Origin: Robiginitomaculum antarcticum DSM 21748
GTDB lineage: Bacteria; Pseudomonadota; Alphaproteobacteria; Caulobacterales; Maricaulaceae
Assembly: GCF_000365025.1 (NCBI RefSeq)
Contig: NZ_KB823013.1
Location: forward strand, 248,001-312,000
Direction of reading: 5' to 3'
DNA: 64,000 bases
Shown: piece after piece, positions 1-64,000 of the stretch
How the letters are laid out: each line of letters begins with the position of its first letter
Numbering within the stretch: the first letter of the stretch is position 1
Translations under genes and position numbers: made by a program
The notes under the pieces: generated by a model
The model's database searches: none
Seen by the model: the letters and a program-made list of their open reading frames with translations, nothing else
What the model was told of the DNA's origin: nothing

Positions 1-98
1 TCCGTCAGCCGCTTTATTCGGGGTCTATCGGACGTTGGAAGAAATACGGCGATAAACTTGATGGGCTCAAAGCCGCTCTGGGAAACCTTGCGGATTAA
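1..98 (+). CDS. Sulfotransferase family protein, C-terminal end only
   Basis: Only the last 31 codons are inside the window, in the frame starting at base 3 and stopping at TAA 96-98. The visible tail reads QPLYSGSIGRWKKYGDKL and then a short amphipathic end. This matches the closing segment of bacterial TPR/sulfotransferase proteins, where a V/L-Y-x-S-S/G-V/I-G-R-W-x-x-Y motif precedes the last helix. These enzymes usually transfer sulfate from PAPS to an acceptor; the PAPS-binding part lies outside, so activity cannot be judged. The gene converges on the DUF917 gene with a 4-base overlap. Confidence 0.6.
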   Translation, partial: RQPLYSGSIGRWKKYGDKLDGLKAALGNLAD

Positions 99-1183
99 AG
101 GTCTTCCAACGGCACGTAATCAATATTGAACCCAAAGCAGCGCGGTGCGACAACTTTTAAGGCGGCTTTTGATCTGTAAAATTCTGGGCATCCCGTTGCA
201 AATACGCAGACTCTTTGACCGTAACGCAAGCGCTCGGCATTAATCGGAGCGCCTGTCTCAAAATCGACTATGGTGATGAGGTCAGGCACGCTGGCGACAA
301 CTTTATCGCCAATTCTGGCCAGTAAATATTCGTTCTTAATATTGACACTAAGGTTTTCACCTATCCCGTCAAATGCTTCGATTGTCGCCTCGCCTATATC
401 GTACCCACCGATAATGCGGGTGGCTTTATCAATGACCTTGCCTGTGCAGATTATGCGGCATTCGCCATATATCGACTTCGCGAAAACGTCTTGAAGCGGC
501 TTCAAGAGCGAGTCGGCCTGACCGCGATTTTCGCGCAAAGTACGGCCGAGTTCGACAGAGAAGCTCAAAGTTCCAGGAATAACTGAGCGCTTAAGTTCTG
601 CGCCCGTCATCGGATGTTCTGCCGCCGTAATCATACCGCCCGCCGCCATAGAATAGCTGCGAATGTGGCGTTCATAAATATCCGTCGTCGAGACTTCAAA
701 GGTCGCCGTGTTTCCCGCGTAATCATAGGCAACAGCTGGCGTTGGTTTCACGCCCGCAATGGCGTATGACATCATTTGCGCTTCGGGTAGCGCGCGGCCC
801 ATGCCGTCGCCATCAACAACGGGGATGCCTTTTCCCGCTGCAGCGACCAATGGAATAAGCGAATTTCCACCGCCGATTTCGAAAGATGCCACGGCGTCGA
901 TTTTACGACCCACATATTTTTCGAAGGCGTCAATCGTCAACGCAGCGTCGTCAATTGACGGCAGAAGCTCGAGGCTTACGGTCGGCGCGCCGACGCTGCC
1001 AATTGGCACCACATAGGCATCATCGGCTAAATCTTCAGGCTGGATAAGGGCAACGGGGCCGTATTTTTTTATAGCTTCGCGCGCGATAAGTTTGGGGACA
1101 TGCGGATCGCCGCCGCCGCCGGTCGCAAGGAAAACGGAGCCCAGCGCGATGTCGTCAAGATGCTCTAAACCAATGGTCTTCAT
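95..1183 (-). CDS. DUF917 (S-methyl-thiohydantoin desulfurase-like) family protein
   Basis: This 362-residue protein begins MKTIGLEHLDDIALGSVFLA and then has a glycine-rich ATGGGGDP segment, typical of the DUF917/S-Me-THD family (PF06032). The family is found beside HyuA-type proteins and is linked to hydantoin or methylthiohydantoin breakdown. Its start overlaps the hyuA stop by four bases (ATGA), so the two are translationally coupled. Further family-like segments are GDGMGRALPEAQM near residue 125 and the Ala/Gly-rich SYSMAAGGMI near 178. The exact substrate cannot be read from sequence. The length is normal for the family. Confidence 0.8.
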   Translation of the reverse strand: MKTIGLEHLDDIALGSVFLATGGGGDPHVPKLIAREAIKKYGPVALIQPEDLADDAYVVPIGSVGAPTVSLELLPSIDDAALTIDAFEKYVGRKIDAVASFEIGGGNSLIPLVAAAGKGIPVVDGDGMGRALPEAQMMSYAIAGVKPTPAVAYDYAGNTATFEVSTTDIYERHIRSYSMAAGGMITAAEHPMTGAELKRSVIPGTLSFSVELGRTLRENRGQADSLLKPLQDVFAKSIYGECRIICTGKVIDKATRIIGGYDIGEATIEAFDGIGENLSVNIKNEYLLARIGDKVVASVPDLITIVDFETGAPINAERLRYGQRVCVFATGCPEFYRSKAALKVVAPRCFGFNIDYVPLEDL

Positions 1184-2730
1184 GACATATCTCCCACTGA
1201 AAGGTCGCCTATGACTTTCACGCGCACGCGGGTCGCGCCCTCGTCCATATAAGGAATGGAGGTTTCTTCGATATCAACAGCTTTAATCGTCGCAATATCC
1301 GCGCCCGCTCTGAAGGCTCGCTCCGTCGCCACTTGCGTGATGAGTTTCAAAGCCTCCTCCCGCGGTGTCTCGCGGTAGGATATTATGCGTTCAGCCTCGG
1401 CCCCGATCTGCGCAATCGCCGCGCCAATCGCATTGGCAACGCCCGCATTTTCAGGGCGTTGGAGTTGGGAAGCGGCCTTGAGCCCCTGGGTCACCAAGAC
1501 AGCTCCCCCTCCAACAAGAATGACCGGCATGTCTTTTCCGCCTGGCTTCATCATCTCAATATTCTGGTCGAGCATAGCGTGCATCGTTGCGGTCGCAGCA
1601 TCGACAGTCGCTTTTGGGACATCGTTTATCTTTGAAACATCGCCAATTTTCGCGCCACCGCTCGCAACTAATATATCCGTCGTCGTTAGCGTCTTACCGC
1701 CAAAGACCAACCCTTCTGAGACGAGTTTATGTCCGACAGAAAGCGGACCAATAGTTTTGCCGCCGTCCAAAACTAGGCTGCCTCCGCCGAGGCCAACCGC
1801 CGTAATGTCTGGCATACGGAAATTTGTGCGCACGCCGCCAATTTCGATGACGACATTGGACTCGCGCGGGAAACCGCCTTGTAGGACACCAATGTCAGAC
1901 GTAGTGCCGCCAATGTCGACAACAATCGCATCTTTGAGACCAGTGAGTTTATAAGCGCCTCGCAGAGAATTGGTCGGCCCAGACGCGAATGTAAGCGCGG
2001 GATAGGCGCGGACAAAATCAGCGCTCATCAATGTGCCGTCATTCTGGCTAATAAAGGCCGGGCAATTTAGGCCTCGGTTCTTAAGCGCGTCCAAAAACGA
2101 ACTGACGACTTTGTCTGCAAAGGGTAAAAGCGTCGCATTCATAATAGCCGCGTTCTCGCGCTCCATCAGGCCAAGCCGTCCGAAATTATAAGACAAAGTG
2201 ACACGGGCGTTTGGAATAGCGGCCTTGATTTTCTCGCCGACAATTTTTTCTGGCTGCGCATTCATGGGAGAAAAGGCTGAGGCAATCGCGACGTTCTTAA
2301 TGCGCTTTTTGACTAGGTCTTTGATCAACGCGTCGACTTCATCGTCCCTAATATCTGCCACGGGAAAACCGTCGTAAAGGTATCCGCCATGTAGCAGATA
2401 AATATGTTCCCCCATTGCGCCGCGAATATCGTCCGGCCAGTCGACCATAGGCGGTATACCGCGCCCCGATGGCAGACCTATCCGCACAGCTGCTACGGGC
2501 GAAAGTTCCCGGCGCTGCACAATTGCATTGGTGAATTGTGTCGTGCCTATCATGACAGTTTTGATCTTATTTTGGCTAATGGCGCCGTCTTTCAAAAGCG
2601 TATCAAGCGCGTCTGTGATGCCGCTGACAACGTTGGCCGAAGTCAGCGCCTTAGTAGCGGAAATAACCTCATCGCCATCCAAAATAACGGCGTCCGTATG
2701 GGTTCCGCCCACATCAATGCCAATTCTCAT
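1180..2730 (-). CDS. hyuA: Hydantoinase/oxoprolinase family protein, HyuA type
   Basis: The protein is 516 residues when started at the ATG at 2730, where MRIGIDVGGTHTDAVILDGD is the standard N terminus of HyuA/oxoprolinase enzymes. A longer frame exists upstream but lies inside the permease gene and resembles nothing. The actin-like ATPase fold is shown by the phosphate motif DVGGTHTDAV (residues 5-14) and a second motif VVDIGGTTSDIG in the middle. The family uses ATP to open cyclic amides such as hydantoins or 5-oxoproline. The start overlaps the upstream permease stop by ATGA and the stop overlaps the DUF917 start. These three genes are therefore one operon, consistent with uptake and opening of a hydantoin-like ring. 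The substrate is inference. Confidence 0.85.
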   Translation of the reverse strand: MRIGIDVGGTHTDAVILDGDEVISATKALTSANVVSGITDALDTLLKDGAISQNKIKTVMIGTTQFTNAIVQRRELSPVAAVRIGLPSGRGIPPMVDWPDDIRGAMGEHIYLLHGGYLYDGFPVADIRDDEVDALIKDLVKKRIKNVAIASAFSPMNAQPEKIVGEKIKAAIPNARVTLSYNFGRLGLMERENAAIMNATLLPFADKVVSSFLDALKNRGLNCPAFISQNDGTLMSADFVRAYPALTFASGPTNSLRGAYKLTGLKDAIVVDIGGTTSDIGVLQGGFPRESNVVIEIGGVRTNFRMPDITAVGLGGGSLVLDGGKTIGPLSVGHKLVSEGLVFGGKTLTTTDILVASGGAKIGDVSKINDVPKATVDAATATMHAMLDQNIEMMKPGGKDMPVILVGGGAVLVTQGLKAASQLQRPENAGVANAIGAAIAQIGAEAERIISYRETPREEALKLITQVATERAFRAGADIATIKAVDIEETSIPYMDEGATRVRVKVIGDLSVGDMS

Positions 2731-3569
2731 ATCGATTGCCTTTTTTGGACGCCCCATGACAAAGCCATATATACAAGACCGGCTAAAATGATTGCGTCTA
2801 TGGAGGTAATGCCCGTTGGGCTTGGGATGACTCCGTTTGAAATCATCAGAGCAAATCCAGCTCCTATGGCCCAAGCCATAAGTCCCGGCCAGTTAAAGCT
2901 CCGGTTGCCCGTAAGTGTTTCAATGTGATAATCTGACCGCCGCATCAGCAAGGCGTCGATAATAATTACGCCCGCGACCGGGATAAAAATATCGGAGAGA
3001 AAAATAAGAAACGGAATGAAGTTGTCTAGCAGATTCATCAAGGCGGCAATAACGCCGGCCGCACCTAATCCAATCGCGAGCCATGTGCTATTGAGTTTTG
3101 GGAATGTGGCTTTTGTTCCCAAAATAGCGCTGTAAAGATTAAGCGAGTTCAAGACCCAGCTACTCCCAATTACGATCAAGAACGCACCAATACCGAGATT
3201 TAAGTCGAGCATAATACCCAGAATATCTGTGCTGCCTGAGACTGCCCCCGCTAGAGCCGCCGAGCCCATGACCGCCAGTTGAACAATGATGTAAGCGATG
3301 ATCGACGTATAAATAGCCCCGGTCCAATGACGCACAAACCGCGTAATGTCCGGCAAGATAATCGCCCCAATAATGATAGCGCCTACAATGGCCGATATGC
3401 CTTGGCCCGTCGTGATTGTCGCCTCGCGTTCTATGGCCAATATTTCTGTGAAACCCTGTGTGCTAAGCGCTGATTTGGCGAAGAGAAAAGTCACTACGGC
3501 AAGGATAGGCACCAACAAAGTAGCCAATATATTAATCGCCTTAAACCCAACAATTGTGGTGACGGTCAT
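2727..3569 (-). pseudogene. Cytosine/nucleobase permease (CodB/NCS1 type), N-terminally truncated
   Basis: The frame gives 280 residues with about eight hydrophobic segments. It resembles NCS1 cytosine/hydantoin permeases, including GFKAINILATLLVPIL at the start, ILPDITRFVRHW near residue 75 and a NSLNLYSAILG segment near 140. Full family members are about 420 residues, so roughly the first 140, with the first transmembrane helices, are missing. Upstream the sequence becomes the 3' end of hsdM without any spacer, and the two share an ATGA overlap. I read this as a deletion junction near 3566-3580. The remnant could still be translated by coupling but is unlikely to transport. It heads the hyuA-DUF917 operon, whose own promoter seems to have been lost with its 5' end. 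Confidence 0.75.
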
Positions 3570-4855
3570 GCCGCTAATTCTGATTTCACTTTTGATAGTT
3601 CGCTTCCCTTTTGTGAACGCCGTTGTGCCCCAAGCTCGAAGCCATCATTCTCAATCTTGAAAAAAGCAATGTAATCACTTACCTTAGCAAGCGCTCTATC
3701 CAATATAAGGATCGAAGTTTTTACGCCTGAGTATGGGTTAAACACTCCACCGGGAAGAGAGATCACCGCTGCGAGGTGATTGTCTACCAGCATTTTACGT
3801 AAGTCTTTATAAGCATTCTGGCTTTGAAAAATTATTCCTTCCGGCACTACAATAGCAGACCTACCTGCCTTGGTGAGGTGCTCAGCTATGTAATCGACAA
3901 ACAGAACTTCACTGCGTTTGGATTGCACCTGAAACCGCGTATGCGGCTTGATCCCGCCTTTGGGAGACATAAATGGCGGGTTGGCAAGGATGACATCAGC
4001 CATTTCACCCCACTTAGCTTCACTTGTGAGAGTGTCATATTCTTCGACTTTAGGGTCGGCGAAGCCGTGCAAATAAAGGTTCACCAGACTTAAACGCACC
4101 ATATCGGGAGAGATATCATACCCGATAATATTTTCTGCCAGCAATGCACGATCTTTGGTGGTCAGTTTATCGCCAGCATAGCGTAACGGACTTTCCAGCG
4201 CTTGTTCTGCCACATCTTTCGTCTCACTCTCTGGTACAGAGCCCGTGACATTGGACGAATTCGCTTTTAGGATATGCTTGTAAGCAGAAATCAGAAAACC
4301 AGCCGTACCGCAGGCTGGGTCTAATATGGTTTCATTCTTTTTAGGGTCGATAATCTCAACCATGAAATCAATAATATGTCGCGGTGTCCGAAATTGCCCT
4401 GCATCGCCTTGACTGCCCAATACAGAAAGCAAGTATTCGAATGCATCACCCAAACGTTCACTATGGTCATATTCAAAACTATCAATCTCCCGCAGGAAAC
4501 TGCGAAGCGTTTCAGGGTCACGATAAGGCAGATAAGCATTGCGAAAAATTGTCCGAAATAAAGGCGGTAACTTTTCGTTCTCCACCATTTTGGTTAAAGC
4601 TTCTGAATAGGTGTTGAGCATCTCCTGACCTGAGATTCCGGAAGTCACCAGATTAGACCAGCGAAAACGCTCATATTCATCCGTGAAGAATTTACGCTCC
4701 CCGCCAAGTTCTTCGGACTCTAAATCCATATCGTGCATAAATTTGTAAATTAGCGCGACAGTAATTTGTTCGACCTGACTTTTTGGGTCGGGAACTTTCC
4801 CTACGAGGATATCACGGCATGTATCTATTCGGCGTTTTGTCTCTGAATCAAGCAT
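3566..4855 (-). CDS. hsdM: Type I restriction-modification methyltransferase subunit HsdM, C-terminally truncated
   Basis: This 429-residue N6-adenine methyltransferase subunit has the HsdM N-terminal helical domain, SAM-binding motif I DPACGTAGFL (residues 179-188) and catalytic motif IV NPPF (292-295). The segment FFKIENDGFELGAQRR near 398-413 is typical of the C-terminal part. Family members normally continue for another 50-80 residues of helices that contact HsdS. Here the frame stops right after KSELAA, exactly where permease sequence begins on the same strand. No hsdS follows. The gene lies 12 bases after hsdR. Catalytic motifs are intact, but without a specificity subunit and with a shortened C terminus the enzyme is probably inactive. 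Confidence 0.88.
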   Translation of the reverse strand: MLDSETKRRIDTCRDILVGKVPDPKSQVEQITVALIYKFMHDMDLESEELGGERKFFTDEYERFRWSNLVTSGISGQEMLNTYSEALTKMVENEKLPPLFRTIFRNAYLPYRDPETLRSFLREIDSFEYDHSERLGDAFEYLLSVLGSQGDAGQFRTPRHIIDFMVEIIDPKKNETILDPACGTAGFLISAYKHILKANSSNVTGSVPESETKDVAEQALESPLRYAGDKLTTKDRALLAENIIGYDISPDMVRLSLVNLYLHGFADPKVEEYDTLTSEAKWGEMADVILANPPFMSPKGGIKPHTRFQVQSKRSEVLFVDYIAEHLTKAGRSAIVVPEGIIFQSQNAYKDLRKMLVDNHLAAVISLPGGVFNPYSGVKTSILILDRALAKVSDYIAFFKIENDGFELGAQRRSQKGSELSKVKSELAA

Positions 4856-4867
4856 GAAGGACTTTCG

Positions 4868-7399
4868 TTATAGGAAGGAATTTAAGGGCACGTAGTCCTT
4901 AATGTATTCTGGGATCAGTGTTCGCCATTTTTCGGGCACATCTCGCAGATCACGAGTCGTAAAGGTTGGGTTTACATTGAGGTCACCTAAGTGGCCAGCA
5001 TCGATTATTGTTCTAACTCGGGCGTCACTCAAATAAGCTTCGAAGAAATATCGAATTTGGGAGATACGGTCTCCTTCTTCAGGTTTTTGGTCGAGCAGAA
5101 ATTTTTGAAACTCGTCATCAATCAACTCAGCTTTGCTTCGGAATTTAGGAATAAACCCAAAAGCCTTCTCAATAAGTTCTCGAATTGAAATCCGGCGATC
5201 TACGCCTGATGCACGGCGAAGTTTTTCAAGGTTGAAATAGTCATCCGGTTTGTCGAACAGGCCTTCAATCACGCGGCGTGTTGCAGCTTCCCAATTTTGC
5301 GCCTCCACATAGGCAGCAAGTTGTTTGTCATCACGTGCAAGACTTTCAAACTTCTGGAACAACTCGCGATCAATGCGCATGCCTTCTTCGCCAATTTGTT
5401 TTTCAGATTGGTAAACGATCTGGTCAGGTTCGAATGACTCATACGCTTTGGCTGTGGGTGTAGAAAACCCGCCGGGATTCGCCAGCGGAACAGGCTTAGG
5501 TTTTGGAACAGGTAATTCTTCATCATATTTGAACTTCTCCTCAAAAAATTCACAATTTGCGAAGAAGTCAAATAGGCGAAAAACAGTCTTTTGTTTTTCC
5601 CCAATTGAAGCTTTCTGCTCCGGGTCGAACATCTCAGATATAAAGTTATGCTTCCGTGTTCCGCGCCCCTTCATTTGCACAAAATCAGAAGGAGAAAATA
5701 TTGGTCGCATCATTGCCAAGTTTAAAAGATCAGGACAATCATACCCCGTCGTCATCATGCCAACTGTAATACATATTCTCGCTTTGCTTGTTCGATAGTC
5801 AGGCATGAATGGGCTGTGACCACGAAGATTATTATTCGCGAAATTGATTGTCATTTTCTGCGCTGTGTCAACATGACTGGTAACTTGCATAGCGAAGTCG
5901 GAATTATACCGCCCCGGCCATAGTTGGTCTGCCATAACATTTAATATTTGCGCGATTTTGGCGGCGTGATTCTGGCTTACTGTGAATACGAGCGTTTTTC
6001 CAAATTCATTTGTGATAGGGTCGCGCAGTCCATGCTTTAGTAAAGCTTTGCAAAAAACCTCATTCGTACCTTCCGCAAAGAATTTTTTCTCAAAGTCTCG
6101 CCCGCCGTAAGTCTCTTCAACTTCATTGCCGTTCTCGTCTATCGTCTCAACAATGTACCCTTCATCTGAAAGCAATTGAGTGGTTACGCCAGTTCTGGCG
6201 TCAATCACGTAAGGATTGATCAGGTATCCCTGTTTTACGCCATCGAGTAACGAATACCGAAAAGTTGGGTCTCCGGTTTCACATCCAAAGGTGCGATATG
6301 TGTCGAGCATCATGCGCCGCTCTGTTTCGCGCGGGTCACGTTGAGTGGTTAGTGACTTGGATTTCTTCAAGTAATCCTTAGGCGTTGCCGTAAGCCCAAG
6401 CTTGTACCCAACGAAATACTCGAAAACTGCGCGAGAGTTCCCACCGATCGATCGATGTGCTTCGTCAGAAATAACCAAATCGAAATCAGTTGGAGAGAAT
6501 AGTCGCTTATATTTGTCGTTAAAAAGAAGCGACTGGACAGTCGTGACAACTATATCCGCCTTGCGCCAATCGTCTCGACGTTCTTTGTATATGACCGATG
6601 TGAAATCGTTCTTCAGTAGTGCCTTGAAGGCTTTATTGGCCTGATCTTCTAATTCTAGTCTATCAACTAAGAAAAGAACACGCTTTGCATTTTGAGTTTT
6701 GAGGAACAGTTTAATAACGGCAGCGGATGTTAGTGTTTTACCTGTTCCGGTAGCCATTTCAAATAAGAAGCGCGTTGCTCCTTTTTCGGCCTCTTCTTGA
6801 ACGCGCTCGACGGCTCGTTTTTGATAATCTCGCAAAAACCGAAGGCCATGCTTTTCAATGAAGGCTGGCTTCTCCGCCTCATTCTTCCAAGCAGCCTCAC
6901 TCGCATAGCCCAACAATTGAGTAAGCGCGATATAGTCATCCCCTACGGGTTCGTTAGCGAGGCGCTTGGCATCAGGCTTAAAGGCATAGTGATTTACAAT
7001 ATCGTCCGGCCCGGGAAACTTAGTGATCACCGCAGGGTTGCCTTGCTTCAAGTCCCATAAGTAATGAATATTGCCATTACTCAGTATTATGAAGCGCGCG
7101 TTCTGTGAGCGGGCGTATCGTCGGGCCTGCTCTTTTGCTGAAAGTGGATTTTTATCTTCAGACTTTGCTTCCAGAACGATTAGCGGTTTGCCATCTCTGT
7201 CTAATAACAGGAAGTCGATAAACCCATTCTTGGTATTTTCGTAATCCTCACCAAGGACTTCGATAGATTGCTCTGTAATCTTGACGTTAGGCTCAAGCAC
7301 TATGTTTGCAGGGCCGTCATTATCATCAAAGAAACGCCACCCCGCGTCATCGAGCAAGTGGTTAATTTTTATACGTGCTGTAGCTTCTTTAGCTCTCAT
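4868..7399 (-). CDS. hsdR: Type I restriction endonuclease subunit HsdR
   Basis: The 843-residue motor/nuclease subunit has an N-terminal PD-(D/E)xK nuclease, with D62 in GFIDFLL and the E-x-K pair in IVLEAKSE (residues 74-81). It then has a superfamily 2 helicase with Walker A ATGTGKT (216-222) and DEAH box (312-315). A second RecA domain and a C-terminal helical region complete it. The length fits the shorter HsdR class. Its start codon directly follows the fic stop codon (TAA at 7400-7402, ATG at 7399), so the two are coupled. In a working complex it needs HsdM and HsdS to cut DNA; HsdS is absent here. The frame itself is undamaged. Confidence 0.92.
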   Translation of the reverse strand: MRAKEATARIKINHLLDDAGWRFFDDNDGPANIVLEPNVKITEQSIEVLGEDYENTKNGFIDFLLLDRDGKPLIVLEAKSEDKNPLSAKEQARRYARSQNARFIILSNGNIHYLWDLKQGNPAVITKFPGPDDIVNHYAFKPDAKRLANEPVGDDYIALTQLLGYASEAAWKNEAEKPAFIEKHGLRFLRDYQKRAVERVQEEAEKGATRFLFEMATGTGKTLTSAAVIKLFLKTQNAKRVLFLVDRLELEDQANKAFKALLKNDFTSVIYKERRDDWRKADIVVTTVQSLLFNDKYKRLFSPTDFDLVISDEAHRSIGGNSRAVFEYFVGYKLGLTATPKDYLKKSKSLTTQRDPRETERRMMLDTYRTFGCETGDPTFRYSLLDGVKQGYLINPYVIDARTGVTTQLLSDEGYIVETIDENGNEVEETYGGRDFEKKFFAEGTNEVFCKALLKHGLRDPITNEFGKTLVFTVSQNHAAKIAQILNVMADQLWPGRYNSDFAMQVTSHVDTAQKMTINFANNNLRGHSPFMPDYRTSKARICITVGMMTTGYDCPDLLNLAMMRPIFSPSDFVQMKGRGTRKHNFISEMFDPEQKASIGEKQKTVFRLFDFFANCEFFEEKFKYDEELPVPKPKPVPLANPGGFSTPTAKAYESFEPDQIVYQSEKQIGEEGMRIDRELFQKFESLARDDKQLAAYVEAQNWEAATRRVIEGLFDKPDDYFNLEKLRRASGVDRRISIRELIEKAFGFIPKFRSKAELIDDEFQKFLLDQKPEEGDRISQIRYFFEAYLSDARVRTIIDAGHLGDLNVNPTFTTRDLRDVPEKWRTLIPEYIKDYVPLNSFL

Positions 7400-8470
7400 T
7401 TATGTTCTTTCAATGAGCAATGAATACCAAGTAGAACGGGCCTTACCGTGCTGCTTAATTTGTCGACCTGCTACTAACTCACGTATACGTACTTTTACAG
7501 TGTTCCTATTTGCACCAGTTTGATCGACAACTTCCGATAGTGTCAGTCGTTTCGCGCTTTGAAACAACTCTAAAATTTCCTCTGAAAGCGGATGCAATTC
7601 TTCGCTAGTAATCTGGTCAACTTTTTCACCCTCTACACGTTCTTCCAAAATACTCTTTTGTTTCTTCAAAGCGCGCAAGAAAAACCCAATCCACGGCTCC
7701 CAGTCTGGTGTGGGGTCCAGCGACTTTTGCGTGCGACGCAGGGCGTTGTAATACTGGCCCTTGTTCTCTTCCACGACGCTCTCCAGTGAAGCGTAAGGAA
7801 CGTAGGCGTAACCAGCTCTTAAAAGCATGAGTGTTGTGAGTACTCGTGATAGCCGTCCATTGCCGTCTTGGAACGGATGGATTGCAAGAAATTTTACGAT
7901 AAAGATTGCGACGATCAAAAGCGGGTGAAACGCTTCCTCACGAACAGCTTTCTGAACCCAGCCGACAAGGGCTTCCATTTCACGCGGCGTGTCGAAGGGT
8001 GATGTGGTCGCAAAGACAATACCAAGCTCTTCGCCATTTGGCCCGAATGCAACAACGTGGTTGTCTAGTGTTTTGTAGCCGCCTCTATGCCGCTCATCCT
8101 TCGTGCTGTGACGTAAAAGTGTTTGGTGCAATTGCCGAATATGGTTCTCAGTTATCGGCATGTCTTCCCACGCCTGAAAAACCAAATCCATGGCCTCGGC
8201 ATAGCCAGCAACTTCTTGCTCATCGCGACCTTGAAAGCTCTTTGTTTTGAGGCCTGATAGGAGCGTCTCGACTTGGGCGTCTGTGAGTTTAGCGCCTTCA
8301 ATCCGGGTCGATGATCCAATGCTCTCAATCGTCGCGACTTTGCGGAGTTTATTGAGGCGTTCAGGCGCGAGCGTTTTGAGGGCTTCCCAACGGCCTTTGA
8401 ACTCGTCGATTTCAGCGACAAGTTTGACCATGTTTTGGTCTAATCGGATATCCAATCGAGCGTAGTCCAT
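7400..8470 (-). CDS. Fic domain protein with N-terminal inhibitory helix and C-terminal winged helix
   Basis: The protein is 356 residues from the ATG at 8470; an in-frame TTG two codons upstream is possible. It carries the full Fic active motif HPFQDGNGRLSR (about residues 198-209), with the catalytic His and the phosphate-binding DGNGR. An N-terminal S-x-x-x-E-G inhibitory motif (STRIEG, about 54-59) marks it as a self-inhibited class II Fic enzyme. Such proteins usually transfer AMP from ATP to a hydroxyl of a target. The last 60 residues look like a winged-helix DNA-binding domain (TLSEVVDQTGANRNTVKVRI). It is the first gene of the Fic-HsdR-HsdM operon. The target is unknown, and autoregulation through the winged helix is inference. 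Confidence 0.88.
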   Translation of the reverse strand: MDYARLDIRLDQNMVKLVAEIDEFKGRWEALKTLAPERLNKLRKVATIESIGSSTRIEGAKLTDAQVETLLSGLKTKSFQGRDEQEVAGYAEAMDLVFQAWEDMPITENHIRQLHQTLLRHSTKDERHRGGYKTLDNHVVAFGPNGEELGIVFATTSPFDTPREMEALVGWVQKAVREEAFHPLLIVAIFIVKFLAIHPFQDGNGRLSRVLTTLMLLRAGYAYVPYASLESVVEENKGQYYNALRRTQKSLDPTPDWEPWIGFFLRALKKQKSILEERVEGEKVDQITSEELHPLSEEILELFQSAKRLTLSEVVDQTGANRNTVKVRIRELVAGRQIKQHGKARSTWYSLLIERT

Positions 8471-8500
8471 ATCCAATTATACCCAATAATACCCAATTGT
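8471..8500. repeat. Three 10-bp tandem repeats at the fic start
   Basis: Three back-to-back decamers read ATCCAATTAT, ACCCAATAAT and ACCCAATTGT on the plus strand. They end one base before the fic ATG. The 10-bp period places each copy on the same face of the helix. No good Shine-Dalgarno sequence is visible for fic. The repeats may be an operator for the winged-helix domain of Fic or for another regulator. Confidence 0.6.
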
Positions 8501-8891
8501 CATTCCTTCATTTTATGCGACTTAAGAAAGGAAACGGCCTTATCCATTAACAGTGAGTTTTCCTATTAAAGGCTAGGCGCGGAAGTTGGTTGGAAAATAG
8601 ACTAAAACCAATGAAATTTTCCGAGACTTTGCGGGTGTTCAACACAAGGTAACACCCCCGATATTCCTAAGCAGGACTGGGAATAACGGCAAAACAGTAA
8701 CACCACGCCTTTAGGCTTGGTGTCACTAAAAAGGATGTGCAGACAAGGCTTTAGCCGAGGGGTAACACCCCCGCCTTTATCTGGCCCTCCAAAATTTCAT
8801 TTTGACTCTTTTCCCAGAATACTACCCAGTCGCCCCAGATACCTGTAATTATTCATTCGAGAAATTTTGATTGAATATGCTATGATTGGCT
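8501..8891. other. Gene-free interval with repeated GTAACACC motifs
   Basis: No convincing gene is present in these about 390 bases. GTAACACC occurs three times in direct orientation (8649-8656, 8697-8704, 8762-8769). A near-inverted copy GGTGTCAC (8719-8726) forms a hairpin with the second copy, and a GGTGTT lies at 8634-8639. The interval sits between the restriction operon and the recombinase region. It probably holds the promoter of the fic operon and may carry recombinase or excisionase arm sites. Confidence 0.4.
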
Positions 8892-9128
8892 ATGCCGAAC
8901 AATTCTCAAGCCCTTACAGATAATCAAAAACTTGCTGCCGACATTCGCGAAGCCATGGTCATTCTGGCGAGGGTCATTCGCAAATTTGGGGATACCCCTT
9001 GGCCGTTGATGGAGCGTTTCCAACGCGAATTGAAAGCTATCGAAGACCGCGAAGCGCTTCTTGTAGACCTGCTAGGCGAAGCGCCAGAAAGTGCTTCTAA
9101 GGGGCCAGATTTGCCAGACCTTGGGTGA
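8892..9128 (+). CDS. Small hypothetical protein
   Basis: A 78-residue protein is read from the ATG at 8892; a TTG two codons upstream is also in frame. It is mostly helical and charged, with a central stretch MVILARVIRKFGDTPWPLMERFQ. I do not recognise a family. The codon use and amphipathic composition look like real coding sequence. It converges on the recombinase gene with a 32-base overlap, as small genes beside integrases in islands often do. No signal peptide or membrane segment is visible. Confidence 0.5.
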   Translation: MPNNSQALTDNQKLAADIREAMVILARVIRKFGDTPWPLMERFQRELKAIEDREALLVDLLGEAPESASKGPDLPDLG

Positions 9129-10469
9129 ACCCATCGCTTACGGGATGCGCTATTTTAAGCATCTCTTTTCGCCGATATTCAAGCGAACCACCGTCACCAT
9201 ATTGAGGCCGTGTGTTCTTATGGCCCATCAATGTGCAACGCAATCCATAGTCCAATCCAGCCTCCTGCATGCGTTTCTCAAAGGCGTGTCGAAAACTATA
9301 GATACGGTGCTTTTTGCTCGGCATCAGGCCGCGTGTGTGAAAGGTTTTAAGTAGCGCTGCGGATAATGAGTTGCCTTTATCTCGATAGCGCGGAAAGCCA
9401 TCAGGGGCGCATTTCATAGCTTCTAATGACACGCCGATAAGCGGAATGTCACGAGCAGACGCCATGGATTTGAGCTCTCTTTTTGCCGTCGGGCGGATAC
9501 GAATATACGGCACTTCAGCGTCCAAACAGATGTTTTCCGGTAGCAGATTAGCTATCTCGCTGGGTCTGCATCCTGTCTCGATAAGGGCGTAAGCGATGAT
9601 CTGCGCTTCGGCATTTATGCCGTCTAAGACTTTCGGCTTTAGTATTTTTGACTGCACCCAGTCGTTAGAGAACGAGGGCGTTGCTTCGGTCGGCGTGTCC
9701 TTAAACCGTAGCTTTCTGAATGGGTTTTCACGGTCTTCCTCGCCCTGATAAGTCCAATACTCTCGGAAGAGTTGGCGTAGGTTTCCTAGCTCTCTATTGG
9801 CGCTATTAGGGCGGTATGATCTGGTGCTGGAACTATCACTCCGTAGGCGTTCCCCCACCAATCATAGAACTGCCGCCCATGCTTTCGAGCTATCTCATCC
9901 ATCGTTAAGTTACCGCAAAGTGCCACAAAATGTTCCACAGCTCGGGTCTTGGTGGCTTTCCATCTAACGATTTGTTCGGGTGATTTACGGCTTGTCTCGC
10001 CAATGCTTAGCTTGTCGCAATAGAGATTAAAGGCATTGCGAATTGTGTCTTTTGGCGGCTCTATTGTACCAAGCACAGCTTGCGTATCTATCTCGGTTAT
10101 CTCGTCGTTCTTAAGCGTTTGCATACGCTCTAGCATGCTCTCAATCGGCTCATCGTTTAAGAGAGACGGGAACGGTTTAAAGTCAAAGCCAACTGCCACA
10201 GCGCGGCGTCTAGCCGTCCTGTAGCGGCACATTTCAGGCGACTCCTGAACGGCTTCTCCGTTCTTTTTGGCTAAAGCCGTTTCCCAAAAATGCTCATCTG
10301 AATCCATATACCTGTCCCGCATTTCGCGGGCGATTGTCAGGGAGTCTGTGTGCAAGGCTTTCTTCACTCTGCGGCGCTTATCAATAGTGCGGAAGCGGGA
10401 TGGAACGCGCCTTACATAATACCAAGTGTGGCCGCGTTGTTCGAGATAGTGATTTCGGCGAATGGTCAT
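9097..10469 (-). pseudogene. Tyrosine recombinase/phage-type integrase, frameshifted
   Basis: Two minus-strand frames together make one integrase of about 455 residues. The N-terminal frame (9786-10469) has the arm- and core-binding part and runs to KHGRQFYDWWG. The C-terminal frame (9097 to about 9861) continues as GERLRS and the segment PNSANRELGNLRQLFREYW, then the catalytic domain. That domain has an Arg in ETGCRPSEIANL, an S-F-R-H box in RIYSFRHAFEKR and LMGHKNTRPQYGDG near the expected tyrosine. The break falls in a run of five C on the plus strand (9852-9856); one added base would restore the frame. The gene starts about 130 bases from the 3' end of tRNA-Arg, the usual place for an island integrase. 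Confidence 0.8.
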
Positions 10470-10596
10470 AATCCATTGTACCCCATTCTGGACCCCAATT
10501 TGTCCCCCAAATTGGGGGGAAACTGGGGGGTTGCGAGAAAACGCGGGAAAAACAGTAGTCTTTCCAACGACTTAACGACTTTAAGAATGAGAGAAA

Positions 10597-10673
10597 TGGC
10601 GCACTGGGGAGGATTCGAACCCCCGACCCCTAGATTCGTAGTCTAGTGCTCTATCCAACTGAGCTACCAGTGC
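10597..10673 (-). tRNA. tRNA-Arg (anticodon ACG)
   Basis: The minus strand folds into a standard 77-base tRNA. The acceptor stem GCACTGG pairs with CCAGTGC, followed by discriminator G and an encoded CCA. The anticodon stem CTAGA/TCTAG encloses loop CTACGAA with anticodon ACG, and the T arm contains GGTTCGAATCC. The integrase gene lies just past its 3' end, which suggests that this tRNA was the attachment site. Confidence 0.97.
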
Positions 10674-10846
10674 GCGGTGCGGGCGAGCCCGCAAATAGAA
10701 GCGGCGTTAAAGCCCAACGGGCCACGTTTTGCAAGAGGCTTTTCAAAAGCAATGCAGTAAAGCGCGGTAAAGCCTATGCCCCAACTCTGCTTGTGAAAGT
10801 CTGTATCCTTCCCTATGAATTTAGAAACATTAGATGTGGAGGACAT

Positions 10847-12676
10847 ATGACACAGACAGACATGACGGAACCAAAGCGCAAAGGCTTTTTGGCGTGGGTT
10901 GAACGGACGGGAAACAGGCTGCCTGACCCGGTCTTTATTTTCTTCTACCTCATAATCTTGCTGATCATTATCTCTGTTGTCTGCGCGTTGCTGGCCGTAT
11001 CCGCGACGCATCCTACGGCCCTACAAGCGGATGGTACGCCCGCTATCATTGTGTCGGAAAGCTTGTTCTCAGCGCAAAATATACAGCGCCTGTGGGTCGA
11101 AATGCCCAAGACCTTCACGCACTTCCATCCCTTGGGTTACGTGCTGGTCGTCATGCTTGGCGCAGGCGTGGCTGAGCGCTGTGGATTGTTTGCCTCCGGC
11201 ATTCGCCAAGCGGTTAAAGGCGCGCCGCTTGCACTTTTGACGCCGGTCGTCGCGCTTGTCGCCATGCTGTCCAATCACGCCGCAGACGCCGGATATGTTG
11301 TCATGATCCCGTTGGCCGCAATATTATTTGCCAGTGTCGGCCGCCATCCTCTGGCCGGTATTGCCGCAGCTTTTGCCGGCGTATCCGGCGGGTTTTCCGC
11401 CAATATTGCGCCGGGGCAGCTTGACGCTCTGCTATTCGGTATTACCGAAGCCGCTGTCGACGGCTCAGGCTTGAACGTAGACTGGACGATGAATATTGCA
11501 GGTAATGCGTATTTTATTATGGCGCTTCTCTTCATCTACCTGCCTGTCATCTGGTTTGTGACGGATAAAGTTATCGAGCCGCGTCTGGGCAAATGGATCC
11601 CGTTGGGCGATTATGCGCAGAGCTATACTGGCGAAGACAAACCGCTCACAGAGGCCCAGCGCAAAGGTCTGCGTCATGCGGGCCTCGCTATATTAGCCGT
11701 GATTATATTGTGGGGCATCATGACATTTGCGCCCAATACGCCGCTGCTTGATGATGGGAATGTCATCGCAGGGGCGGGCCTCGGCGCGCAGTGGCTTCCG
11801 ATCGGACTTTTCCTTTTATCCTGCGCGGCCTTTGCCGTCGCATTTGTAATCGCCAAGGCTGTCACAAAGTTTAAAGTAGACTCATTCTGGCTTGATATCA
11901 TTATTAAATTAGCAATCTGGATCCTGGCTCTCTGTCTCGCAGTTTTTGCCACGAGCCTGATCTGGAGCCAAAGCCCGGGCATTCCGGTTGAAGGCATTGA
12001 AGATCAGCAGTGGTATCAAACCGCGACGCCGTTTTTCCGCTCTCTTGTGGCGGCCTTTATGATCTTGTTCCTCGCCGCGGGCTGGGCCTATGGCCGCGCA
12101 GCCGGAACGATCAAAGATCACCGTGATTTGGTCGGTATGATGGCGGAAGCGATGAAAGACATGGGCTATTATTTAGTTCTTGCTTTTGCTGCAGCGCATT
12201 TTGTTGCCATGTTTAACTGGTCCAATTTAGGTATTATCTCCGCCATTCACGGCGCGGATGTTATCCAAGGCAGCGGTCTGCCCTTGCCGATCGTCATTGG
12301 CCTAATCGTTCTTTTCGCAGCTTTGCTGAACCTGTTTGTCGGCTCAGCCAGCGCGAAATGGGCCCTGCTTGCGCCTGTGCTTGTCCCGATGCTGATGTTG
12401 CTGGGTATGTCACCGGAATCAGCGACTGCAGCTTACCGCGTTGGTGACGGCGCGACTAATATTATCACGCCGCTTATGGTCTATTTCCCGCTTATCCTTG
12501 TTTTTGCCCGCCGCTGGCAGAAAGATTATGGTCTGGGCTCGCTAACGGCCATGATGATTCCCTATTCGGTGTGGATGTTGATCACAGGTGTTGTCCTGAT
12601 GATGGTCTGGATTGGAATGGGCTTTGACCTTGGTCCGGGCGCGCCTGTGTCCTTCACGCTTCCCGGCGCAAATTAG
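10847..12676 (+). CDS. AbgT family transporter
   Basis: This 609-residue inner-membrane protein belongs to the AbgT family (p-aminobenzoyl-glutamate uptake or sulfonamide efflux transporters). It starts at the ATG at 10847, where GGAGG lies five bases upstream; the frame is open further upstream but runs into the tRNA. About 12 hydrophobic segments are visible. The region GLPLPIVIGLIVLFAALLNL followed by FVGSASAKWALLAPVLVPML and GDGATNIITPLMVYFPL is diagnostic of the family's C-terminal half. Transport is expected to be ion-coupled. It is a single gene, convergent with the P1 peptidase gene. Confidence 0.9.
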   Translation: MTQTDMTEPKRKGFLAWVERTGNRLPDPVFIFFYLIILLIIISVVCALLAVSATHPTALQADGTPAIIVSESLFSAQNIQRLWVEMPKTFTHFHPLGYVLVVMLGAGVAERCGLFASGIRQAVKGAPLALLTPVVALVAMLSNHAADAGYVVMIPLAAILFASVGRHPLAGIAAAFAGVSGGFSANIAPGQLDALLFGITEAAVDGSGLNVDWTMNIAGNAYFIMALLFIYLPVIWFVTDKVIEPRLGKWIPLGDYAQSYTGEDKPLTEAQRKGLRHAGLAILAVIILWGIMTFAPNTPLLDDGNVIAGAGLGAQWLPIGLFLLSCAAFAVAFVIAKAVTKFKVDSFWLDIIIKLAIWILALCLAVFATSLIWSQSPGIPVEGIEDQQWYQTATPFFRSLVAAFMILFLAAGWAYGRAAGTIKDHRDLVGMMAEAMKDMGYYLVLAFAAAHFVAMFNWSNLGIISAIHGADVIQGSGLPLPIVIGLIVLFAALLNLFVGSASAKWALLAPVLVPMLMLLGMSPESATAAYRVGDGATNIITPLMVYFPLILVFARRWQKDYGLGSLTAMMIPYSVWMLITGVVLMMVWIGMGFDLGPGAPVSFTLPGAN

Positions 12677-12682
12677 GTTAGG

Positions 12683-13666
12683 CTAAACTACCGCTTTAAT
12701 CACGCCGCGGGTCAGCGCGCGCGCCACGCAGCGCGCGGCCGCGGCGCCCAGTTCCGCCAGATGGACGGGGCCGGCGCACGGCGCGTTGCCGGTAGACAAG
12801 GCAAATATAGTGTCCCCGTCCAGCGGCGTATGGGCGGGTCGCACCGCCATGGCGACGCCGTCCTGAGCCATTATCGCGAGGCGTTTCAGCTGTTTCTGGG
12901 TCAGCGCGGCATTCACCGCGACCGCGCCGATGACCGTGCTTTGCCCCGCTAATTTCAGAGAGGACAGTTTCGTATCCTGTGCCACGCTCAGCGCGTAATT
13001 CTCCGGCGGGCGCTTGCCGCCAAATTCGCCGTCCACCTCATAGGTCCACGCATAAGGACAGTCAGTGCCGGGCATAAAAGGCGAACCGACTGGATTGGCT
13101 GCAATAATTGCGCCCACGGTAATATTGCCGAGCTTTTCCGAAGCACTGCCCAGTCCGCCCGGATACAGCCCCGCCATCGCGCCATATCCCGCGCCGATGC
13201 GCCCCTCTAACAGCCGCACAGCCGCGCCGTCACAGGCCTCGATCCCAAGACGGCGAAAAGGCGGGGTCATGCCCCACGCCTTGTCTCCGCCATTGGCATT
13301 ATCAAATAGAACTGCGGACGGCACGACAGGACTGACAGGGACAGGCGCTTTGCCCGCGACATATCCAAGGCCCTGCGCGCCCAGCCATGCCGTTACGCCA
13401 TCAGCTGCGGCAAGACCGTAAACGCTGCCTCCCGCGAGAACGATTGCGTGCACATGTTCTATCAATCCGCCATCGCAAAGCGCCATTATCTCGCGCGTGC
13501 CCGGCCCGCCGCCGCGCACATCCACGCTGCATATGGCCGCCGCCTCAGGTAAAATGACCGTGACGCCGCTTTTCACCAGACTGTCATGAGCTTGGCCCAC
13601 CGTCAGTCCGCCTGCATCGAGGATAGAATTGGTCGGCCCTGTTTTAATCATCATGTTTTTTACCAT
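12683..13666 (-). CDS. P1 family (DmpA/NylC-like) peptidase
   Basis: The 327-residue protein has the features of the S58/P1 self-cleaving hydrolases, which include L-aminopeptidase/D-Ala-esterase DmpA and nylon oligomer hydrolase NylC. It begins with a segment containing NSILDAGGLTVGQAHD and has CSVDVRGGGPGTRE near residues 46-59. The likely nucleophile at the autocleavage site is in AGQSTVIGAVAVNA (S243 or T244). Cleavage there would give alpha and beta chains in an N-terminal nucleophile fold. No signal peptide is present, so it is cytoplasmic. A second possible start is the ATG five codons in. The natural substrate is not deducible. Confidence 0.85.
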   Translation of the reverse strand: MVKNMMIKTGPTNSILDAGGLTVGQAHDSLVKSGVTVILPEAAAICSVDVRGGGPGTREIMALCDGGLIEHVHAIVLAGGSVYGLAAADGVTAWLGAQGLGYVAGKAPVPVSPVVPSAVLFDNANGGDKAWGMTPPFRRLGIEACDGAAVRLLEGRIGAGYGAMAGLYPGGLGSASEKLGNITVGAIIAANPVGSPFMPGTDCPYAWTYEVDGEFGGKRPPENYALSVAQDTKLSSLKLAGQSTVIGAVAVNAALTQKQLKRLAIMAQDGVAMAVRPAHTPLDGDTIFALSTGNAPCAGPVHLAELGAAAARCVARALTRGVIKAVV

Positions 13667-13867
13667 GCAGTATTTATGGCTTGGTGCCGCTTTTATGCAA
13701 GCGCTACTCTTTTATGGGATGTGGTATCATATTGGTCGGGTCAATAACGGGGCAATAAGATGTATATTACGCCAGCTTTGTCATATCCTGGCTTTATGGT
13801 ACCGTTTTTAAAATCCCCGCGGGAAGATAACGTGCCCGTGCTGCCAGCAGATGAGCCGGCGCAATAG

Positions 13868-14386
13868 CTAGCGGCTGCGGCCGCGTATGAGGCGGCGGGA
13901 TGCGCGGCTGCGCGGCGGCGGAACCACACCAACCCCGTCAAGACGGATAGAACGTTGCTGAGGCGCAGTTGTGTATCCATAAGGCCCTGCAAAGCGCGGA
14001 TCACCGGCAATATAGACGCGGCGGCCATTCATAGTCGGATAGGCATATTGCGGGCGGTGGTACAGATCATCGACATCATCTTCCAGCACGCTCTGTCTGT
14101 CTTCAAGCGCGTCCAGACGGAGGCTTTGCTCCGCGTCTTCATAGCCTGCATTTCGACTGGCTACATCCTGCGCCGAAGGCGCACTGGCGACATAGATGAT
14201 GCGGGTTTGGCGGCTTTGCGGACGAATAATTTTTACGCCGCGCTGTGATGATATGATCGTGCTCTGCCCGCCATTGGTCTGCGGTAGCGCTCCCGAATTA
14301 TGAGAATCGCACTTGCAATCCGCTGACGCGCCCGCACTGCCCATAAGCGTCGCGCAAGACAGTATAACCAAAAAAAGACCCCGCAT
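13868..14386 (-). CDS. Secreted hypothetical protein with coiled-coil middle
   Basis: From the ATG at 14386 the protein has 172 residues. The start is set by GAGGTGAT just upstream and by the signal peptide MRGLFLVILSCATLMGSAGA, cleaved near ASA-DC. The mature part begins with a Cys pair (CKC), has a charged heptad-like segment around residues 95-120 (RLDALEDRQSVLEDDVDDLY), and ends in an Arg-rich tail RSRASRRLIRGRSR. I do not recognise a family. It is probably periplasmic; the basic tail could bind nucleic acid, peptidoglycan or membrane, but this is a guess. Confidence 0.65.
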   Translation of the reverse strand: MRGLFLVILSCATLMGSAGASADCKCDSHNSGALPQTNGGQSTIISSQRGVKIIRPQSRQTRIIYVASAPSAQDVASRNAGYEDAEQSLRLDALEDRQSVLEDDVDDLYHRPQYAYPTMNGRRVYIAGDPRFAGPYGYTTAPQQRSIRLDGVGVVPPPRSRASRRLIRGRSR

Positions 14387-14440
14387 AATCACCTCACAAT
14401 ATTTTACCAAATTGCGCGGCGGCGGGGCCCTTATCAAGTA

Positions 14441-14468
14441 TTAGCGCGCCTCAGGCGAGGCGCGCTAA
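14441..14468 (-). terminator. Perfect 12-bp hairpin after the MBL hydrolase gene
   Basis: TTAGCGCGCCTC and GAGGCGCGCTAA form a perfect 12-base-pair stem with a four-base loop, 17 bases past the stop codon of the metallo-hydrolase gene. There is no clear U run, so it may act as a transcript end stabiliser or a weak terminator. Confidence 0.55.
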
Positions 14469-14484
14469 TAATGCTCGCCTGTCT

Positions 14485-15405
14485 TTAATCCAGAGAAAAA
14501 TATGTCGCGCGAACCATATTATCTTTGTCAATGAAGCTGTTATAGGCTTCCATACCGACCAGCGGATCCATTGCGACGACCTCATCGACAGTCTTGCCCC
14601 CGTCCATTGCGATAATGACTTTGCTGCGAATATCAACGAGCATGGCGTAAGAGGCTTGCAAATCAGCTTTCGTCGCAAGAGGACCGTGACCCGGGATAAT
14701 TTGAGTCTCATCGTCCGCCATATCCAGCGCCTTGTGCTGCGCTTCAATCATACCGTCAATATTTCCGCCCGCGCCGGTATCGACATAAGGAAACATACCG
14801 TTGAAATAATTATCCCCCAGATGCATGACATTGGCATCTTGAAAATAGACGATCGTATCACCGTCTGTATGACCGGGCGCATAGATCAGACGGGCGCTTT
14901 GACCGTTTAAATGGAAGGTCATATCGCTGCCATAGGTCAAATGCGGGGCCGCGTCAGGGCGGGCCCCGGATTCACGATCAAACAAATCGCTTTTTGTCGT
15001 CTCGGTCAGACGTTTATGAACATTGTGATGGGCGACGATGGTCGCGCCGGTTTCCATAAAGACAGCATTACCGCCCGTGTGATCGCCGTGAAAATGGGTA
15101 TTAATCAGTAAGCGAACAGGCTCATCTGAAATGGCGGACAGGGCCGTTTTAATCGCGGGGGACATATAATCATATTGGTCATCAATCATGATCAGGCCAT
15201 CTTCGCCGAATGACACGCCGATATTACCGCCGCGGCCAACCAGCATATAAATACCGCCGCCCAGATCTGTTGTCTCAATGCTGTATTCCGGCGCGGCCTC
15301 TTCAACCGTTTTTTCCGAGTCCGATTCAGGGCCGTGCGCCATAGCCGGAAAACCGGCGAGCGAGAGAAGCGCCAAAGCGCTGGCAGTGGTTTTTATATAT
15401 GACAT
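14485..15405 (-). CDS. Secreted MBL-fold metallo-hydrolase
   Basis: The 306-residue protein has an export signal (ALALLSLAGFPAMA, cleavage near AMA-HG) and the metallo-beta-lactamase fold. The zinc motif is HFHGDH (residues 104-109), with later metal ligands in APGHTDGDTIVYF, LGDNYFNGMF and IPGHGP. The sequence is closer to periplasmic MBL hydrolases of the quinoprotein-relay or glyoxalase-like type than to clinical class B lactamases. The substrate is unknown. It is a single gene; its upstream neighbour on the same strand is the hydroxyacid dehydrogenase gene, 20 bases away, so the two may be co-transcribed. Confidence 0.85.
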   Translation of the reverse strand: MSYIKTTASALALLSLAGFPAMAHGPESDSEKTVEEAAPEYSIETTDLGGGIYMLVGRGGNIGVSFGEDGLIMIDDQYDYMSPAIKTALSAISDEPVRLLINTHFHGDHTGGNAVFMETGATIVAHHNVHKRLTETTKSDLFDRESGARPDAAPHLTYGSDMTFHLNGQSARLIYAPGHTDGDTIVYFQDANVMHLGDNYFNGMFPYVDTGAGGNIDGMIEAQHKALDMADDETQIIPGHGPLATKADLQASYAMLVDIRSKVIIAMDGGKTVDEVVAMDPLVGMEAYNSFIDKDNMVRATYFSLD

Positions 15406-15424
15406 GATGCCTCCTAGACTAAAA

Positions 15425-16432
15425 TTAAGCGGCGCCGCTGGCCGGATTATACGATGCGCGCGGCGGCAGGACGCGGTCCGGCGGCATATGGGCGTCCATG
15501 ACCGCGCGAATATTTATCATAACTTTTTCGCCCATTTCTTGACGGGATTCTTCCGTAGCGCTTCCGATATGGGGCGCTAATATAACATTTGGCAGATCTA
15601 TAAGGTCCGGAGTTATATCCGGCTCGCGCTCATATACATCAAGCCCGGCGCCCGCAATTTCGCCTGAGCGCAAAGCAGCGGCCAGCGCGGCCTCGTCAAT
15701 TACATCGCCGCGTGATGTGTTGACAATATAGCTTTGCGGGCCAAGGCGCCGCAGACGCTGCGCATTAATCATGTGACGGGTTTGCGGCGTTGACGGGCAG
15801 TTGATCGAAACGATGTCTACAGCGCTGAGCATAGCGTCCAGATCGTCCCAATAACGCGCCTGCAAGCCCTCAGATATTGAGCGCGGCACTTCGGTGCGAT
15901 TATGATAATGTACGGACAGTCCGAACGCGCCGGCGCGGCGGGCCACAGCCTGACCAATACGGCCCATACCGACAATACCGAGCTTCATCCCGCGCACGCG
16001 GCGTCCGGTCATCCATGTCGGAGACCATCCGCTAAATCCGCCATCACGCAGGCGGCGGTCCGCCTCGACAAGACGGCGGGGCAAAGCGAGAATTATCGCC
16101 ATCGTCAGGTCAGCTGTATCTTCGGTTAGAACGCCGGGCGTATTCGTCACTAAAATCCCTTTGCGGTGCGCGGCCAACACGTCAATATGGTCAGTCCCCG
16201 CACCGAAATTGGCAATAAGTTTTAAGCGCGCCGAGGCCTTGGAAATAATACTGCCGTCAATCTTGTCCGTGACCGTCGGCACAAGCACATCGGCGCGCGA
16301 TATGGCGCTGCTCAGCTGCGCCGCGCTCATGGGCACATCATCATCGTTAAACTCGCAGGCAAACAGTGCGGACAGGCGCGCTTGCACGTCGGGCGGGAGC
16401 TTTCGGGTCACAATTACGAGCGGGGCGGTCAT
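15425..16432 (-). CDS. D-isomer-specific 2-hydroxyacid dehydrogenase (glyoxylate/hydroxypyruvate reductase type)
   Basis: The ATG at 16432 gives a 335-residue enzyme beginning MTAPLVIVTRKLPPDVQARL; upstream codons lack family similarity. The NAD(P) fold is shown by GIVGMGRIGQAVARR. The catalytic set is the Arg in VNTSRGDVIDEAAL, a Glu in YEREPDI and the His in LAPHIGSATEESR. Enzymes of this class reduce glyoxylate, hydroxypyruvate or related 2-oxoacids. The Arg shortly after the GxGxxG motif leaves NADPH preference possible. It sits upstream of the MBL hydrolase gene on the same strand. Confidence 0.88.
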   Translation of the reverse strand: MTAPLVIVTRKLPPDVQARLSALFACEFNDDDVPMSAAQLSSAISRADVLVPTVTDKIDGSIISKASARLKLIANFGAGTDHIDVLAAHRKGILVTNTPGVLTEDTADLTMAIILALPRRLVEADRRLRDGGFSGWSPTWMTGRRVRGMKLGIVGMGRIGQAVARRAGAFGLSVHYHNRTEVPRSISEGLQARYWDDLDAMLSAVDIVSINCPSTPQTRHMINAQRLRRLGPQSYIVNTSRGDVIDEAALAAALRSGEIAGAGLDVYEREPDITPDLIDLPNVILAPHIGSATEESRQEMGEKVMINIRAVMDAHMPPDRVLPPRASYNPASGAA

Positions 16433-16556
16433 ATCCGTATTGTGGCCAAGTGGCAGAGCAAGAACAAGTGTAAAGCCGCACATTGTCGCGGAAATTTTTA
16501 CCGGATGTCAGTGTATATTAAGGGAAGGTTAAGCCTAATCTGGGCATGACAGATTT

Positions 16557-17141
16557 ATGATTTTTTCTCGCAATACATTCATATTTATCACCTTTTTGGC
16601 GTTCGGAGTTTTCGGCGGCGAGACGGGCGCCGCGCAGACAACGCCTGCCGCTACGCCGCAACAAGCCATCTCAGCGCCCACCCAGCGCGTTATGAATGTG
16701 AAGACTCCTGCAAAACTCAATATGCCAAACTTTTCCGGCTATCCTCTTCCGCGCTATGTCTCGCTTCGTCACAATCGCAGCTATGGGCGCAGCGGGCCAA
16801 GCCGCGAACACGCTATTGCCTGGGTTTATGAGCGCAAAGGCCTACCTATGATAGTGGTGGCCGAAACCGAAGTTTTCCGTAAAGTACGCGATTTGGACGG
16901 CGATGAGACATGGATGCATAAAAGTCAACTTGTCGGCCGTCGGTCCGCCGTGGCTCTCCAGGATACAACGTTTTATGTGCGCCCCCGCGAAACCGCCAAA
17001 ATCCGCGTTATCACGGCTAAAAATACGATCCTGTTTATCGAAAACTGTGACCAAATCGGGTGGTGTAAAGTAGAGTCGAAAACAGGCCATAAGGGCTATG
17101 TGAAATCCCGCTCACTATGGGGTGTAGCGCCGCTACGATAG
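16557..17141 (+). CDS. Secreted bacterial SH3-domain protein
   Basis: This 194-residue protein has a signal peptide (FIFITFLAFGVFGGETGAAQ) and two SH3-like repeats in the second half. Repeat one includes YVSLRHNRSYGRSGPSREH and WVYERKGLPMIV, and repeat two includes AVALQDTTFYVRPRE and VKSRSLWGV. This is the SH3_4/DUF1058 type found in alphaproteobacterial periplasmic proteins. Such domains usually bind peptidoglycan or proteins at the cell wall. The 3' end overlaps the upstream flank of dapE but not its chosen start. Confidence 0.8.
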   Translation: MIFSRNTFIFITFLAFGVFGGETGAAQTTPAATPQQAISAPTQRVMNVKTPAKLNMPNFSGYPLPRYVSLRHNRSYGRSGPSREHAIAWVYERKGLPMIVVAETEVFRKVRDLDGDETWMHKSQLVGRRSAVALQDTTFYVRPRETAKIRVITAKNTILFIENCDQIGWCKVESKTGHKGYVKSRSLWGVAPLR

Positions 17142-17179
17142 CCCTTGCGCGCGGCAGGCCAAGCCGTCAAAAGCACCTC

Positions 17180-18334
17180 ATGACATTTGAGACCATAGAC
17201 TTTGCCGCCCGACTGATCCGCTGCGCTTCCGTGACGCCTTTGGACGCCGGCGCGCTCGATATACTTCAAACCGAGCTTGAAACGCTGGGCTTTGTCTGCA
17301 CGCGCTATCCCTTCGGCGCAGGCAAGGACCGCGTCGATAATCTGTATGCCCGCCTTGGCACCACTGCGCCCAATTTCTGTTTTGCAGGCCATACCGATGT
17401 TGTGCCGCAAGGCGAGGCTTCCGATTGGAGTGCGCCCGCCTTTGCCGGACAGGTCAAAGACGGCGCGCTATGGGGACGCGGTGCGGCGGATATGAAAGGC
17501 GGTATAGCGGCCATGGTCGGCGCGATTGCCGATCTGCGCGCAGGAGGCTGGATCCCCGAAGGCTCCATTAGTTTTTTGATCACCGGCGACGAAGAAGGCC
17601 CGGCCATTAACGGCACGGAAAAGCTGCTCAAAGCCATTACCGACGCGGGCGAAGTGATTGATCATTGTCTTGTCGGTGAGCCCACTAATCCGACCCAATT
17701 GGGCCAACACATTAAAAATGGACGGCGCGGATCCCTAAACGCTAAAATTACCGTCACAGGAACAGAGGGCCATGTCGCCTATCCGAATCTGGCCAATAAT
17801 CCTGTTCCGGCGCTAATGGAACTTTTGACCCGCCTGACCAAGCGCAAACTGGATCGCGGCAACAAGTTTTTTCAGCCATCAAATCTGGAAGTCACCACAA
17901 TCGACATTGGCAACCCGGCCCATAATGTCATTCCGAAAATTGCGCGGGCGCAGTTTAATATCCGCTTTAACACAGAGCATCACGGCGATGATCTCAAAGC
18001 CTGGATTATCGATGAAGTCGCTCACGTTGAAGATGATTATGATTGCAAAATCGACCCTAATCTACGCGTGACTGGCGAAGCTTTTCTTACCAAGCCGTGC
18101 GGCTTTACCGAAATTTTGCTGGACAGTGCCGAGCATATTTTGGGCGTTCGGCCGGAGCTATCCACTGCAGGCGGCACGTCCGATGCGCGTTATATCACTA
18201 ACTACGCCCCTGTGGCCGAATTTGGCCTGATCGGCGCAACCATGCATAAAGTGGATGAGCATGTCGCCGTCTCCGATATTATGACTTTGCAATGCATTTA
18301 TAGCGATGTCCTAACCCGCTATTTCGCGCAATAA
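17180..18334 (+). CDS. dapE: Succinyl-diaminopimelate desuccinylase
   Basis: The 384-residue protein starts at the ATG at 17180, matching family length; 21 extra upstream codons overlap the SH3 gene and are not conserved in type. It removes succinate from N-succinyl-LL-diaminopimelate in lysine and cell-wall synthesis. Zinc ligands and the catalytic acid are in CFAGHTDVVPQGE, GRGAADMKGGIAAMV and ITGDEEGPAINGTE. The dimerisation domain and the closing TAGGTSDARYI and His-containing DEHVAVSD segments are in place. The neighbouring membrane protein gene follows after 9 bases. Confidence 0.95.
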   Translation: MTFETIDFAARLIRCASVTPLDAGALDILQTELETLGFVCTRYPFGAGKDRVDNLYARLGTTAPNFCFAGHTDVVPQGEASDWSAPAFAGQVKDGALWGRGAADMKGGIAAMVGAIADLRAGGWIPEGSISFLITGDEEGPAINGTEKLLKAITDAGEVIDHCLVGEPTNPTQLGQHIKNGRRGSLNAKITVTGTEGHVAYPNLANNPVPALMELLTRLTKRKLDRGNKFFQPSNLEVTTIDIGNPAHNVIPKIARAQFNIRFNTEHHGDDLKAWIIDEVAHVEDDYDCKIDPNLRVTGEAFLTKPCGFTEILLDSAEHILGVRPELSTAGGTSDARYITNYAPVAEFGLIGATMHKVDEHVAVSDIMTLQCIYSDVLTRYFAQ

Positions 18335-18343
18335 GGCGGGCAG

Positions 18344-18901
18344 ATGAACCTCATACAAACCCTGTGGCGCGGTATGGTCTATGCTTTATCCGGAAACACC
18401 GATTGGCGCACGCATTTTAATCTTCGCCGCAACGGCATTTGGGCCGCTTATGCCGCCATGATAGCCGGCGCAGTTTTTTATGGCGTCATGGCCTATGCGT
18501 TTCAGGTCAATAGCGGCGCGGCCTCGCAAACTGGTCCTGCACTGGCGGCGATATTTCTTAGCGTCTACGTCTTTTCTTTCGCGCTTTACGCCTATGGGGC
18601 CGTGTTTTTCCTCAACCGTATAGATGATTTCCGGCCATGGCTCATTGTGCGTAGTTTTATCGCAGCATCATTAACCGCCATAATGGCTATCGTATTCGGA
18701 CTGTTCTTGATTGGTATTTTGCCGTTCCAAATCAGCTATTGGGCTGCGCTATGCCTATTTATTGCGCAGCTCTTGGTCGATATCCGTCTGGCACAAACCG
18801 TGTTGGATCAGGATTGGATACCGTCCATCTTCATCGGTATTGGCGTGCATGTAACCGCCCTCATCCTGCTGCTCGGCGCGCTGGCCAGCGTGGCCTATTA
18901 A
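18344..18901 (+). CDS. Hypothetical multi-pass membrane protein
   Basis: A 185-residue protein has four or five hydrophobic segments, around residues 33-52, 65-90, 100-125, 127-145 and 160-180. It follows dapE after nine bases and is probably in the same transcript. Similar small membrane proteins often follow dapE in alphaproteobacteria, but I cannot name a family. Its 3' end overlaps truA (opposite strand) by four bases. Confidence 0.7.
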
Positions 18902-19641
18902 TCGCCATAAGCGACTTTGACTAAATACAAGCCGTCCGGCGGCGCAACAGGGCCGCAGGCCGTACGGTCTTTGGCCGCGAGCGCTTTGCCCACTTGGCGC
19001 GCAGGCCATTTTCCGCGCCCCACCTCGTTCAATGTCCCGACGATAGAGCGCACCTGCTTATGCAAAAAACTGCGCGCTTTGACGGTGATGTGAACCTCGT
19101 CCACAACCCGCAAAACGGTGATCTTATCCAAAGTCTTTTCAGGGCTTTTGGCCTGACATTGCCCGTCGCGAAATGTCGTAAAGTCATGCGGCCCGACCAG
19201 CGCTTGCGCTGCTTCGTGCATAATGTCAGCGTCGACCTTATACGGCACCCGCCAGACCCGCCCCGCCTCAAGTGCCAGATGCGGGCGACGCGGGCAAATG
19301 CGGTAGAGATACTCACGCGCTGTGGCGTCAAAGCGCGCATGAAAGTCATCATCTACCGCGCGGGCATTCAGTACTGCGATGGGGTGATCACCTAGGTGAT
19401 AATTCAGCGCATCACGCAGCTTATCCGCGCGCATCTCTTTGGGCCAATCAATATGGGCAATTTGCGCCAATGCGTGAACGCCGGCATCCGTGCGGCCGGA
19501 GCCATAAAGATCCACCGCTTTGCCAGCAATTTTCGTAGCGGCCGTTTCGATTGCGCCCTGAACAGTGGCCAGACCCTCTTGGCGTTGCCAGCCAAAATAA
19601 GGCCCGCCATCATATTCAATCGTGAGGGCATAGCGCGGCAT
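18898..19641 (-). CDS. truA: tRNA pseudouridine(38-40) synthase TruA
   Basis: The 247-residue enzyme starts [20 protein letters not shown]. The catalytic Asp is in [17 protein letters not shown] (residues 47-63). It converts uridines 38-40 of the tRNA anticodon arm to pseudouridine. The order def-fmt-unknown-truA on this strand is common in alphaproteobacteria and suggests one transcript for translation-related genes. Confidence 0.96.
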
Positions 19642-19649
19642 TAGGGCGT

Positions 19650-20165
19650 TCAGGTGATATTAAGACGGTCTAGCGCCTCGCCAAGCTCCGCGTGCATTTC
19701 CCATTTGCTCTCTTCATCATGATACTCGGCCAGCGCTTGTGTCCACGACAAATCATCATCATTTTCAATCGGCAGGTAGAGCTGCTGAGCGATTTTGCGG
19801 CCCAGATTGCCGTAATGCATATTGGCCGGTCCGGCCTCTTCCCAGCCGGCGGCTTCAGACAGCTCGGTTGCCGATAATTTGCGATCGGGCGCTGCGCGGT
19901 GAGCCACCAGCATTAAGCGCTCATGCGCGCCCAGTGACAGCGCCTCCAGCGCTTCGGCGTAATCATCAACCGTGCCGATATGCGGCGCGCGGCGCGCTTC
20001 ATTGCGGGCTTTGTTTTTATCATCCACCCAGGCTTTGGCCGCCGTCAGTCCCTCTTCTATCGATTCCACCTCGCCGCGATATTTGTCAGGATAGATCATA
20101 AACCCCGTATTATTGGCGATGATGCGATGTCCACGATATTCGATGTCTTCACGGTCTTTGGCCAT
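19650..20165 (-). CDS. Hypothetical protein between fmt and truA
   Basis: This soluble, acidic 171-residue protein is not one I can name. An N-terminal part ([20 protein letters not shown], then a helical [15 protein letters not shown]) is followed by a helix-turn-helix-like segment, [15 protein letters not shown], and then [14 protein letters not shown]. Similar helical segments occur in nuclease-associated and HNH-linked proteins, but that is weak. It lies 8 bases after fmt and 8 bases before truA and is clearly part of that operon. Confidence 0.75.
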
Positions 20166-20173
20166 TATGCCTC

Positions 20174-21091
20174 CTAATTCAGTTGTGTTCCAACGGGCAG
20201 GTCGTGGCCTCGCAGGAAATCCTCTGCGCTCATAGCGCTTTTTCCGGCAGGTTGCACGGATATCAATCTCAATGCGCCAGACCCGCAGGCAATTGTCAAA
20301 TCATCATCTATGATTTCTCCGGCTTTTCCATTTCCGGTGATCGCTGCGGCGCGGTGGATCTTAACGCGCTTGCCTGCCATTTCGCACCACGCGCCGGGAA
20401 ATGGCGACAAGCCGCGAATATGACAGTCCAGATATTGCGCGTCCTGTGTCCAGTCAATTCGCGCCTCGGCTTTATCAATTTTATGCGCGTAAATGGGCTC
20501 GCCGGTTTGCGCAGTTGCGGTAAGTCCGCCGCGTTCCAGCGCGGCTAATACAGGTGGCCAAAGCTGCGCGCCGGTCTGGGACAGGCGCTGGCTTAGACTG
20601 GCTGCCGTATCATCGCTGCGGATTGTCTCGCTCGCGCTCATCACGATATCGCCCGTATCCAGACCCGCCGACATTTGCATGATTTGCGCGGCCGTTACGC
20701 AGTCCCCCGCCATAATCGCGCGCTGCACCGGCGCGGCGCCGCGCCAGCGCGGCAAGGCGCTACCATGCAGGTTTAAACAGCCTTCGCGCGGCGCGGCCAA
20801 GGCCCGCTTGGGCAGGATTTGGCCGTAAGCCACCACGCAGGCCACATCCGCGCCCAGCGTTTCAAGTCCGTCAATGACAGATGATTTGCGGAAGCTCTCC
20901 GGCGTGCGGACGGGCAAGCCCATTAGCTCTGCAAATTGGTGTACAGGGGATTTAGTCAGGCTCTGTCCGCGGCCTGATTTTCTCGGCGGCTGGGTATAGA
21001 CACAGACGACCTCATGACCGGCAGATAGAATCTCTGAAAGTGACGGCACAGCAAAAGCCGGCGTGCCCATAAATACGACCTTAAGGCTCAT
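20174..21091 (-). CDS. fmt: Methionyl-tRNA formyltransferase
   Basis: The 305-residue enzyme formylates initiator Met-tRNA using 10-formyl-tetrahydrofolate. The N-terminal Rossmann domain starts MSLKVVFMGTPAFAVPSL. The active-site Asn and His are in LNLHGSALPRWRGAAPVQ, and the Asp in SAGLDTGDIV. The usual H-A-S is H-G-S here, a minor change. It lies nine bases downstream of def, the enzyme that later removes the formyl group. Confidence 0.96.
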   Translation of the reverse strand: MSLKVVFMGTPAFAVPSLSEILSAGHEVVCVYTQPPRKSGRGQSLTKSPVHQFAELMGLPVRTPESFRKSSVIDGLETLGADVACVVAYGQILPKRALAAPREGCLNLHGSALPRWRGAAPVQRAIMAGDCVTAAQIMQMSAGLDTGDIVMSASETIRSDDTAASLSQRLSQTGAQLWPPVLAALERGGLTATAQTGEPIYAHKIDKAEARIDWTQDAQYLDCHIRGLSPFPGAWCEMAGKRVKIHRAAAITGNGKAGEIIDDDLTIACGSGALRLISVQPAGKSAMSAEDFLRGHDLPVGTQLN

Positions 21092-21100
21092 AGGATGGGT

Positions 21101-21619
21101 CTAACCCGCCTCTTTCAATTTCGCGACTTTGCGCACTTTGCGCAGGGCCTGCTCGCGTTTCAAGCGCGACAGATAATCAATGAACAAGACCCCGTTTAGG
21201 TGATCCATTTCATGCTGGATACAGACGGCATAAAGCCCTTCGGCCCATTCCGTGACGCGGTCACCTTTGTAATCCAGATAAGTCAGCTTGACCCGCTCAG
21301 GACGGTCAATGGTATTAAAATATTCCGGCACGGACAGGCAGCCCTCTTCATAGGGCTTTAAATCTTTAACGGTTTCCAGAATTTCAGGGTTTATAAAATA
21401 TTGCGGATTGCGCGGCGCGCCGGCCTCGGCAATATCCATCACGATCAACTGCTGCGGCACGCCGACCTGTATAGCGGCAAGTCCAATGCCGGGCGCGTCA
21501 TACATCGTCTCAAGCATATTATCCATGAGTTTGCGCGTCTCGTCCGTAACGGTTTTGACGGGATCGGAGATCTGCTTCAAACGCGGGTCGGGCGCGATTA
21601 ATATAGGTAAAATAGCCAT
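21101..21619 (-). CDS. def: Peptide deformylase
   Basis: The protein has 172 residues from the ATG at 21619 ([18 protein letters not shown]). Three codons upstream there is another ATG, but the shorter start matches the family. All three motifs are intact: [18 protein letters not shown] and QHEMDHLNG, giving the metal ligands Cys and two His and the catalytic Glu. It is the first gene of the def-fmt-unknown-truA operon. Confidence 0.96.
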
Positions 21620-21688
21620 AAATGGCATGTAAGCGCGATAGGGCCACGGGTCAAGATTAACGGCTGTTTTGAGGGCGCTATGCCTGCA

Positions 21689-22924
21689 TCAACTTCGCCG
21701 TAAGGCAAATAAAGGATCAAGCATCCATTCAAGCAGGCTTCGCTCGTCAATAATGAGGTCGCCCTGCAATGTCATACCCGTTTTTAAAGCGATTTCTTCC
21801 CCGTATGCTGTGACAGTATCTTTATCCAAACCTACGGTTACGCGGTATACGGCTTGCTCAAATGCAATAGGCGCATCAAGTTCTCCCGGGCGAAAGGGCG
21901 AGGCTGAAATCGCGATAACATATCCGCGCTGCACACCAAACTTTTGATAAGGGAAGGCATCAATCAAAAGATTGACATTTTGCCCCGGCTCCAGAAATCC
22001 AGCCGCGCGCGACGGGGCCAATAGGGTCGCCACGAGCAGCGTATCATCGGGAATAATAACCATAACCGGAATTGACGGATTCAAATTTTGGCCCGCCGTA
22101 CCTTGGACGGACGATATGGTTCCATTTATCGGACTGCTGACAACATAGCTTTGACTGGCCTCAAGTGCGGTGCGGCCCTCTTCTGTTTGCGCAATTTGTA
22201 AATCGATTTGTGACCGTTCTTGATTTTGACGTTCATCTAAGCCTTGCACAGCATTTTCGAGGTCTCTCTTCGCACCGGCGCGTAAATTAATTTGCTGCTC
22301 AATCGTTTTGACCTGAATTTTTTGATCCGTCGCAGCGCGTTTTGTACGTTCAAACTGAATGGAGGATATAACGCCTTTTTCCGCCGCAGGGCGGAGCTTT
22401 TCAACTTCGGCTTCGGCCTGATCCAAGGCATCATTTTGCAAAGTTTTTCTATCTTCAAAGTCGAGTAGCTCTTGGCGTGCTGTTTGGATTTGTGAGCGCA
22501 GCCGAAACCGCTCATCATCATAGCGTCTGTTCACGCTCATTTTCTGCGCCTGTAAATCGGAAATACGCCGATCCGCACTGTCCAATCTGCGCTGGGTCAC
22601 CATGCCCCCCGCGCCTTCTAAATCTGTCTGACTCAAAAATAAGGTCTGTCCTGCAATCACGCGTTCACCGGCCGCGACATATACCGCTTCAATACGCCCG
22701 CCTTGCGGCGCGCGGATAGAGACGATCCCGCCCTCCGGCGCAATATAACCCGCAACAGTTTCTTTGCGCTTATATTCCGCGGAACTTAAAAACCCGACCA
22801 TGATGAGAGCCAGCACGAGCAGAACAGCCGTCATAATATAAAATGAGACCGGCTGCACGAGGATCACCTCGCCGTGAAGCTTGCGGCGTTTATAATCGAG
22901 GGATTCTTGGCGGAAAAGGGTCAT
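21689..22924 (-). CDS. HlyD-family periplasmic adaptor of a peptide exporter (CvaA-like)
   Basis: From the ATG at 22924 the protein has 411 residues: a short cytoplasmic N terminus (MTLFRQESLDYKRRKLHGEV), one membrane helix (about 25-48), a lipoyl-like half (APEGGIVSIRAPQGGRIEAV), a long alpha-helical hairpin (about 110-250) and the returning lipoyl/beta-barrel part. This matches membrane fusion proteins that link an inner-membrane exporter to TolC. It lies downstream of the double-glycine peptide gene on the same strand, with a hairpin between them. The partner ABC gene is divergent, 600 bases away. No tolC is present in the window; a housekeeping copy is expected elsewhere. Confidence 0.88.
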   Translation of the reverse strand: MTLFRQESLDYKRRKLHGEVILVQPVSFYIMTAVLLVLALIMVGFLSSAEYKRKETVAGYIAPEGGIVSIRAPQGGRIEAVYVAAGERVIAGQTLFLSQTDLEGAGGMVTQRRLDSADRRISDLQAQKMSVNRRYDDERFRLRSQIQTARQELLDFEDRKTLQNDALDQAEAEVEKLRPAAEKGVISSIQFERTKRAATDQKIQVKTIEQQINLRAGAKRDLENAVQGLDERQNQERSQIDLQIAQTEEGRTALEASQSYVVSSPINGTISSVQGTAGQNLNPSIPVMVIIPDDTLLVATLLAPSRAAGFLEPGQNVNLLIDAFPYQKFGVQRGYVIAISASPFRPGELDAPIAFEQAVYRVTVGLDKDTVTAYGEEIALKTGMTLQGDLIIDERSLLEWMLDPLFALRRS

Positions 22925-23006
22925 GTAATGACTTTTGAGACCATACAATTATTATCAATTACAACGATATCCAATTGGAATACGCTTTCATGACGTTTTG
23001 TTTTTA

Positions 23007-23030
23007 GGACAGCGGAGTGCTCCGCTGTCC
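23007..23030. terminator. Hairpin between precursor peptide gene and hlyD
   Basis: GGACAGCGGAG and CTCCGCTGTCC form a perfect 11-bp stem with a two-base loop. T-rich sequence follows on the plus strand, while the minus strand has an A-rich exit. For the peptide-hlyD transcript (minus strand) it would act as a partial terminator or RNA-stabilising element that lets the peptide be made in excess over the adaptor. This function is inference. Confidence 0.55.
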
Positions 23031-23069
23031 ATTTTATCATTTTTATTTAATTACGGTTCTTGCCTTATC

Positions 23070-23261
23070 TTATCGACTATCCGGATCCTCAGGCGCTTCT
23101 TCATATGTACCCTCTGTCGGGGGAACATAATCGGTAGTAGCAGAGGGGGGCGGATCTCCGTGGGTAGCAAACGGACTATGATCACATGGCTCATGATCTT
23201 CAGCAGGGCAATGCCCTCCACTCACCATTTCCATTTCCATATTGTTGAGTTGTCTTAACAC
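23070..23261 (-). CDS. Double-glycine-leader precursor peptide, probable substrate of the C39 exporter
   Basis: The 63-residue peptide starts at GTG 23261 with AAGGAGAG well placed upstream; an overlapping ATG is followed at once by a stop. The first 16 residues, MLRQLNNMEMEMVSGG, have the form of a double-glycine leader and resemble that of microcin V (L-x-x-x-E-x-x-x-V-S-G-G). Cleavage after Gly-Gly by a C39 peptidase would release 47 residues. The mature part begins with a His/Cys cluster HCPAEDHEPCDH, contains PPP and PP runs and ends in an acidic tail EEAPEDPDSR. I count 12 acidic residues, one Arg, four His, two Cys and ten Pro, so it is strongly anionic. It lies between the adaptor and exporter genes. 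The role (toxin, metal binder or signal) is unknown. Confidence 0.75.
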   Translation of the reverse strand: MLRQLNNMEMEMVSGGHCPAEDHEPCDHSPFATHGDPPPSATTDYVPPTEGTYEEAPEDPDSR

Positions 23262-23277
23262 ATTCTCTCCTTTTCAT

Positions 23278-23306
23278 ATTGTGATGGAAAACGCGTGGCG
23301 TGTCAA
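23278..23306 (-). promoter_or_regulatory. Sigma70-like promoter of the precursor peptide gene
   Basis: On the minus strand, TTGACA (plus 23301-23306) is a perfect -35 box. It is followed after 17 bases by CACAAT (plus 23278-23283), a four-of-six -10 box. Transcription would start just before the AAGGAGAG ribosome site, giving a very short leader. Confidence 0.55.
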
Positions 23307-23307
23307 A

Positions 23308-23350
23308 ACACGGCCAAACCCGCTCCACCGGATTGGAGGGTTTGCCGTGT
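23308..23350. other. Long imperfect hairpin upstream of the peptide promoter
   Basis: Arms at 23308-23327 and 23334-23350 (ACACGGC...CTCCA and TGGAG...GCCGTGT) pair with only two bulged bases around a six-base loop. On the minus strand it is followed by TTTT just before the -35 box. It may terminate incoming transcription, thereby insulating the peptide gene, or be a protein-binding site between the divergent units. Confidence 0.5.
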
Positions 23351-23465
23351 CGATCTGACCTTATCTTAAAGGTAAGATGAAGACATCAACATGCCCTACA
23401 GCCCATAAAAGACATAAATTAAATTCAGAGTCCAGAATAAAAGTGTAATTATACTATTGCAACCT

Positions 23466-23486
23466 ATGAATGATTATCTCATTCAT
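23466..23486. promoter_or_regulatory. 8-5-8 palindrome upstream of the ABC exporter gene
   Basis: ATGAATGA and TCATTCAT are a perfect inverted repeat separated by TTATC, 50 bases before the exporter start. A possible -35 box TTGCAA lies just upstream at 23457. It has the size of a dimeric repressor site. The regulator is not identifiable. Confidence 0.45.
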
Positions 23487-23535
23487 TATATCAGGGGGCT
23501 ATGGATAGCCTCCGAGATTATATCTAGGGGGCTTA

Positions 23536-25701
23536 GTGAACACCTCACCTCGCACCTCGGCAAATCTGCCCGCAGGTGTTAATAAAATCAACTTGTTCCG
23601 CTGGAATAAGCTTCCCGTTATTCTCCAAGCCGAAGCGGCGGAATGCGGTTTGGCCTGTCTGGCGATGATCGCCAATTATCACGGCTATCAAACTAGCCTG
23701 CATGAGCTGCGCCGCAAATTCACCGTCTCACAAAAAGGAACAGACCTGCGCAGCATTGCCGCCGCGGCCGATCGGCTGGGTTTGTCCAGCCGCGGACTGC
23801 GTCTTGAGCTCGAAGACTTAAACCAGCTCAAACTCCCCTGTATTTTGCATTGGGGATTAAACCACTTCGTCGTTTTGAAAAAAGTGGGCCGGCGGTCAAT
23901 CCTCATTCATGATCCGGCGCGCGGAAAACGCAAAGTCAGCCTTCCCGAAGTCTCCAAGCATTTCACCGGCGTCGCTCTCGAGCTTACCCCAACGCCGGAC
24001 TTTGCTAAAAAAGAAGACAAAGAGCGCGTCCGGATTTGGGACTTATGGTCAAAGATGAAGGGGTTCATCCCCGTCATTATTCAGATCATTGTGATTACGG
24101 TGGTTCTACAAATCTTCGCCATACTCTCCCCTCTCATCAACCAATTGGTTGTCGACGAAGCCATAGCCAAAGGAGACGCCAATTTTCTGAAAGTTATTAT
24201 TTTAGGCTTCGCGCTATTGCTGCTTATCCAAACCGCCATCGGGGTTTTGCGATCCTATATTACAATGTATTTCGGCACGCTTCTCAATTTTCAAATGCGC
24301 TCTAACATGCTGCGTCATGTTATGCGGCTGGAGGCCGAGTTTTTTGAAAAACGCCATATCGGGGATATTCTCTCGCGTATGGGCTCGCTTAAACCCGTAC
24401 AGGATCTGTTTACAGGGGCATTTATTAAAATCTTACTCGACGGGATAATGTCGGTCGTCACATTTTTCGTAATGTTTTTATATTCCCCTATGCTGGCGGG
24501 CGTGGTCTGCGGCGTGATTGTATTATCATTTCTGACACGGTTAGCCAGTTTCCCTTATGTCATCCGGCTCACCGAGGAAAAGATCCAAAAAGACGCCGAT
24601 CTCCAAACCATCTTACTCGAAACCATACGCGGCGCGCGGGCCATTAAAATCTTTGGGCGGGAGCAGGAACGCCATGCCTTTTGGCAAAATAGCTATGCCG
24701 ACAGCATTAATGTCGGACTTCGCCTACAGAGATTTGGTATTTGGGCCGGGTCAAGCAGCGGTATTCTATTCGGTTTGTTAGAACTTGCAATTTATTATTT
24801 AGGCGCGATGTTGGTGATTAACCAAGAGTTGACCCTGGGTATGTTTTTTGCGTTCCAAGCTTATCGCGGTCAATTTACGGGGCGGGTAAACTCGCTCATC
24901 GGTCTGTTCTTTTCTTTTAAAACCGTTGGCCTGCATTTAGAGCGTCTCGCTGATATTATTTATTCGGAGCCGGAAAAGGGCATTAATGCTCCTCTGCTGG
25001 CAGGCCGCGACCTCACCGGAGAAATTTCTATTGATGATGTGAGTTTTAGATATGGTGACAGTGAACCCTGGGTCTTTGAAAATGTATCTTTCAAAATCAA
25101 TCCCGGTGACCGCATTGCCCTGATCGGGCCGTCCGGCGGCGGCAAAACAACCATGCTCAAACTCATGATCGGGCTGCATAATCCGGTCAATGGCGAAATC
25201 CTTTATGACGGGCGTTCGCTGTCATCGACAGGCGTTCGTGCCATTAGAAATCAAATTGGCGTCGTTATGCAGGATGACCGCCTGCTATCGGGGTCACTTT
25301 ATGACAATATTAGTTTTTTTGATCCTGATATAGATATGGAGCGCGTTGAGGACTGCGCCAAGCTCGCTCAAGTGCACACCGACATTATGAATATGCCGAT
25401 GGGATATCAAAGCCTGATAGGCGATATGGGATCGATTTTATCCGGCGGACAGAAACAGCGCGTCTTGATTGCACGGGCCTTTTACAGTCAACCCAAAATA
25501 TTGTTCTTGGATGAAGGCACGGCAAATCTTGATGGCGAAACTGAAACGCTATTGACGGACTACCTTATAACTTTGCCTATCACGCAAGTTATCGTTGCCC
25601 ATCGCGACGCCGCCATAAAAGCCTGCACCCGAATCTTTCATGTGAGCGACGGGGCGATCACTGAAATCACCCCCGATACATCCCTTGATACTCCGCAATA
25701 G
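23536..25701 (+). CDS. Peptidase-containing ABC exporter (C39 peptidase, CvaB/LagD type)
   Basis: The 721-residue protein starts at GTG 23536 behind AGGGGG. Residues about 25-165 form a C39 cysteine peptidase with all active residues: Q31 and C37 in QAEAAECGLACLA, H110 in GLNHFVV, and D126 in HDPARG. About six membrane helices lie between 175 and 445. The nucleotide-binding domain has Walker A GPSGGGKT (531-538), signature LSGGQ (635-639), Walker B ILFLDE (655-660) and switch His 689. Such proteins cut double-glycine leaders and export the mature peptide through an HlyD partner and TolC. The intact triad distinguishes it from degenerate C39-like domains of RTX exporters. The precursor and adaptor genes are divergent from it. 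Confidence 0.93.
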   Translation: MNTSPRTSANLPAGVNKINLFRWNKLPVILQAEAAECGLACLAMIANYHGYQTSLHELRRKFTVSQKGTDLRSIAAAADRLGLSSRGLRLELEDLNQLKLPCILHWGLNHFVVLKKVGRRSILIHDPARGKRKVSLPEVSKHFTGVALELTPTPDFAKKEDKERVRIWDLWSKMKGFIPVIIQIIVITVVLQIFAILSPLINQLVVDEAIAKGDANFLKVIILGFALLLLIQTAIGVLRSYITMYFGTLLNFQMRSNMLRHVMRLEAEFFEKRHIGDILSRMGSLKPVQDLFTGAFIKILLDGIMSVVTFFVMFLYSPMLAGVVCGVIVLSFLTRLASFPYVIRLTEEKIQKDADLQTILLETIRGARAIKIFGREQERHAFWQNSYADSINVGLRLQRFGIWAGSSSGILFGLLELAIYYLGAMLVINQELTLGMFFAFQAYRGQFTGRVNSLIGLFFSFKTVGLHLERLADIIYSEPEKGINAPLLAGRDLTGEISIDDVSFRYGDSEPWVFENVSFKINPGDRIALIGPSGGGKTTMLKLMIGLHNPVNGEILYDGRSLSSTGVRAIRNQIGVVMQDDRLLSGSLYDNISFFDPDIDMERVEDCAKLAQVHTDIMNMPMGYQSLIGDMGSILSGGQKQRVLIARAFYSQPKILFLDEGTANLDGETETLLTDYLITLPITQVIVAHRDAAIKACTRIFHVSDGAITEITPDTSLDTPQ

Positions 25702-25716
25702 GATTCAGACGTAAAA

Positions 25717-25749
25717 AACCCCGCGCGGGCTGATGCCTGCGCGGGGGTT
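25717..25749 (-). terminator. Rho-independent terminator of the phasin-like gene
   Basis: AACCCC-GCGC pairs with GCGC-G-GGGGTT (one bulge) around a 12-base loop, and on the minus strand the stem is followed by six T. It lies 26 bases past the phasin-like stop codon. It may also slow transcripts from the exporter gene on the plus strand. Confidence 0.75.
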
Positions 25750-25774
25750 CAAGCCGTATGTAACCGGGGGAGGA

Positions 25775-26647
25775 TTACAATACGCTTAGCTTGCCTTCCT
25801 GCTTGGCCAGCAGGTAGTAAAATGTTGGACGTTTCTTCATGTGGTCGTCTTTCATCATCTCGCAGATTGAAACGACTTTGGCGTCCAGCGCCTCGGGTGT
25901 GCCTGTTACGCCAAGCTTTTTGATGAGCCAGCTATCGCGAACCGTGTCACGTTCTTTATCGTCAGAACAGGCCACATAAGTGCCGTCTTGGCTTTGCAGA
26001 GCAATACCCAAATGCGCAACGATGGCTTTGATGTTCGCTTCGGTGACATTTGCGTCATAACGCTGAGCATCTTCCCAATAGGCGATGTGCGCGGCAGGCG
26101 CTTTGGTTTTGGTCTCGGCATCTACAGCAGGCGAGGCCGCTTTAGGAGCCGCCGTCTTCGGGGCCGCCGCTTTGGTCGTTTTCTTAGCTTTAGCCGGAGC
26201 CGCTTTAACAGCCGCTTTCGCTTTCTTGACCGTTGTTTTCGCTTTAACCTTAGCTTTTTTCGGCATGGTTTTCAGCTTTTTCTCAAGCGCGGCCTTCTCA
26301 GTTTCGAGGGTCTCAAGCTTGCTCTTCGGCGTATAGGTTTTCGGCAATGCGTTTTTCACGGTCTTGCCAGCATCTTTAATCGCTTTGCCAGCATCGGCAG
26401 CCGTTTCAGAAACTTCCGCTTTGGCTTTGCCGAACAGCTCAAGTCCAGCCGTTTCGACGTCTTCGCCTTTTGTGACAAGGCTTTCGAAAAAAGCTTTGCG
26501 GGAGGCGCGGACCCTGGAAATGCCTGATTTAACGCCTTGATAAGCGGCAACATTCAGGCCGACATAGGCCAGCGCGGTTTTGCGGGCAACGCCGCGCGTG
26601 GTTGAAAATGTGTCCGCTGTGCGGGATTTCAGTGTAGTCGTAGCCAT
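25775..26647 (-). CDS. Phasin-like protein with Lys/Ala-rich linker and C-terminal DUF2853
   Basis: The 290-residue protein is preceded by GGAGG. The N-terminal part (about 20-100) contains FESLVTKGEDVETAGLELFG, like poly-hydroxyalkanoate granule-associated proteins. A long basic linker rich in Lys, Ala and Pro (about 110-190, repeated KAK and AAPK units) resembles histone H1-like tails. The last 100 residues match DUF2853 (VAHLGIALQSQDGTYVACS, then TFYYLLAKQEGKLSVL). The fusion suggests a protein that coats granules and binds DNA or nucleoid through its basic linker, as PhaF-type proteins do; this is inference. An acetoacetyl-CoA-forming thiolase gene elsewhere in the window is consistent with PHA metabolism. 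Confidence 0.7.
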   Translation of the reverse strand: MATTTLKSRTADTFSTTRGVARKTALAYVGLNVAAYQGVKSGISRVRASRKAFFESLVTKGEDVETAGLELFGKAKAEVSETAADAGKAIKDAGKTVKNALPKTYTPKSKLETLETEKAALEKKLKTMPKKAKVKAKTTVKKAKAAVKAAPAKAKKTTKAAAPKTAAPKAASPAVDAETKTKAPAAHIAYWEDAQRYDANVTEANIKAIVAHLGIALQSQDGTYVACSDDKERDTVRDSWLIKKLGVTGTPEALDAKVVSICEMMKDDHMKKRPTFYYLLAKQEGKLSVL

Positions 26648-26756
26648 AATGTAATCCTCCGTGGGATTTGGGGTGAGTCTTTATGGTCTCAACATAGGGG
26701 CCGTATTTAGAAAGCGCGCCCTAGATTTTTATAGCGCGTACAGTTTAAGTGAGCGA

Positions 26757-27560
26757 ATGAACAATCTGATACACCCCGACATAGATCCGGCGATCCATGC
26801 TGAAATCTTGAAGCGCTTAGTTTGTATTGAGCAGGGTCATGATGTCAAAATCATATGTGCAATTGAAAGCGGAAGCCGCGCGTGGGGCTTTCCTTCGCCC
26901 AACAGCGATTATGATACGCGGTTTATATATGTGCACCGCAAGGATTGGTATTTATCGCTCAATCCCGGGAGGGACGTCATCGAACTTCCGATTGATGCTG
27001 ATTATGACATTAATGGTTGGGATTTAAAGAAAGCCCTTGGTCTATTGTTGAAATCCAACCCCGTCATGCTGGAATGGCTTTCAAGTCCGATACGCTATAT
27101 CTGGCAATCGGAAGATTGCGCCAAACTCGTCACCTTCGCCAAAACCTTAGCCCACCGAAAAGCTTGCCTTCATCACTATGTAAGACTCGGGCAAAGCTGC
27201 TTTAAGGATAATATTTCTGGGCGGGATAAAGTTAAGCTCAAGAAATATTTTTATGCAATACGCCCCGCGCTCGCTATACATTGGCTGCGAGATTTCCCAG
27301 ACAAGGCGCCGCCCATGAATATTTTTGACATCATGGATAAAATTACGGTGCCTTCTGATATGAAGTCAGATTTGGATCACCTGCTCGCTTTAAAGCGCGC
27401 CGCAAAAGAAACCGGAATGGGGTGGCCAATTGCCTCAATCGATAATTATTGCGCGGCGCAATTTAAATGGGCGCAATCCTTTTTGAAAGACTACGACCCC
27501 ATCCATGTTGACCGTGAACAAGACGCCAATTTACTTTTCTTGAACATGATCCACACATAA
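26757..27560 (+). CDS. RlaP/YcgL-type predicted nucleotidyltransferase
   Basis: From the ATG at 26757 the protein has 267 residues. The polymerase-beta-like active site is IESGSRAWGFPSPNSDYDTR, with the Gly-Ser and two Asp that bind metal and nucleotide. Then come FIYVHRKDWYLSL and a helical C-terminal half. This is the PF10127 family, whose members are found beside RNA-ligase and repair genes, although here it stands alone. The biochemical role is not known. A clear terminator follows. Confidence 0.8.
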   Translation: MNNLIHPDIDPAIHAEILKRLVCIEQGHDVKIICAIESGSRAWGFPSPNSDYDTRFIYVHRKDWYLSLNPGRDVIELPIDADYDINGWDLKKALGLLLKSNPVMLEWLSSPIRYIWQSEDCAKLVTFAKTLAHRKACLHHYVRLGQSCFKDNISGRDKVKLKKYFYAIRPALAIHWLRDFPDKAPPMNIFDIMDKITVPSDMKSDLDHLLALKRAAKETGMGWPIASIDNYCAAQFKWAQSFLKDYDPIHVDREQDANLLFLNMIHT

Positions 27561-27594
27561 AGCCCGCCCTCCGTGAAGAGAGCGGGTTTTATTT
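27560..27594 (+). terminator. Rho-independent terminator of the nucleotidyltransferase gene
   Basis: CCCGCCCTC pairs with GAGAGCGGG (one mismatch) around a short loop, followed by TTTTATTT, directly after the stop codon. Confidence 0.8.
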
Positions 27595-27637
27595 AAGTCA
27601 TATAGCCGAAATCAACGATTTCGATGTGTCGTGAAGC

Positions 27638-28147
27638 TTATGCGTCAGCAGGCTTTTCGTCTTCAGCAGCAGAGGCGTCCTCAACGGGAGCCTCTTCAGC
27701 AGGCACGTCTTCTTTGGCAGGGGCGGCAGCCGCTTCTTTGGCGGCAGCATCTGCTGCGGCTTTGGCTTCTTTGGCCGCTTCTTTAGCTTCAGCTTCGGCG
27801 TCTTTGCGCGCCGCTTCTTTGTCTTCGCGCTCTTTGATCAGCTCAAGCGCTTTGGCGCCCGGCTTACCTTTTTCAGGATTATTGCCGGCTTTCCATTCCC
27901 ACAGGCCTGCTGCGCCGAGGAAACGTGCAACACGCTCTGTCGGGCGGGCGCCTTTGGCGATCCACTCTTTGGCTTTTTCAGCGTCAATGATGACGCGGTT
28001 TTCGTCGTCTTTACCCAGAAGCGGGTTGTACGAGCCAACACGGTCAATATAGCGGCCATCCCGCGGCGCGCGCGCATCAGCAATAACGATGCGGTAGTAA
28101 GGACGTTTTTTAGCGCCGTGACGGGCCAGTCTCATTTTAAGTGCCAT
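27638..28147 (-). CDS. rpsP: 30S ribosomal protein S16 with long C-terminal extension
   Basis: The S16 core occupies residues 1 to about 80, starting [20 protein letters not shown]. The remaining about 90 residues are Ala-, Glu- and Lys-rich and probably a single long helix (AAEAKAEAA-like repeats). Such tails are typical of alphaproteobacterial S16; the total of 169 residues is normal for that group. The gene lies 49 bases downstream of ffh. The rimM and trmD genes that often follow are not here. Confidence 0.95.
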
Positions 28148-28196
28148 TGGAGTTTTCCTTTTAAATGGTGTTTAAATTTAGTGTTCAGTTTCGAGG

Positions 28197-29759
28197 TTAT
28201 TTCTTTTTGCCAAATGGTGAGCCGAGGCCCGGTAACCCGCCGCCGCCTAATCCCGGAAGTTTAGGCGAGCCCAAACCCGGAAGCTTCGCGCCGCCCATCT
28301 GTTTTTCCATATCGGCAAGCATTTTCGGATCAATTTTGGACGGATCCGGCATACCGCCGCCCATATTGCCCATGCCGCCGCCCAGCGCATTCATCATGCC
28401 CTTCATGCCGCCTTTGCCCATCTTTTTCATCATGTCCGACATCTGGCGGTGCATCTTCAAAAGCTTATTGACCTCTTGAACACTCATACCGGAACCGGCG
28501 GCGATACGTTTCTTGCGGCTAGCCTTGAGCAGGGCCGGAGTTTCACGCTCTTTTGGCGTCATAGAGCGGATGATAGCGCGTTGCCGTGACAGCAATTTGT
28601 CATCCAGACCCCCGGCCGCGTCCATTTGCTTTTTCATTTTGCCTATGCCGGGCATCATCTTCATCAGGCCGCCCATGCCGCCCATTTTTTGCATCTGGCC
28701 GAGCTGCTTTTCCATATCGCCAAGGTCGAACTGACCCTTGCGCATTTTTTTGGCCATGCGTTCAGACTCAGCCTGATCGATGACCTCAGCCGCGCGCTCA
28801 ACAAGACTGACGACGTCGCCCTGACCTAAAATGCGGCCCGCAAGGCGCTGGGCGTCAAACGCCTCCAGCCCGCTTAGTTTTTCGCCCGTGCCCAGAAATT
28901 TGATCGGCAGACCGGTCACTGCGCGCATAGAAAGGGCCGCGCCGCCGCGCCCGTCGCCATCAACCCGCGTCAAGACCAGGCCTGTTAGCGGAAGGCGCGC
29001 GTGGAAACGCTCGGCGGTTTCAACCGCGTCTTGCCCGGTGAGCGCATCGGCAACGAGTAGCGTTTCAACAGGATTTGTCGCGGCCACAATCGCGGCCGCC
29101 TCATCCATTAGCTCATCATCAAGCGTGGTGCGGCCCGCCGTATCGAGGAAGACAACGTCCATGCCTTGCAGCTTGGCGGCCTCGACCGCGCGTTTTGCAA
29201 TAGCAACGGCGTCCTGACCCTTAACGATAGGAAGAAAAGACACACCGGCCTGCTCGGCCAGCATGCCCAGCTGCTCCATCGCGGCGGGGCGGCGGGTATC
29301 AAGCGAGGCCAGAAGGACTTTTTTCTTTTGCTTGTCTTTAAGAAACTTGGCCAGCTTGCCGGTTGTCGTCGTCTTACCCGAACCTTGAAGGCCGGCCATA
29401 ACGATGACAGCGGGCGGGCGGGTCGCCAAATTAAGCTGCGAGCTTAGAATTTCGGTTTTAGACGGGCCGTCATCATCTTCGTCTTTGGACAGATCACCGC
29501 CCAGCATATCGACCAGCGCGTCATGGACGATTTTAACAACCTGTTGCCCGGGCTTGATGGATTTGATGACTTTTTCGCCGACAGCTTCGGCTCTGACGCG
29601 GTTTACGAATTGTTTGACGACAGGAAGGGCGACGTCCGCTTCGAGCAAGGCCACGCGAATTTCGCGCATGGCCGCAGCCACGTCCTTTTCAGACAGCGCA
29701 CCTTTGCCGGTCAACCCGTCAAATACAAGGCCTAATTTATCACCAAGCGCGTCAAACAC
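28197..29759 (-). CDS. ffh: Signal recognition particle protein Ffh
   Basis: I place the start at GTG 29759, giving 520 residues beginning MFDALGDKLGLVFDGLTGKG as usual for Ffh; 17 upstream codons in frame are unlike the family. The GTPase domain has GLQGSGKTTTTGKL (residues about 123-136) and DTAGRT. An acidic insert (KDEDDDGPSK) lies between the N and G domains. The Met-rich M domain is followed by a Gly/Pro/Met-rich tail. It binds signal sequences of nascent inner-membrane proteins together with 4.5S RNA and FtsY. The 4.5S RNA gene is not seen nearby. It is co-oriented with rpsP. Confidence 0.95.
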   Translation of the reverse strand: MFDALGDKLGLVFDGLTGKGALSEKDVAAAMREIRVALLEADVALPVVKQFVNRVRAEAVGEKVIKSIKPGQQVVKIVHDALVDMLGGDLSKDEDDDGPSKTEILSSQLNLATRPPAVIVMAGLQGSGKTTTTGKLAKFLKDKQKKKVLLASLDTRRPAAMEQLGMLAEQAGVSFLPIVKGQDAVAIAKRAVEAAKLQGMDVVFLDTAGRTTLDDELMDEAAAIVAATNPVETLLVADALTGQDAVETAERFHARLPLTGLVLTRVDGDGRGGAALSMRAVTGLPIKFLGTGEKLSGLEAFDAQRLAGRILGQGDVVSLVERAAEVIDQAESERMAKKMRKGQFDLGDMEKQLGQMQKMGGMGGLMKMMPGIGKMKKQMDAAGGLDDKLLSRQRAIIRSMTPKERETPALLKASRKKRIAAGSGMSVQEVNKLLKMHRQMSDMMKKMGKGGMKGMMNALGGGMGNMGGGMPDPSKIDPKMLADMEKQMGGAKLPGLGSPKLPGLGGGGLPGLGSPFGKKK

Positions 29760-29988
29760 GTAGCAGATCCAATCATCAAATTTACAAAGCACAGCAGCCC
29801 CGGTGGACATATAATGTCAACCGGGGGACCCCGCCTGCATCGTTCCGTATATCCCGATATTTCAGGCGGCTGTCGCACAGGTCAGAGCGCAAAGCTGAGT
29901 TTGCGCGGAAAGTGAGCGGCGTATAGGGGTGCAACGCCCCTACGTCAATAGGGACGCTGATACCGCCATAGTGATGAGCCGCTAAGGG

Positions 29989-30174
29989 CTATTCAGAGGT
30001 AGGCGTCTCATCTTTTTCACGGGTTTTGCGCACGGCACCCATAAGGCCCAGACCCAGTAGCACAAGTGCGCCAACGGCGACAAAAATGGGTGGCACACCT
30101 AAAAGAACTGCGCCATAGGCCAGTGCGCCAACAACGATGATAGTGCCAAAGAGATAAATTGCAAATGATGACAT
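29989..30174 (-). CDS. Small two-helix membrane protein
   Basis: The 61-residue protein has two hydrophobic segments (about 5-27 and 29-47) and a charged C terminus RKTREKDETPTSE. AGGGGA lies upstream of the ATG at a suitable distance. No family is recognised. It is divergent from fabA, with a palindromic site in between. Confidence 0.6.
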   Translation of the reverse strand: MSSFAIYLFGTIIVVGALAYGAVLLGVPPIFVAVGALVLLGLGLMGAVRKTREKDETPTSE

Positions 30175-30207
30175 GGTAGTCCCCTATATGTTTATAGTAT
30201 AGAAACT

Positions 30208-30226
30208 ACCGGACGGACCGTTCGTT
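30208..30226. promoter_or_regulatory. TetR-like operator candidate upstream of fabA
   Basis: ACCGGACGG-A-CCGTTCGTT is a 19-bp imperfect palindrome (seven of nine arm pairs) between the divergent small membrane protein gene and fabA. Its shape resembles TetR-family operators, some of which control fatty-acid synthesis genes. No regulator gene is adjacent. Confidence 0.35.
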
Positions 30227-30337
30227 CCCATTTGTATTTCACTTTGATTATGACCCATTATCGGGTTGAACTTAGAGCTAATGCCTTTACGTTAGGGGCA
30301 ACATCGCTTGTGCGGCGAAATTGCTAAGGAATATCTG

Positions 30338-30850
30338 ATGGAACAAGCCTCAAGTTATAATTACGACCAGCTCATTCAGTCGGGTGAAGGCAGCTTGTTT
30401 GGCTCGGGTAACGCCAAGCTTCCCTTGCCGCCCATGCTGATGTTTGACCGCATCACCCATATTAGCGAGACCGATGGCGAGCATGGCAAAGGCTCCGTAA
30501 TAGCCGAGCTGGACGTTAATCCTGATCTGTGGTTTTTCGCGTGCCATTTTCGCGGCGATCCCGTCATGCCGGGCTGTCTCGGCCTTGATGCTATGTGGCA
30601 GCTTGTCGGCTTTTTTCTCGGTTGGGGCGGATCACCCGGCCGGGGGCGCGCCTTGGGCGTCGGCGAGGTCAAATTTACCGGACAGGTCACACCGGACATT
30701 AAAAAAGTGACCTACCGCATCGATTTAAAACGGGTCATACGCCGCCGCCTCGTCATGGGCATTGGCGACGGCGTCATGGAAGCAGACGGTGAAGTCATTT
30801 ACCGCGCCAAAGATCTACGGGTCGGGCTGTTCATGTCCGAAGAGACATAA
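30338..30850 (+). CDS. fabA: 3-hydroxydecanoyl-[ACP] dehydratase/isomerase
   Basis: The protein has 170 residues from the ATG at 30338 ([18 protein letters not shown]); ten upstream codons do not fit the family. The active His70 lies in [16 protein letters not shown] and Asp84 in [13 protein letters not shown], the same numbering as E. coli FabA. It makes trans-2- and cis-3-decenoyl-ACP, the branch point to unsaturated fatty acids. fabB follows after 20 bases, as is common. Confidence 0.97.
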
Positions 30851-30870
30851 TTTAATTTAAGGAGAGCGCC

Positions 30871-32079
30871 ATGCGCCGAGTTGTCGTTACCGGACTGGGA
30901 ATCGTATCCTGTATTGGAGACAATGCCAAAGAGGTCGCTGAAAGCCTGAAAAAAGGCCGAAGCGGAATCACCTTCTCGCAAATCCAGTATGATATGGGTT
31001 TTAAGAGTCAAATTGCCGGCGTGCCAAGCGTCGTCGCTAAGGATCATATTGATAAGCGCTCTATGCGCTTTATGGGCGACACCGCCGGATGGGCTGCCGT
31101 AGCGCTGACCGAGGCCATTGCCGACGCCGGACTTGAGGAAGCACAAATTTCTGACCCGCGCACCGGTATTATTGCCGGATCAGGCGGACCCAGCGCGATG
31201 GAGCTCGTCCGCGCCGCAGATGTCGCCCGCGAAAAAGGCGTGCGCCGCATTGGGCCGTTCTCTGTGCCCAAAGCCATGAGCTCTACAGTCTCCGCGACAT
31301 TGGCCACACATTTCAAAATTAAAGGCGTCAATTATTCGATCACGTCGGCTTGCACCACCTCGCTACATTGTATCGGCGCAGCCGCCGAGCAAATTCAATG
31401 GGGCAAGCAGGACGTCATGTTTGCCGGCGGCGGTGAAGAGATTGAATGGCCGCTAACGTCACTCTTTGACGCTATGGGCGCAATGAGCAGCAAATATAAT
31501 GACACGCCGACCAAAGCCAGCCGCGGCTTTGACGCCAATCGTGACGGCTTCGTCATTGCCGGCGGCGCAGGCATGTTGGTGCTCGAAGACTATGAGCACG
31601 CCAAAAAACGCGGCGCGAAAATCTATGCCGAGATCACCGGATATTCGGCTACATCAGACGGATACGACATGGTGGCGCCGTCCGGCGAAGGCGCAGAGCG
31701 CGCCATGAATATGGCGCTTAAAGATGCCGGACACAGCGTCACTTATATTAACCCGCATATGACCAGCACGCCTGTTGGCGACGTCACCGAGAGTCAGGCC
31801 ATTGCCCGCGTCTTTGGCGATGAGCGTCCGCATATCAGCGCGACCAAATCCATGACGGGTCACAGCCTCGGCGCGGCCGGCGCGCAGGAAGCTATTTATA
31901 GCCTGCTCATGATGCAAGAGGGGTTTGTTGCGCCGTCGATAAATATTGAAACGCTCGACCCTGAACTGCCTGATTTGAATATCGCGCAGGAGACCCGCGA
32001 GGTGGACATCAAAGCCTTTATGTCCAATTCCTTCGGCTTTGGCGGGACAAATGGCTCAGTGATTATGAAGAAAATTTAG
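30871..32079 (+). CDS. fabB: 3-oxoacyl-[ACP] synthase I
   Basis: The 402-residue condensing enzyme is preceded by AAGGAG. It has catalytic Cys161 in [14 protein letters not shown] and two active His in [11 protein letters not shown] and [12 protein letters not shown]. The first His box reads PHMTST rather than the common PHGTST, a conservative departure. It elongates the cis-3-decenoyl product of FabA. A strong terminator follows, and fabI is not in the operon. Confidence 0.96.
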
Positions 32080-32106
32080 GCTGCCAAATTTCCACAGTCC
32101 AAACAA

Positions 32107-32137
32107 AAAGCCTGCCTCACATGATGAGGCAGGCTTT
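32107..32137 (+). terminator. Rho-independent terminator of fabA-fabB
   Basis: AAAGCCTGCCTCA and TGAGGCAGGCTTT form a perfect 13-bp stem with a five-base loop followed by CTGTTTT. Confidence 0.93.
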
Positions 32138-32176
32138 CTGTTTTAATGTAAGCCCTTAGAGCTTACGCAAGAACGA

Positions 32177-32653
32177 CTAAGTTGCGTCGTCCAGCATATC
32201 AAAGAAGCGTGCGCCTTTTTTAACATCGGCGTGAGCTTTCTTCATGAGAGCTGTTGCGTTGGCGTCAAGCTGTCCGTCATGCAGGCAATCTTCGATGCGG
32301 TTAGCTAAAAAGCTTTCGCCATTTTCAACAGCGTTAATTGCGCCTTTTTCATCATCCTGGAAAATATTGGCAAAGTTCAACCATCCGCGATGAACTGCGC
32401 CGCGCATTGTACCATGTGTGGAGGGCTCGCCGCCCAATGTGCGCACATAGCCTTGCAGCTCACTGATATAGCCTTTGCGGCGTTCAGCACGCTGTTTAAA
32501 TTCATTGGCCAGACGGAAGCTGTCATCACATTCTTCGCAGGCTGCTTGATAACCTTTATAGCTGTCAATCATCAGACGCGTTACGTCATTTACTTCTTCA
32601 ATGACGTCTTCTTTAGTTTGAACGCCGGGGGTTGGGGTGTTTGTGATATCCAT
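32177..32653 (-). CDS. PA2169-type four-helix-bundle (DUF2383, ferritin-like) protein
   Basis: The 158-residue helical protein matches the DUF2383 family. It has a first helix with MIDSYKGYQAACEEC, a second RLANEFKQRAERRKGYISEL, a central GGEPSTHGTMRGAVHRGW loop and ENGESFLANRIEDCL further on. Members are ferritin-like bundles often induced in stress or stationary phase. Metal binding is uncertain. It converges on fabB and shares the terminator region. Confidence 0.8.
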   Translation of the reverse strand: MDITNTPTPGVQTKEDVIEEVNDVTRLMIDSYKGYQAACEECDDSFRLANEFKQRAERRKGYISELQGYVRTLGGEPSTHGTMRGAVHRGWLNFANIFQDDEKGAINAVENGESFLANRIEDCLHDGQLDANATALMKKAHADVKKGARFFDMLDDAT

Positions 32654-32862
32654 CTTATTATCCTTTTATCTTAGTGATCGTCTAATGCTCATGCATTCAC
32701 ATCAATAATGTTTTAAGCGATAAGATGTTCCAAAGAAGATTGTATGAGCTGAACGAATTGCTGTTCTCGCTGTAAAAGCTGGCGTTATTATCATCGGCGG
32801 TGCAAACTCTTACCCCGTCTATGCGTATATGGTAGGAACCAAAAAATTTATCAGGACGTCCC

Positions 32863-33660
32863 ATGAAAAAATTACTTGCCCTCTCCTGCGCCGCGCTCGT
32901 TTTCTCTGCCCCGACACACGCAGGCGGGTTGTTCGAAATTAGCGAGGATAACGCTGACACATTTCTTGATCTGGGCATTGCCGCGATCAGCCGCCCCGAA
33001 TATTTGGGTAGTGACGAGAATGGCGTTCTGGTTGTTCCTTATTTTAACGCGGAATATGAAGGGCGTTATTACCTTAACCCTTATCAAGGCGTCGGGATCA
33101 ACTTTATCAATCAGGATAAGTTTGAGCTCTCGGGCGGACTGACCTATCTGTTCGGACGCGACGGCGAGGATACGCCCTTCACTCTGACACCAATGCAGCA
33201 AGGCGCCTTTGATCTGGATGGCTCTGTGGGAGCGCGGGTCAGCGCCAGCGCAACATTTAAATATGCCCGCGCGGACCTTTCGGTGACTCAGCCGCTGGGC
33301 GGCGATGTCGAAGGGCCGGCAGTCAACGCTATTCTCGCGACCATGATCCCCACCGGTAATGACCGCCTACGCATTTTTCCATCCGTAAATATGTATTGGT
33401 CAAGCCAAGACAGAAATAATAATTTTTATGGTATTTCACAGCAGCAAAGCGCGCAATCCGGACTTACAGGCATTACCTTTGATAGTGGCATATCCAGCTA
33501 TGGCGCTAATGTCGCCGGGTTTTTCACCCTAACGGAAAAGGTCGAGCTTGTCGGCGTGCTCAGCTATGCCAAGCTGGCCGGTGATCTGAAGGATAGCCCG
33601 TTTGCGGTCAAAGATGACGGCGTCACGGCCGCTATCGCTCTGGCGTATAAATATAAATAA
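32863..33660 (+). CDS. MipA/OmpV family outer-membrane protein
   Basis: This 265-residue protein has a signal peptide (MKKLLALSCAALVFSAPTHA) and alternating beta-strand sequence ending in an aromatic/charged strand AAIALAYKYK, as in outer-membrane barrels. The segment ISRPEYLGSDENGVLVVPYF is the hallmark N-terminal part of MipA/OmpV. Members scaffold murein enzymes or act as stress-related porins. It stands alone between two minus-strand genes. Confidence 0.85.
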   Translation: MKKLLALSCAALVFSAPTHAGGLFEISEDNADTFLDLGIAAISRPEYLGSDENGVLVVPYFNAEYEGRYYLNPYQGVGINFINQDKFELSGGLTYLFGRDGEDTPFTLTPMQQGAFDLDGSVGARVSASATFKYARADLSVTQPLGGDVEGPAVNAILATMIPTGNDRLRIFPSVNMYWSSQDRNNNFYGISQQQSAQSGLTGITFDSGISSYGANVAGFFTLTEKVELVGVLSYAKLAGDLKDSPFAVKDDGVTAAIALAYKYK

Positions 33661-33669
33661 GAGAGAAAA

Positions 33670-33732
33670 ACCGCGAAGCTCTGTTCAAGGTCAGCGGGAT
33701 CCTGTGGTAACCCTGTTTGAGTGCTTCGCGGT
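33670..33732. other. Long-range inverted repeat between mipA-type gene and bkd operon
   Basis: ACCGCGAAGC (33670-33679) and GCTTCGCGGT (33723-33732) are perfectly complementary with about 43 bases between. The element lies between two convergent genes and could end transcription from both sides, although no long U run is present. Confidence 0.4.
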
Positions 33733-33774
33733 GTTGCTTAATATACGCGTGCGTCCGGTTAAAAGTTCCGGACG

Positions 33775-35142
33775 CTATTCCAAAAATATCGTAACGGGGT
33801 CTTCAAGACGCGCGCGCAATTCTGCGACCATCTTAGCCGCGTCATAACCGTCAATCACGCGGTGATCACAAGAGACGGAAAAGTTCATCTTTTTGCGCAG
33901 CACAGGCGCGCCGGTTTCATCCGGAACAAAGACCTGACGGATTTTGTTGGGGCCGAAAATTGCGACTTCGGGACGGTTTATTACGGGCGTCGTCACGATG
34001 CCGCCCAGCGGGCCGAGCGAGGTGAGCGTCGTCGTTGCGCCTTCGAGGTCTGATTTAGACAATGTATTTGTCCGCGCGGCTTCGGCGAGACGCGCAATGT
34101 CATGCGCGATATCCCACATGGACAGATTTCCGGCGTCTTTGACGACGGGCACAATCAGGCCCAGATCGGTTTGCGTCGCAATGCCCAGATTAAGCGCATC
34201 ATAGCGGCTGACATAACCGGCATCGTCATAATAGCGCGCGTTAAATTGCGGCCAGTCGAGCAGGGTTTGTGACAAGGCTTTGATCAGTAGCGGCAAGACC
34301 GTCAGCTTGGGCGCATCATCGCCGGATTTTAAATTGGCACGGGCGCGAAACGCTTCCAACTCAGTCACATCGATTTCTTCGACATAGGTGAAATGCGGAA
34401 TATTGCGTTTCGCCTCTTGCATACGCTGGGCGATAACGCGGCGTAGCCCGATAATCTTGATGCGTGTTTCGCCGGGCTGTGCGTCTTCGGTTTGGCTTGT
34501 CGGCGGCGCGGACGGCGCCGGTTTCGCAGGCGTCGAGATTGCGGCAGGGGCAGCGGGGCGCGTGTGCCCGGATTGCAACATGGCGTCCAGATCGGCGTGG
34601 GTAATCCGTCCGTTAGGGCCGGAGCCGCCAAGTGCGGCCAAATCGATAGAGAGCGCTCTTGCGCGTTTGCGCACGGCGGGAGAGGCCAGAGCGGGCCCGT
34701 CAGAGCTGCGGCGGGGAACCGGCGGCGTATCGGGTTTAGGAACGGCAGAAGCGGATCCTATTGCGCTCACTATGGTGGATAGCGGCGTGACGTCTTCAGC
34801 AACTGAATCCGGCTCATTATCATCCGCACTCTCTTGCGGCTCCGGCGGGGGCGGCGCTTCGGGCTCAATATCCGCAGTCTCAACCTCTTCAGCGACGTCG
34901 CCTTCAGTGCGGATTGTGACCAATACAGAGCCAACAGGCAGCAAATCACCTTCTTCACAGGCAATGGACTCGATCACGCCGTCTACAGGTGAGGTCAGCT
35001 CAATCGTGGCCTTATCCGTCATCGCGTCGGCAATAGGCGCCTCTTCTTCCACTGTGTCGCCGACAGCAACGTGCCACGCCGTGATCTCGGCTTCGACGAC
35101 GCCCTCACCAATATCGGGAAGTTTATAGAGATATTGTCCCAT
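33775..35142 (-). CDS. bkdB: Branched-chain 2-oxoacid dehydrogenase E2 (dihydrolipoyl acyltransferase)
   Basis: The 455-residue E2 has one lipoyl domain with Lys44 in MTDKATIEL, and a peripheral subunit-binding domain (SPAVRKRARALSIDLAALGG). A Pro/Ala linker leads to the catalytic domain with H427 and D431 in VSCDHRVIDGYD. It passes branched acyl groups from E1 to CoA. Its start overlaps the E1-beta stop by one base. The order E1-alpha, E1-beta, E2 on one strand, with a divergent Lrp regulator, supports the branched-chain enzyme rather than pyruvate dehydrogenase. No E3 (lipoamide dehydrogenase) gene follows, so the complex must borrow one. Confidence 0.9.
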   Translation of the reverse strand: MGQYLYKLPDIGEGVVEAEITAWHVAVGDTVEEEAPIADAMTDKATIELTSPVDGVIESIACEEGDLLPVGSVLVTIRTEGDVAEEVETADIEPEAPPPPEPQESADDNEPDSVAEDVTPLSTIVSAIGSASAVPKPDTPPVPRRSSDGPALASPAVRKRARALSIDLAALGGSGPNGRITHADLDAMLQSGHTRPAAPAAISTPAKPAPSAPPTSQTEDAQPGETRIKIIGLRRVIAQRMQEAKRNIPHFTYVEEIDVTELEAFRARANLKSGDDAPKLTVLPLLIKALSQTLLDWPQFNARYYDDAGYVSRYDALNLGIATQTDLGLIVPVVKDAGNLSMWDIAHDIARLAEAARTNTLSKSDLEGATTTLTSLGPLGGIVTTPVINRPEVAIFGPNKIRQVFVPDETGAPVLRKKMNFSVSCDHRVIDGYDAAKMVAELRARLEDPVTIFLE

Positions 35143-36173
35143 CAGACGTCTTTCATAATACGTTTAAGAGCGTTGGCCACCCGTTTTTGTCCGGGGAAAT
35201 AAGCCCATTCCTGCGCGTGGGGATAGGGCGTATCCCACCCCGTCACGCGCTCTATCGGCGCTTCGAGGTGGTAAAAGCAATGCTCGGTCACCAGCGCCGA
35301 TAATTCTGCGCCAAATCCGGAGGTGCGTGTGGCCTCGTGCATAATCAAGCAGCGGCCCGTCTTTTTAACGCTTTCCACAATAGCGTCGAGATCAAGCGGC
35401 AGGAGGGAACGCAGATCCAAAATATCAGCAGATATGCCCACTTTAGCCGCCGTCGCCTCAGCGACCCAGACCATCGTGCCATAAGTCAATATGGTGACGT
35501 CGTCGCCTTCGGTGATTTTGCGCGCTTTGCCCAGCTCTATGCCGTAATGCCCCGTGGGCACCTCGCCCAGCGGATGCCCTTTCCAGGATTTCGCCGGGGC
35601 ATGGGGGTCGCCGTTAAACGGGCCGTTATAAAGCCGCTTTGGCTCTAAGAATAAAACCGGATCATTATCCTCAATGGCTTCGATCAACATGCCTTTAGCA
35701 TCATACGGATTAGACGGAATGACAGTCTTCAGACCGGCAATATGTGTGAATAGCGCTTCAGGGCTCTGACTATGCGTCGTGCCGCCATAAATGCCGCCGC
35801 CGACAGGCGTCCGGATGGTCAGCGGGCATGTAAAGTCGCCATTAGAGCGGTAGCGCAGACGCGCCGCCTCGGACGCAATCTGGTCATAAGCGGGGTAAAT
35901 ATAATCGGCGAATTGGATTTCTGCGACAGGACGCAGGCCGTTGGCCGCCATGCCAATGGCGATACCGACAATGCCGCCTTCTGAGATCGGTGTGTCGAAG
36001 CAGCGGTGAAGCCCGTGCTTTTCCTGCAACCCGGCCGTGCAGCGAAACACACCGCCGAAATAACCGACATCTTCGCCGAAAACGAGCACGTCGGAGTTTT
36101 GGCTCATGGTTACATCCATCGCGTCGCGAATGGCTTCAATCATGGTCATATTTTTTGTTTCAGGTTCAGCCAT
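35142..36173 (-). CDS. bkdA2: Branched-chain 2-oxoacid dehydrogenase E1 beta
   Basis: The 343-residue subunit has the transketolase pyrimidine-binding domain (SDVLVFGEDVGYFGGVFR, with Glu of the GEDV motif for the TPP ring) and the C-terminal domain. Typical segments are DTPISEGGIVGIAIG and GGGIYGGTTHSQSPEAL. It pairs with the alpha subunit to decarboxylate oxo-acids of Val, Leu and Ile. It overlaps both neighbours by single bases, so translation is coupled. Confidence 0.92.
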   Translation of the reverse strand: MAEPETKNMTMIEAIRDAMDVTMSQNSDVLVFGEDVGYFGGVFRCTAGLQEKHGLHRCFDTPISEGGIVGIAIGMAANGLRPVAEIQFADYIYPAYDQIASEAARLRYRSNGDFTCPLTIRTPVGGGIYGGTTHSQSPEALFTHIAGLKTVIPSNPYDAKGMLIEAIEDNDPVLFLEPKRLYNGPFNGDPHAPAKSWKGHPLGEVPTGHYGIELGKARKITEGDDVTILTYGTMVWVAEATAAKVGISADILDLRSLLPLDLDAIVESVKKTGRCLIMHEATRTSGFGAELSALVTEHCFYHLEAPIERVTGWDTPYPHAQEWAYFPGQKRVANALKRIMKDV

Positions 36174-37456
36174 TAGTCCAGCTCCTCGCTAAACATGCGG
36201 CGCTGCCGTTCTAAATGCTCCGGAGGATGCTCATAGACCTGTTCAAACATGGTGTAGTCATTGACATGGGTCGCCCCGGACAGATTGCCCATGGCTTCGG
36301 CCGATTTATAAATATCGCGAATTTCTTCTTTGCAGGACTTGGCCAGCGCGTCATGCTTATCATCATCCCACACGCCTAAAGAGATGAGATGTTTTTTAAG
36401 CCGCGCAATCGGATCTCCGAACGGCCAAGCCTCTGAGTCGTCTTTGGGGCGGTATTTAGACGGGTCATCTGATGTGGAATGACCTTCCTGACGGTAGGTG
36501 AAATGCTCGATCAGAGTGGCGCCGCCGCCTTTGCGGGCGCGTTCAGCCGCCCATTTTGTTGCCGCGTAGACGGCGAGTATATCGTTGCCGTCAACGCGCA
36601 ATGTGGCAAGCCCGTATCCCGTGCCGCGCGCGGCAAAGCTTTCGCCCTCGCCCATGGCTATGCCTTGATAGCTGGAAATCGCCCATTGGTTATTGACCAC
36701 ATTAATAATGCAGGGCGCACGGTAAGTGGACGCAAAATTTAGCGCGTAATGAAAATCGCCCTCAGCAGTCGCACCTTCGCCGGTAAAGACAGAAGCAATG
36801 CCGTCTTCGTTTTTATAAGCGCAGGCCATGGCCCAACCGACGCCTTGGATAAGCTGCGTCCCCAGATTGCCGGATATCGAGAAAAAACCGTGTTTTTTGA
36901 AAGAATAAAGCACCGGAATGGATTTGCCGTCCAGCGGGTCACCGCTATTGGACAGACACTGGCACATCATTTCTTTGATCGATGCGCCGCGGCTGATCAA
37001 TATGCCCTGCTGTCGATATGTCGGAAAGGTCATATCGGTGTTTTTAAGCGCCATAGCGTGACCGACCGAAACGGCCTCTTCGCCCGTGCTTTTCATGTAA
37101 AAGCTCATTTTACCCTGGCGCTGCATGTTGAACATGCGCTCATCCATCGCGCGGGTCATCATCATGTCGGTCAAAGCCTTCATCAACATATCGTTTGAAA
37201 GATTCGGATTCCAATCACCGACTGCCTCACCGTTAAAGCGCAGGACCCGGATCAGTTTAAGCGCATGATCAGCAGTTTCATGCGGTTCACATAAAGGATC
37301 AGGACGGACAGGCGTATGCTTGACCGGAACACTGACATGACTGTAATCCGGCGTATCTCCGGGGCGAAACGGCGGTTCGGGCACGTGCAAACGCGAACGG
37401 TTTGAGCCGCTCTGTCCCCGCTTCGGTGTGTCTGTGCTATGTGGCGCTTTTGCCAT
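36173..37456 (-). CDS. bkdA1: Branched-chain 2-oxoacid dehydrogenase E1 alpha
   Basis: The 427-residue subunit has an N-terminal extension of about 80 residues, as in the Pseudomonas-type enzyme, then the TPP-dependent domain. FTGEGATAEGDFHYALNF followed by NNQWAIS is the thiamine pyrophosphate motif (GDG-type, here GEG, with NNQWAIS closing). QEGHSTSDDPSKYR is the phosphorylation-loop region. It is the first gene of the operon and lies 168 bases from the divergent regulator start. Confidence 0.92.
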   Translation of the reverse strand: MAKAPHSTDTPKRGQSGSNRSRLHVPEPPFRPGDTPDYSHVSVPVKHTPVRPDPLCEPHETADHALKLIRVLRFNGEAVGDWNPNLSNDMLMKALTDMMMTRAMDERMFNMQRQGKMSFYMKSTGEEAVSVGHAMALKNTDMTFPTYRQQGILISRGASIKEMMCQCLSNSGDPLDGKSIPVLYSFKKHGFFSISGNLGTQLIQGVGWAMACAYKNEDGIASVFTGEGATAEGDFHYALNFASTYRAPCIINVVNNQWAISSYQGIAMGEGESFAARGTGYGLATLRVDGNDILAVYAATKWAAERARKGGGATLIEHFTYRQEGHSTSDDPSKYRPKDDSEAWPFGDPIARLKKHLISLGVWDDDKHDALAKSCKEEIRDIYKSAEAMGNLSGATHVNDYTMFEQVYEHPPEHLERQRRMFSEELD

Positions 37457-37559
37457 AATTTATCCCCGACAGGCTTATTTGGAATGTGTCTTCGCATCTA
37501 TTTTGATCTTATTTATCCAATCTGACCATAGGAGTCTCGCCCAATACAGAATAATTCTA

Positions 37560-37580
37560 GCAATTTATTGCAAATATTGC
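37560..37580. promoter_or_regulatory. GCAAT/ATTGC operator cluster between bkd operon and its regulator
   Basis: GCAAT (37560-37564) pairs with ATTGC at 37567-37571 as a 5-2-5 palindrome, and a second ATTGC lies at 37576-37580. It sits in the 168-base divergent interval in AT-rich sequence, the usual setting for Lrp-type binding. Confidence 0.45.
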
Positions 37581-37624
37581 TACTTGTCTGGTACAAATTG
37601 CTTTTAAATAGCCGGAGGCCGCAC

Positions 37625-38119
37625 ATGGCTGAACCCCTTGATGCCATAGACGCAAAAATTCTCCACCTGATACAGGCCAATGCGGCCCTATCTGTGGCCG
37701 ATATCGCTGATAAAGTTGGATTGTCCAGTTCGCCCTGCTGGCGGCGGATTAAACGTATGGAAGAATCCGGAATTATCAAATCCCGCGTAACACTTCTAGA
37801 CCGCAAACTCGTGGGCTTGGACTTTGAAGTGTTTGTCGCGGTTAAGCTTGCTATGCCTAACCGTGATAATATGGATAAGTTCGAACGCGCTGTCGGGCGC
37901 ATGCCGGAAGTTGTCCAATGCGCCATCGTCACCGGCGCTGTTGACTACATGCTGCGGGTCGTGACCCGCGATATGCATGCTTTTGATGATTTTTTGCGTG
38001 AGGTTTTATTGTCGACCGGACTGGTCAGTGACGTGCAGTCCCGGATCGTCTTGCGGCAGGCCAAAGATACAAATGCGCTACCGCTCGGATTGATCAGCTC
38101 GTCAGTACCCAGAATTTAA
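37625..38119 (+). CDS. bkdR: Lrp/AsnC family regulator, probable activator of the bkd operon
   Basis: The 164-residue protein starts at the ATG at 37625 behind GGAGG. It has an N-terminal helix-turn-helix (LSVADIADKVGLSSSPCWRR, then IKRMEESGII) and a C-terminal RAM domain ending in TGLVSDVQSRIVLRQAKDT. Pseudomonas BkdR is encoded in the same divergent place and activates the operon in response to branched-chain amino acids. The assignment rests on that position and the fold. Confidence 0.85.
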   Translation: MAEPLDAIDAKILHLIQANAALSVADIADKVGLSSSPCWRRIKRMEESGIIKSRVTLLDRKLVGLDFEVFVAVKLAMPNRDNMDKFERAVGRMPEVVQCAIVTGAVDYMLRVVTRDMHAFDDFLREVLLSTGLVSDVQSRIVLRQAKDTNALPLGLISSSVPRI

Positions 38120-38128
38120 ATCAAACGC

Positions 38129-38623
38129 TTATGCGCAAGGCAACGACGTTATCGGATCCGAATTGGCGTCTGCGGCGTGCACGCTTAATTTAGGCTTGAC
38201 CATGGCGTCATGCGTTACAGTCATAACAATGGCCTGATCAATCGGGCGTCCCGGAGCGTTCGCCGTGCGGGTTTCAGATATGAATAATGATGTTTGGCCC
38301 GGATGATCTAAATATACGCATTTTTTGTATACGGACGGGGCGCGTGATTTTGAGCCAAATTCATAACCTTGAATAACGCCCGATGTCTTAAAATCGATAC
38401 TCATTTCGCCGACAACGCCTTCGGTCTTGATGACATAAGGTGTGTTAGTTGCCAGTACTAAAACAGTTTGACCGGCAATAGCGGAGACTTCCGTGGCCAC
38501 TACGCGTTGGGGAATTTCTAAACGAACCGTATCGATAACCCCGGCATGAACCGGTGCGCCAGCCAAAATACCAACTATGCTCAGTAAAGCTGTTGTAACA
38601 TATATGGCGGCGGTTTTAGGCAT
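38129..38623 (-). CDS. Secreted hypothetical protein
   Basis: The 164-residue protein has a signal peptide ending near APVHA-GV. The rest looks beta-rich (VATEVSAIAGQTVLVLATN, GEMSIDFKTSGVIQG) with one Cys pair candidate (KKCVYLDH and the terminal SLPCA). No family is recognised. It is probably periplasmic. It ends 10 bases from the convergent bkdR gene. The long AT-rich stretch upstream may be its regulatory region. Confidence 0.65.
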   Translation of the reverse strand: MPKTAAIYVTTALLSIVGILAGAPVHAGVIDTVRLEIPQRVVATEVSAIAGQTVLVLATNTPYVIKTEGVVGEMSIDFKTSGVIQGYEFGSKSRAPSVYKKCVYLDHPGQTSLFISETRTANAPGRPIDQAIVMTVTHDAMVKPKLSVHAADANSDPITSLPCA

Positions 38624-38727
38624 GAGAGTTATTGTTTCGTCCTTGGTTTTATGTTGGGCATGCGGGTACGCATGCTGAAATTAGCTATTTAATGAGCCTT
38701 TGATATTGGGCTCGAAAAGGGAATTAT

Positions 38728-38762
38728 GAGACGCGCCAATAGTTTGGGAGTGGGCGCGTCTC
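38728..38762. terminator. Hairpin in the AT-rich interval
   Basis: GAGACGCGCC and GGCGCGTCTC form a perfect 10-bp stem with a 15-base loop, about 100 bases upstream of the secreted protein gene. It could end transcripts arriving from the MarR-type gene on the minus strand, although the flanks (ATAATT) give only a weak U run. Confidence 0.4.
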
Positions 38763-39145
38763 TAATAATTTTGGCAAATTTTTAGTTTGCCGACGTCTGC
38801 ACAGCCGGAACAATGGGAAAGAGTTTCGCCTGCAAATCTGTGATAAAACAGCAAATGATACCGAGAGGTTAACGTTGAAATTTCAGCTAAATTACTGTGT
38901 TTATTGCGTTTTCAATAAAATAGTTGAAAATTCAAACACTATTATTGAAAATTAAACGAGTTTTATTGAAAGTTCAATTATGTTTATATCACATTCAAGG
39001 AGTTAATTGATTTTTCATCTATAACTTAACTTGAGCATGGCAAAATTTAATGCTGAAAAATGTGCTTTAATCCAGACTATAATTAATAAGAGATAAATAA
39101 ATTCCGATTTTAATTTAAATTTCAAATAAATATTTTTCCAAAAGT
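38763..39145. repeat. AT-rich gene-free stretch with a 21-bp-phased site array
   Basis: No gene is visible. Three tandem 21-bp units begin at 38924, 38945 and 38966, each starting with an interrupted palindrome: TTGAAAATTCAA, TTGAAAATTAAA and TTGAAAGTTCAA. At 38987, in exact phase, the right half ATTCAA is kept. At 39007 TTGATTTTTCAT and at 38904 TTGCGTTTTCAA are weaker copies close to phase. A further match, TTGAAATTTCAG, is at 38875 out of phase. A 21-bp period is two helical turns, so bound proteins would line up on one face. Confidence 0.7.
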
Positions 39146-40258
39146 CTATAGCCGCTTCGAGCGGGGATGCACGCCCTTGCGATAGGTCGAAAATACGCGC
39201 GAGCGTTTACGCAAAATCATGAGGGCGGCCAGACAATTACGCATTTGCTCTTTTGACAGCGCCTGTCCCGTAATAATATCCGCCTCCCATAGTGAGCCCG
39301 ATGACGCAGCCTTATATTCATCAGCAATGAGGCGGCCATTATCCGTCAACCAGACAGGCTTTTCGCGCTCGTCCCGATCACTGACCACATGATCAGTATA
39401 CCCGTCGCGGCATAATATAGTTATGGCGCGCGTGACCGTAGCCGGATCATAACGCATAACCGATACAATTTCGTGGGGGGCTGAGGGCCTGTTAAGATAT
39501 TCAATGCACATCAAGATCCTGAGTTCACGAAGTTTAATTTTAGGGTCAGCTGTGAGTTTGCTGACGGCGTGGCGTTTAAAAAAAACTAAATAATCCCGAG
39601 ATATCCGGCGACATAGCAATTGAAAGACCAGTCCCGGTAAATAAGTTTCCATTCCGTATTTAAGTTTCGCGGCTTCCTGCGCAAAGGGCGTCGTATTATA
39701 TCCCTTATGCCGTCCTGACAGGTTCAGTCCTGCCAGCCGTTCAGCCCGCTCGTGCAGGACTAACAAGGCTTTAGTCAAAGTCTGGATGTCAACTTCTGTA
39801 AGCTCCGGCATATGGGCAGGAATAATTTCACGGCTTTCGCGTTCATAGGCGGTGAAGAACGCCGTCATAAAGTTACGGCCCGCAGGCTCAATCACAACCA
39901 CATTAGAGCGCGCATCGTGTTGGTGCTCTTCAAGATGTATCATTCCGGCGGCTTTAAGCTTCTGATTGACGCGCAGAATGGTCGCTGAATTAAACCGTGT
40001 AAGCTCGGAGAGGCGCGCCGGCGTTGCCGGATCGCTCAACCAATTGATGTGCCCCATGACACGAATATCACGCCAGTTCAATTTGCCGGGCTTATCCAGT
40101 TGTGAAATCACGCTCCGACGAATAAAATTCTGATGATCACTATCGATTTGGCTACACAGGATTTGCGCGCCGATATCCGATCGCGCCATCAGTTCATCAG
40201 GGACATCAATATCTTCTAATGTGTACATATACTCGATTACATCAGGCCATTCCCGCAT
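39146..40258 (-). CDS. Protein of two fused MarR-like winged-helix domains
   Basis: The 370-residue protein holds two similar halves. Half one (about 30-170) has the winged helix TPARLSELTRFNSATILRVN and then a wing EEHQHDARSNVVV. Half two (about 205-355) has SAPHEIVSVMRYDPATVTRA and a wing VVSDRDEREKPVWLT. Both halves carry the long flanking helices used for dimerisation in MarR proteins (for example DYLVFFKRHAVSKLT). MarR regulators are normally about 140-160 residues and work as dimers, so this may be a covalent pseudo-dimer. A later ATG at residue 11 is an alternative start. The ligand and targets are unknown; the phased array just downstream is a candidate target. Confidence 0.7.
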   Translation of the reverse strand: MREWPDVIEYMYTLEDIDVPDELMARSDIGAQILCSQIDSDHQNFIRRSVISQLDKPGKLNWRDIRVMGHINWLSDPATPARLSELTRFNSATILRVNQKLKAAGMIHLEEHQHDARSNVVVIEPAGRNFMTAFFTAYERESREIIPAHMPELTEVDIQTLTKALLVLHERAERLAGLNLSGRHKGYNTTPFAQEAAKLKYGMETYLPGLVFQLLCRRISRDYLVFFKRHAVSKLTADPKIKLRELRILMCIEYLNRPSAPHEIVSVMRYDPATVTRAITILCRDGYTDHVVSDRDEREKPVWLTDNGRLIADEYKAASSGSLWEADIITGQALSKEQMRNCLAALMILRKRSRVFSTYRKGVHPRSKRL

Positions 40259-40378
40259 AGGCCTGAGCTTTTTATGTTCGGGGTCTAAGGTGCATCAAGA
40301 GTTCACGGTCAAGACCCTAAGCGTTAAGGGGGGCACAGCTATATACTACTCATGGTTTAAAACTAGTGTAAATATTAA

Positions 40379-41284
40379 CTATCGGCCCCACCGTGCGGGA
40401 CGCCCTCGCCCGTCGACGTGAACAAATGGTCCGTGAACGGCATTGGCTTTGTAACTGCCAAGGCCGCCTTTATTGACGTTGGCTATACCAAAGAGCGTTT
40501 GAGCATGGTCATAGAGGAAATTGGCGTCGGCCTTCGTGACCGCGCCATCACCGTTAATATCATCCATCACGCCGTCTCGCGGCTTGGTGTCGATATAGAC
40601 ATCGGCGGCGTCACCATACATATGCCGGGACATTTTCGCTGACCCGATAGCGTAGTTGTAGAATGGCGTTCGGTACCCGCTCATCACGAACAATGTCTTG
40701 GCGTCAGTCAGGCCTTTAGCATTTAAATCATTCAGCAGCGTTTCCAACCGGTCCAGATTAGGCTCGGACACAAGCACATATTTCGGCCAGACCTTAGGCT
40801 GTTGCTTGCATAAAAATTGGCCGACCTTAAATGACGGCGAAACCGCGATGTTGCCATCTTCTTTATTCAGCTTGATAAATCCGCGCGGCGTATCTTTGGG
40901 ATACTGACCAATCCGGTAAGTACCCAGATAGCCGCGGTCATCAATATTAGAACTGGGCTCGAGCACAAATAAGGTCACTTTGGATACAACTTTTCCGCCA
41001 CGGCCTGTGACTGTCAAATAATGTGTTCCGGCTGCTTTTGGCGCGGTCCAGCCGTCCGTTACTGTATCGCCATCCACGTTCGCAGATTGACCCTTACGAA
41101 GAGAGATAGGCAGCACTTGGCCAGGCATAACCATTTTGTGCCACACCGAATACTCAACCACCTTTCCGGCAAGCTTGAACTCTCTATTTTGCGGGCTTTC
41201 AGCTAGAGCCGGAGCGGAGAGTGAACATGAAATCACAGCCACGAGGGCTGTGATTGCGAAAACAGGCGACTTAGGTTTGATCAT
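40379..41284 (-). CDS. Secreted M15-type peptidase with EF-hand-like loop
   Basis: The 301-residue protein has a signal peptide (AVISCSLSAPALA) and an N-terminal Ig-like part. The C-terminal half is an M15_3 zinc peptidase. Its metal ligands appear in VMSGYRTPFYN, SRHMYGDAADVYID and GPFVHVDGRGRPARW. Between them lies DINGDGAVTKADANFLYD, an EF-hand or dockerin-like calcium loop. Such enzymes trim peptidoglycan peptides. It is adjacent to an L,D-transpeptidase gene on the same strand (18 bases apart), suggesting a shared cell-wall role. Confidence 0.8.
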   Translation of the reverse strand: MIKPKSPVFAITALVAVISCSLSAPALAESPQNREFKLAGKVVEYSVWHKMVMPGQVLPISLRKGQSANVDGDTVTDGWTAPKAAGTHYLTVTGRGGKVVSKVTLFVLEPSSNIDDRGYLGTYRIGQYPKDTPRGFIKLNKEDGNIAVSPSFKVGQFLCKQQPKVWPKYVLVSEPNLDRLETLLNDLNAKGLTDAKTLFVMSGYRTPFYNYAIGSAKMSRHMYGDAADVYIDTKPRDGVMDDINGDGAVTKADANFLYDHAQTLFGIANVNKGGLGSYKANAVHGPFVHVDGRGRPARWGR

Positions 41285-41302
41285 AAGGGCGTTTAATACA
41301 GA

Positions 41303-43096
41303 CTAGCCCGGTGTTTGCATTAAATTCTTGTCAGCATTCACATTCAGATCAACGCTTTGTGACGTCTGGACATAAGGCTTGGCATAGCGTTTGACATATT
41401 TAATGCCGTCATCGCGTTTATAAATATCGCGCCAGAATGTGGGCTGTCCGTCTTCGTCAGCAGTTACGAGGAAATAAGTGATATGAACAGGAATTTGCTC
41501 ATCCAGTTCAAACCGAACGCGCGAGTCCTCATCCAAAGCCTCCGTAATAGCTGTACGGTCAACTGTCTCGTCACCTTTTGCAATCCATTTGGCCATTTTA
41601 GCCGGATCTTCGAGGCGGACACAACCGGACGAAAAGGCCCGCTGGGCTTTTTCAAATAAATGCTCGCCCGGCGTGCCGTGTAAGTAAACAGAATATTGAT
41701 TAGGAAAGATGATTTTCATCTCGCCCAGAGCATTATTATCGCCGGCGCTTTGCACGAAGCGGTATTTACGGGCCACACCCGGCTCGCTCCAATCGACATT
41801 ATAAGCGCTGATTTTAGCGCCTGTTGCGCGGTCATAAATATTGTAGTTATTACGTGCGGCATAGCCGGGGTCTTTTTTCAGCTTCGGAAGCTTTGAGCGT
41901 TTCACAATGCTAATCGGCAAATACCATTTTGGGTTCGCGACCATATATTCAATATTGTCGGAGAATTCAGGTGTGGCGTGACGGGGCTTGCCTACGATTG
42001 TCTTCATTTCAATTTTGCGCTCGCCCTTATCCCAGCCTTCAGCGGTGTAAGAGGGAATATTGGCCCATATATACCGTGAGCCCATATCGCCTTGATAACG
42101 CCAGCGATGCATTGAATCGGCAATACGGTCAATTTTGGACTCAACGGATTCGTTAAGCGCTTTAAGCGTATTCCCGCCAATAACGCCGTCCTGTTCCAGG
42201 CCATGACGCTCTTGGTACAGCTTTACAGCACGCTCCAGATTCTCATCATAGAGATCAATGTCCTCTTTGTCAGAGTTGCTGCTGACAAGTGGGATGTAGA
42301 GTGCTTCTGCGGTCGTTTTATATCCTTCCGTCTCAAGACGAGCGCGTAAGGCAGGAATACGGGGATCGCGGTCGCCCATCTCTATGGCGTCACCATCACG
42401 GATAGCTAACCAACCGCCATTTTCTTTATAGTCACGATATGTTTTGAGCGAGTCTTTGAGCATAAGATATTGCGGATGTGTCGGCTCAAGCTCTTTCATT
42501 TGTTTGAACGTGCTGCCTTCACCCGAACTGATCAGATCGTCGACGAGTGAAATACGCACAGGACCATCCATACGGGATTTTTCGGCGCCGCCTTCATCAT
42601 AAAGACCGCCGCTAACGGCTTTCGCAGCACGGAACCAAGCCAATGTTAGTTTTATATCAGCATTTGCACGTGCTTTATCAGTACGGGATGAAAAACGCGC
42701 TTTTATCAAACGGTCCAAGTCATTTTTGAAAATTGTCTCAGAGATAATGCCTTGGTCAAACATAGAGGCAGAATATTCGCGCAGGCTGTCTGCGCCTTTT
42801 AACGTCCATACAGGCTTATAATTACGTCTCGCATAGGCCCGGCGGACAAGCTGCAGCGTCGGATCACCAAATTCGTTTTTGATCAGTCTATCATATTGGC
42901 CGTCAATCACGCGGGCTTCGATAACCTTGGCCAGCTTGCCGTCGGCTTCACCGACAAAAAGCTCTGCATTAATCGGCGCCGCCTGCATATGCATGCTGAG
43001 TTCGCTACCGGCAAATGCGGCTGGCGCGGCCATATAGCTTGCGGCAAGAAGCGTCGCGGCGAAAGTCTTATAAGGCAGTTTTGTAAAGTTAGTCAT
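41303..43096 (-). CDS. L,D-transpeptidase, YcbB/LdtD-like
   Basis: The 597-residue exported protein has a signal peptide (LLAASYMAAPAAFA), a long helical scaffold region, a peptidoglycan-binding domain (LYQERHGLEQDGVIGGNTLK) and a YkuD catalytic domain. The active site is HGTPGEHLF, then AFSSGCVRL, with H473, H479 and C492. It makes 3-3 meso-DAP crosslinks. Large YcbB-type enzymes can bypass beta-lactam-sensitive transpeptidases; a class D beta-lactamase is also encoded nearby. Confidence 0.92.
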   Translation of the reverse strand: MTNFTKLPYKTFAATLLAASYMAAPAAFAGSELSMHMQAAPINAELFVGEADGKLAKVIEARVIDGQYDRLIKNEFGDPTLQLVRRAYARRNYKPVWTLKGADSLREYSASMFDQGIISETIFKNDLDRLIKARFSSRTDKARANADIKLTLAWFRAAKAVSGGLYDEGGAEKSRMDGPVRISLVDDLISSGEGSTFKQMKELEPTHPQYLMLKDSLKTYRDYKENGGWLAIRDGDAIEMGDRDPRIPALRARLETEGYKTTAEALYIPLVSSNSDKEDIDLYDENLERAVKLYQERHGLEQDGVIGGNTLKALNESVESKIDRIADSMHRWRYQGDMGSRYIWANIPSYTAEGWDKGERKIEMKTIVGKPRHATPEFSDNIEYMVANPKWYLPISIVKRSKLPKLKKDPGYAARNNYNIYDRATGAKISAYNVDWSEPGVARKYRFVQSAGDNNALGEMKIIFPNQYSVYLHGTPGEHLFEKAQRAFSSGCVRLEDPAKMAKWIAKGDETVDRTAITEALDEDSRVRFELDEQIPVHITYFLVTADEDGQPTFWRDIYKRDDGIKYVKRYAKPYVQTSQSVDLNVNADKNLMQTPG

Positions 43097-43234
43097 CTTC
43101 GTCTCCAGTTGCTAAAATAATGGGTAACACCGCCGATGGTTCCCAACTGTAAGGGAGTTTGCCGCCATTGACCCTTGCCGCAGCGGTGAAAGCCCCTTAC
43201 GGAGCGGCGCAATCCCACATCATTCGAGTATGCT

Positions 43235-44866
43235 ATGATCCGTTCCAGCCTATCCGCCTTTGCCGACCGCATTTCCATTCCCGCGCGCCGCCGCGAAGGC
43301 CCAGTGAAATTTACAATTTCGCGCACAAAAATAGAGCTTCTTGCCGGTTTAACCGTGGCCTTAGCGCTCGTGCCCGAAGCCGTTGCCTTTGCCTTTGTCG
43401 CAGGGGTTGAGCCGCTGGTCGGGCTTTACGCCGCCTTTATCGTGGGCCTGATTACAGCCTTGATTGGCGGGCGCCCGGGCATGATCTCCGGCGCAACTGG
43501 CGCGCTGGCTGTTGTCATGGTCGCGTTAGTCGCCGATCACGGTGTTGAGTATTTATTCGCGACAGTCGTCTTGATGGGGATATTACAAATTCTAGCCGGA
43601 CTATTCCGTCTGGGTAAATTTATCCGTCTTGTCCCCCATCCCGTCATGCTGGGCTTTGTTAACGGCCTCGCCATTGTCATCGGTCTGGCGCAATTAGGAC
43701 AATTTCAAATTCCGGGCACCGCCACAGTCGACAGTCACAGCTTTTTACCGAACGGGCAGTGGCTGGCCGGCATGGATATGGCGTTGATGATCGGGCTGAC
43801 CGTTTTGACTATGGTCATTATCTGGGGCTTTCCCAAGCTGACGAAAATCATTCCTGCGCCGCTCGCCGGGATCGGAATTGTCGCCGGGATTGTTATCGGC
43901 TTTGGCCTCGACGTCTCGACCGTTGGCGATCTGGCCAGCGTCAAAGGCGGTCTGCCGCAAATCCATATACCAAACGTTCCCTTTGATCTTGAAACGCTGC
44001 AAATTATTTTGCCCTATTCCGTCATCCTCGCCGCCATTGGCCTGATCGAAAGCCTGCTGACGCTTAATCTGGTCGGTGAGATCAAAGAAGAACGCGGCGG
44101 AGCGTCACAGGAATGCGTGGCCCAAGGCGTTGCTAATACGGTCACGGGATTTTTTGGCGGCATGGGCGGCTGCGCCATGATTGGGCAGTCTATGATTAAT
44201 GTGAAATCCGGCGGACGCACCCGCCTGTCAGGCCTCTCCGCAGCGCTGTTCCTGCTGGCCTTCATTTTATTCGCGAGCCAATATATTGAGATGATCCCGC
44301 TGGCCGCGCTGATCGGCGTTATGTTTATGGTCGTGATCGGTACCTTTGCGTGGCAGTCGTTCTCGATCATGCGCCGAATTCCGCTGACGGATGCATTTGT
44401 CATTATTTTAGTCACAGTCGTTACAGTGTGGCACGACCTGGCAGTCGCCGTGGTTGTGGGCGTCATTGTGAGCGCGCTGGCCTATGCCTGGAACGCGTCG
44501 CGCCGCATTGACGCGCATACGAAAACCGAGGGCGATACCAAAGTTTATAAATTAGAAGGCCCGCTTTTCTTCGGCTCTGCCGAAGGGTTCTCGGAACTGT
44601 TTACGGTCAACGATGACCCGCAAAATGTGATTGTCGATTTCGATAATTCGCGCGTTGTTGACCAATCTGCCTTACAGGCGATTGAAGCTTTGGCCGCCAA
44701 ATATGAGGCGGCAGGAAAAACGCTGCAACTGCGCCACCTAACTCATGATTGCCATCAACTCCTCAACAAAGCTGGACAGCTTATCGTCGATAGTGATGAT
44801 GATCCGGATTACGAACTGGCCGTGGATTATAATGTCCGTCTGGGACGGTTAGGCAGCGGTCACTAA
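43235..44866 (+). CDS. SulP family anion transporter with STAS domain
   Basis: The 543-residue membrane protein has the SulP N-terminal signature LTVALALVPEAVAFAFVAGV and VGLYAAFIVGLITALIGGRP, about 12 hydrophobic segments, and a C-terminal STAS domain (about 430-530) with VIVDFDNSRVVDQSALQAIE. Family members carry sulfate, bicarbonate or dicarboxylates. Substrate cannot be told. A weak hairpin CGGCT/AGCCG followed by TTTT lies just after the stop codon. Confidence 0.88.
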   Translation: MIRSSLSAFADRISIPARRREGPVKFTISRTKIELLAGLTVALALVPEAVAFAFVAGVEPLVGLYAAFIVGLITALIGGRPGMISGATGALAVVMVALVADHGVEYLFATVVLMGILQILAGLFRLGKFIRLVPHPVMLGFVNGLAIVIGLAQLGQFQIPGTATVDSHSFLPNGQWLAGMDMALMIGLTVLTMVIIWGFPKLTKIIPAPLAGIGIVAGIVIGFGLDVSTVGDLASVKGGLPQIHIPNVPFDLETLQIILPYSVILAAIGLIESLLTLNLVGEIKEERGGASQECVAQGVANTVTGFFGGMGGCAMIGQSMINVKSGGRTRLSGLSAALFLLAFILFASQYIEMIPLAALIGVMFMVVIGTFAWQSFSIMRRIPLTDAFVIILVTVVTVWHDLAVAVVVGVIVSALAYAWNASRRIDAHTKTEGDTKVYKLEGPLFFGSAEGFSELFTVNDDPQNVIVDFDNSRVVDQSALQAIEALAAKYEAAGKTLQLRHLTHDCHQLLNKAGQLIVDSDDDPDYELAVDYNVRLGRLGSGH

Positions 44867-44929
44867 AGGCGGCTTTACCCGCAGCCGTTTTCGCACTAGT
44901 TTTCACGCTCACCATTATAGGAGCCGGCT

Positions 44930-45811
44930 ATGTGCGATAATATTACCGAAGCCGAAAATCAGGGCTTTTACGAAAAGCACATAACCCGCAGGACGTTCTC
45001 GCTGCTTGCGGGCGGAGCCGGCATATCCATGGCTTTTGCCGGCTGCGCCCCGGGAGAAGCTGCCGCAGGCATTACCGAAAATGATGTCGTCATTAATACG
45101 CCGGACGGACAGGCCGATGCTTATTTCGCGCATCCGAGCGATGGCGCGCATGCCGCCGTTCTCATCTGGCCGGATATTGTCGGTCTGCGTCCGGCCTTTA
45201 AAATGATGGCCAAGCGCCTCGCCGGTGACGGTTATGCCGCGCTGGTCATCAATCCCTATTACCGACAGGTCAAAGCGCCGCTGGTCGAGGTCGGCCAAAC
45301 GTTCAAAGACCCTGCTGTGCGCGAAAAGATCGTCCCTTATGCCCGCGCACTGACGCAGGACACGACCAGAACTGACGCGGCGGCCTTCGTTAACTGGTTG
45401 GACGCCCAAGAGGCGGTTGATAAGGGCCGCAAAATCGGCACGACAGGCTATTGCATGGGCGGGCCGATGACGATGATTACAGCGGCAACTATGGCATCGC
45501 GTATTGGCGCAGGCGCAAGCTTTCACGGCGGTGGCCTGACCACTGATCAGCCGGATAGCCCGCATCTGCTCATCCCGCAAATGAACGCGGATTACCTGAT
45601 TGCGATTGCGGAAAATGACGACGAGCGTGATCCGCAGTCCAAAGAGACATTGCGCGAAGCCTTCGCCGCCACGGATAACTCCGCCGAGATCGAAGTTTAC
45701 GCCGGAACGCAGCATGGCTGGTGCCCGCCCGACTCTGCTGTCTATAATGAAGCCGCCGCCGACAAAGCGTGGGCGCGTATGCTGGCCTTGTTTGAGGGGG
45801 CATTGGGTTAG
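44930..45811 (+). CDS. Dienelactone hydrolase family protein, Tat-exported lipoprotein
   Basis: The 293-residue alpha/beta hydrolase has a twin-arginine motif (TRRTFSLLAGGAG) leading into a lipobox (AFAGC), so it is probably a Tat substrate anchored by lipid. The DLH nucleophile is the Cys in GTTGYCMGGPMTM, with the Asp in AIAENDDERD and His in YAGTQHGWC. This Cys-Asp-His triad is typical of the family. The substrate is unknown. The class D beta-lactamase gene follows after eight bases and is likely co-transcribed. Confidence 0.88.
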   Translation: MCDNITEAENQGFYEKHITRRTFSLLAGGAGISMAFAGCAPGEAAAGITENDVVINTPDGQADAYFAHPSDGAHAAVLIWPDIVGLRPAFKMMAKRLAGDGYAALVINPYYRQVKAPLVEVGQTFKDPAVREKIVPYARALTQDTTRTDAAAFVNWLDAQEAVDKGRKIGTTGYCMGGPMTMITAATMASRIGAGASFHGGGLTTDQPDSPHLLIPQMNADYLIAIAENDDERDPQSKETLREAFAATDNSAEIEVYAGTQHGWCPPDSAVYNEAAADKAWARMLALFEGALG

Positions 45812-45819
45812 ACCGCACA

Positions 45820-46647
45820 ATGCTAAGATACATCTTATGTGTGTACGCCTGCATTATTTTGATGGCCTGCGGCGAAGCCGTTAAACAGCAAAACCCCATC
45901 AATGTCTCTGCGATAGTCATGGAAAACGGCGTAGCGCCGGATCACTCTGCGCTGAAAGTCATTCGCCTGTCTGACGGTCAAATTTGGCAAAGCGGAGGCG
46001 CGCGGCTGGCGCAGCGCTACCCGCCTGCTTCAACATCCAAAATCCCGCACACCTTAATTATGATAGAGGACGGTTTTGCATCTCCTGAAACGATCTTTGA
46101 ATGGGACGGGACACAGCGGACTTTCGATATATGGAACCGCGATCACACATTGGCTTCGGCTTTTCAATATTCTGCCGTTTGGGTTTATCAATTCTTAGCC
46201 GCGCAGCAAGGTCATGACGCCATGTCGGCGTGGATGGCACGCCTGAACTACGGCAATGCCAATATAGGCGATGAGGATGATCTGACGACCTATTGGTTGC
46301 TCGGGCCGCTGGAAATTTCTGTTGATGAGCAGATCGATTTTTTGACGCGTTTGTCCGGACGTAAATTGCCATTTTCGACATCGACATATGATATCAGCTT
46401 TCCGCTCATGATTGAGCAGAGCGCGGCAGACTATACTCTATATGCCAAAACGGGTTGGCGCTCTGATGGTGAAAACATGGATATTGGCTGGTATGTCGGC
46501 TGGATTGAAACTGTCCATTCCGGGACGTCCGACACATATGTCTTCGCTTTCAACATGGACATGCCGGACGGCGAAGGCCGTGAAAAGCGAAAGACAGTTG
46601 TCAAAGCTGCGCTTACGTCAATCGGCGCGTTCGGCGAATTACCCTAG
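45820..46647 (+). CDS. Class D (OXA-like) beta-lactamase, lipoprotein
   Basis: The 275-residue protein has a lipobox (IILMAC, Cys17). The class D motifs are all there: S71-T-S-K74 in PPASTSKIP, S118-A-V120 in QYSAVWVYQF, Y144-G-N146, the block GPLEISVDEQIDFLTRL, and K210-T-G212 in YAKTGWRS. Clinical OXA enzymes have S-T-F-K; the Ser in third place is unusual. A close relationship to OXA/PenP-class enzymes is clear from order and spacing. Lys74 should be carboxylated in the active enzyme. The gene appears chromosomal, with no mobile element beside it. Confidence 0.9.
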   Translation: MLRYILCVYACIILMACGEAVKQQNPINVSAIVMENGVAPDHSALKVIRLSDGQIWQSGGARLAQRYPPASTSKIPHTLIMIEDGFASPETIFEWDGTQRTFDIWNRDHTLASAFQYSAVWVYQFLAAQQGHDAMSAWMARLNYGNANIGDEDDLTTYWLLGPLEISVDEQIDFLTRLSGRKLPFSTSTYDISFPLMIEQSAADYTLYAKTGWRSDGENMDIGWYVGWIETVHSGTSDTYVFAFNMDMPDGEGREKRKTVVKAALTSIGAFGELP

Positions 46648-47111
46648 CGGTATGCGCGCCCAGAATTATTGCCGGAGAAATCCTCGCTTATCGTTGTCGA
46701 TTGAGCCATTTCGCTGCGAAAATATAGATCGCGGCGCGGGTTATCCATGATGGGCGAGTTTTTGATCCCTGTCACGACAATCTCATAATCCGACACATCA
46801 CCCGTTTTAAAACTGGCCAGAATGCTTTCGCCCAGAAGACGGAAAACATCTTTGCCCGCTGTGAGCGTTAACGCGTCTTTCGGCACCGTCATTTCAAGCT
46901 TCGCGTCAGGCGAGTTCGCCAGCATAATTTTCAAAGCGGCAAGATTAATGGGGTAGCTGCCCGTAACGCCGGTATGACCTTTAAACGCGGTGTTCTTCGT
47001 CACAGTCGTGAGAAATGTCCCGATCGCGCGAAGCTGCGCGGGCGTGCCAATAATATCGACGCGTTCTTTGTGGCCCGTTTGGCCGCGGTCCCCGGAGTAA
47101 AGAAATTTCAT
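46644..47111 (-). CDS. Hypothetical protein
   Basis: The 155-residue protein appears cytoplasmic, without signal or membrane segment. It mixes alpha and beta elements (VDIIGTPAQLRAIGTFLTTV, KLEMTVPKDALTLTAGKDV) and ends in a Ser/Asn/Arg-rich tail. No family is recognised. It follows the thiolase gene on the same strand after only three bases, so it may be co-transcribed with it. Confidence 0.6.
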   Translation of the reverse strand: MKFLYSGDRGQTGHKERVDIIGTPAQLRAIGTFLTTVTKNTAFKGHTGVTGSYPINLAALKIMLANSPDAKLEMTVPKDALTLTAGKDVFRLLGESILASFKTGDVSDYEIVVTGIKNSPIMDNPRRDLYFRSEMAQSTTISEDFSGNNSGRAYR

Positions 47112-47114
47112 TAT

Positions 47115-48308
47115 CTATGCCGCGCGCTGCAGGGCAATTGCTGTCGCTTCGCCGCCGCCAATACACAGACTGGCCACGCCTTTGGTAACGCCGCGCTGCT
47201 CCATGGCCGCGATGAGCGTGGCAATAATGCGCGCGCCGGACGCGCCGATCGGGTGGCCGAGCACAACGCCGCCTCCATTGACGTTGACCTTGTCATGATC
47301 CAGTCCCAATTCTTGCATCGCAATCATGGGAACCACGGCAAAAGCCTCGTTAATCTCCCACAGATCAACCTCGGATGCAGTCCAGCCCGCTTTATCCAAC
47401 GCCTTTTTAATGGCATGGACGGGGGCAGTGGTGAAATAAGCCGGTTCATGGGCATAGGCCGCGTGACTGACAATCTCGGCCAGGATTTTATGACCGCCCT
47501 TTTCGGCATCTGATTTTTTCATCATGACCAGCGCCGCCGCGCCGTCATTAATCGAGCTGGCATTGGCCGCCGTAACTGTGCCGTCTTTGGTAAAGACAGG
47601 GCGCAAGGTCGGTATTTTCTCAGGCCGCGCGTTAACTGGACCTTCATCGACGCTGACCACCGTGTCGCCTTTGCGGCCTTTAACGGTGACGGGCGTAATC
47701 TCGCGGTCAAATCCGCCATTATCCTGCGCGGCTTTGGCCCGGCGGACAGATTCTATGGAATAAGCATCCTGCTGTTCACGCGTGAATTGATACTCGCCCG
47801 CAATCATATCGGCAAAAACGCCCATTGCACCGCCGGCATAAGCATCGGTCAGGCCGTCATGCATCATGCTGTCAATGACTTGCTGATCACCCATGCGCAT
47901 GCCGCCGCGCGCTTTAGGCAGCAGGTATGGCGCATTGGTCATGCTCTCCATACCGCCGGCAACAACGATATTCGCGCTTCCCGCTTTGATCGCGTCATGG
48001 GCCTGCATCGCGGCCTGCATGCCGCTGCCGCACATCTTGTTGACAGTGACCGCCTCTGTGCTCATTGGAAGTCCGGCGCCGAGCGCAGCCTGGCGCGCAG
48101 GCGCTTGGCCCTGCCCGGCAGGCAGCACGCAGCCCATTACGGCCTGATCAACATCGTCTTCTTTTACGCCGGACTCAGCCAGCGCCGCTTTAATTGCAGC
48201 CGCGCCAAGCTGGGCGGCCGTAACGCTGGAAAATGCGCCCTGAAACGCACCTAGAGGCGTGCGGGCCATGCCGACAATAACAATAGGGTCGTGAGAAGAT
48301 GTAGTCAT
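47115..48308 (-). CDS. Acetyl-CoA C-acetyltransferase (thiolase)
   Basis: The ATG at 48308 gives a 397-residue thiolase beginning MTTSSHDPIVIVGMARTPLG. The acyl-accepting Cys is in VNKMCGSGMQA (C93), with the His in VVLGHPIGASGAR and the second Cys in SLCIGGGEATA. It condenses or cleaves acetoacetyl-CoA, either for PHA/ketone body formation or for degradation. The end of the branched-chain amino-acid pathway also needs such an enzyme. Eighteen upstream in-frame codons do not fit the family. Confidence 0.93.
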   Translation of the reverse strand: MTTSSHDPIVIVGMARTPLGAFQGAFSSVTAAQLGAAAIKAALAESGVKEDDVDQAVMGCVLPAGQGQAPARQAALGAGLPMSTEAVTVNKMCGSGMQAAMQAHDAIKAGSANIVVAGGMESMTNAPYLLPKARGGMRMGDQQVIDSMMHDGLTDAYAGGAMGVFADMIAGEYQFTREQQDAYSIESVRRAKAAQDNGGFDREITPVTVKGRKGDTVVSVDEGPVNARPEKIPTLRPVFTKDGTVTAANASSINDGAAALVMMKKSDAEKGGHKILAEIVSHAAYAHEPAYFTTAPVHAIKKALDKAGWTASEVDLWEINEAFAVVPMIAMQELGLDHDKVNVNGGGVVLGHPIGASGARIIATLIAAMEQRGVTKGVASLCIGGGEATAIALQRAA

Positions 48309-48327
48309 ATAATAACTCTTTATTCTT

Positions 48328-48510
48328 TTATTCGGCCTCTTTTTCGGCACGAAGTTTTTCAATGGCGTCCTTTTTCAGGCGAGCCATACGCTCTTGGCGG
48401 GACTCTTTCCAGCTTTTATGTTTACGCGTGTCGTAATAAAGCCAAGCCAGAACACCTGCGGCGAAAATGGCGGAAATCCAGAATACCGGTGTTGTAAGAA
48501 TACTTTCCAT
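48328..48510 (-). CDS. Small single-helix membrane protein
   Basis: From the ATG at 48510, with AGGAG well placed upstream, the protein has 60 residues. One membrane helix (about 8-28, TPVFWISAIFAAGVLAWLYY) is followed by a charged helical tail (RQERMARLKKDAIEKLRAEK). It lies between the dodecin terminator and the thiolase gene. No family is recognised. Confidence 0.6.
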   Translation of the reverse strand: MESILTTPVFWISAIFAAGVLAWLYYDTRKHKSWKESRQERMARLKKDAIEKLRAEKEAE

Positions 48511-48532
48511 AAGAGACACTCCTAAAATAAAA

Positions 48533-48560
48533 ACCCCGCACATTAGATAATGCGCGGGGT
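48533..48560 (-). terminator. Rho-independent terminator of the dodecin gene
   Basis: ACCCCGC-A-CATT pairs with AATG-C-GCGGGGT (one mismatch) around AGAT, followed on the minus strand by TTTTTATTTT. Confidence 0.88.
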
Positions 48561-48603
48561 CTTGTTTTCAATGCACAATACTGTGCAGGCAGGCATGCTT
48601 AGC

Positions 48604-48807
48604 TTAAGCGCCGACCTCAAATGTGATTTTCAACGTCACGCGAAACATGTCGATTTTATTGTTCTTAATTGTCGTAGTCTGATCGCGCACATAGGCCGAC
48701 CGGATATTGTCGACAGTTTTAGAAGTGCGGGTAATCGCTTTTTGGATAGCATCTTCGAAAGATTTTTCGCTTTCGCTCATAATTTCGACGGACTTCATAA
48801 TAGCCAT
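48604..48807 (-). CDS. Dodecin family flavin-binding protein
   Basis: The 67-residue protein matches dodecins, which assemble into hollow 12-mers and store flavin or CoA. It starts MAIMKSVEIMSESEKSFEDA, then AITRTSKTVDNIRSAYVRDQ, and ends FRVTLKITFEVGA. The aromatic Trp that stacks on flavin in archaeal and some bacterial dodecins is not evident here, so ligand binding could differ. It is monocistronic, with its own terminator. Confidence 0.88.
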   Translation of the reverse strand: MAIMKSVEIMSESEKSFEDAIQKAITRTSKTVDNIRSAYVRDQTTTIKNNKIDMFRVTLKITFEVGA

Positions 48808-48896
48808 GGGATACTCCTTGTTGTGATGCTGCGGTGGTGCAGCTTACTTAAGGAGCGCAGGGCGAACCTAAAAGTTCCAAAATGGGCGATTCTTTA

Positions 48897-50045
48897 TTAG
48901 GCCGTTGCGGTGATCCAGCCCCCGCCGAGCGTACGCTGCGCGTCGCCGCGATCCTCGTAAAACACACAGGCTTGTCCGGGGGATATGCCTGCCTCAGGCT
49001 CAGCCAGTTCAACGGCAAGCTTACCGCCCTCATAGCGCAAAGTCGCCGGTACAGGCGGACGGGTCGAGCGGTTTTTGACCCGCACGGCAAGCCCGTCCAG
49101 CGCCGCGCCGATATCGCCGTCGCCCAGCCAATTGACCTCTTCGACATAGATATGGCTGCGCAGAAGCGCCTCATGCGCCCCGACCACAACGCGGTTTGTC
49201 TCCGCGTCAATGCTGACAACATAGAGCGGATCCGCGCCAGAGCCATCCGGCAGGCCAAGACCGCGCCGCTGCCCGATTGTGTAATACATAATGCCGCGAT
49301 GCTGTCCCAATATGCGGCCGTCCTGATGCACGATGTCGCCCGCCACAGCCGCATTGGGACGCAGCTTCTCAATGACGTCCGTATATTTTCCGGTCGGCAC
49401 AAAACAAATATCCTGGCTGTCCGGCTTGGCGGCGACATTTAACCCCATCTCGGTGGCCAGCTTGCGGGTCTCCGATTTGTCCATTGCGCCCAGCGGGAAG
49501 CGCAAAAAGTCCAGCTGCTCGCGCGTTGTGGCGAACAGGAAATAGCTTTGGTCTTTGCCGTGATCATAGGCGCGGTGAAGCTCCGGCCCGTCTTGACCCT
49601 GTACGCGCTTGATATAGTGCCCCGTCGCCATACAGTCCGCGCCCAAATCGCGCGCGGTTTGCAGCAGATCTTTGAATTTAACCGTCTGGTTACAGCGCAC
49701 GCAAGGAATAGGCGTCGCGCCCATCAGATAGCTATCCGCGAAGTTCTCAATGACCTGCTCTTTGAAATTGCTTTCGTAATCCAAAACATAATGCGGAAAA
49801 TCCATCATTTCCGCGACGCGGCGCGCGTCATATATATCCTGACCCGCGCAGCAGGCTTTAGCGCTCTTAATCGCCGCGCCATGATCATATAGCTGCAGGG
49901 TTACGCCAATGACCTCATAGCCCTCACGTTTTAGCAAAGCCGCGCAGACAGAACTGTCTACGCCGCCGCTCATGGCGACGACGACGCGGGTTTGCGATGG
50001 AGGTTTCGCAAATCCTAACGAATTTATATCCTGTTTTACGCTCAT
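48897..50045 (-). CDS. mnmA: tRNA-specific 2-thiouridylase MnmA
   Basis: The 382-residue enzyme makes 2-thiouridine at position 34 of Lys, Glu and Gln tRNAs. The PP-loop SGGVDSS (26-32) binds ATP. Catalytic cysteines are C115 in [15 protein letters not shown] and C214 in [12 protein letters not shown]. The family's GQRRGLGLP segment is also present. It is a single gene on the minus strand. Confidence 0.96.
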
Positions 50046-50319
50046 GACCGTTAAATAGTGAGGAGAGTCGTTAATGTCGAGCCTGCTCGCCAGTCGCCAG
50101 TACCAAAACGGGACTCATATGACATGAAAGATTCGTAATAGAATCAATTCGTTAGCCCGGCGAGTCATAATTTGTTTACCAAGGTTACCGCGTTAACCAT
50201 CGTAAACATTTGTTTTTATTCACTTTTTTTGGAGCATTTTTGCATTGATTCAGACCTTTTTAATATCAAGCGTTTAATAACAGTCTGACTAAAGAGAGAA
50301 ACAATAAGGGACGCGAAGA
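50046..50319. promoter_or_regulatory. Upstream region of sciP with clustered GTTAACC half-sites
   Basis: Within 50174-50207 lie GTTTACC, GGTTACC and GTTAACC in direct order and then GTAAAC inverted. The last pair, TTAACCATCGTAAAC (50193-50207), resembles the alphaproteobacterial CtrA box TTAA-N7-TTAA with an imperfect second half. CtrA control of sciP is established in Caulobacter; here it is inferred. The rest of the region shows no gene. Confidence 0.45.
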
Positions 50320-50589
50320 ATGGATCGCAAACTCAAAAGAGAACATGTTGTCATTGGGCCGGAAGGCACGCCGCTTACGATGGCAGATTTACCTAAGCCC
50401 AGTACAGTACGCTGGGTTATCCGGCGCAAAGCCGAAGTTGTCGCGGCTGTACGTGGCGGCCTATTGACCTTGGAAGGCGCGTGTGAGCGCTACGGCTTGT
50501 CGTCTGAAGAATTTCTCACATGGCAGCGCAGTATTGAAGCTCACGGCATTGCCGGACTTCGCACAACACGCACGCAGCAATATCGCTAA
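50320..50589 (+). CDS. sciP: SciP-type cell-cycle regulator (DUF1153)
   Basis: The 89-residue protein closely follows Caulobacter SciP: PEGTPLTMADLPKPSTVRWV, RRKAEVVAAVRGGLLTLEGA, and the C-terminal RSIEAHGIAGLRTTRTQQYR. SciP binds CtrA and blocks CtrA-driven transcription in G1, limiting flagellar and division genes. A strong terminator follows. The match is near family-wide, so the name is safe; the partner network in this organism is inferred. Confidence 0.94.
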   Translation: MDRKLKREHVVIGPEGTPLTMADLPKPSTVRWVIRRKAEVVAAVRGGLLTLEGACERYGLSSEEFLTWQRSIEAHGIAGLRTTRTQQYR

Positions 50590-50613
50590 GCGGTATTCAT
50601 ATTAAAAAATAAT

Positions 50614-50647
50614 ATACCGTCCGGTTCATTTCGGGCGGTATTTTTTT
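50614..50647 (+). terminator. Rho-independent terminator of sciP
   Basis: ATACCGTCCG pairs fully (one G-U) with CGGGCGGTAT around an eight-base loop, followed by TTTTTT. Confidence 0.92.
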
Positions 50648-50776
50648 GCCTAAACATCTGATTTAATTTATAATTTTTAGGTCTTTTTAACCCTGAATTG
50701 CTATTCGCTGTCACAGACCTGAACAATCAGGCGCGCGTAGATATTCTGCGCAAATTGGTGAAATGGAAGGGTGTCA

Positions 50777-51448
50777 ATGCCTCACAATGTAAAGCGCGAA
50801 ACCCGCGCGCGGCTGTTTTGTATTATGGCTGCAGAGGATGGACTGCCATCTGCAAACTCGGCCCGCGCTCTAGCGCATGCCGCGCGCCGCAGGGGTGACA
50901 GCGTCCTGCTGGTTGACTGCGCCGATAGCATAAATTCAGAACCGGCCACGCTTTCAGATGTCCTGCGCGGTGAGGCTCAGCTATGCGACGCCAAACAGAT
51001 ATGCCCGCACAGCGGACTTATTGAGGTCCAGGCCGGCGACGCACCATTATATGATATTTTAGGTATATTGGCCGCTTTATCGCTGACCTATGACAATGTT
51101 ATTGTTACCACGCCTTTCGGATGTACGCCGGCTATTGTGCGATTGGCTACCGCCGCGGATGTCAGTCTGCTGCATTATCACAGCCAAAGTGACCGGTTTA
51201 TGCGCGGCTATTGGATGCTCGACGCGCTGCGGACGCGATGCCCGCGCCTTGATCCACTGCTCATAGCCTGCGGCCCTGAAGATGAGGCCCGCGAAGCCCA
51301 TAAGATGCTGACCGATACCATACGCGAATTTTTAGGCGCGCCGCCGCCGCTCGCCGCAATTATTACGCGCGACGGCATGACGAGCGACGCTGCAGACGGC
51401 CTGTTGGACCATTTGGATATAGCAGAGCCCGCACGCCGTTCCGCCTAA
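50777..51448 (+). CDS. MinD/FlhG-like protein lacking Walker A
   Basis: The 223-residue protein starts at the ATG at 50777 behind GGAAGGG. Its layout follows MinD/ParA ATPases. At the usual P-loop position there is MAAEDGLPSANSARALAHAA, then RRRGDSVLLVDCAD, then TLSDVLRGEAQLCDA, a GLIEVQAGD element and DNVIVTTPFGCTPAIVRLAT, and a C-terminal alpha/beta part. The Gly-Lys-Thr loop is replaced (EDGLPSAN), and the Asp-Thr-Pro motif after VIV is T-T-P. ATP binding is therefore unlikely. It could be a pseudo-ATPase partner of MinD/FlhG-type systems. Its place next to sciP hints at cell-cycle or polarity control; both points are inference. Confidence 0.6.
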   Translation: MPHNVKRETRARLFCIMAAEDGLPSANSARALAHAARRRGDSVLLVDCADSINSEPATLSDVLRGEAQLCDAKQICPHSGLIEVQAGDAPLYDILGILAALSLTYDNVIVTTPFGCTPAIVRLATAADVSLLHYHSQSDRFMRGYWMLDALRTRCPRLDPLLIACGPEDEAREAHKMLTDTIREFLGAPPPLAAIITRDGMTSDAADGLLDHLDIAEPARRSA

Positions 51449-51533
51449 TGCCATAATTTTTGCAGTTTTCACGACGGATTTTCATGTCCGGCCCGTTTAT
51501 GGTTATGAGAGAGCCACTAATGGAGCTAAAAAC

Positions 51534-52175
51534 ATGAAACGTTTACTTATCACATCTGCCCTTATGGGAAGCACCCTGCTTGTTGCAGGCGCTGCGAACG
51601 CACAAACACCTGATCAGCGGCCGGACCGCATGGAGCGCCCAGCGGCGATGATGGCCAAGGTCGACACCAATGCTGACGGCTTTATCAGCGCGGCTGAATT
51701 TGCCGCCCCTGCCATGATCCGCTTCGACGAAAATGATATTAATGGTGACGGGATGCTTGACGAAGCTGAGCGTACGGCCGCCCGCAAAGCCCCCCACGAC
51801 AAGCGCCGCGAGAAGATGTTTGATCGCAAAGCCCGCATGATGGCCAAAGTCGACACCAATGGTGATGGCACGATCAGCGATGCTGAGCGTGAAACCGCCC
51901 GCGCCGCTATGAAAGCCAAGCGCGCAGAGCGTAAAGCCATGCGTCAAGAGGCCCGCGCCGATCACCCTGCCCGCGCCGATCGCCCTGCCCGCGTCAACCC
52001 GGACGCCAATGATGACGGTTTTATCAGCCGTGATGAATATATGGCGCGTGTCACTGCCCGTTTCGATCGCTCTGATAAAAACGGTGATGGCGTTTTGGCC
52101 GCAGACGAGATGAACCTTCGCGGCCATCAAAAAGGCCACAAGGGCATGCACAAAGGCCGCCGCGGTCAGCGCTAA
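51534..52175 (+). CDS. Secreted EF-hand protein with four calcium loops
   Basis: The 213-residue protein has a signal peptide (MKRLLITSALMGSTLLVAGA, cleaved near ANA-QT). Four canonical loops are visible: DTNADGFISAAE, DINGDGMLDEAE, DTNGDGTISDAE and DANDDGFISRDE, with a further DKNGDGVLAADE near the end. Arg/Lys/Ala-rich linkers separate the pairs. Similar periplasmic calcium-binding proteins are encoded next to ECF sigma/anti-sigma genes in alphaproteobacteria. The sigma gene follows after five bases. Confidence 0.88.
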   Translation: MKRLLITSALMGSTLLVAGAANAQTPDQRPDRMERPAAMMAKVDTNADGFISAAEFAAPAMIRFDENDINGDGMLDEAERTAARKAPHDKRREKMFDRKARMMAKVDTNGDGTISDAERETARAAMKAKRAERKAMRQEARADHPARADRPARVNPDANDDGFISRDEYMARVTARFDRSDKNGDGVLAADEMNLRGHQKGHKGMHKGRRGQR

Positions 52176-52180
52176 GCCCT

Positions 52181-52765
52181 TTGCGTAACACTGACGGCAT
52201 AAAGACGGATCCCGATAAGGGGTTTATTCTGGCTATGGCCGCGGGCGATGCCCGCGGCTTGTCCGGCCTTATGGACGCAAATCTTAAGCGCGTGACCGCG
52301 CTGGCCTATCATATGCTCGGCGATCAGATGGCCGCCGAAGATGTAGCCCAGGATGTCTTTCTGAAGGCGTGGCTGAAGTCTTCAGAGTGGGAATTTGGCA
52401 ATGCGATGTTTCTGACATGGATGCGCCGCGTGGCGACCAATACCTGTCTGGACCGTCTGCGTAAGCACCGAGAAATTCTCAGTGACACACTGCCGGAACC
52501 GGTCGACAACGCCGCATCTGCAGAAACGCAAATGGCCACGGAGCAGACCAGCGCGACTATTGGCGCGGCCCTAGCCAGCCTGCCGGACCGGCAGCGTGCA
52601 GCCCTGACGCTCAGTCATTACGACTATGTCAGCCAGTCCGAAGGCGCGAAAATATTAGAGATTACCGAGGTGGCTTATGAGTCGCTTCTGGCCCGTGCGA
52701 GGCGGGCTTTGCGGGATATTTTACTTCCGCAAAAAGACAGCCTGATGGAGGGATTGGGACAATGA
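52181..52765 (+). CDS. ECF-type RNA polymerase sigma factor
   Basis: The 194-residue protein has region 2 (MLGDQMAAEDVAQDVFLKAW, WMRRVATNTCLDRLRKHRE) and region 4 (LPDRQRAALTLSHYDYVSQS, then EGAKILEITEVAYESLLARA). The start is set at TTG 52181 because the conserved N-terminal helix (ILAMAAGDARGL) begins before the first ATG at 52235; this is uncertain. It overlaps the next gene by ATGA, typical of a sigma/anti-sigma pair. The gene is in one cluster with the EF-hand protein gene. Confidence 0.85.
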   Translation: MRNTDGIKTDPDKGFILAMAAGDARGLSGLMDANLKRVTALAYHMLGDQMAAEDVAQDVFLKAWLKSSEWEFGNAMFLTWMRRVATNTCLDRLRKHREILSDTLPEPVDNAASAETQMATEQTSATIGAALASLPDRQRAALTLSHYDYVSQSEGAKILEITEVAYESLLARARRALRDILLPQKDSLMEGLGQ

Positions 52766-53244
52766 TGGATACAGCTAAAAATATCAAAATGAATGCTCTG
52801 CGCTTTGTGCAGATTGTTGAGGCTTATGGCGCTGACCCGATACGCTGGCCCGAAGACGAGCGCGCCGTTGCTCAGGATTTTGCAGCCCGTCATGACAGCG
52901 CCGCGCAGGTTTTAAACCGCGCCGGGCAGATCGACGCTCTTCTGCATCGCCGCCGCGCGCCCGCGCCGACAGATTTGTTGAAAACGCGGATACTCAAACG
53001 GACCAATGCCGCTCAGCTAACAGCGAAATCTGTGAAATCCCGTCCCGCTTTTTATCGCATTGCCGCCGTCATCCTGTTTGCCGGCATTGCCGGACTGCTG
53101 TTTATGCAGCAACCTAGCAGTAAAGGCTTTACCGATGCGGAGATTGAAATTCTGACAGCGCAGACTGAAGAGGTGAGCGTCGAATATGCCGATGCCGGTG
53201 AATTTATAAACGCGCAGCTTGATGATCTATGGGATGGTATTTAG
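52762..53244 (+). CDS. Probable anti-sigma factor
   Basis: The 160-residue protein has a helical cytosolic N terminus (ADPIRWPEDERAVAQDFAAR), one membrane helix (about 95-113, FYRIAAVILFAGIAGLLFMQ) and a short acidic periplasmic part. The four-base overlap with the sigma gene, size and topology point to a transmembrane anti-sigma factor. No zinc-binding H-x3-C-x2-C motif is visible, so it would not be a ZAS-type factor. It may sense calcium or envelope stress through the EF-hand protein; this is inference. Confidence 0.65.
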   Translation: MMDTAKNIKMNALRFVQIVEAYGADPIRWPEDERAVAQDFAARHDSAAQVLNRAGQIDALLHRRRAPAPTDLLKTRILKRTNAAQLTAKSVKSRPAFYRIAAVILFAGIAGLLFMQQPSSKGFTDAEIEILTAQTEEVSVEYADAGEFINAQLDDLWDGI

Positions 53245-53245
53245 C

Positions 53246-53494
53246 TTAAGCGGCCCATTTTATCAGGCTGAGTTTTTCCGGCCGCGTCAGTTTTTTTATC
53301 GCCGCTTCGCGCTTTTGCGCCGCGCTGCGATCAGGAGCATCTTCCGTATAAACCACAGTCACAGGGCCGCGCCGCATTGTATATTTCGCCCCCCGGCCCG
53401 CATTATGCTGCGTCAGGCGGCGCGCAAGATTATTGGTCACGCCGCAATAGAGTGTCCCGTCCGCGCAGCGCAGAATATATATTGTCCAGTCCAT
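53246..53494 (-). CDS. GIY-YIG nuclease family protein
   Basis: From the ATG at 53494 the protein has 82 residues. The motif appears as WTIYILRCADGTLYCGVT, with Y-I and Y-C-G in place of GIY-YIG, followed by NNLARRLTQHNAGRGAKYT and the Arg/Lys-rich PEKLSLIKW end. It belongs to the small UPF0213/YhbQ type. The role is likely DNA or RNA processing, but undefined. It converges on the anti-sigma gene. Confidence 0.85.
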   Translation of the reverse strand: MDWTIYILRCADGTLYCGVTNNLARRLTQHNAGRGAKYTMRRGPVTVVYTEDAPDRSAAQKREAAIKKLTRPEKLSLIKWAA

Positions 53495-53636
53495 CCCATT
53501 TAATAGGGGCAAATGTATGAGCGTGAGGTTAGGATTATCAGTATTATTCGCATCATTTGCCTCTCTAAGCGATAGCCATATAGATCACGCCGTCATGCCC
53601 ACTCGACACAGCCCTAAAACCCGCTAAATACGCCTC

Positions 53637-54701
53637 ATGCAAATCCCAGAAGATACACTCGCCCAGGTTCTTGACCGTTTCGAACAAATCGAAGCGCGTA
53701 TGGCCGTGGTCAGAGAACCTGACGAAATCGTCTCCCTGTCCAAAGAACACGCTGAATTGCGCCCTGTGGCCGAGGGCGTAGCCAAGTTGCAAGCCCATAT
53801 GGCGGAAATGGCCGATCTGGAAGAGCTGGCCTCTGATCCTGAAATGGGCGCGATGGCCAAGGATGAATTACAAACGCTCAAAGACGCTCTGCCCGATTTA
53901 CAAAAAGCCGTGGCCGTGCTGCTTCTGCCCAAGGATAAGGACGATAATGCCTCGGTTGTGTTGGAAATCCGCGCGGGAACGGGCGGTGACGAGGCCGCAA
54001 TTTTTGCCGGCGATTTGTTTCGCATGTATAGCCGCTACGCGCAGCTTCAGGGCTGGAAAGTCGAAGTCGAATCCGAAAGCGAAGCCGATATGGGCGGTTA
54101 TAAAGAAATTATCGCGTCTGTCTCCGGTAATGGCGTTTTCGGCAATATGAAATTTGAGAGCGGCGTTCACCGCGTCCAGCGCGTACCGGTGACCGAAACA
54201 CAAGGCCGCATCCATACCAGCGCCGCCACAGTCGCAGTGCTGCCCGAAGCTGAAGATATCGATATCAATTTTTCAATGAATGATGTGCGCGTCGACACTA
54301 TGCGGGCCTCCGGCGCGGGCGGACAGCACGTAAATAAAACCGATTCCGCCGTGCGGATGACGCATGAACCTTCGGGCATTGTCGTCGTCTGTGACGCAAA
54401 ATCGCAACATCAGAACCGCGCCAATGCTGAAAAGATTTTAAAATTACGGCTCTATGATATGGAGCGCGAACGTATGGATGCCGAGCGCGCCGACGAGCGT
54501 AAGTCCAAAGTCGGCAGCGGTGACCGCTCCGAGCGCATTCGCACTTATAATTACCCGCAAGGCCGCGTTACAGATCACCGGATCGGCCTGACTCTATATA
54601 AGCTGGATAAAATCGTAGCCGGTGACGAATTAGGCGATGTCATTAACAGCCTTCTGGCCGAAGATCAGGCCAATAAACTGGCTGATCTCGAAGCGGGCTA
54701 A
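53637..54701 (+). CDS. prfA: Peptide chain release factor 1
   Basis: The 354-residue protein has the catalytic GGQ in [20 protein letters not shown] and the RF1 end region [20 protein letters not shown]. It reads UAA and UAG stop codons and triggers peptide release. prmC, which methylates the Gln of GGQ, follows with a one-base overlap. The two are clearly an operon. Confidence 0.97.
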
Positions 54702-55561
54702 TGGAGGGTCTGCGCGACGGCGTCACGATCCGCACCGCGCGGACTATATTAGCCGCGCGGTTTAAGACTGCAGATAATAATGACAGCGCTCTCGATGCGC
54801 GCCGTTTGGTCGGACATGTCACCGGCTTAAGCGATGCAGACATGATCGCTCAAAGCGGCGATCATTTAACCGAAACGCAAATTGAGGACCTCCGGTTAGC
54901 TGTGCATGCGCGCCTCTCCGGCAAACCCATTGATCTGATACTGGGTTATCGCGATTTTTGGCTAGACCGCTTTATCATTACCGCAGATGTACTCTCGCCG
55001 CGCCCCGAAACCGAGGGCGTAATAGAGGCGGCCTTGCGCCTGCATCCTCCCGTCGATAATCCGGCCCTCTCAATCTTAGAACTGGGCGTCGGCAGCGGCG
55101 CGCTCATCCTGTCGCTTTTGCGTGAGTATGCGCAAGCCAAAGCGCTCGCCGTGGATATTTCAGCGGCCGCCCTATCAGTGGCCCGCGAAAATGGGCGGAT
55201 TTTAAATCTGAATTGCGACTTCATCAAAAGCGATTGGTTTGAGAATGTTGAGGGTCAGTTTGATCTAATTGTGTCCAACCCGCCATATATTTCCGGTGCG
55301 GACATGGCGGCGTTGCCTTCCGAAGTGGCGCTGCACGATCCGCGCCGTGCCCTGTATGGCGGCGAAGATGGATTGGGTCCTTACCGTATTATCGCTGCTC
55401 AGGCGGGAGCGTATCTAACCCAAAGCGGAAGCGTGATACTCGAAATTGGCAATCGTCAAGCGGCACATATTCGCGATATCTTACACCACGAGGGATTTGA
55501 TAATATCGCGATCCACGCTGATCTGGCGGGACATGACCGTATTGTCACTGCAAAGCGATAA
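54701..55561 (+). CDS. prmC: Release factor glutamine methyltransferase PrmC
   Basis: The 286-residue enzyme has an N-terminal helical domain and a SAM-binding domain with ILELGVGSGALILSLL. The catalytic motif is VSNPPYISGADMAAL. It methylates Gln of the GGQ motif in release factors. Its ATG shares one base with the prfA stop codon. Confidence 0.95.
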   Translation: MEGLRDGVTIRTARTILAARFKTADNNDSALDARRLVGHVTGLSDADMIAQSGDHLTETQIEDLRLAVHARLSGKPIDLILGYRDFWLDRFIITADVLSPRPETEGVIEAALRLHPPVDNPALSILELGVGSGALILSLLREYAQAKALAVDISAAALSVARENGRILNLNCDFIKSDWFENVEGQFDLIVSNPPYISGADMAALPSEVALHDPRRALYGGEDGLGPYRIIAAQAGAYLTQSGSVILEIGNRQAAHIRDILHHEGFDNIAIHADLAGHDRIVTAKR

Positions 55562-55719
55562 AAAAACGCTAGACATATGTCAAAGTGACGCTAGGTTTGT
55601 ATTGCTTAACAGGCGCGAAGAGCCTGAGCACTATTCGGAAAAGAATAAGGATAATCGGACAAGGTTCCGATTTGGGCGCACAGCGCCGTTTTTAAAGATA
55701 TTCGCCAAAAGGATCAGGC

Positions 55720-56388
55720 ATGAAACGCCAACGCGGACGCAATAATAACAATAATAATCGTAGACATAATAATAGTGGTAACGTCAATCCGAACCGCTCA
55801 ATGGATAGTAACGGACCGGATGTTAAAGTCCGCGGCTCGGCCAGTACGATCTTTGAGAAATATACGACGATGGCCCGCGATGCCAAAACCAGCGGAAACC
55901 GCCTCAAAGCAGAAAACTATCTGCAACATGCTGAGCATTATCTGCGCACCATGAACGAGATGAATGCCAAGCTTGAAACGCAGCGTCTTGAGCGTGAAGC
56001 CGCCAAAGAGGCGCAGCGTGCAGAGCGCGAATCCCGCAATGGCGGGGACACTTCCAATGATGATAATGACAGTGACGACGACGATAATACGTCTCGCCGC
56101 AGAAATACGTCCCGCCGCCAAAGCGCCCGCGACGATAATCGAAATGATAACACCCGCAATAATGATCAAGAGGATATGAAAAAGTCTAAGGACACCTCCT
56201 CTGACCCGTCTGAAGAAAGCCCTAAAAAGAAGAAGGCCGTAAAGCCCAAAGCTAAAAAATCCAAAGATGAGCCTGTTGCTGACGGTCTGGAAATTGTCAC
56301 CCCGGGTGAAGAGACCCCTAATCCGCGCCGCCGCCGCGCGCCGCGTCGCAAAACCACTGCCGACGGCGAGACTGAATCAGCCTCTTAA
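55720..56388 (+). CDS. DUF4167 protein with low-complexity tail
   Basis: The 222-residue protein starts MKRQRGRNNNNNNRRHNNSG. The conserved DUF4167 block follows (VKVRGSASTIFEKYTTMARD and GNRLKAENYLQHAEHYLR, about 38-85). The remainder alternates acidic Asp/Asn and basic Lys/Arg runs, and is probably disordered. This gene sits behind prfA-prmC in most alphaproteobacteria. The function is not established; the Arg/Asn-rich head suggests RNA binding. Confidence 0.88.
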   Translation: MKRQRGRNNNNNNRRHNNSGNVNPNRSMDSNGPDVKVRGSASTIFEKYTTMARDAKTSGNRLKAENYLQHAEHYLRTMNEMNAKLETQRLEREAAKEAQRAERESRNGGDTSNDDNDSDDDDNTSRRRNTSRRQSARDDNRNDNTRNNDQEDMKKSKDTSSDPSEESPKKKKAVKPKAKKSKDEPVADGLEIVTPGEETPNPRRRRAPRRKTTADGETESAS

Positions 56389-56409
56389 ATCACTAAAAAT
56401 ATGCATATA

Positions 56410-56437
56410 AAAAGGCGCCGTGAAAACGGCGCCTTTT
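56410..56437 (+). terminator. Rho-independent terminator of prfA-prmC-DUF4167
   Basis: AAAAGGCGCCGT and ACGGCGCCTTTT form a perfect 12-bp stem with a GAAA loop and a T run. It can work in both directions and may also end the convergent DUF4282 transcript. Confidence 0.95.
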
Positions 56438-56456
56438 TTCTTATTGTGTTTAACCG

Positions 56457-57191
56457 TTAAGCCGTAGGGGGGTTTTTCTTTGTGGCAGGTTTCTTTTTCG
56501 CCGCCGGTTTCTTTTTAGCTGCCGTAGTCTTGGCGGCAGGCTTTTTCGCCGCTGTGGTTGACGCTTTTTTGGGAGCGCTCTTCCGCGCCGGGGCTTTTTT
56601 CGGCGCGGCCGCTCTGGGCACTGGCACCGGCTTTACCTCAATATCCGCAACATTAACTTCAGGCTGAGGCGCAGGATTTTTTTTCATTTTGGCACGCGCT
56701 TCGGCCAGCTGGTTGGATGCCCGGTCGCCAAAATCGTTCATATCCTCGCGAATATCTGTCGCTTTTTCAGACACACTGTCTTTGGCTTTATTGGCCGCTG
56801 ATTTCGCTGAGGAGAAGCTCGAACTTGTACGTTCCGCCATGCTTTGGCGCGCCCGCAGCGCCGCTTCGCGCATTTCTTTGATTGCCTCATCTCCCGGAAT
56901 AGGCGCTTCGCTGTTAAGTCCGCCCAGCGCTGTATTGATATCACCAAGCCGCCCGTAAATGCGGAAAATAATAATAATCAATTCGCAGAAGACGCGCCAC
57001 AGCAATAGGGAAACGAGGAATGCGACGATCGCAATCAGAATATCGCCAATATGAAAGCGCGCAATATCGCGTAGAAAATTTATCACAAATGAGACGATGA
57101 TCGCGGCTAGGCCGATATAATATAAGAGCTTGATAATCCGTTCGGATATCATCTCTTTAAACGTTAAAACGTTATCAATAATCGATTTCAT
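56457..57191 (-). CDS. DUF4282-type membrane protein with Lys/Ala/Pro-rich tail
   Basis: The 244-residue protein has two membrane helices (about 20-42 and 50-72) of DUF4282 type, with LLYYIGLAAIIVSFVINFLR and a long WRVFCELIIIIFRIYGRLGD segment. A charged helical region (about 100-165) follows. The last 65 residues are a histone H1-like tail of AAKK, KPAAK and KKPA units. The tail would lie in the cytosol and could bind DNA or acidic surfaces. No operon partner is evident. Confidence 0.75.
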   Translation of the reverse strand: MKSIIDNVLTFKEMISERIIKLLYYIGLAAIIVSFVINFLRDIARFHIGDILIAIVAFLVSLLLWRVFCELIIIIFRIYGRLGDINTALGGLNSEAPIPGDEAIKEMREAALRARQSMAERTSSSFSSAKSAANKAKDSVSEKATDIREDMNDFGDRASNQLAEARAKMKKNPAPQPEVNVADIEVKPVPVPRAAAPKKAPARKSAPKKASTTAAKKPAAKTTAAKKKPAAKKKPATKKNPPTA

Positions 57192-57270
57192 ATGCGCCTC
57201 CAGATCTTACACTTACGTGATGATAGGCGCGCGTCTGACGCGGCGCAAGCGCTAAGCCCGGAGCCTTGAC

Positions 57271-58656
57271 TTAAGGGAGTGAATCCGCAGGCGTAATGCT
57301 GGCGACCCGTCCGCGCAAGGCGGGCTCCTGACCCGCAAAAACCGGGCCGGCCTTCAAACGAATATCGTCAATCTCTTTGCGGCGGGCGTCAAATGCGGCT
57401 TTTTCAGCAGAAGGTAGAGGTTTGCCGGACAATGTTGACAGGCTGCGCGGATTAATCGCTTTGCCGCCTTTATGGACTTCATAATGCAAATGAGGGCCCG
57501 TTGATCGGCCTGTTGTTCCAACATAGCCAATGGTCTGTCCCTGACGCACGCGCGAGCCGGATCGGATGCCACGGGCAAAGCTTTTCATATGGGCATAGGC
57601 CGTTTTATAGCCGTCAGAATGACGAATGCGGACATAATTTCCAAAGCTGCCATAGCGGTTGGCGCGCTCGACGGTTCCGATACCCGCCGCCATGATAGGC
57701 GTGCCGCGCGGCGCGGCAAAGTCAACACCTTTATGGGTTTTAACATAGCCCAGAACAGGATGTTTCCGGCGGCCATAACCCGATGAGAGGCGCGCGCCAT
57801 TAACGGGGGTACGCATGAGTTTGCGTTTCGCGCTTTTGCCGTCCGCATCGAAGAAGTTCTCGGAGCCGTCTTGGGTGGTATAAAGGTAATAACTGCTGGT
57901 TTTACCGCGCGGGCTAAAGCTGGCATAGAGCAGATCACCGGCTTTAAGCGGGTTGCCCTGTGCGTCGCGGTATAGTTCAAACGCCATAATAAAGGCGTCG
58001 CCTTTGCGAATGTCACGCTGGAAATCAACGCTGTGCTCATAAATATGAGAAAATTGGCCGGTGACTTTGTCAGGAACGCCCATACGTCCTGCATCTAGGT
58101 AAAGTGAGTTTTCAACCGTCCCCGAAACCTGAACAATCTCTTTGGGGAAATTCACAGTCAAATCGCGTGTGCGGTACTCGCCTTGATTATCACGGCTGAC
58201 AAATACGGTGCGGTCAAAACTGGGTTTTAACGTCACCTCTGTCAGTTGCGGCTCTGCGCTTTTATCAAAATACAGCGTAACCAATTGTCCGGCGCGAAGA
58301 TCGCGCGGATTATAAGCCGTCGCAAAAGCCTCCATCGCATTATAGGCTTCATTTGGCGCCACACCATTACGCATGAGAACCGGACCCAAACTGTCGCCGG
58401 GCTTTAATTTTATGGATTTAATATCTCCGGCTAGGGACTCATTATCACTGAGAGAGGCGAAGACCACGTCTTCGCTCAGCGCGGGCAGTTCAAGCGGCAC
58501 AATCTCCGCCAGGGACGTCACCGCGTCAGGCTTAAAGATCAGCAGGCCTGCGAATAGGGCCGCGGCGCAGATTGCACCGATGATAACAGGACGTTTGTTT
58601 TTCAGTTTTTCTGATAAAGGCTGCGTCTCAATATTCATATCAGGTGTGGAATTCAC
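57271..58656 (-). CDS. M23 family murein endopeptidase
   Basis: I choose GTG 58656 (461 residues) because GGGGAGA lies four bases upstream; the ATG at 58638 is the alternative. One membrane helix (about 23-43) anchors the protein. A central LysM-like/OapA-type region (IKLKPGDSLGPVLMRNG) precedes the M23 domain. Zinc ligands lie in KTHKGVDFAAP and GPHLHYEVH, with the catalytic His in YKTAYAHMKSF. It cuts peptidoglycan crosslinks, as MepM/NlpD-type enzymes do. Confidence 0.92.
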   Translation of the reverse strand: MNSTPDMNIETQPLSEKLKNKRPVIIGAICAAALFAGLLIFKPDAVTSLAEIVPLELPALSEDVVFASLSDNESLAGDIKSIKLKPGDSLGPVLMRNGVAPNEAYNAMEAFATAYNPRDLRAGQLVTLYFDKSAEPQLTEVTLKPSFDRTVFVSRDNQGEYRTRDLTVNFPKEIVQVSGTVENSLYLDAGRMGVPDKVTGQFSHIYEHSVDFQRDIRKGDAFIMAFELYRDAQGNPLKAGDLLYASFSPRGKTSSYYLYTTQDGSENFFDADGKSAKRKLMRTPVNGARLSSGYGRRKHPVLGYVKTHKGVDFAAPRGTPIMAAGIGTVERANRYGSFGNYVRIRHSDGYKTAYAHMKSFARGIRSGSRVRQGQTIGYVGTTGRSTGPHLHYEVHKGGKAINPRSLSTLSGKPLPSAEKAAFDARRKEIDDIRLKAGPVFAGQEPALRGRVASITPADSLP

Positions 58657-58841
58657 TGTGTCTCCCCGGATTATAGTCACGCCTTGTCTACGCAATGCAT
58701 ATATTAGGCCATATCATTTCGCGCAACATGACAAAAATATAGCTTACCAATGGTTAACGCCGCCCCATAGTGTATTATTATTTAGTATTGGGCGTCACCT
58801 AATAGCTGACTTACCTTAGCGCGCCGTGTTAAGCAATTTTT

Positions 58842-61800
58842 ATGACAGCCGCATCTGCCGATTTGTCCCAGACACAACGCGATTTGCGGCGGAAACAGAC
58901 CCGGCGCCGATGGGCGCGTCGTATTGGCGCGGCGCTGCTCATCCTGATTGTCATCCTGTTTATCGGTATTGTTGTGCTGATCCTGAACCGCAGGGCCGTG
59001 GTCGAAAGCTTGATTACCCGAACATTGTCGGGGCGGGGTTATGACAGTTCGCTGCAATTGGAATCCTATTCCGGCAAGCATGCGGTGATTAAAAATATCC
59101 GGTTGTCACAAGACGGCGAAGTCTTTTTTACGGCAGATCATCTGCGCGCCGAATTTGATTTCACAGAGCTTCAGGCCGGGCGCGTCGAGCGTATAGAGCT
59201 GAAAGGAGCCGTAATAGAACTTGAAATTGACGAAGCCGGCAAAATTATCAGTCGCTGGCTGCCCCCGCCTAATCCAAATTCGACCGGCCTTCCTGTTGGA
59301 AGCGCCGTCCTCACAAAATCTAAAATCAACATCGCCTCGCCTTATGGCCGTCTGCCCCTGTCCGGTAACGCAGAGCTGCTCAAAAACGGCACAATCGCAG
59401 CCGATCTTGACTTGGCCAAAACCGATATTACAGGCGCGCAGCTTTTGCCGGGTTTTCAGGCCACGGTCGCAGGCGGCGTAGATCTCGTCATCGATAAGGG
59501 TAATGTTAAGATCAACGCTGCCCGCCTGCGTTTTGACACGATAAAGTATCACGAGAGCGAAGGCCGCGACGTCAATGTCACAGCCACAGGCGCGCTGCGG
59601 CTGCCCAATGAAACCGGTGCCGCGACGCCGCAATTTACAGGAGAAGCGGGATTTGATGCAGCCCGCTTGCAATTGGGCGGAGCGGATATCGAAAATGTCA
59701 GCGCCACAGTTAACGGGCGGATAGATATGGACGAAAGCGGCGGCCTTGATTTCGAGGGCCGCGGCAGTGCCGCGCTGGCCAGCCTGACCCATCCGGAATT
59801 CACCGTAAAAGGGGGGGCATTGAGTTATGACGGCATCGCGCAATTTGACGAGGTCGCCGGCCTGATCCTGCACGGACAGCTTGATTTTGACAGCGTAGAG
59901 AGCGGCCTCACCGATCCGGCGCGAGCCCGCGCTCTGGCCGAAACTATGACGCTCTCCGCGACTTTGTCCGCCGTCCCTGTGACGCAGCAGTTCAGCGGTG
60001 CTTTGACCGACGATGTGGCCACGCTGTTGCAAGGCAGCGCGGCAAAAATGCGCGTCGACATCGCCCTGACCGGAGAGATGCGGCGCTTGGACATTGTGCA
60101 GCCGCTGACCCTGAAACGCGGCGCTAAATCGCTCACGGTTAGCGCGCTTAACGATCATCCGGCCTATTTGCGCCAAGACAGTGAATTGACTCTGGCGGTT
60201 GCTCTGACCCTGCGCGGAGCGCGGCCGCTTAACTTGGACAAGCTTATCATTAAAGGCCCTGCAACGGACGGCTGGCTGTGGGATAATGTGCGCAGCGTCA
60301 GCGCGGCTTTGCGGACGGGCAGTGAATGGCAGGGCGCGCTTGGACGGCTGTCGCCGCTGAGCACAACAATTGAATACAGCGCCGAAAATGGCGGGCAATT
60401 GCGCGTTGGCGGTCAGCTCGAATATGACGGCCCGCTTGTGGACGGCGTCGACGTGCGCGGCCTGCACTATAAGGGCGGGCTGTCGATAAATGACGGCGCC
60501 ATTATCTTGTCGCCCAGCACGCCGGTTACGGCGGAGCGCCTGACCACATCGCTGGATTGGCAGCTGCGCGATATCCGTCTGACCCTGCCCGGAGCGCAGC
60601 GCATCACATCACAGCGGGGCAACGTGAGGACGGTTTCGATTGCGGCTACCGATCTCTCTGCGCAGGTCGTTAATACCAAGACCGATCAGCAAGCCGAGGT
60701 CACAGCCGCCGCTTTGCAACTGGACGGCAAAATGGCGGGCGCAAACCAAAACTGGAGCGCCGCGCTGGAGCAATTGGCGGTCAGCTCTGACACTCTTCCC
60801 GCTGCGGACACCCGCGCCAAAGCCGCCACATTGACGGCAACACTGTCGAAATCCGCAGCCGCGCCATGGCAATACGCTGTCGATAGCCCCGCCCTGTCGG
60901 TTCGGCTTAAACCCGTCACCGTCACGCAATTGCCGCTCTCCATAAAGGGCACCGGCGGCGATATGACCCTCGATTATGACGGTGGCAAAGTCGCGCTGGA
61001 CGACTCAAACCTGCCCGCCGTCCCGCTGACGGGTCAGGCCCGCATTAAAGACGGCGTCATTACGGGCGAGGCGAGCACCGTTCTGCCGCGCGCCACAGCC
61101 TATCCGATCAATGCCGCCTACCGCTATCATGACGGCCGCGGTGAAGTGAATATTGACGTGCCGCGTTTCGTCTTTACCGAGCGCGGTTTGCAGCCCGCCG
61201 ATCTGGTCCCGGCTTTGAAGGGTAAAATCACCGGCGTGCAGGGTTTGGCGAGCGCCAAAGCGCGTATCGAATATATCGCGGGCGAGCCGCTCAAATCCTC
61301 TGCCACCGCCAATCTGCAAGGGCTGGATTTCGGCACATTGGTCGGCCCGTTTACAGGCGTGAAATCCGAGCTGACGTTCTCCTCACTTATGCCGCTACGC
61401 ACGGATGGCGAGCAGACCCTGTATATCGGCTCATTTGACCCGGGCATCCCGCTGGGCGAAGGCGTGGTGCGCTTTGCCGTGGTCGAGAACGGCTTTGATT
61501 TGCGCGACGGGCGCTTCCCGCTGCAGGACGGCTTTATCAGCCTTGATCCGACTTTGTGGCGCACGGATGAGCGCAAGAACAATGTCACCGTGCGCGTGCA
61601 GGACGTCTCGCTGGGCACCATATTGGGACAGGCCAGTGACGGCCGTATCAAGGCCACGGGCATTGTCACGGGCACGCTTCCTATCGCTGTAGACGGCGTC
61701 GATGTGCGGGTCGAAAATGGCCGCCTCGAAATCGCTGATGGCGGCGTGATTGAGATCATAACCGAGGATTTGGACGCATTTAAAGACGCCGAAGGCAGCA

Positions 61801-62048
61801 AAAAAATTGTCCAGGACATTATCCGCCGCTTTGAATATGAGCGCATGTTTATCGAGGTCAACGGGCCGCTGGACGGAGATATGAAATTCGGCATCGACTT
61901 TACCGGGGGCAATCCCGAGGTTCTTGGCGGGACGCAGTTTAAGATACGCACCCGCATTGAAGGCGAACTGGTCAACATCACCCGCAACCTTATAAAATAT
62001 TTCAATTCCAACAATGTTATCGATCTTATTGTCACCGGAGACCGTTAA
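58842..62048 (+). CDS. ydbH: YdbH family inner-membrane bridge protein (AsmA-like)
   Basis: The 1068-residue protein has one N-terminal membrane helix (about 27-50) and a very long periplasmic beta-rich domain. It ends in the conserved YdbH block (VSLGTILGQASDGRIKATGI, then EYERMFIEVNGPLDGDMKFG). In E. coli YdbH joins YnbE to form a bridge that carries phospholipids to the outer membrane. The two following genes encode the YnbE- and YdbL-like partners, as in E. coli. The identity of the operon is firm; the function in this organism is by analogy. Confidence 0.88.
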   Translation: MTAASADLSQTQRDLRRKQTRRRWARRIGAALLILIVILFIGIVVLILNRRAVVESLITRTLSGRGYDSSLQLESYSGKHAVIKNIRLSQDGEVFFTADHLRAEFDFTELQAGRVERIELKGAVIELEIDEAGKIISRWLPPPNPNSTGLPVGSAVLTKSKINIASPYGRLPLSGNAELLKNGTIAADLDLAKTDITGAQLLPGFQATVAGGVDLVIDKGNVKINAARLRFDTIKYHESEGRDVNVTATGALRLPNETGAATPQFTGEAGFDAARLQLGGADIENVSATVNGRIDMDESGGLDFEGRGSAALASLTHPEFTVKGGALSYDGIAQFDEVAGLILHGQLDFDSVESGLTDPARARALAETMTLSATLSAVPVTQQFSGALTDDVATLLQGSAAKMRVDIALTGEMRRLDIVQPLTLKRGAKSLTVSALNDHPAYLRQDSELTLAVALTLRGARPLNLDKLIIKGPATDGWLWDNVRSVSAALRTGSEWQGALGRLSPLSTTIEYSAENGGQLRVGGQLEYDGPLVDGVDVRGLHYKGGLSINDGAIILSPSTPVTAERLTTSLDWQLRDIRLTLPGAQRITSQRGNVRTVSIAATDLSAQVVNTKTDQQAEVTAAALQLDGKMAGANQNWSAALEQLAVSSDTLPAADTRAKAATLTATLSKSAAAPWQYAVDSPALSVRLKPVTVTQLPLSIKGTGGDMTLDYDGGKVALDDSNLPAVPLTGQARIKDGVITGEASTVLPRATAYPINAAYRYHDGRGEVNIDVPRFVFTERGLQPADLVPALKGKITGVQGLASAKARIEYIAGEPLKSSATANLQGLDFGTLVGPFTGVKSELTFSSLMPLRTDGEQTLYIGSFDPGIPLGEGVVRFAVVENGFDLRDGRFPLQDGFISLDPTLWRTDERKNNVTVRVQDVSLGTILGQASDGRIKATGIVTGTLPIAVDGVDVRVENGRLEIADGGVIEIITEDLDAFKDAEGSKKIVQDIIRRFEYERMFIEVNGPLDGDMKFGIDFTGGNPEVLGGTQFKIRTRIEGELVNITRNLIKYFNSNNVIDLIVTGDR

Positions 62049-62082
62049 TGCCAAGTTCAGCTACGATCAGTTAGGAGAGACT

Positions 62083-62292
62083 ATGTTTACGTGCTCAATG
62101 AGGTCTGCTTTGACAGGTCTGGCGGGTTTAACTGTACTTATGGGCGCAAGCGCGTGCGAATTGCCCATCCGCATACAGGCCCCTGACAAACCGATCGAGA
62201 TTAACTTAAACATCAAAATTGATCAGGAGATTCGGGTTCGCCTCGACAAAGATGTCGAAGACCTGATTTCAGACAACCCTGATATTTTCTAG
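62083..62292 (+). CDS. ynbE: YnbE-like lipoprotein
   Basis: From the ATG at 62083 the protein has 69 residues. The lipobox is MGASAC, and the mature part includes PDKPIEINLNIKIDQEIRVR, typical of YnbE. It would sit in the outer membrane and extend the beta strand path of YdbH. It lies 34 bases after ydbH and ten before ydbL. Confidence 0.85.
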   Translation: MFTCSMRSALTGLAGLTVLMGASACELPIRIQAPDKPIEINLNIKIDQEIRVRLDKDVEDLISDNPDIF

Positions 62293-62301
62293 GAGGCCGA
62301 T

Positions 62302-62682
62302 ATGGCACAGATGAAAACACTTATTATGTCCGTTCTGGGCGGCGCAGCCCTGATCGGCGGCGTTGTGGCCGGCACGACACTGCTGCCGGATATGTTGGTG
62401 GCGAGCGCCCAAGCGCAAACCGCTGACGATTTGAAAGACCAAGGCAAAATCGGCGAAACCGCCGAAGGCTATCTGGCCGCGGTTACTACGCTCACCTCGA
62501 GCGAGCAGGCCGCTATGGACGAGATCAACGCCAAGCGCAAAACGGTCTATACCCGTCTGGCGCGCGAACAGGGCGTCTCGGTTAGCGATGTCGCCAAATT
62601 GACGGCGGAAAAGCTCGTCGCCAAAGCCCCGTCCGGTCATATGATCCGCGACGGATTCGGCGCTTGGGTGCCTAAGCCTTAA
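62302..62682 (+). CDS. ydbL: YdbL family periplasmic protein (DUF1318)
   Basis: The 126-residue protein has a signal peptide or anchor (AALIGGVVAGTTLLPDMLVA) and the DUF1318 core (DLKDQGKIGETAEGYLAAVT, INAKRKTVYTRLAREQGVSV, ending GHMIRDGFGAWVPKP). In E. coli YdbL tunes YdbH-YnbE assembly. The operon is followed by two hairpins. Confidence 0.88.
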   Translation: MAQMKTLIMSVLGGAALIGGVVAGTTLLPDMLVASAQAQTADDLKDQGKIGETAEGYLAAVTTLTSSEQAAMDEINAKRKTVYTRLAREQGVSVSDVAKLTAEKLVAKAPSGHMIRDGFGAWVPKP

Positions 62683-62706
62683 CCGCTGAAATTCCGCGAT
62701 AGTGGG

Positions 62707-62735
62707 CCCGTTGATCGCGCAGGCGATCAATCGGG
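62707..62735 (+). terminator. First hairpin after ydbL
   Basis: CCCGTTGATCGC pairs with GCGATCAATCGGG (one bulge) around GCAG, 25 bases after the ydbL stop codon. It lacks a U run. Confidence 0.5.
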
Positions 62736-62785
62736 GATTTCAGCGCTCTCTCGGTTAGTCGCTCACCGTAACGACTACGATTTTT

Positions 62786-62811
62786 AAGCCCGTCGCTAAC
62801 GCGGCGGGTTT
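62786..62811 (+). terminator. Rho-independent terminator downstream of ydbL
   Basis: CCCGTCGC pairs completely (one G-U) with GCGGCGGG around TAAC, flanked by AAG and TTTT. It lies between the ydbL operon and the convergent CPxC gene. Confidence 0.7.
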
Positions 62812-63131
62812 TACGCTGTCCCCTCCCCGCGCATCCGCTCGCGCGCAGCCGCCACGTCACAATGATCAGGCACGTCCTCCCCCGCCTCAATCCTGTCCAC
62901 CAAATCTAATAGACGCAGTCTGAACCGCTCGCGTTCCTGGGCCGTTGGCGGCGGAACCTCTTCATAGCGCATATATCGGGGCGGCCAGACCCGCGTCTCG
63001 GATATAATTTTGGCCAGCAGCGCCCGCTGTGCGGCCACTTTGACCCGTATTAATTTCTGCGCCGGCGACAGCGCCCCGCGCCTGCATGTCGGGCATAGCG
63101 CGCTCGGAGCGGACATTTTACGCCGGCTCAT
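62811..63131 (-). CDS. Small CPxC protein, paralogue B
   Basis: I choose the ATG at 63131 (106 residues, starting MSRRKMSAPSALCPTCRRGA) because its layout then matches the upstream paralogue; the frame is open much further upstream but only through the paralogue in another frame. It has one C-P-x-C pair, then LSPAQKLIRVKVAAQRALLA, VWPPRYMRYEEVPPP and LLDLVDRIEAGED. The start lies inside the end of paralogue A (14-base overlap). Function is unknown; the single Cys pair could bind zinc across a dimer. Confidence 0.65.
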   Translation of the reverse strand: MSRRKMSAPSALCPTCRRGALSPAQKLIRVKVAAQRALLAKIISETRVWPPRYMRYEEVPPPTAQERERFRLRLLDLVDRIEAGEDVPDHCDVAAARERMRGEGTA

Positions 63132-63423
63132 CATCACCCCCGGATATCTCGCCCGCATGATGCCCCGCGGCTCTATCCAATATTGCCAGCAATTTTTCAC
63201 GCAGCATGTCCGCGTCGTCGGGATGGAGCGGCGGCAGGTCTTCATAGGCGATTCCCTTTGGCGGCCAATCCTGTCCGTCCGCCGCCAGTTTCGCGGCGCG
63301 CGCCTCTTCCACCAAAGCTTTAACCTGCGCCAGCTCATCGGACGGAGATAGGGAAGCCCGCCCGCAATCAGGGCAATGTACGGGCGGCTCTGTCGGCGGG
63401 TTTTTATACTGTCCTCGGCTCAT
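63118..63423 (-). CDS. Small CPxC protein, paralogue A
   Basis: The 101-residue protein has AAAGGA upstream of its ATG. It starts MSRGQYKNPPTEPPVHCPDC and contains LSPSDELAQVKALVEEARAA, DWPPKGIAYEDLPPLH and LLAILDRAAGHHAGE. Position for position it follows paralogue B: CPxC-x-R-x2-LSP, a VK helix, WPP-x3-x-YE-x-x-PP and LL-x3-DR. The pair is a tandem duplication in one transcript. I recognise no family. Confidence 0.65.
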   Translation of the reverse strand: MSRGQYKNPPTEPPVHCPDCGRASLSPSDELAQVKALVEEARAAKLAADGQDWPPKGIAYEDLPPLHPDDADMLREKLLAILDRAAGHHAGEISGGDDEPA

Positions 63424-63458
63424 ATTTTTCCTTTATGGATTTTGCTTTATGTTTGGGT

Positions 63459-63607
63459 CACCCCCTCAGCCCATCGACCGTTGGTCGCCGGACAGCCGCC
63501 GGGCGGCCCCGTCCCCCGCACAGCAGGGGAGCAAAAGATTGAGAGCCGCTTAGCTTTCCTCCCCTGCTTGCGGGGGAGGTGCCGAACGCAGTGAGGCGGA
63601 GGGGGTG
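63459..63607. repeat. Long palindromic intergenic repeat
   Basis: CACCCCCTC (63459-63467) and GAGGGGGTG (63599-63607) close an element of about 150 bases. Within it are GCAGGGGAG and the pair CTCCCCTGC/GCGGGGGAG. The motif CTCCCCTGCTTGCGGGGGAG near 63560 with a following GGTGCCGAACGCAG is of a type scattered between genes in many alphaproteobacterial genomes. No gene is seen. Confidence 0.55.
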
Positions 63608-64000
63608 TTACTCAAGCGCCACCGTGCGATGACGCATCGGGTCGTCACGAAAACAAGAGGCGAGTCTCGCCCGTAGGGCGAGCCGGGAAATAATAGTGTG
63701 TGCCCAAGCCTACACGCGCCATCCTGCGATGGCCCATCGGGTGACCACATGCGCGCCGGGTTGGTCGGCGGCGGCGCGCCGCTAAAAATGTGCGGACGCA
63801 TCCGCGAAGCCGTCTCCTTGCCGGAGACCGTAAGGGTAAGTGTTTCGCAAAGAGTTAGCTTCGCGGCGATATCTCGCGGCCCTCCCCTGTCGGGGCATGA
63901 GCATCACACTAAGAGCTGCGTCCCACGCGAGGTCACAGACCCAAACCCGTTTGATGTAGGCCGTAACCCCACATCGCCCGGATCCAATACCGATCTCCTG
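63608..64000. repeat. Gene-free window end with a 33-base direct repeat
   Basis: Segments 63616-63648 and 63716-63748 match at about 26 of 33 positions (shared cores TGCGATG and CATCGGGT) and are exactly 100 bases apart. The rest, to 64000, contains small hairpins (for example CTCGCCC/GGGCGAG near 63670) but no gene that I can support. A minus-strand frame is open to the window edge but resembles no known protein. Confidence 0.4.

Follow-up and report, generated by a model that had tools for sequence, protein, structure and literature searches.

A phased array of near-palindromic sites as a candidate multi-site operator for a tandem MarR regulator in Robiginitomaculum antarcticum

The DNA analysed here, referred to throughout as the window, is a stretch of 64,000 nucleotides of Robiginitomaculum antarcticum DSM 21748 (contig NZ_KB823013.1, positions 248,001 to 312,000). 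Within it, a 522-bp intergenic region (38624-39145) separates the gene of a tandem MarR regulator from that of a small exported-looking protein, both on the minus strand, and holds seven cores of the form TTGAA-N2-TTCAA (Table 1). The array formed by these cores spans 38875-39018 and lies 3' of the MarR gene, away from the MarR promoter. The exported-looking protein returned no match in Pfam or NCBIfam, and is similar by eye to a 185-aa and a 150-aa protein encoded at the array loci of genomes G002 and G394, respectively.

Table 1. Coordinates of the array and of the features flanking it in the window.
Feature	Position	Strand	Basis
Tandem MarR regulator, 370 aa, two winged-helix domains, proposed binder	39146..40258	-	Pfam MarR_2/MarR, structural model, SarS match
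Site 1	39007..39018	-	minus-strand ATGAAAAATCAA, 8/10; ungapped alignment with site 1 of G002
Site 2	38987..38998	-	7/10; plus-strand right half TTCAA intact at 38994
Site 3	38966..38977	-	perfect core, TTGAAAGTTCAA, 10/10
Site 4	38945..38956	-	TTGAAAATTAAA, 9/10
Site 5	38924..38935	-	perfect core, TTGAAAATTCAA, 10/10
Site 6	38904..38915	-	TTGCGTTTTCAA, 8/10
Site 7	38875..38886	-	TTGAAATTTCAG, 9/10; 29 bp beyond site 6, equal 29-bp step in G002
CTCTTTCCCATTG element, putative leader	38811..38823	-	TTCCCATTGTT common with G002; UCCCA unpaired in predicted fold
10-bp GC hairpin, loop CTCCCAA	38728..38762	-	kept in G002, 2/10 pairs changed on both sides
Exported-looking 164-aa protein, likely regulated gene	38129..38623	-	resembles array-locus proteins by eye

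Both flanking genes run along the minus strand, and when the array is read that way successive sites stand 20, 21, 21, 21, 20 and 29 bp apart; two of the cores are perfect, two match at 9/10, two at 8/10 and one at 7/10. The initial annotation had described three sites 21 bp apart, at 38924, 38945 and 38966, and the spacing is indeed exactly 21 bp, the middle site being imperfect because it matches at 9/10. The right half that had been seen in phase at 38994 turned out to belong to the 7/10 site at 38987, and the weaker copies noted at 38904 and 39007 (TTGATTTTTCAT, 8/10) are both in register, 20 bp from their neighbours. With a seventh site added at 38875, 29 bp from 38904, the array is confirmed as genuine and is larger than had been stated. 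Its best phased chain scores 16, compared with a maximum of 5 when the 522-bp intergenic region is shuffled 3,000 times with dinucleotides preserved, and step pairs without 20 or 21 give chain scores of at most 5. Core number alone is unconvincing in the window, where six cores at up to one mismatch were found against 2.55 expected and 6 of 100 shuffles reach six, so that the case rests on phasing and conservation. The complete genome to which the window belongs (G000, 2.77 Mb) holds seven perfect cores and one match to the reversed pattern. Across 50 sites in 13 arrays the consensus is T-N2-TTGAA-N2-TTCAA-N2-A, a near-palindrome of about 18 bp that lies within the roughly 16-20 bp of a MarR operator; the outer T occurs in 43 and the outer A in 28 of these sites, which were picked by their core, the two outer letters playing no part in the picking.

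Conservation was followed in genome G002 of the same genus, whose MarR protein is 45% identical to that of the window and is likewise followed downstream by an array with identical steps (20/21/21/21/20/29) in the same place. Between the two genomes 53 of 70 core positions are kept as against 34 of 74 linker positions (Fisher p 2e-4). Past the array both carry the TTCCCATTGTT element and the 10-bp GC hairpin, in which two of the ten pairs are compensated by changes on both sides. The common neighbourhood, with genes named by eye, comprises a SulP-like transporter, the tandem MarR, the array, the leader, the exported protein, an AsnC-type regulator and pyruvate dehydrogenase. Two additional genes separate the transporter from the MarR gene in the window, and a 372-aa exported protein and a receiver-like gene, both absent from the window, lie between the leader and the 185-aa protein in G002.

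The product of the MarR gene matches the Pfam families MarR_2 (7.2e-9) and MarR (1.5e-7), both above cut-off, and every NCBIfam hit falls below its cut-off. Two profile domains were recognised (28-177 and 196-363), and a single fused chain of this kind could cover one near-palindrome. An AlphaFold2 model built from three sequences reached a mean pLDDT of 82 and a pTM of 0.81. At E<=0.001 the sole PDB match of this model in Foldseek was SarS (1p4x; E 6.6e-4), with TM scores of 0.42/0.57 and an rmsd of 9.6 that indicate a domain arrangement which is either different or poorly modelled; SarS is also matched by sequence profile (E 2.2e-8).

The initial annotation had suggested looking for the core in the genome and its relatives. 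A search for two exact cores with start-to-start steps of 15-42 bp, which made no use of MarR, was run over 398 genomes of the order and returned pairs in six genomes, with none for the reversed-pattern control. The steps are 42 bp in G000, 41 and 21 bp in G017, 20 bp in each of G134, G258 and G394, and 15 bp in G356. In all five genomes with phased steps (20, 21, 41 or 42 bp) a MarR gene of one broad subfamily lies within about 2 kb of the pair. The loci differ in layout: in G017 five sites (21/21/21/20 towards the operon) precede genes for a 373-aa exported protein, a receiver-like protein and MarR; in G394 two sites are followed by receiver-like, exported and MarR genes; in G134 the order is tandem MarR, two sites and a receiver-like gene; and in G258 four sites (20/20/20) lie 3' of a convergent MarR gene and two more 5' of it.

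A profile built from the MarR proteins of six array loci (A1) served for the reverse test within the 137 genomes of the family, where it matched 33 genomes at E<=1e-10. Forty-nine MarR loci were considered, namely the six seeds and 43 non-seeds, many of them weak paralogs, and an array was called where the score was at least 7 and above all 60 shuffles. Arrays were found at the six seeds and at four non-seeds (G407, G418, G423 and, weakly, G430), G407 being the best-scoring non-seed MarR and carrying five sites spaced 21/21/21/20 like those of G017. The chain at L170 exceeds its 60 shuffles with a score of 4 and was not counted, and L152 (score 4, 1 of 60 shuffles) and L110 (score 4, 3 of 60) are near misses. 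No array above shuffles was found at the remaining non-seed loci; at several of the MarR loci this absence is not firm because contig ends cut them. When 32 of the 49 loci were scanned for phased palindromes irrespective of their sequence, TTGAA-type arrays came up in nine, and L162 showed one unrelated pair. Scanning genome contigs with the window MarR gave no match, and with alignment A1 gave 15 loci and no new arrays. At L143 (2935-4967, G356:C12) three consecutive MarR genes of the subfamily lack an adjoining array. In the tree of these proteins the array-linked ones are scattered rather than forming one clade (7 label changes; 25 of 500 shuffles are as low), and close relatives of array-linked MarRs can be without arrays.

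The number of cores also relates to the presence of MarR. Taking E<=1e-20 as the threshold for MarR presence, a value of our own choice, the excess of perfect cores over control has a median of 6 among the 23 genomes, out of 137, that carry MarR and of 1 among the 114 that do not (p 0.003). Core counts within genus g9 are 12-23 in the six genomes with MarR and 0-9 in the twelve without it (p 0.0004), a difference that persists when sites at the MarR locus are dropped (p 0.0004-0.0006); control matches are also higher in the g9 genomes with MarR (p 0.027), which shows that composition plays some part. Within-genus permutation of a 13-genome set, chosen after the data had been seen, reached the observed value in 0 of 20,000 trials. 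The excess is absent from the g19 subclade together with G430 (p 0.94), which speaks against a MarR binder, as does the position of the window array 3' of the MarR gene.

The MarR genes beside the phased pairs and the core counts of genus g9 make the fused MarR neighbour, already suspected in the initial annotation, the best candidate binder. The arrays might instead be bound by some other DNA-binding protein, for instance a global regulator whose gene lies elsewhere, with the MarR genes simply being some of its targets, an explanation that we consider rather unlikely. It would accommodate the scatter of array-linked MarRs over the tree, as well as phased sites seen without MarR between arfB and radA in G000 and at a peptide/exporter locus of G002, and imperfect phased sets of the same kind at L264 of G017 and at L221 and L228 of G258. 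It would also fit several genomes that lack a subfamily hit at 1e-10 and hold many cores (cores/control matches: G001 17/3, G094 16/2, G211 14/0, G434 10/0); five of the 17 in G001, all of which stay in the co-occurrence counts, are on contig C26, which looks phage-like, in a genome with a listed contamination of 5%, and were kept out of the evidence for the regulon. Against it stand the tracking of MarR presence by core number in genus g9 and the ORF lists examined, in which no other DNA-binding gene was seen by eye to recur beside the arrays.

A further candidate binder is the Lrp/AsnC-type regulator at 37625-38119, about 0.8 kb from the array, which has a similar gene at the G002 locus and belongs to a group whose members often use regularly phased sites. 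As binder it is very improbable and was rejected, since the linkage is not seen outside genus g1: no AsnC-like gene was found by eye at the array loci of G017, G258, G134, G394, G407, G418, G423 and G430, and in both the window and G002 the gene sits between the exported-protein gene and apparent pyruvate dehydrogenase genes. Still harder to credit is a partition, replication or nucleoid-organising site of the parS or iteron kind, which the regular period of about 21 bp in AT-rich DNA might bring to mind; the window lies on a 502-kb contig, a look by eye through the ORFs listed for 33-46 kb turned up neither Rep nor ParAB genes (five window proteins were run through Pfam), and cores recur upstream of ordinary genes. 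For this last reason the partition-like role that the initial annotation had offered beside operator and silencer was given up, and the operator role stood. A chance low-complexity repeat or DNA curvature alone, for which the AT-richness and unremarkable core count of the window could be cited, is refuted by the conservation of cores and spacing in G002 and by the failure of all 3,000 shuffles to match the chain.

What lies behind the arrays appears to include structured RNA. Leaders were taken as the 261 nt downstream of the last site, and most fold better than shuffles, with the exceptions of G134 (z -0.3) and G418 (z -1.3). For the window leader (38624-38840) the folding z is -5.4, and for the RNA of the G000 arfB-radA locus, where gene names were assigned by eye, it is -7.5. 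UCCCA occurs in 9 of 11 leaders (missing from G418 and G394), with 16 sense copies and one antisense copy where about three are expected, and 10 of the 16 are wholly unpaired in the predicted fold; these counts are support and not a test, because the motif was first noticed by eye in these leaders, some of which are homologous pairs. Between the leaders of G017 and G407 one of 57 predicted pairs is changed on both sides. A convergent MarR gene lies opposite the array in G258 and G423, with a terminator-like hairpin between them (by eye), and the G000 arfB-radA RNA also ends in such a hairpin, which makes small RNAs likely there. At three loci outside the window the array stands at the head of an apparent stand-alone small RNA. 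For the window, G002, G017 and G407, an RNA of this kind would instead represent a 5' leader or a product of processing. At L073 (8559-8830, G000 C3, flanked by arfB-like and radA-like genes) three sites, at steps of 20 and 19 bp, lie ahead of a putative small RNA that would form three hairpins with UCCC loops and finish in a terminator-like structure. Rfam gave no gathering matches in seven array loci; over 36-42 kb of the window the array region had none and two sub-threshold matches fell elsewhere.

Further elements stand directly behind some arrays. The last site is followed by TTGTTTTTATT-N2-CTTTTTT in G258 and in the G000 arfB-radA array, and similar T-rich elements follow the arrays of G017, G407 and G430. 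A T-rich 20-mer, TTGTTTTTATTNNCTTTTTT, is present at about 50210-50229 of the window, at about 8614-8633 of L073 and at G258:C28:2910-2929; in the four genomes searched, exact copies occur only after two arrays and upstream of a SciP-like gene, near position 50210 of the window, which we take from its translation to be SciP. These copies hint that one regulator may be common to a cell-cycle gene and the array units. A promoter and terminator scan gave nothing above chance.

Beyond the MarR loci, the proposed network would be marked by sites of the pattern TTGAANNTTCAA. From five genomes (G258, G394, G134, G017 and G407) 57 perfect cores outside the MarR locus were fetched, of which 27 are intergenic by a crude ORF call (at least 60 aa), so that only part of them can be regulatory; for G013, 18 cores outside this set are listed, one of which lies in L108/L090. 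Among the genes preceded by cores are RTX proteins, with the same RTX gene in G017 and G407, three-site sets before two RTX proteins in G258 and a four-site set before one in G017, a relative of the 373-aa protein (sub-threshold DUF11 match) and an M43-type protease. Small '-PNLF-' secreted proteins of three genera have one or two perfect cores upstream (L072 9452-9802, L103 5450-5785, L240 1085-2909). The 15-bp pair of G356, which has no MarR beside it, precedes a '-PNLF-' protein resembling the ones that follow cores in G000 and G394, so that this pair may belong to the network with a different spacing. A four-site array of G002 (L075/L079, ends of C71 and C211) precedes a double-glycine peptide with three LPIDIEV repeats, and a C39-peptidase ABC exporter lies on a contig overlapping the end of the peptide contig. 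This peptide had 12 hits, and among the nine loci examined (L089, L093 and L094 being left out) an array was present only in G002; a single perfect core lies about 140 bp upstream in G013, a single 9/10 core is present in G000, and the look-alike peptides of G000, G003 and G001 have no array. Several cores precede housekeeping-looking genes, which together with the intergenic fraction leaves the network only partly defined. Two other cores, one inside a LysR-like coding gene (L015) and one at the end of a nitroreductase-like gene (L016, also in G002), may for that reason be chance occurrences.

Receiver-like single-domain proteins recur at array loci (L071 6656-7060, L102 5605-6036, L105 7097-7546, L106 6874-7302); of three run through Pfam only that of G394 touched Response_reg, below cut-off, and two have weak NCBIfam response-regulator hits. 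A ParB_N-like gene just below the Pfam cut-off lies behind a site pair of G258 (L220 588-1355), and a similar-looking gene of G002 with no Pfam match lies behind one core (L076, from 2109).

The reading that we favour, and hold to be reasonably probable, is that the tandem MarR encoded next to the array, or a relative of this protein, uses the array as a multi-site operator. The protein array on one DNA face that the initial annotation had envisaged remains the best-supported interpretation, in an operator role, given the MarR genes beside the phased pairs in five of five genomes. Each site of about 18 bp would approximate the footprint of one MarR dimer or one fused two-domain chain, and the 20-21-bp steps would put successive proteins on one helix face and nearly in touch, so that they may bind cooperatively. 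Occupancy of the array would switch the minus-strand unit downstream of it, which consists of the UCCCA-motif leader with its GC hairpin and the exported-protein gene. Our guess is that occupancy activates or anti-silences this unit, because a T-rich, promoter-like element follows directly on the last site in five other arrays. A more far-reaching version, which we put forward as doubtful, would have the fused MarR polymerise on the two-turn-phased strip as a one-face filament and act as master switch of a lineage-specific network of Robiginitomaculaceae, in which a new family of regulatory RNAs with UCCCA loops is coupled to exported proteins (RTX proteins, small '-PNLF-' proteins and double-glycine peptides).

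No description of the motif or of a MarR of these genera was found in the open-licence literature, as judged by titles and the beginnings of abstracts. If the proposal is true, the sites would make it possible to trace by sequence a so far undescribed network that joins exported proteins and structured RNA in Robiginitomaculum- and Hellea-type Alphaproteobacteria. Cuckoo RNAs, alphaproteobacterial sRNAs with C-rich loops and the motif CCUCCUCCC, resemble the hairpins found behind the arrays in bearing pyrimidine-rich motifs; the motif behind the arrays, however, is UCCCA rather than CCUCCUCCC, with no Rfam match, and a known Rfam RNA, cuckoo type included, was rejected on that ground. Lrp/AsnC-type arrays share with the window array the repetition of sites on one helix face, but no AsnC-like gene is seen at the arrays of other genera. 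SarS of Staphylococcus aureus (SarA/MarR-type) also places two winged-helix domains in one chain, whereas it is 12% identical and comes from a different phylum; SarS is not known to use phased 20-21-bp arrays, and a literature search on its relatives found nothing. MarR proteins are usually seen as dimers on one or two operators, which in known members of the family mostly overlap the promoter. The repressors MarR, MexR, OhrR, ZitR and FabT have in common with the window the winged-helix fold, a near-palindrome of about 18 bp and a regulator gene next to its sites; the window differs from them in its six to seven phased sites and in that the array can lie 3' of the regulator gene. Compared with these systems, six to seven sites at fixed spacing beside a single-chain MarR 'dimer' would, if the proposal is true, provide a clean case of cooperative one-face assembly by the MarR family.
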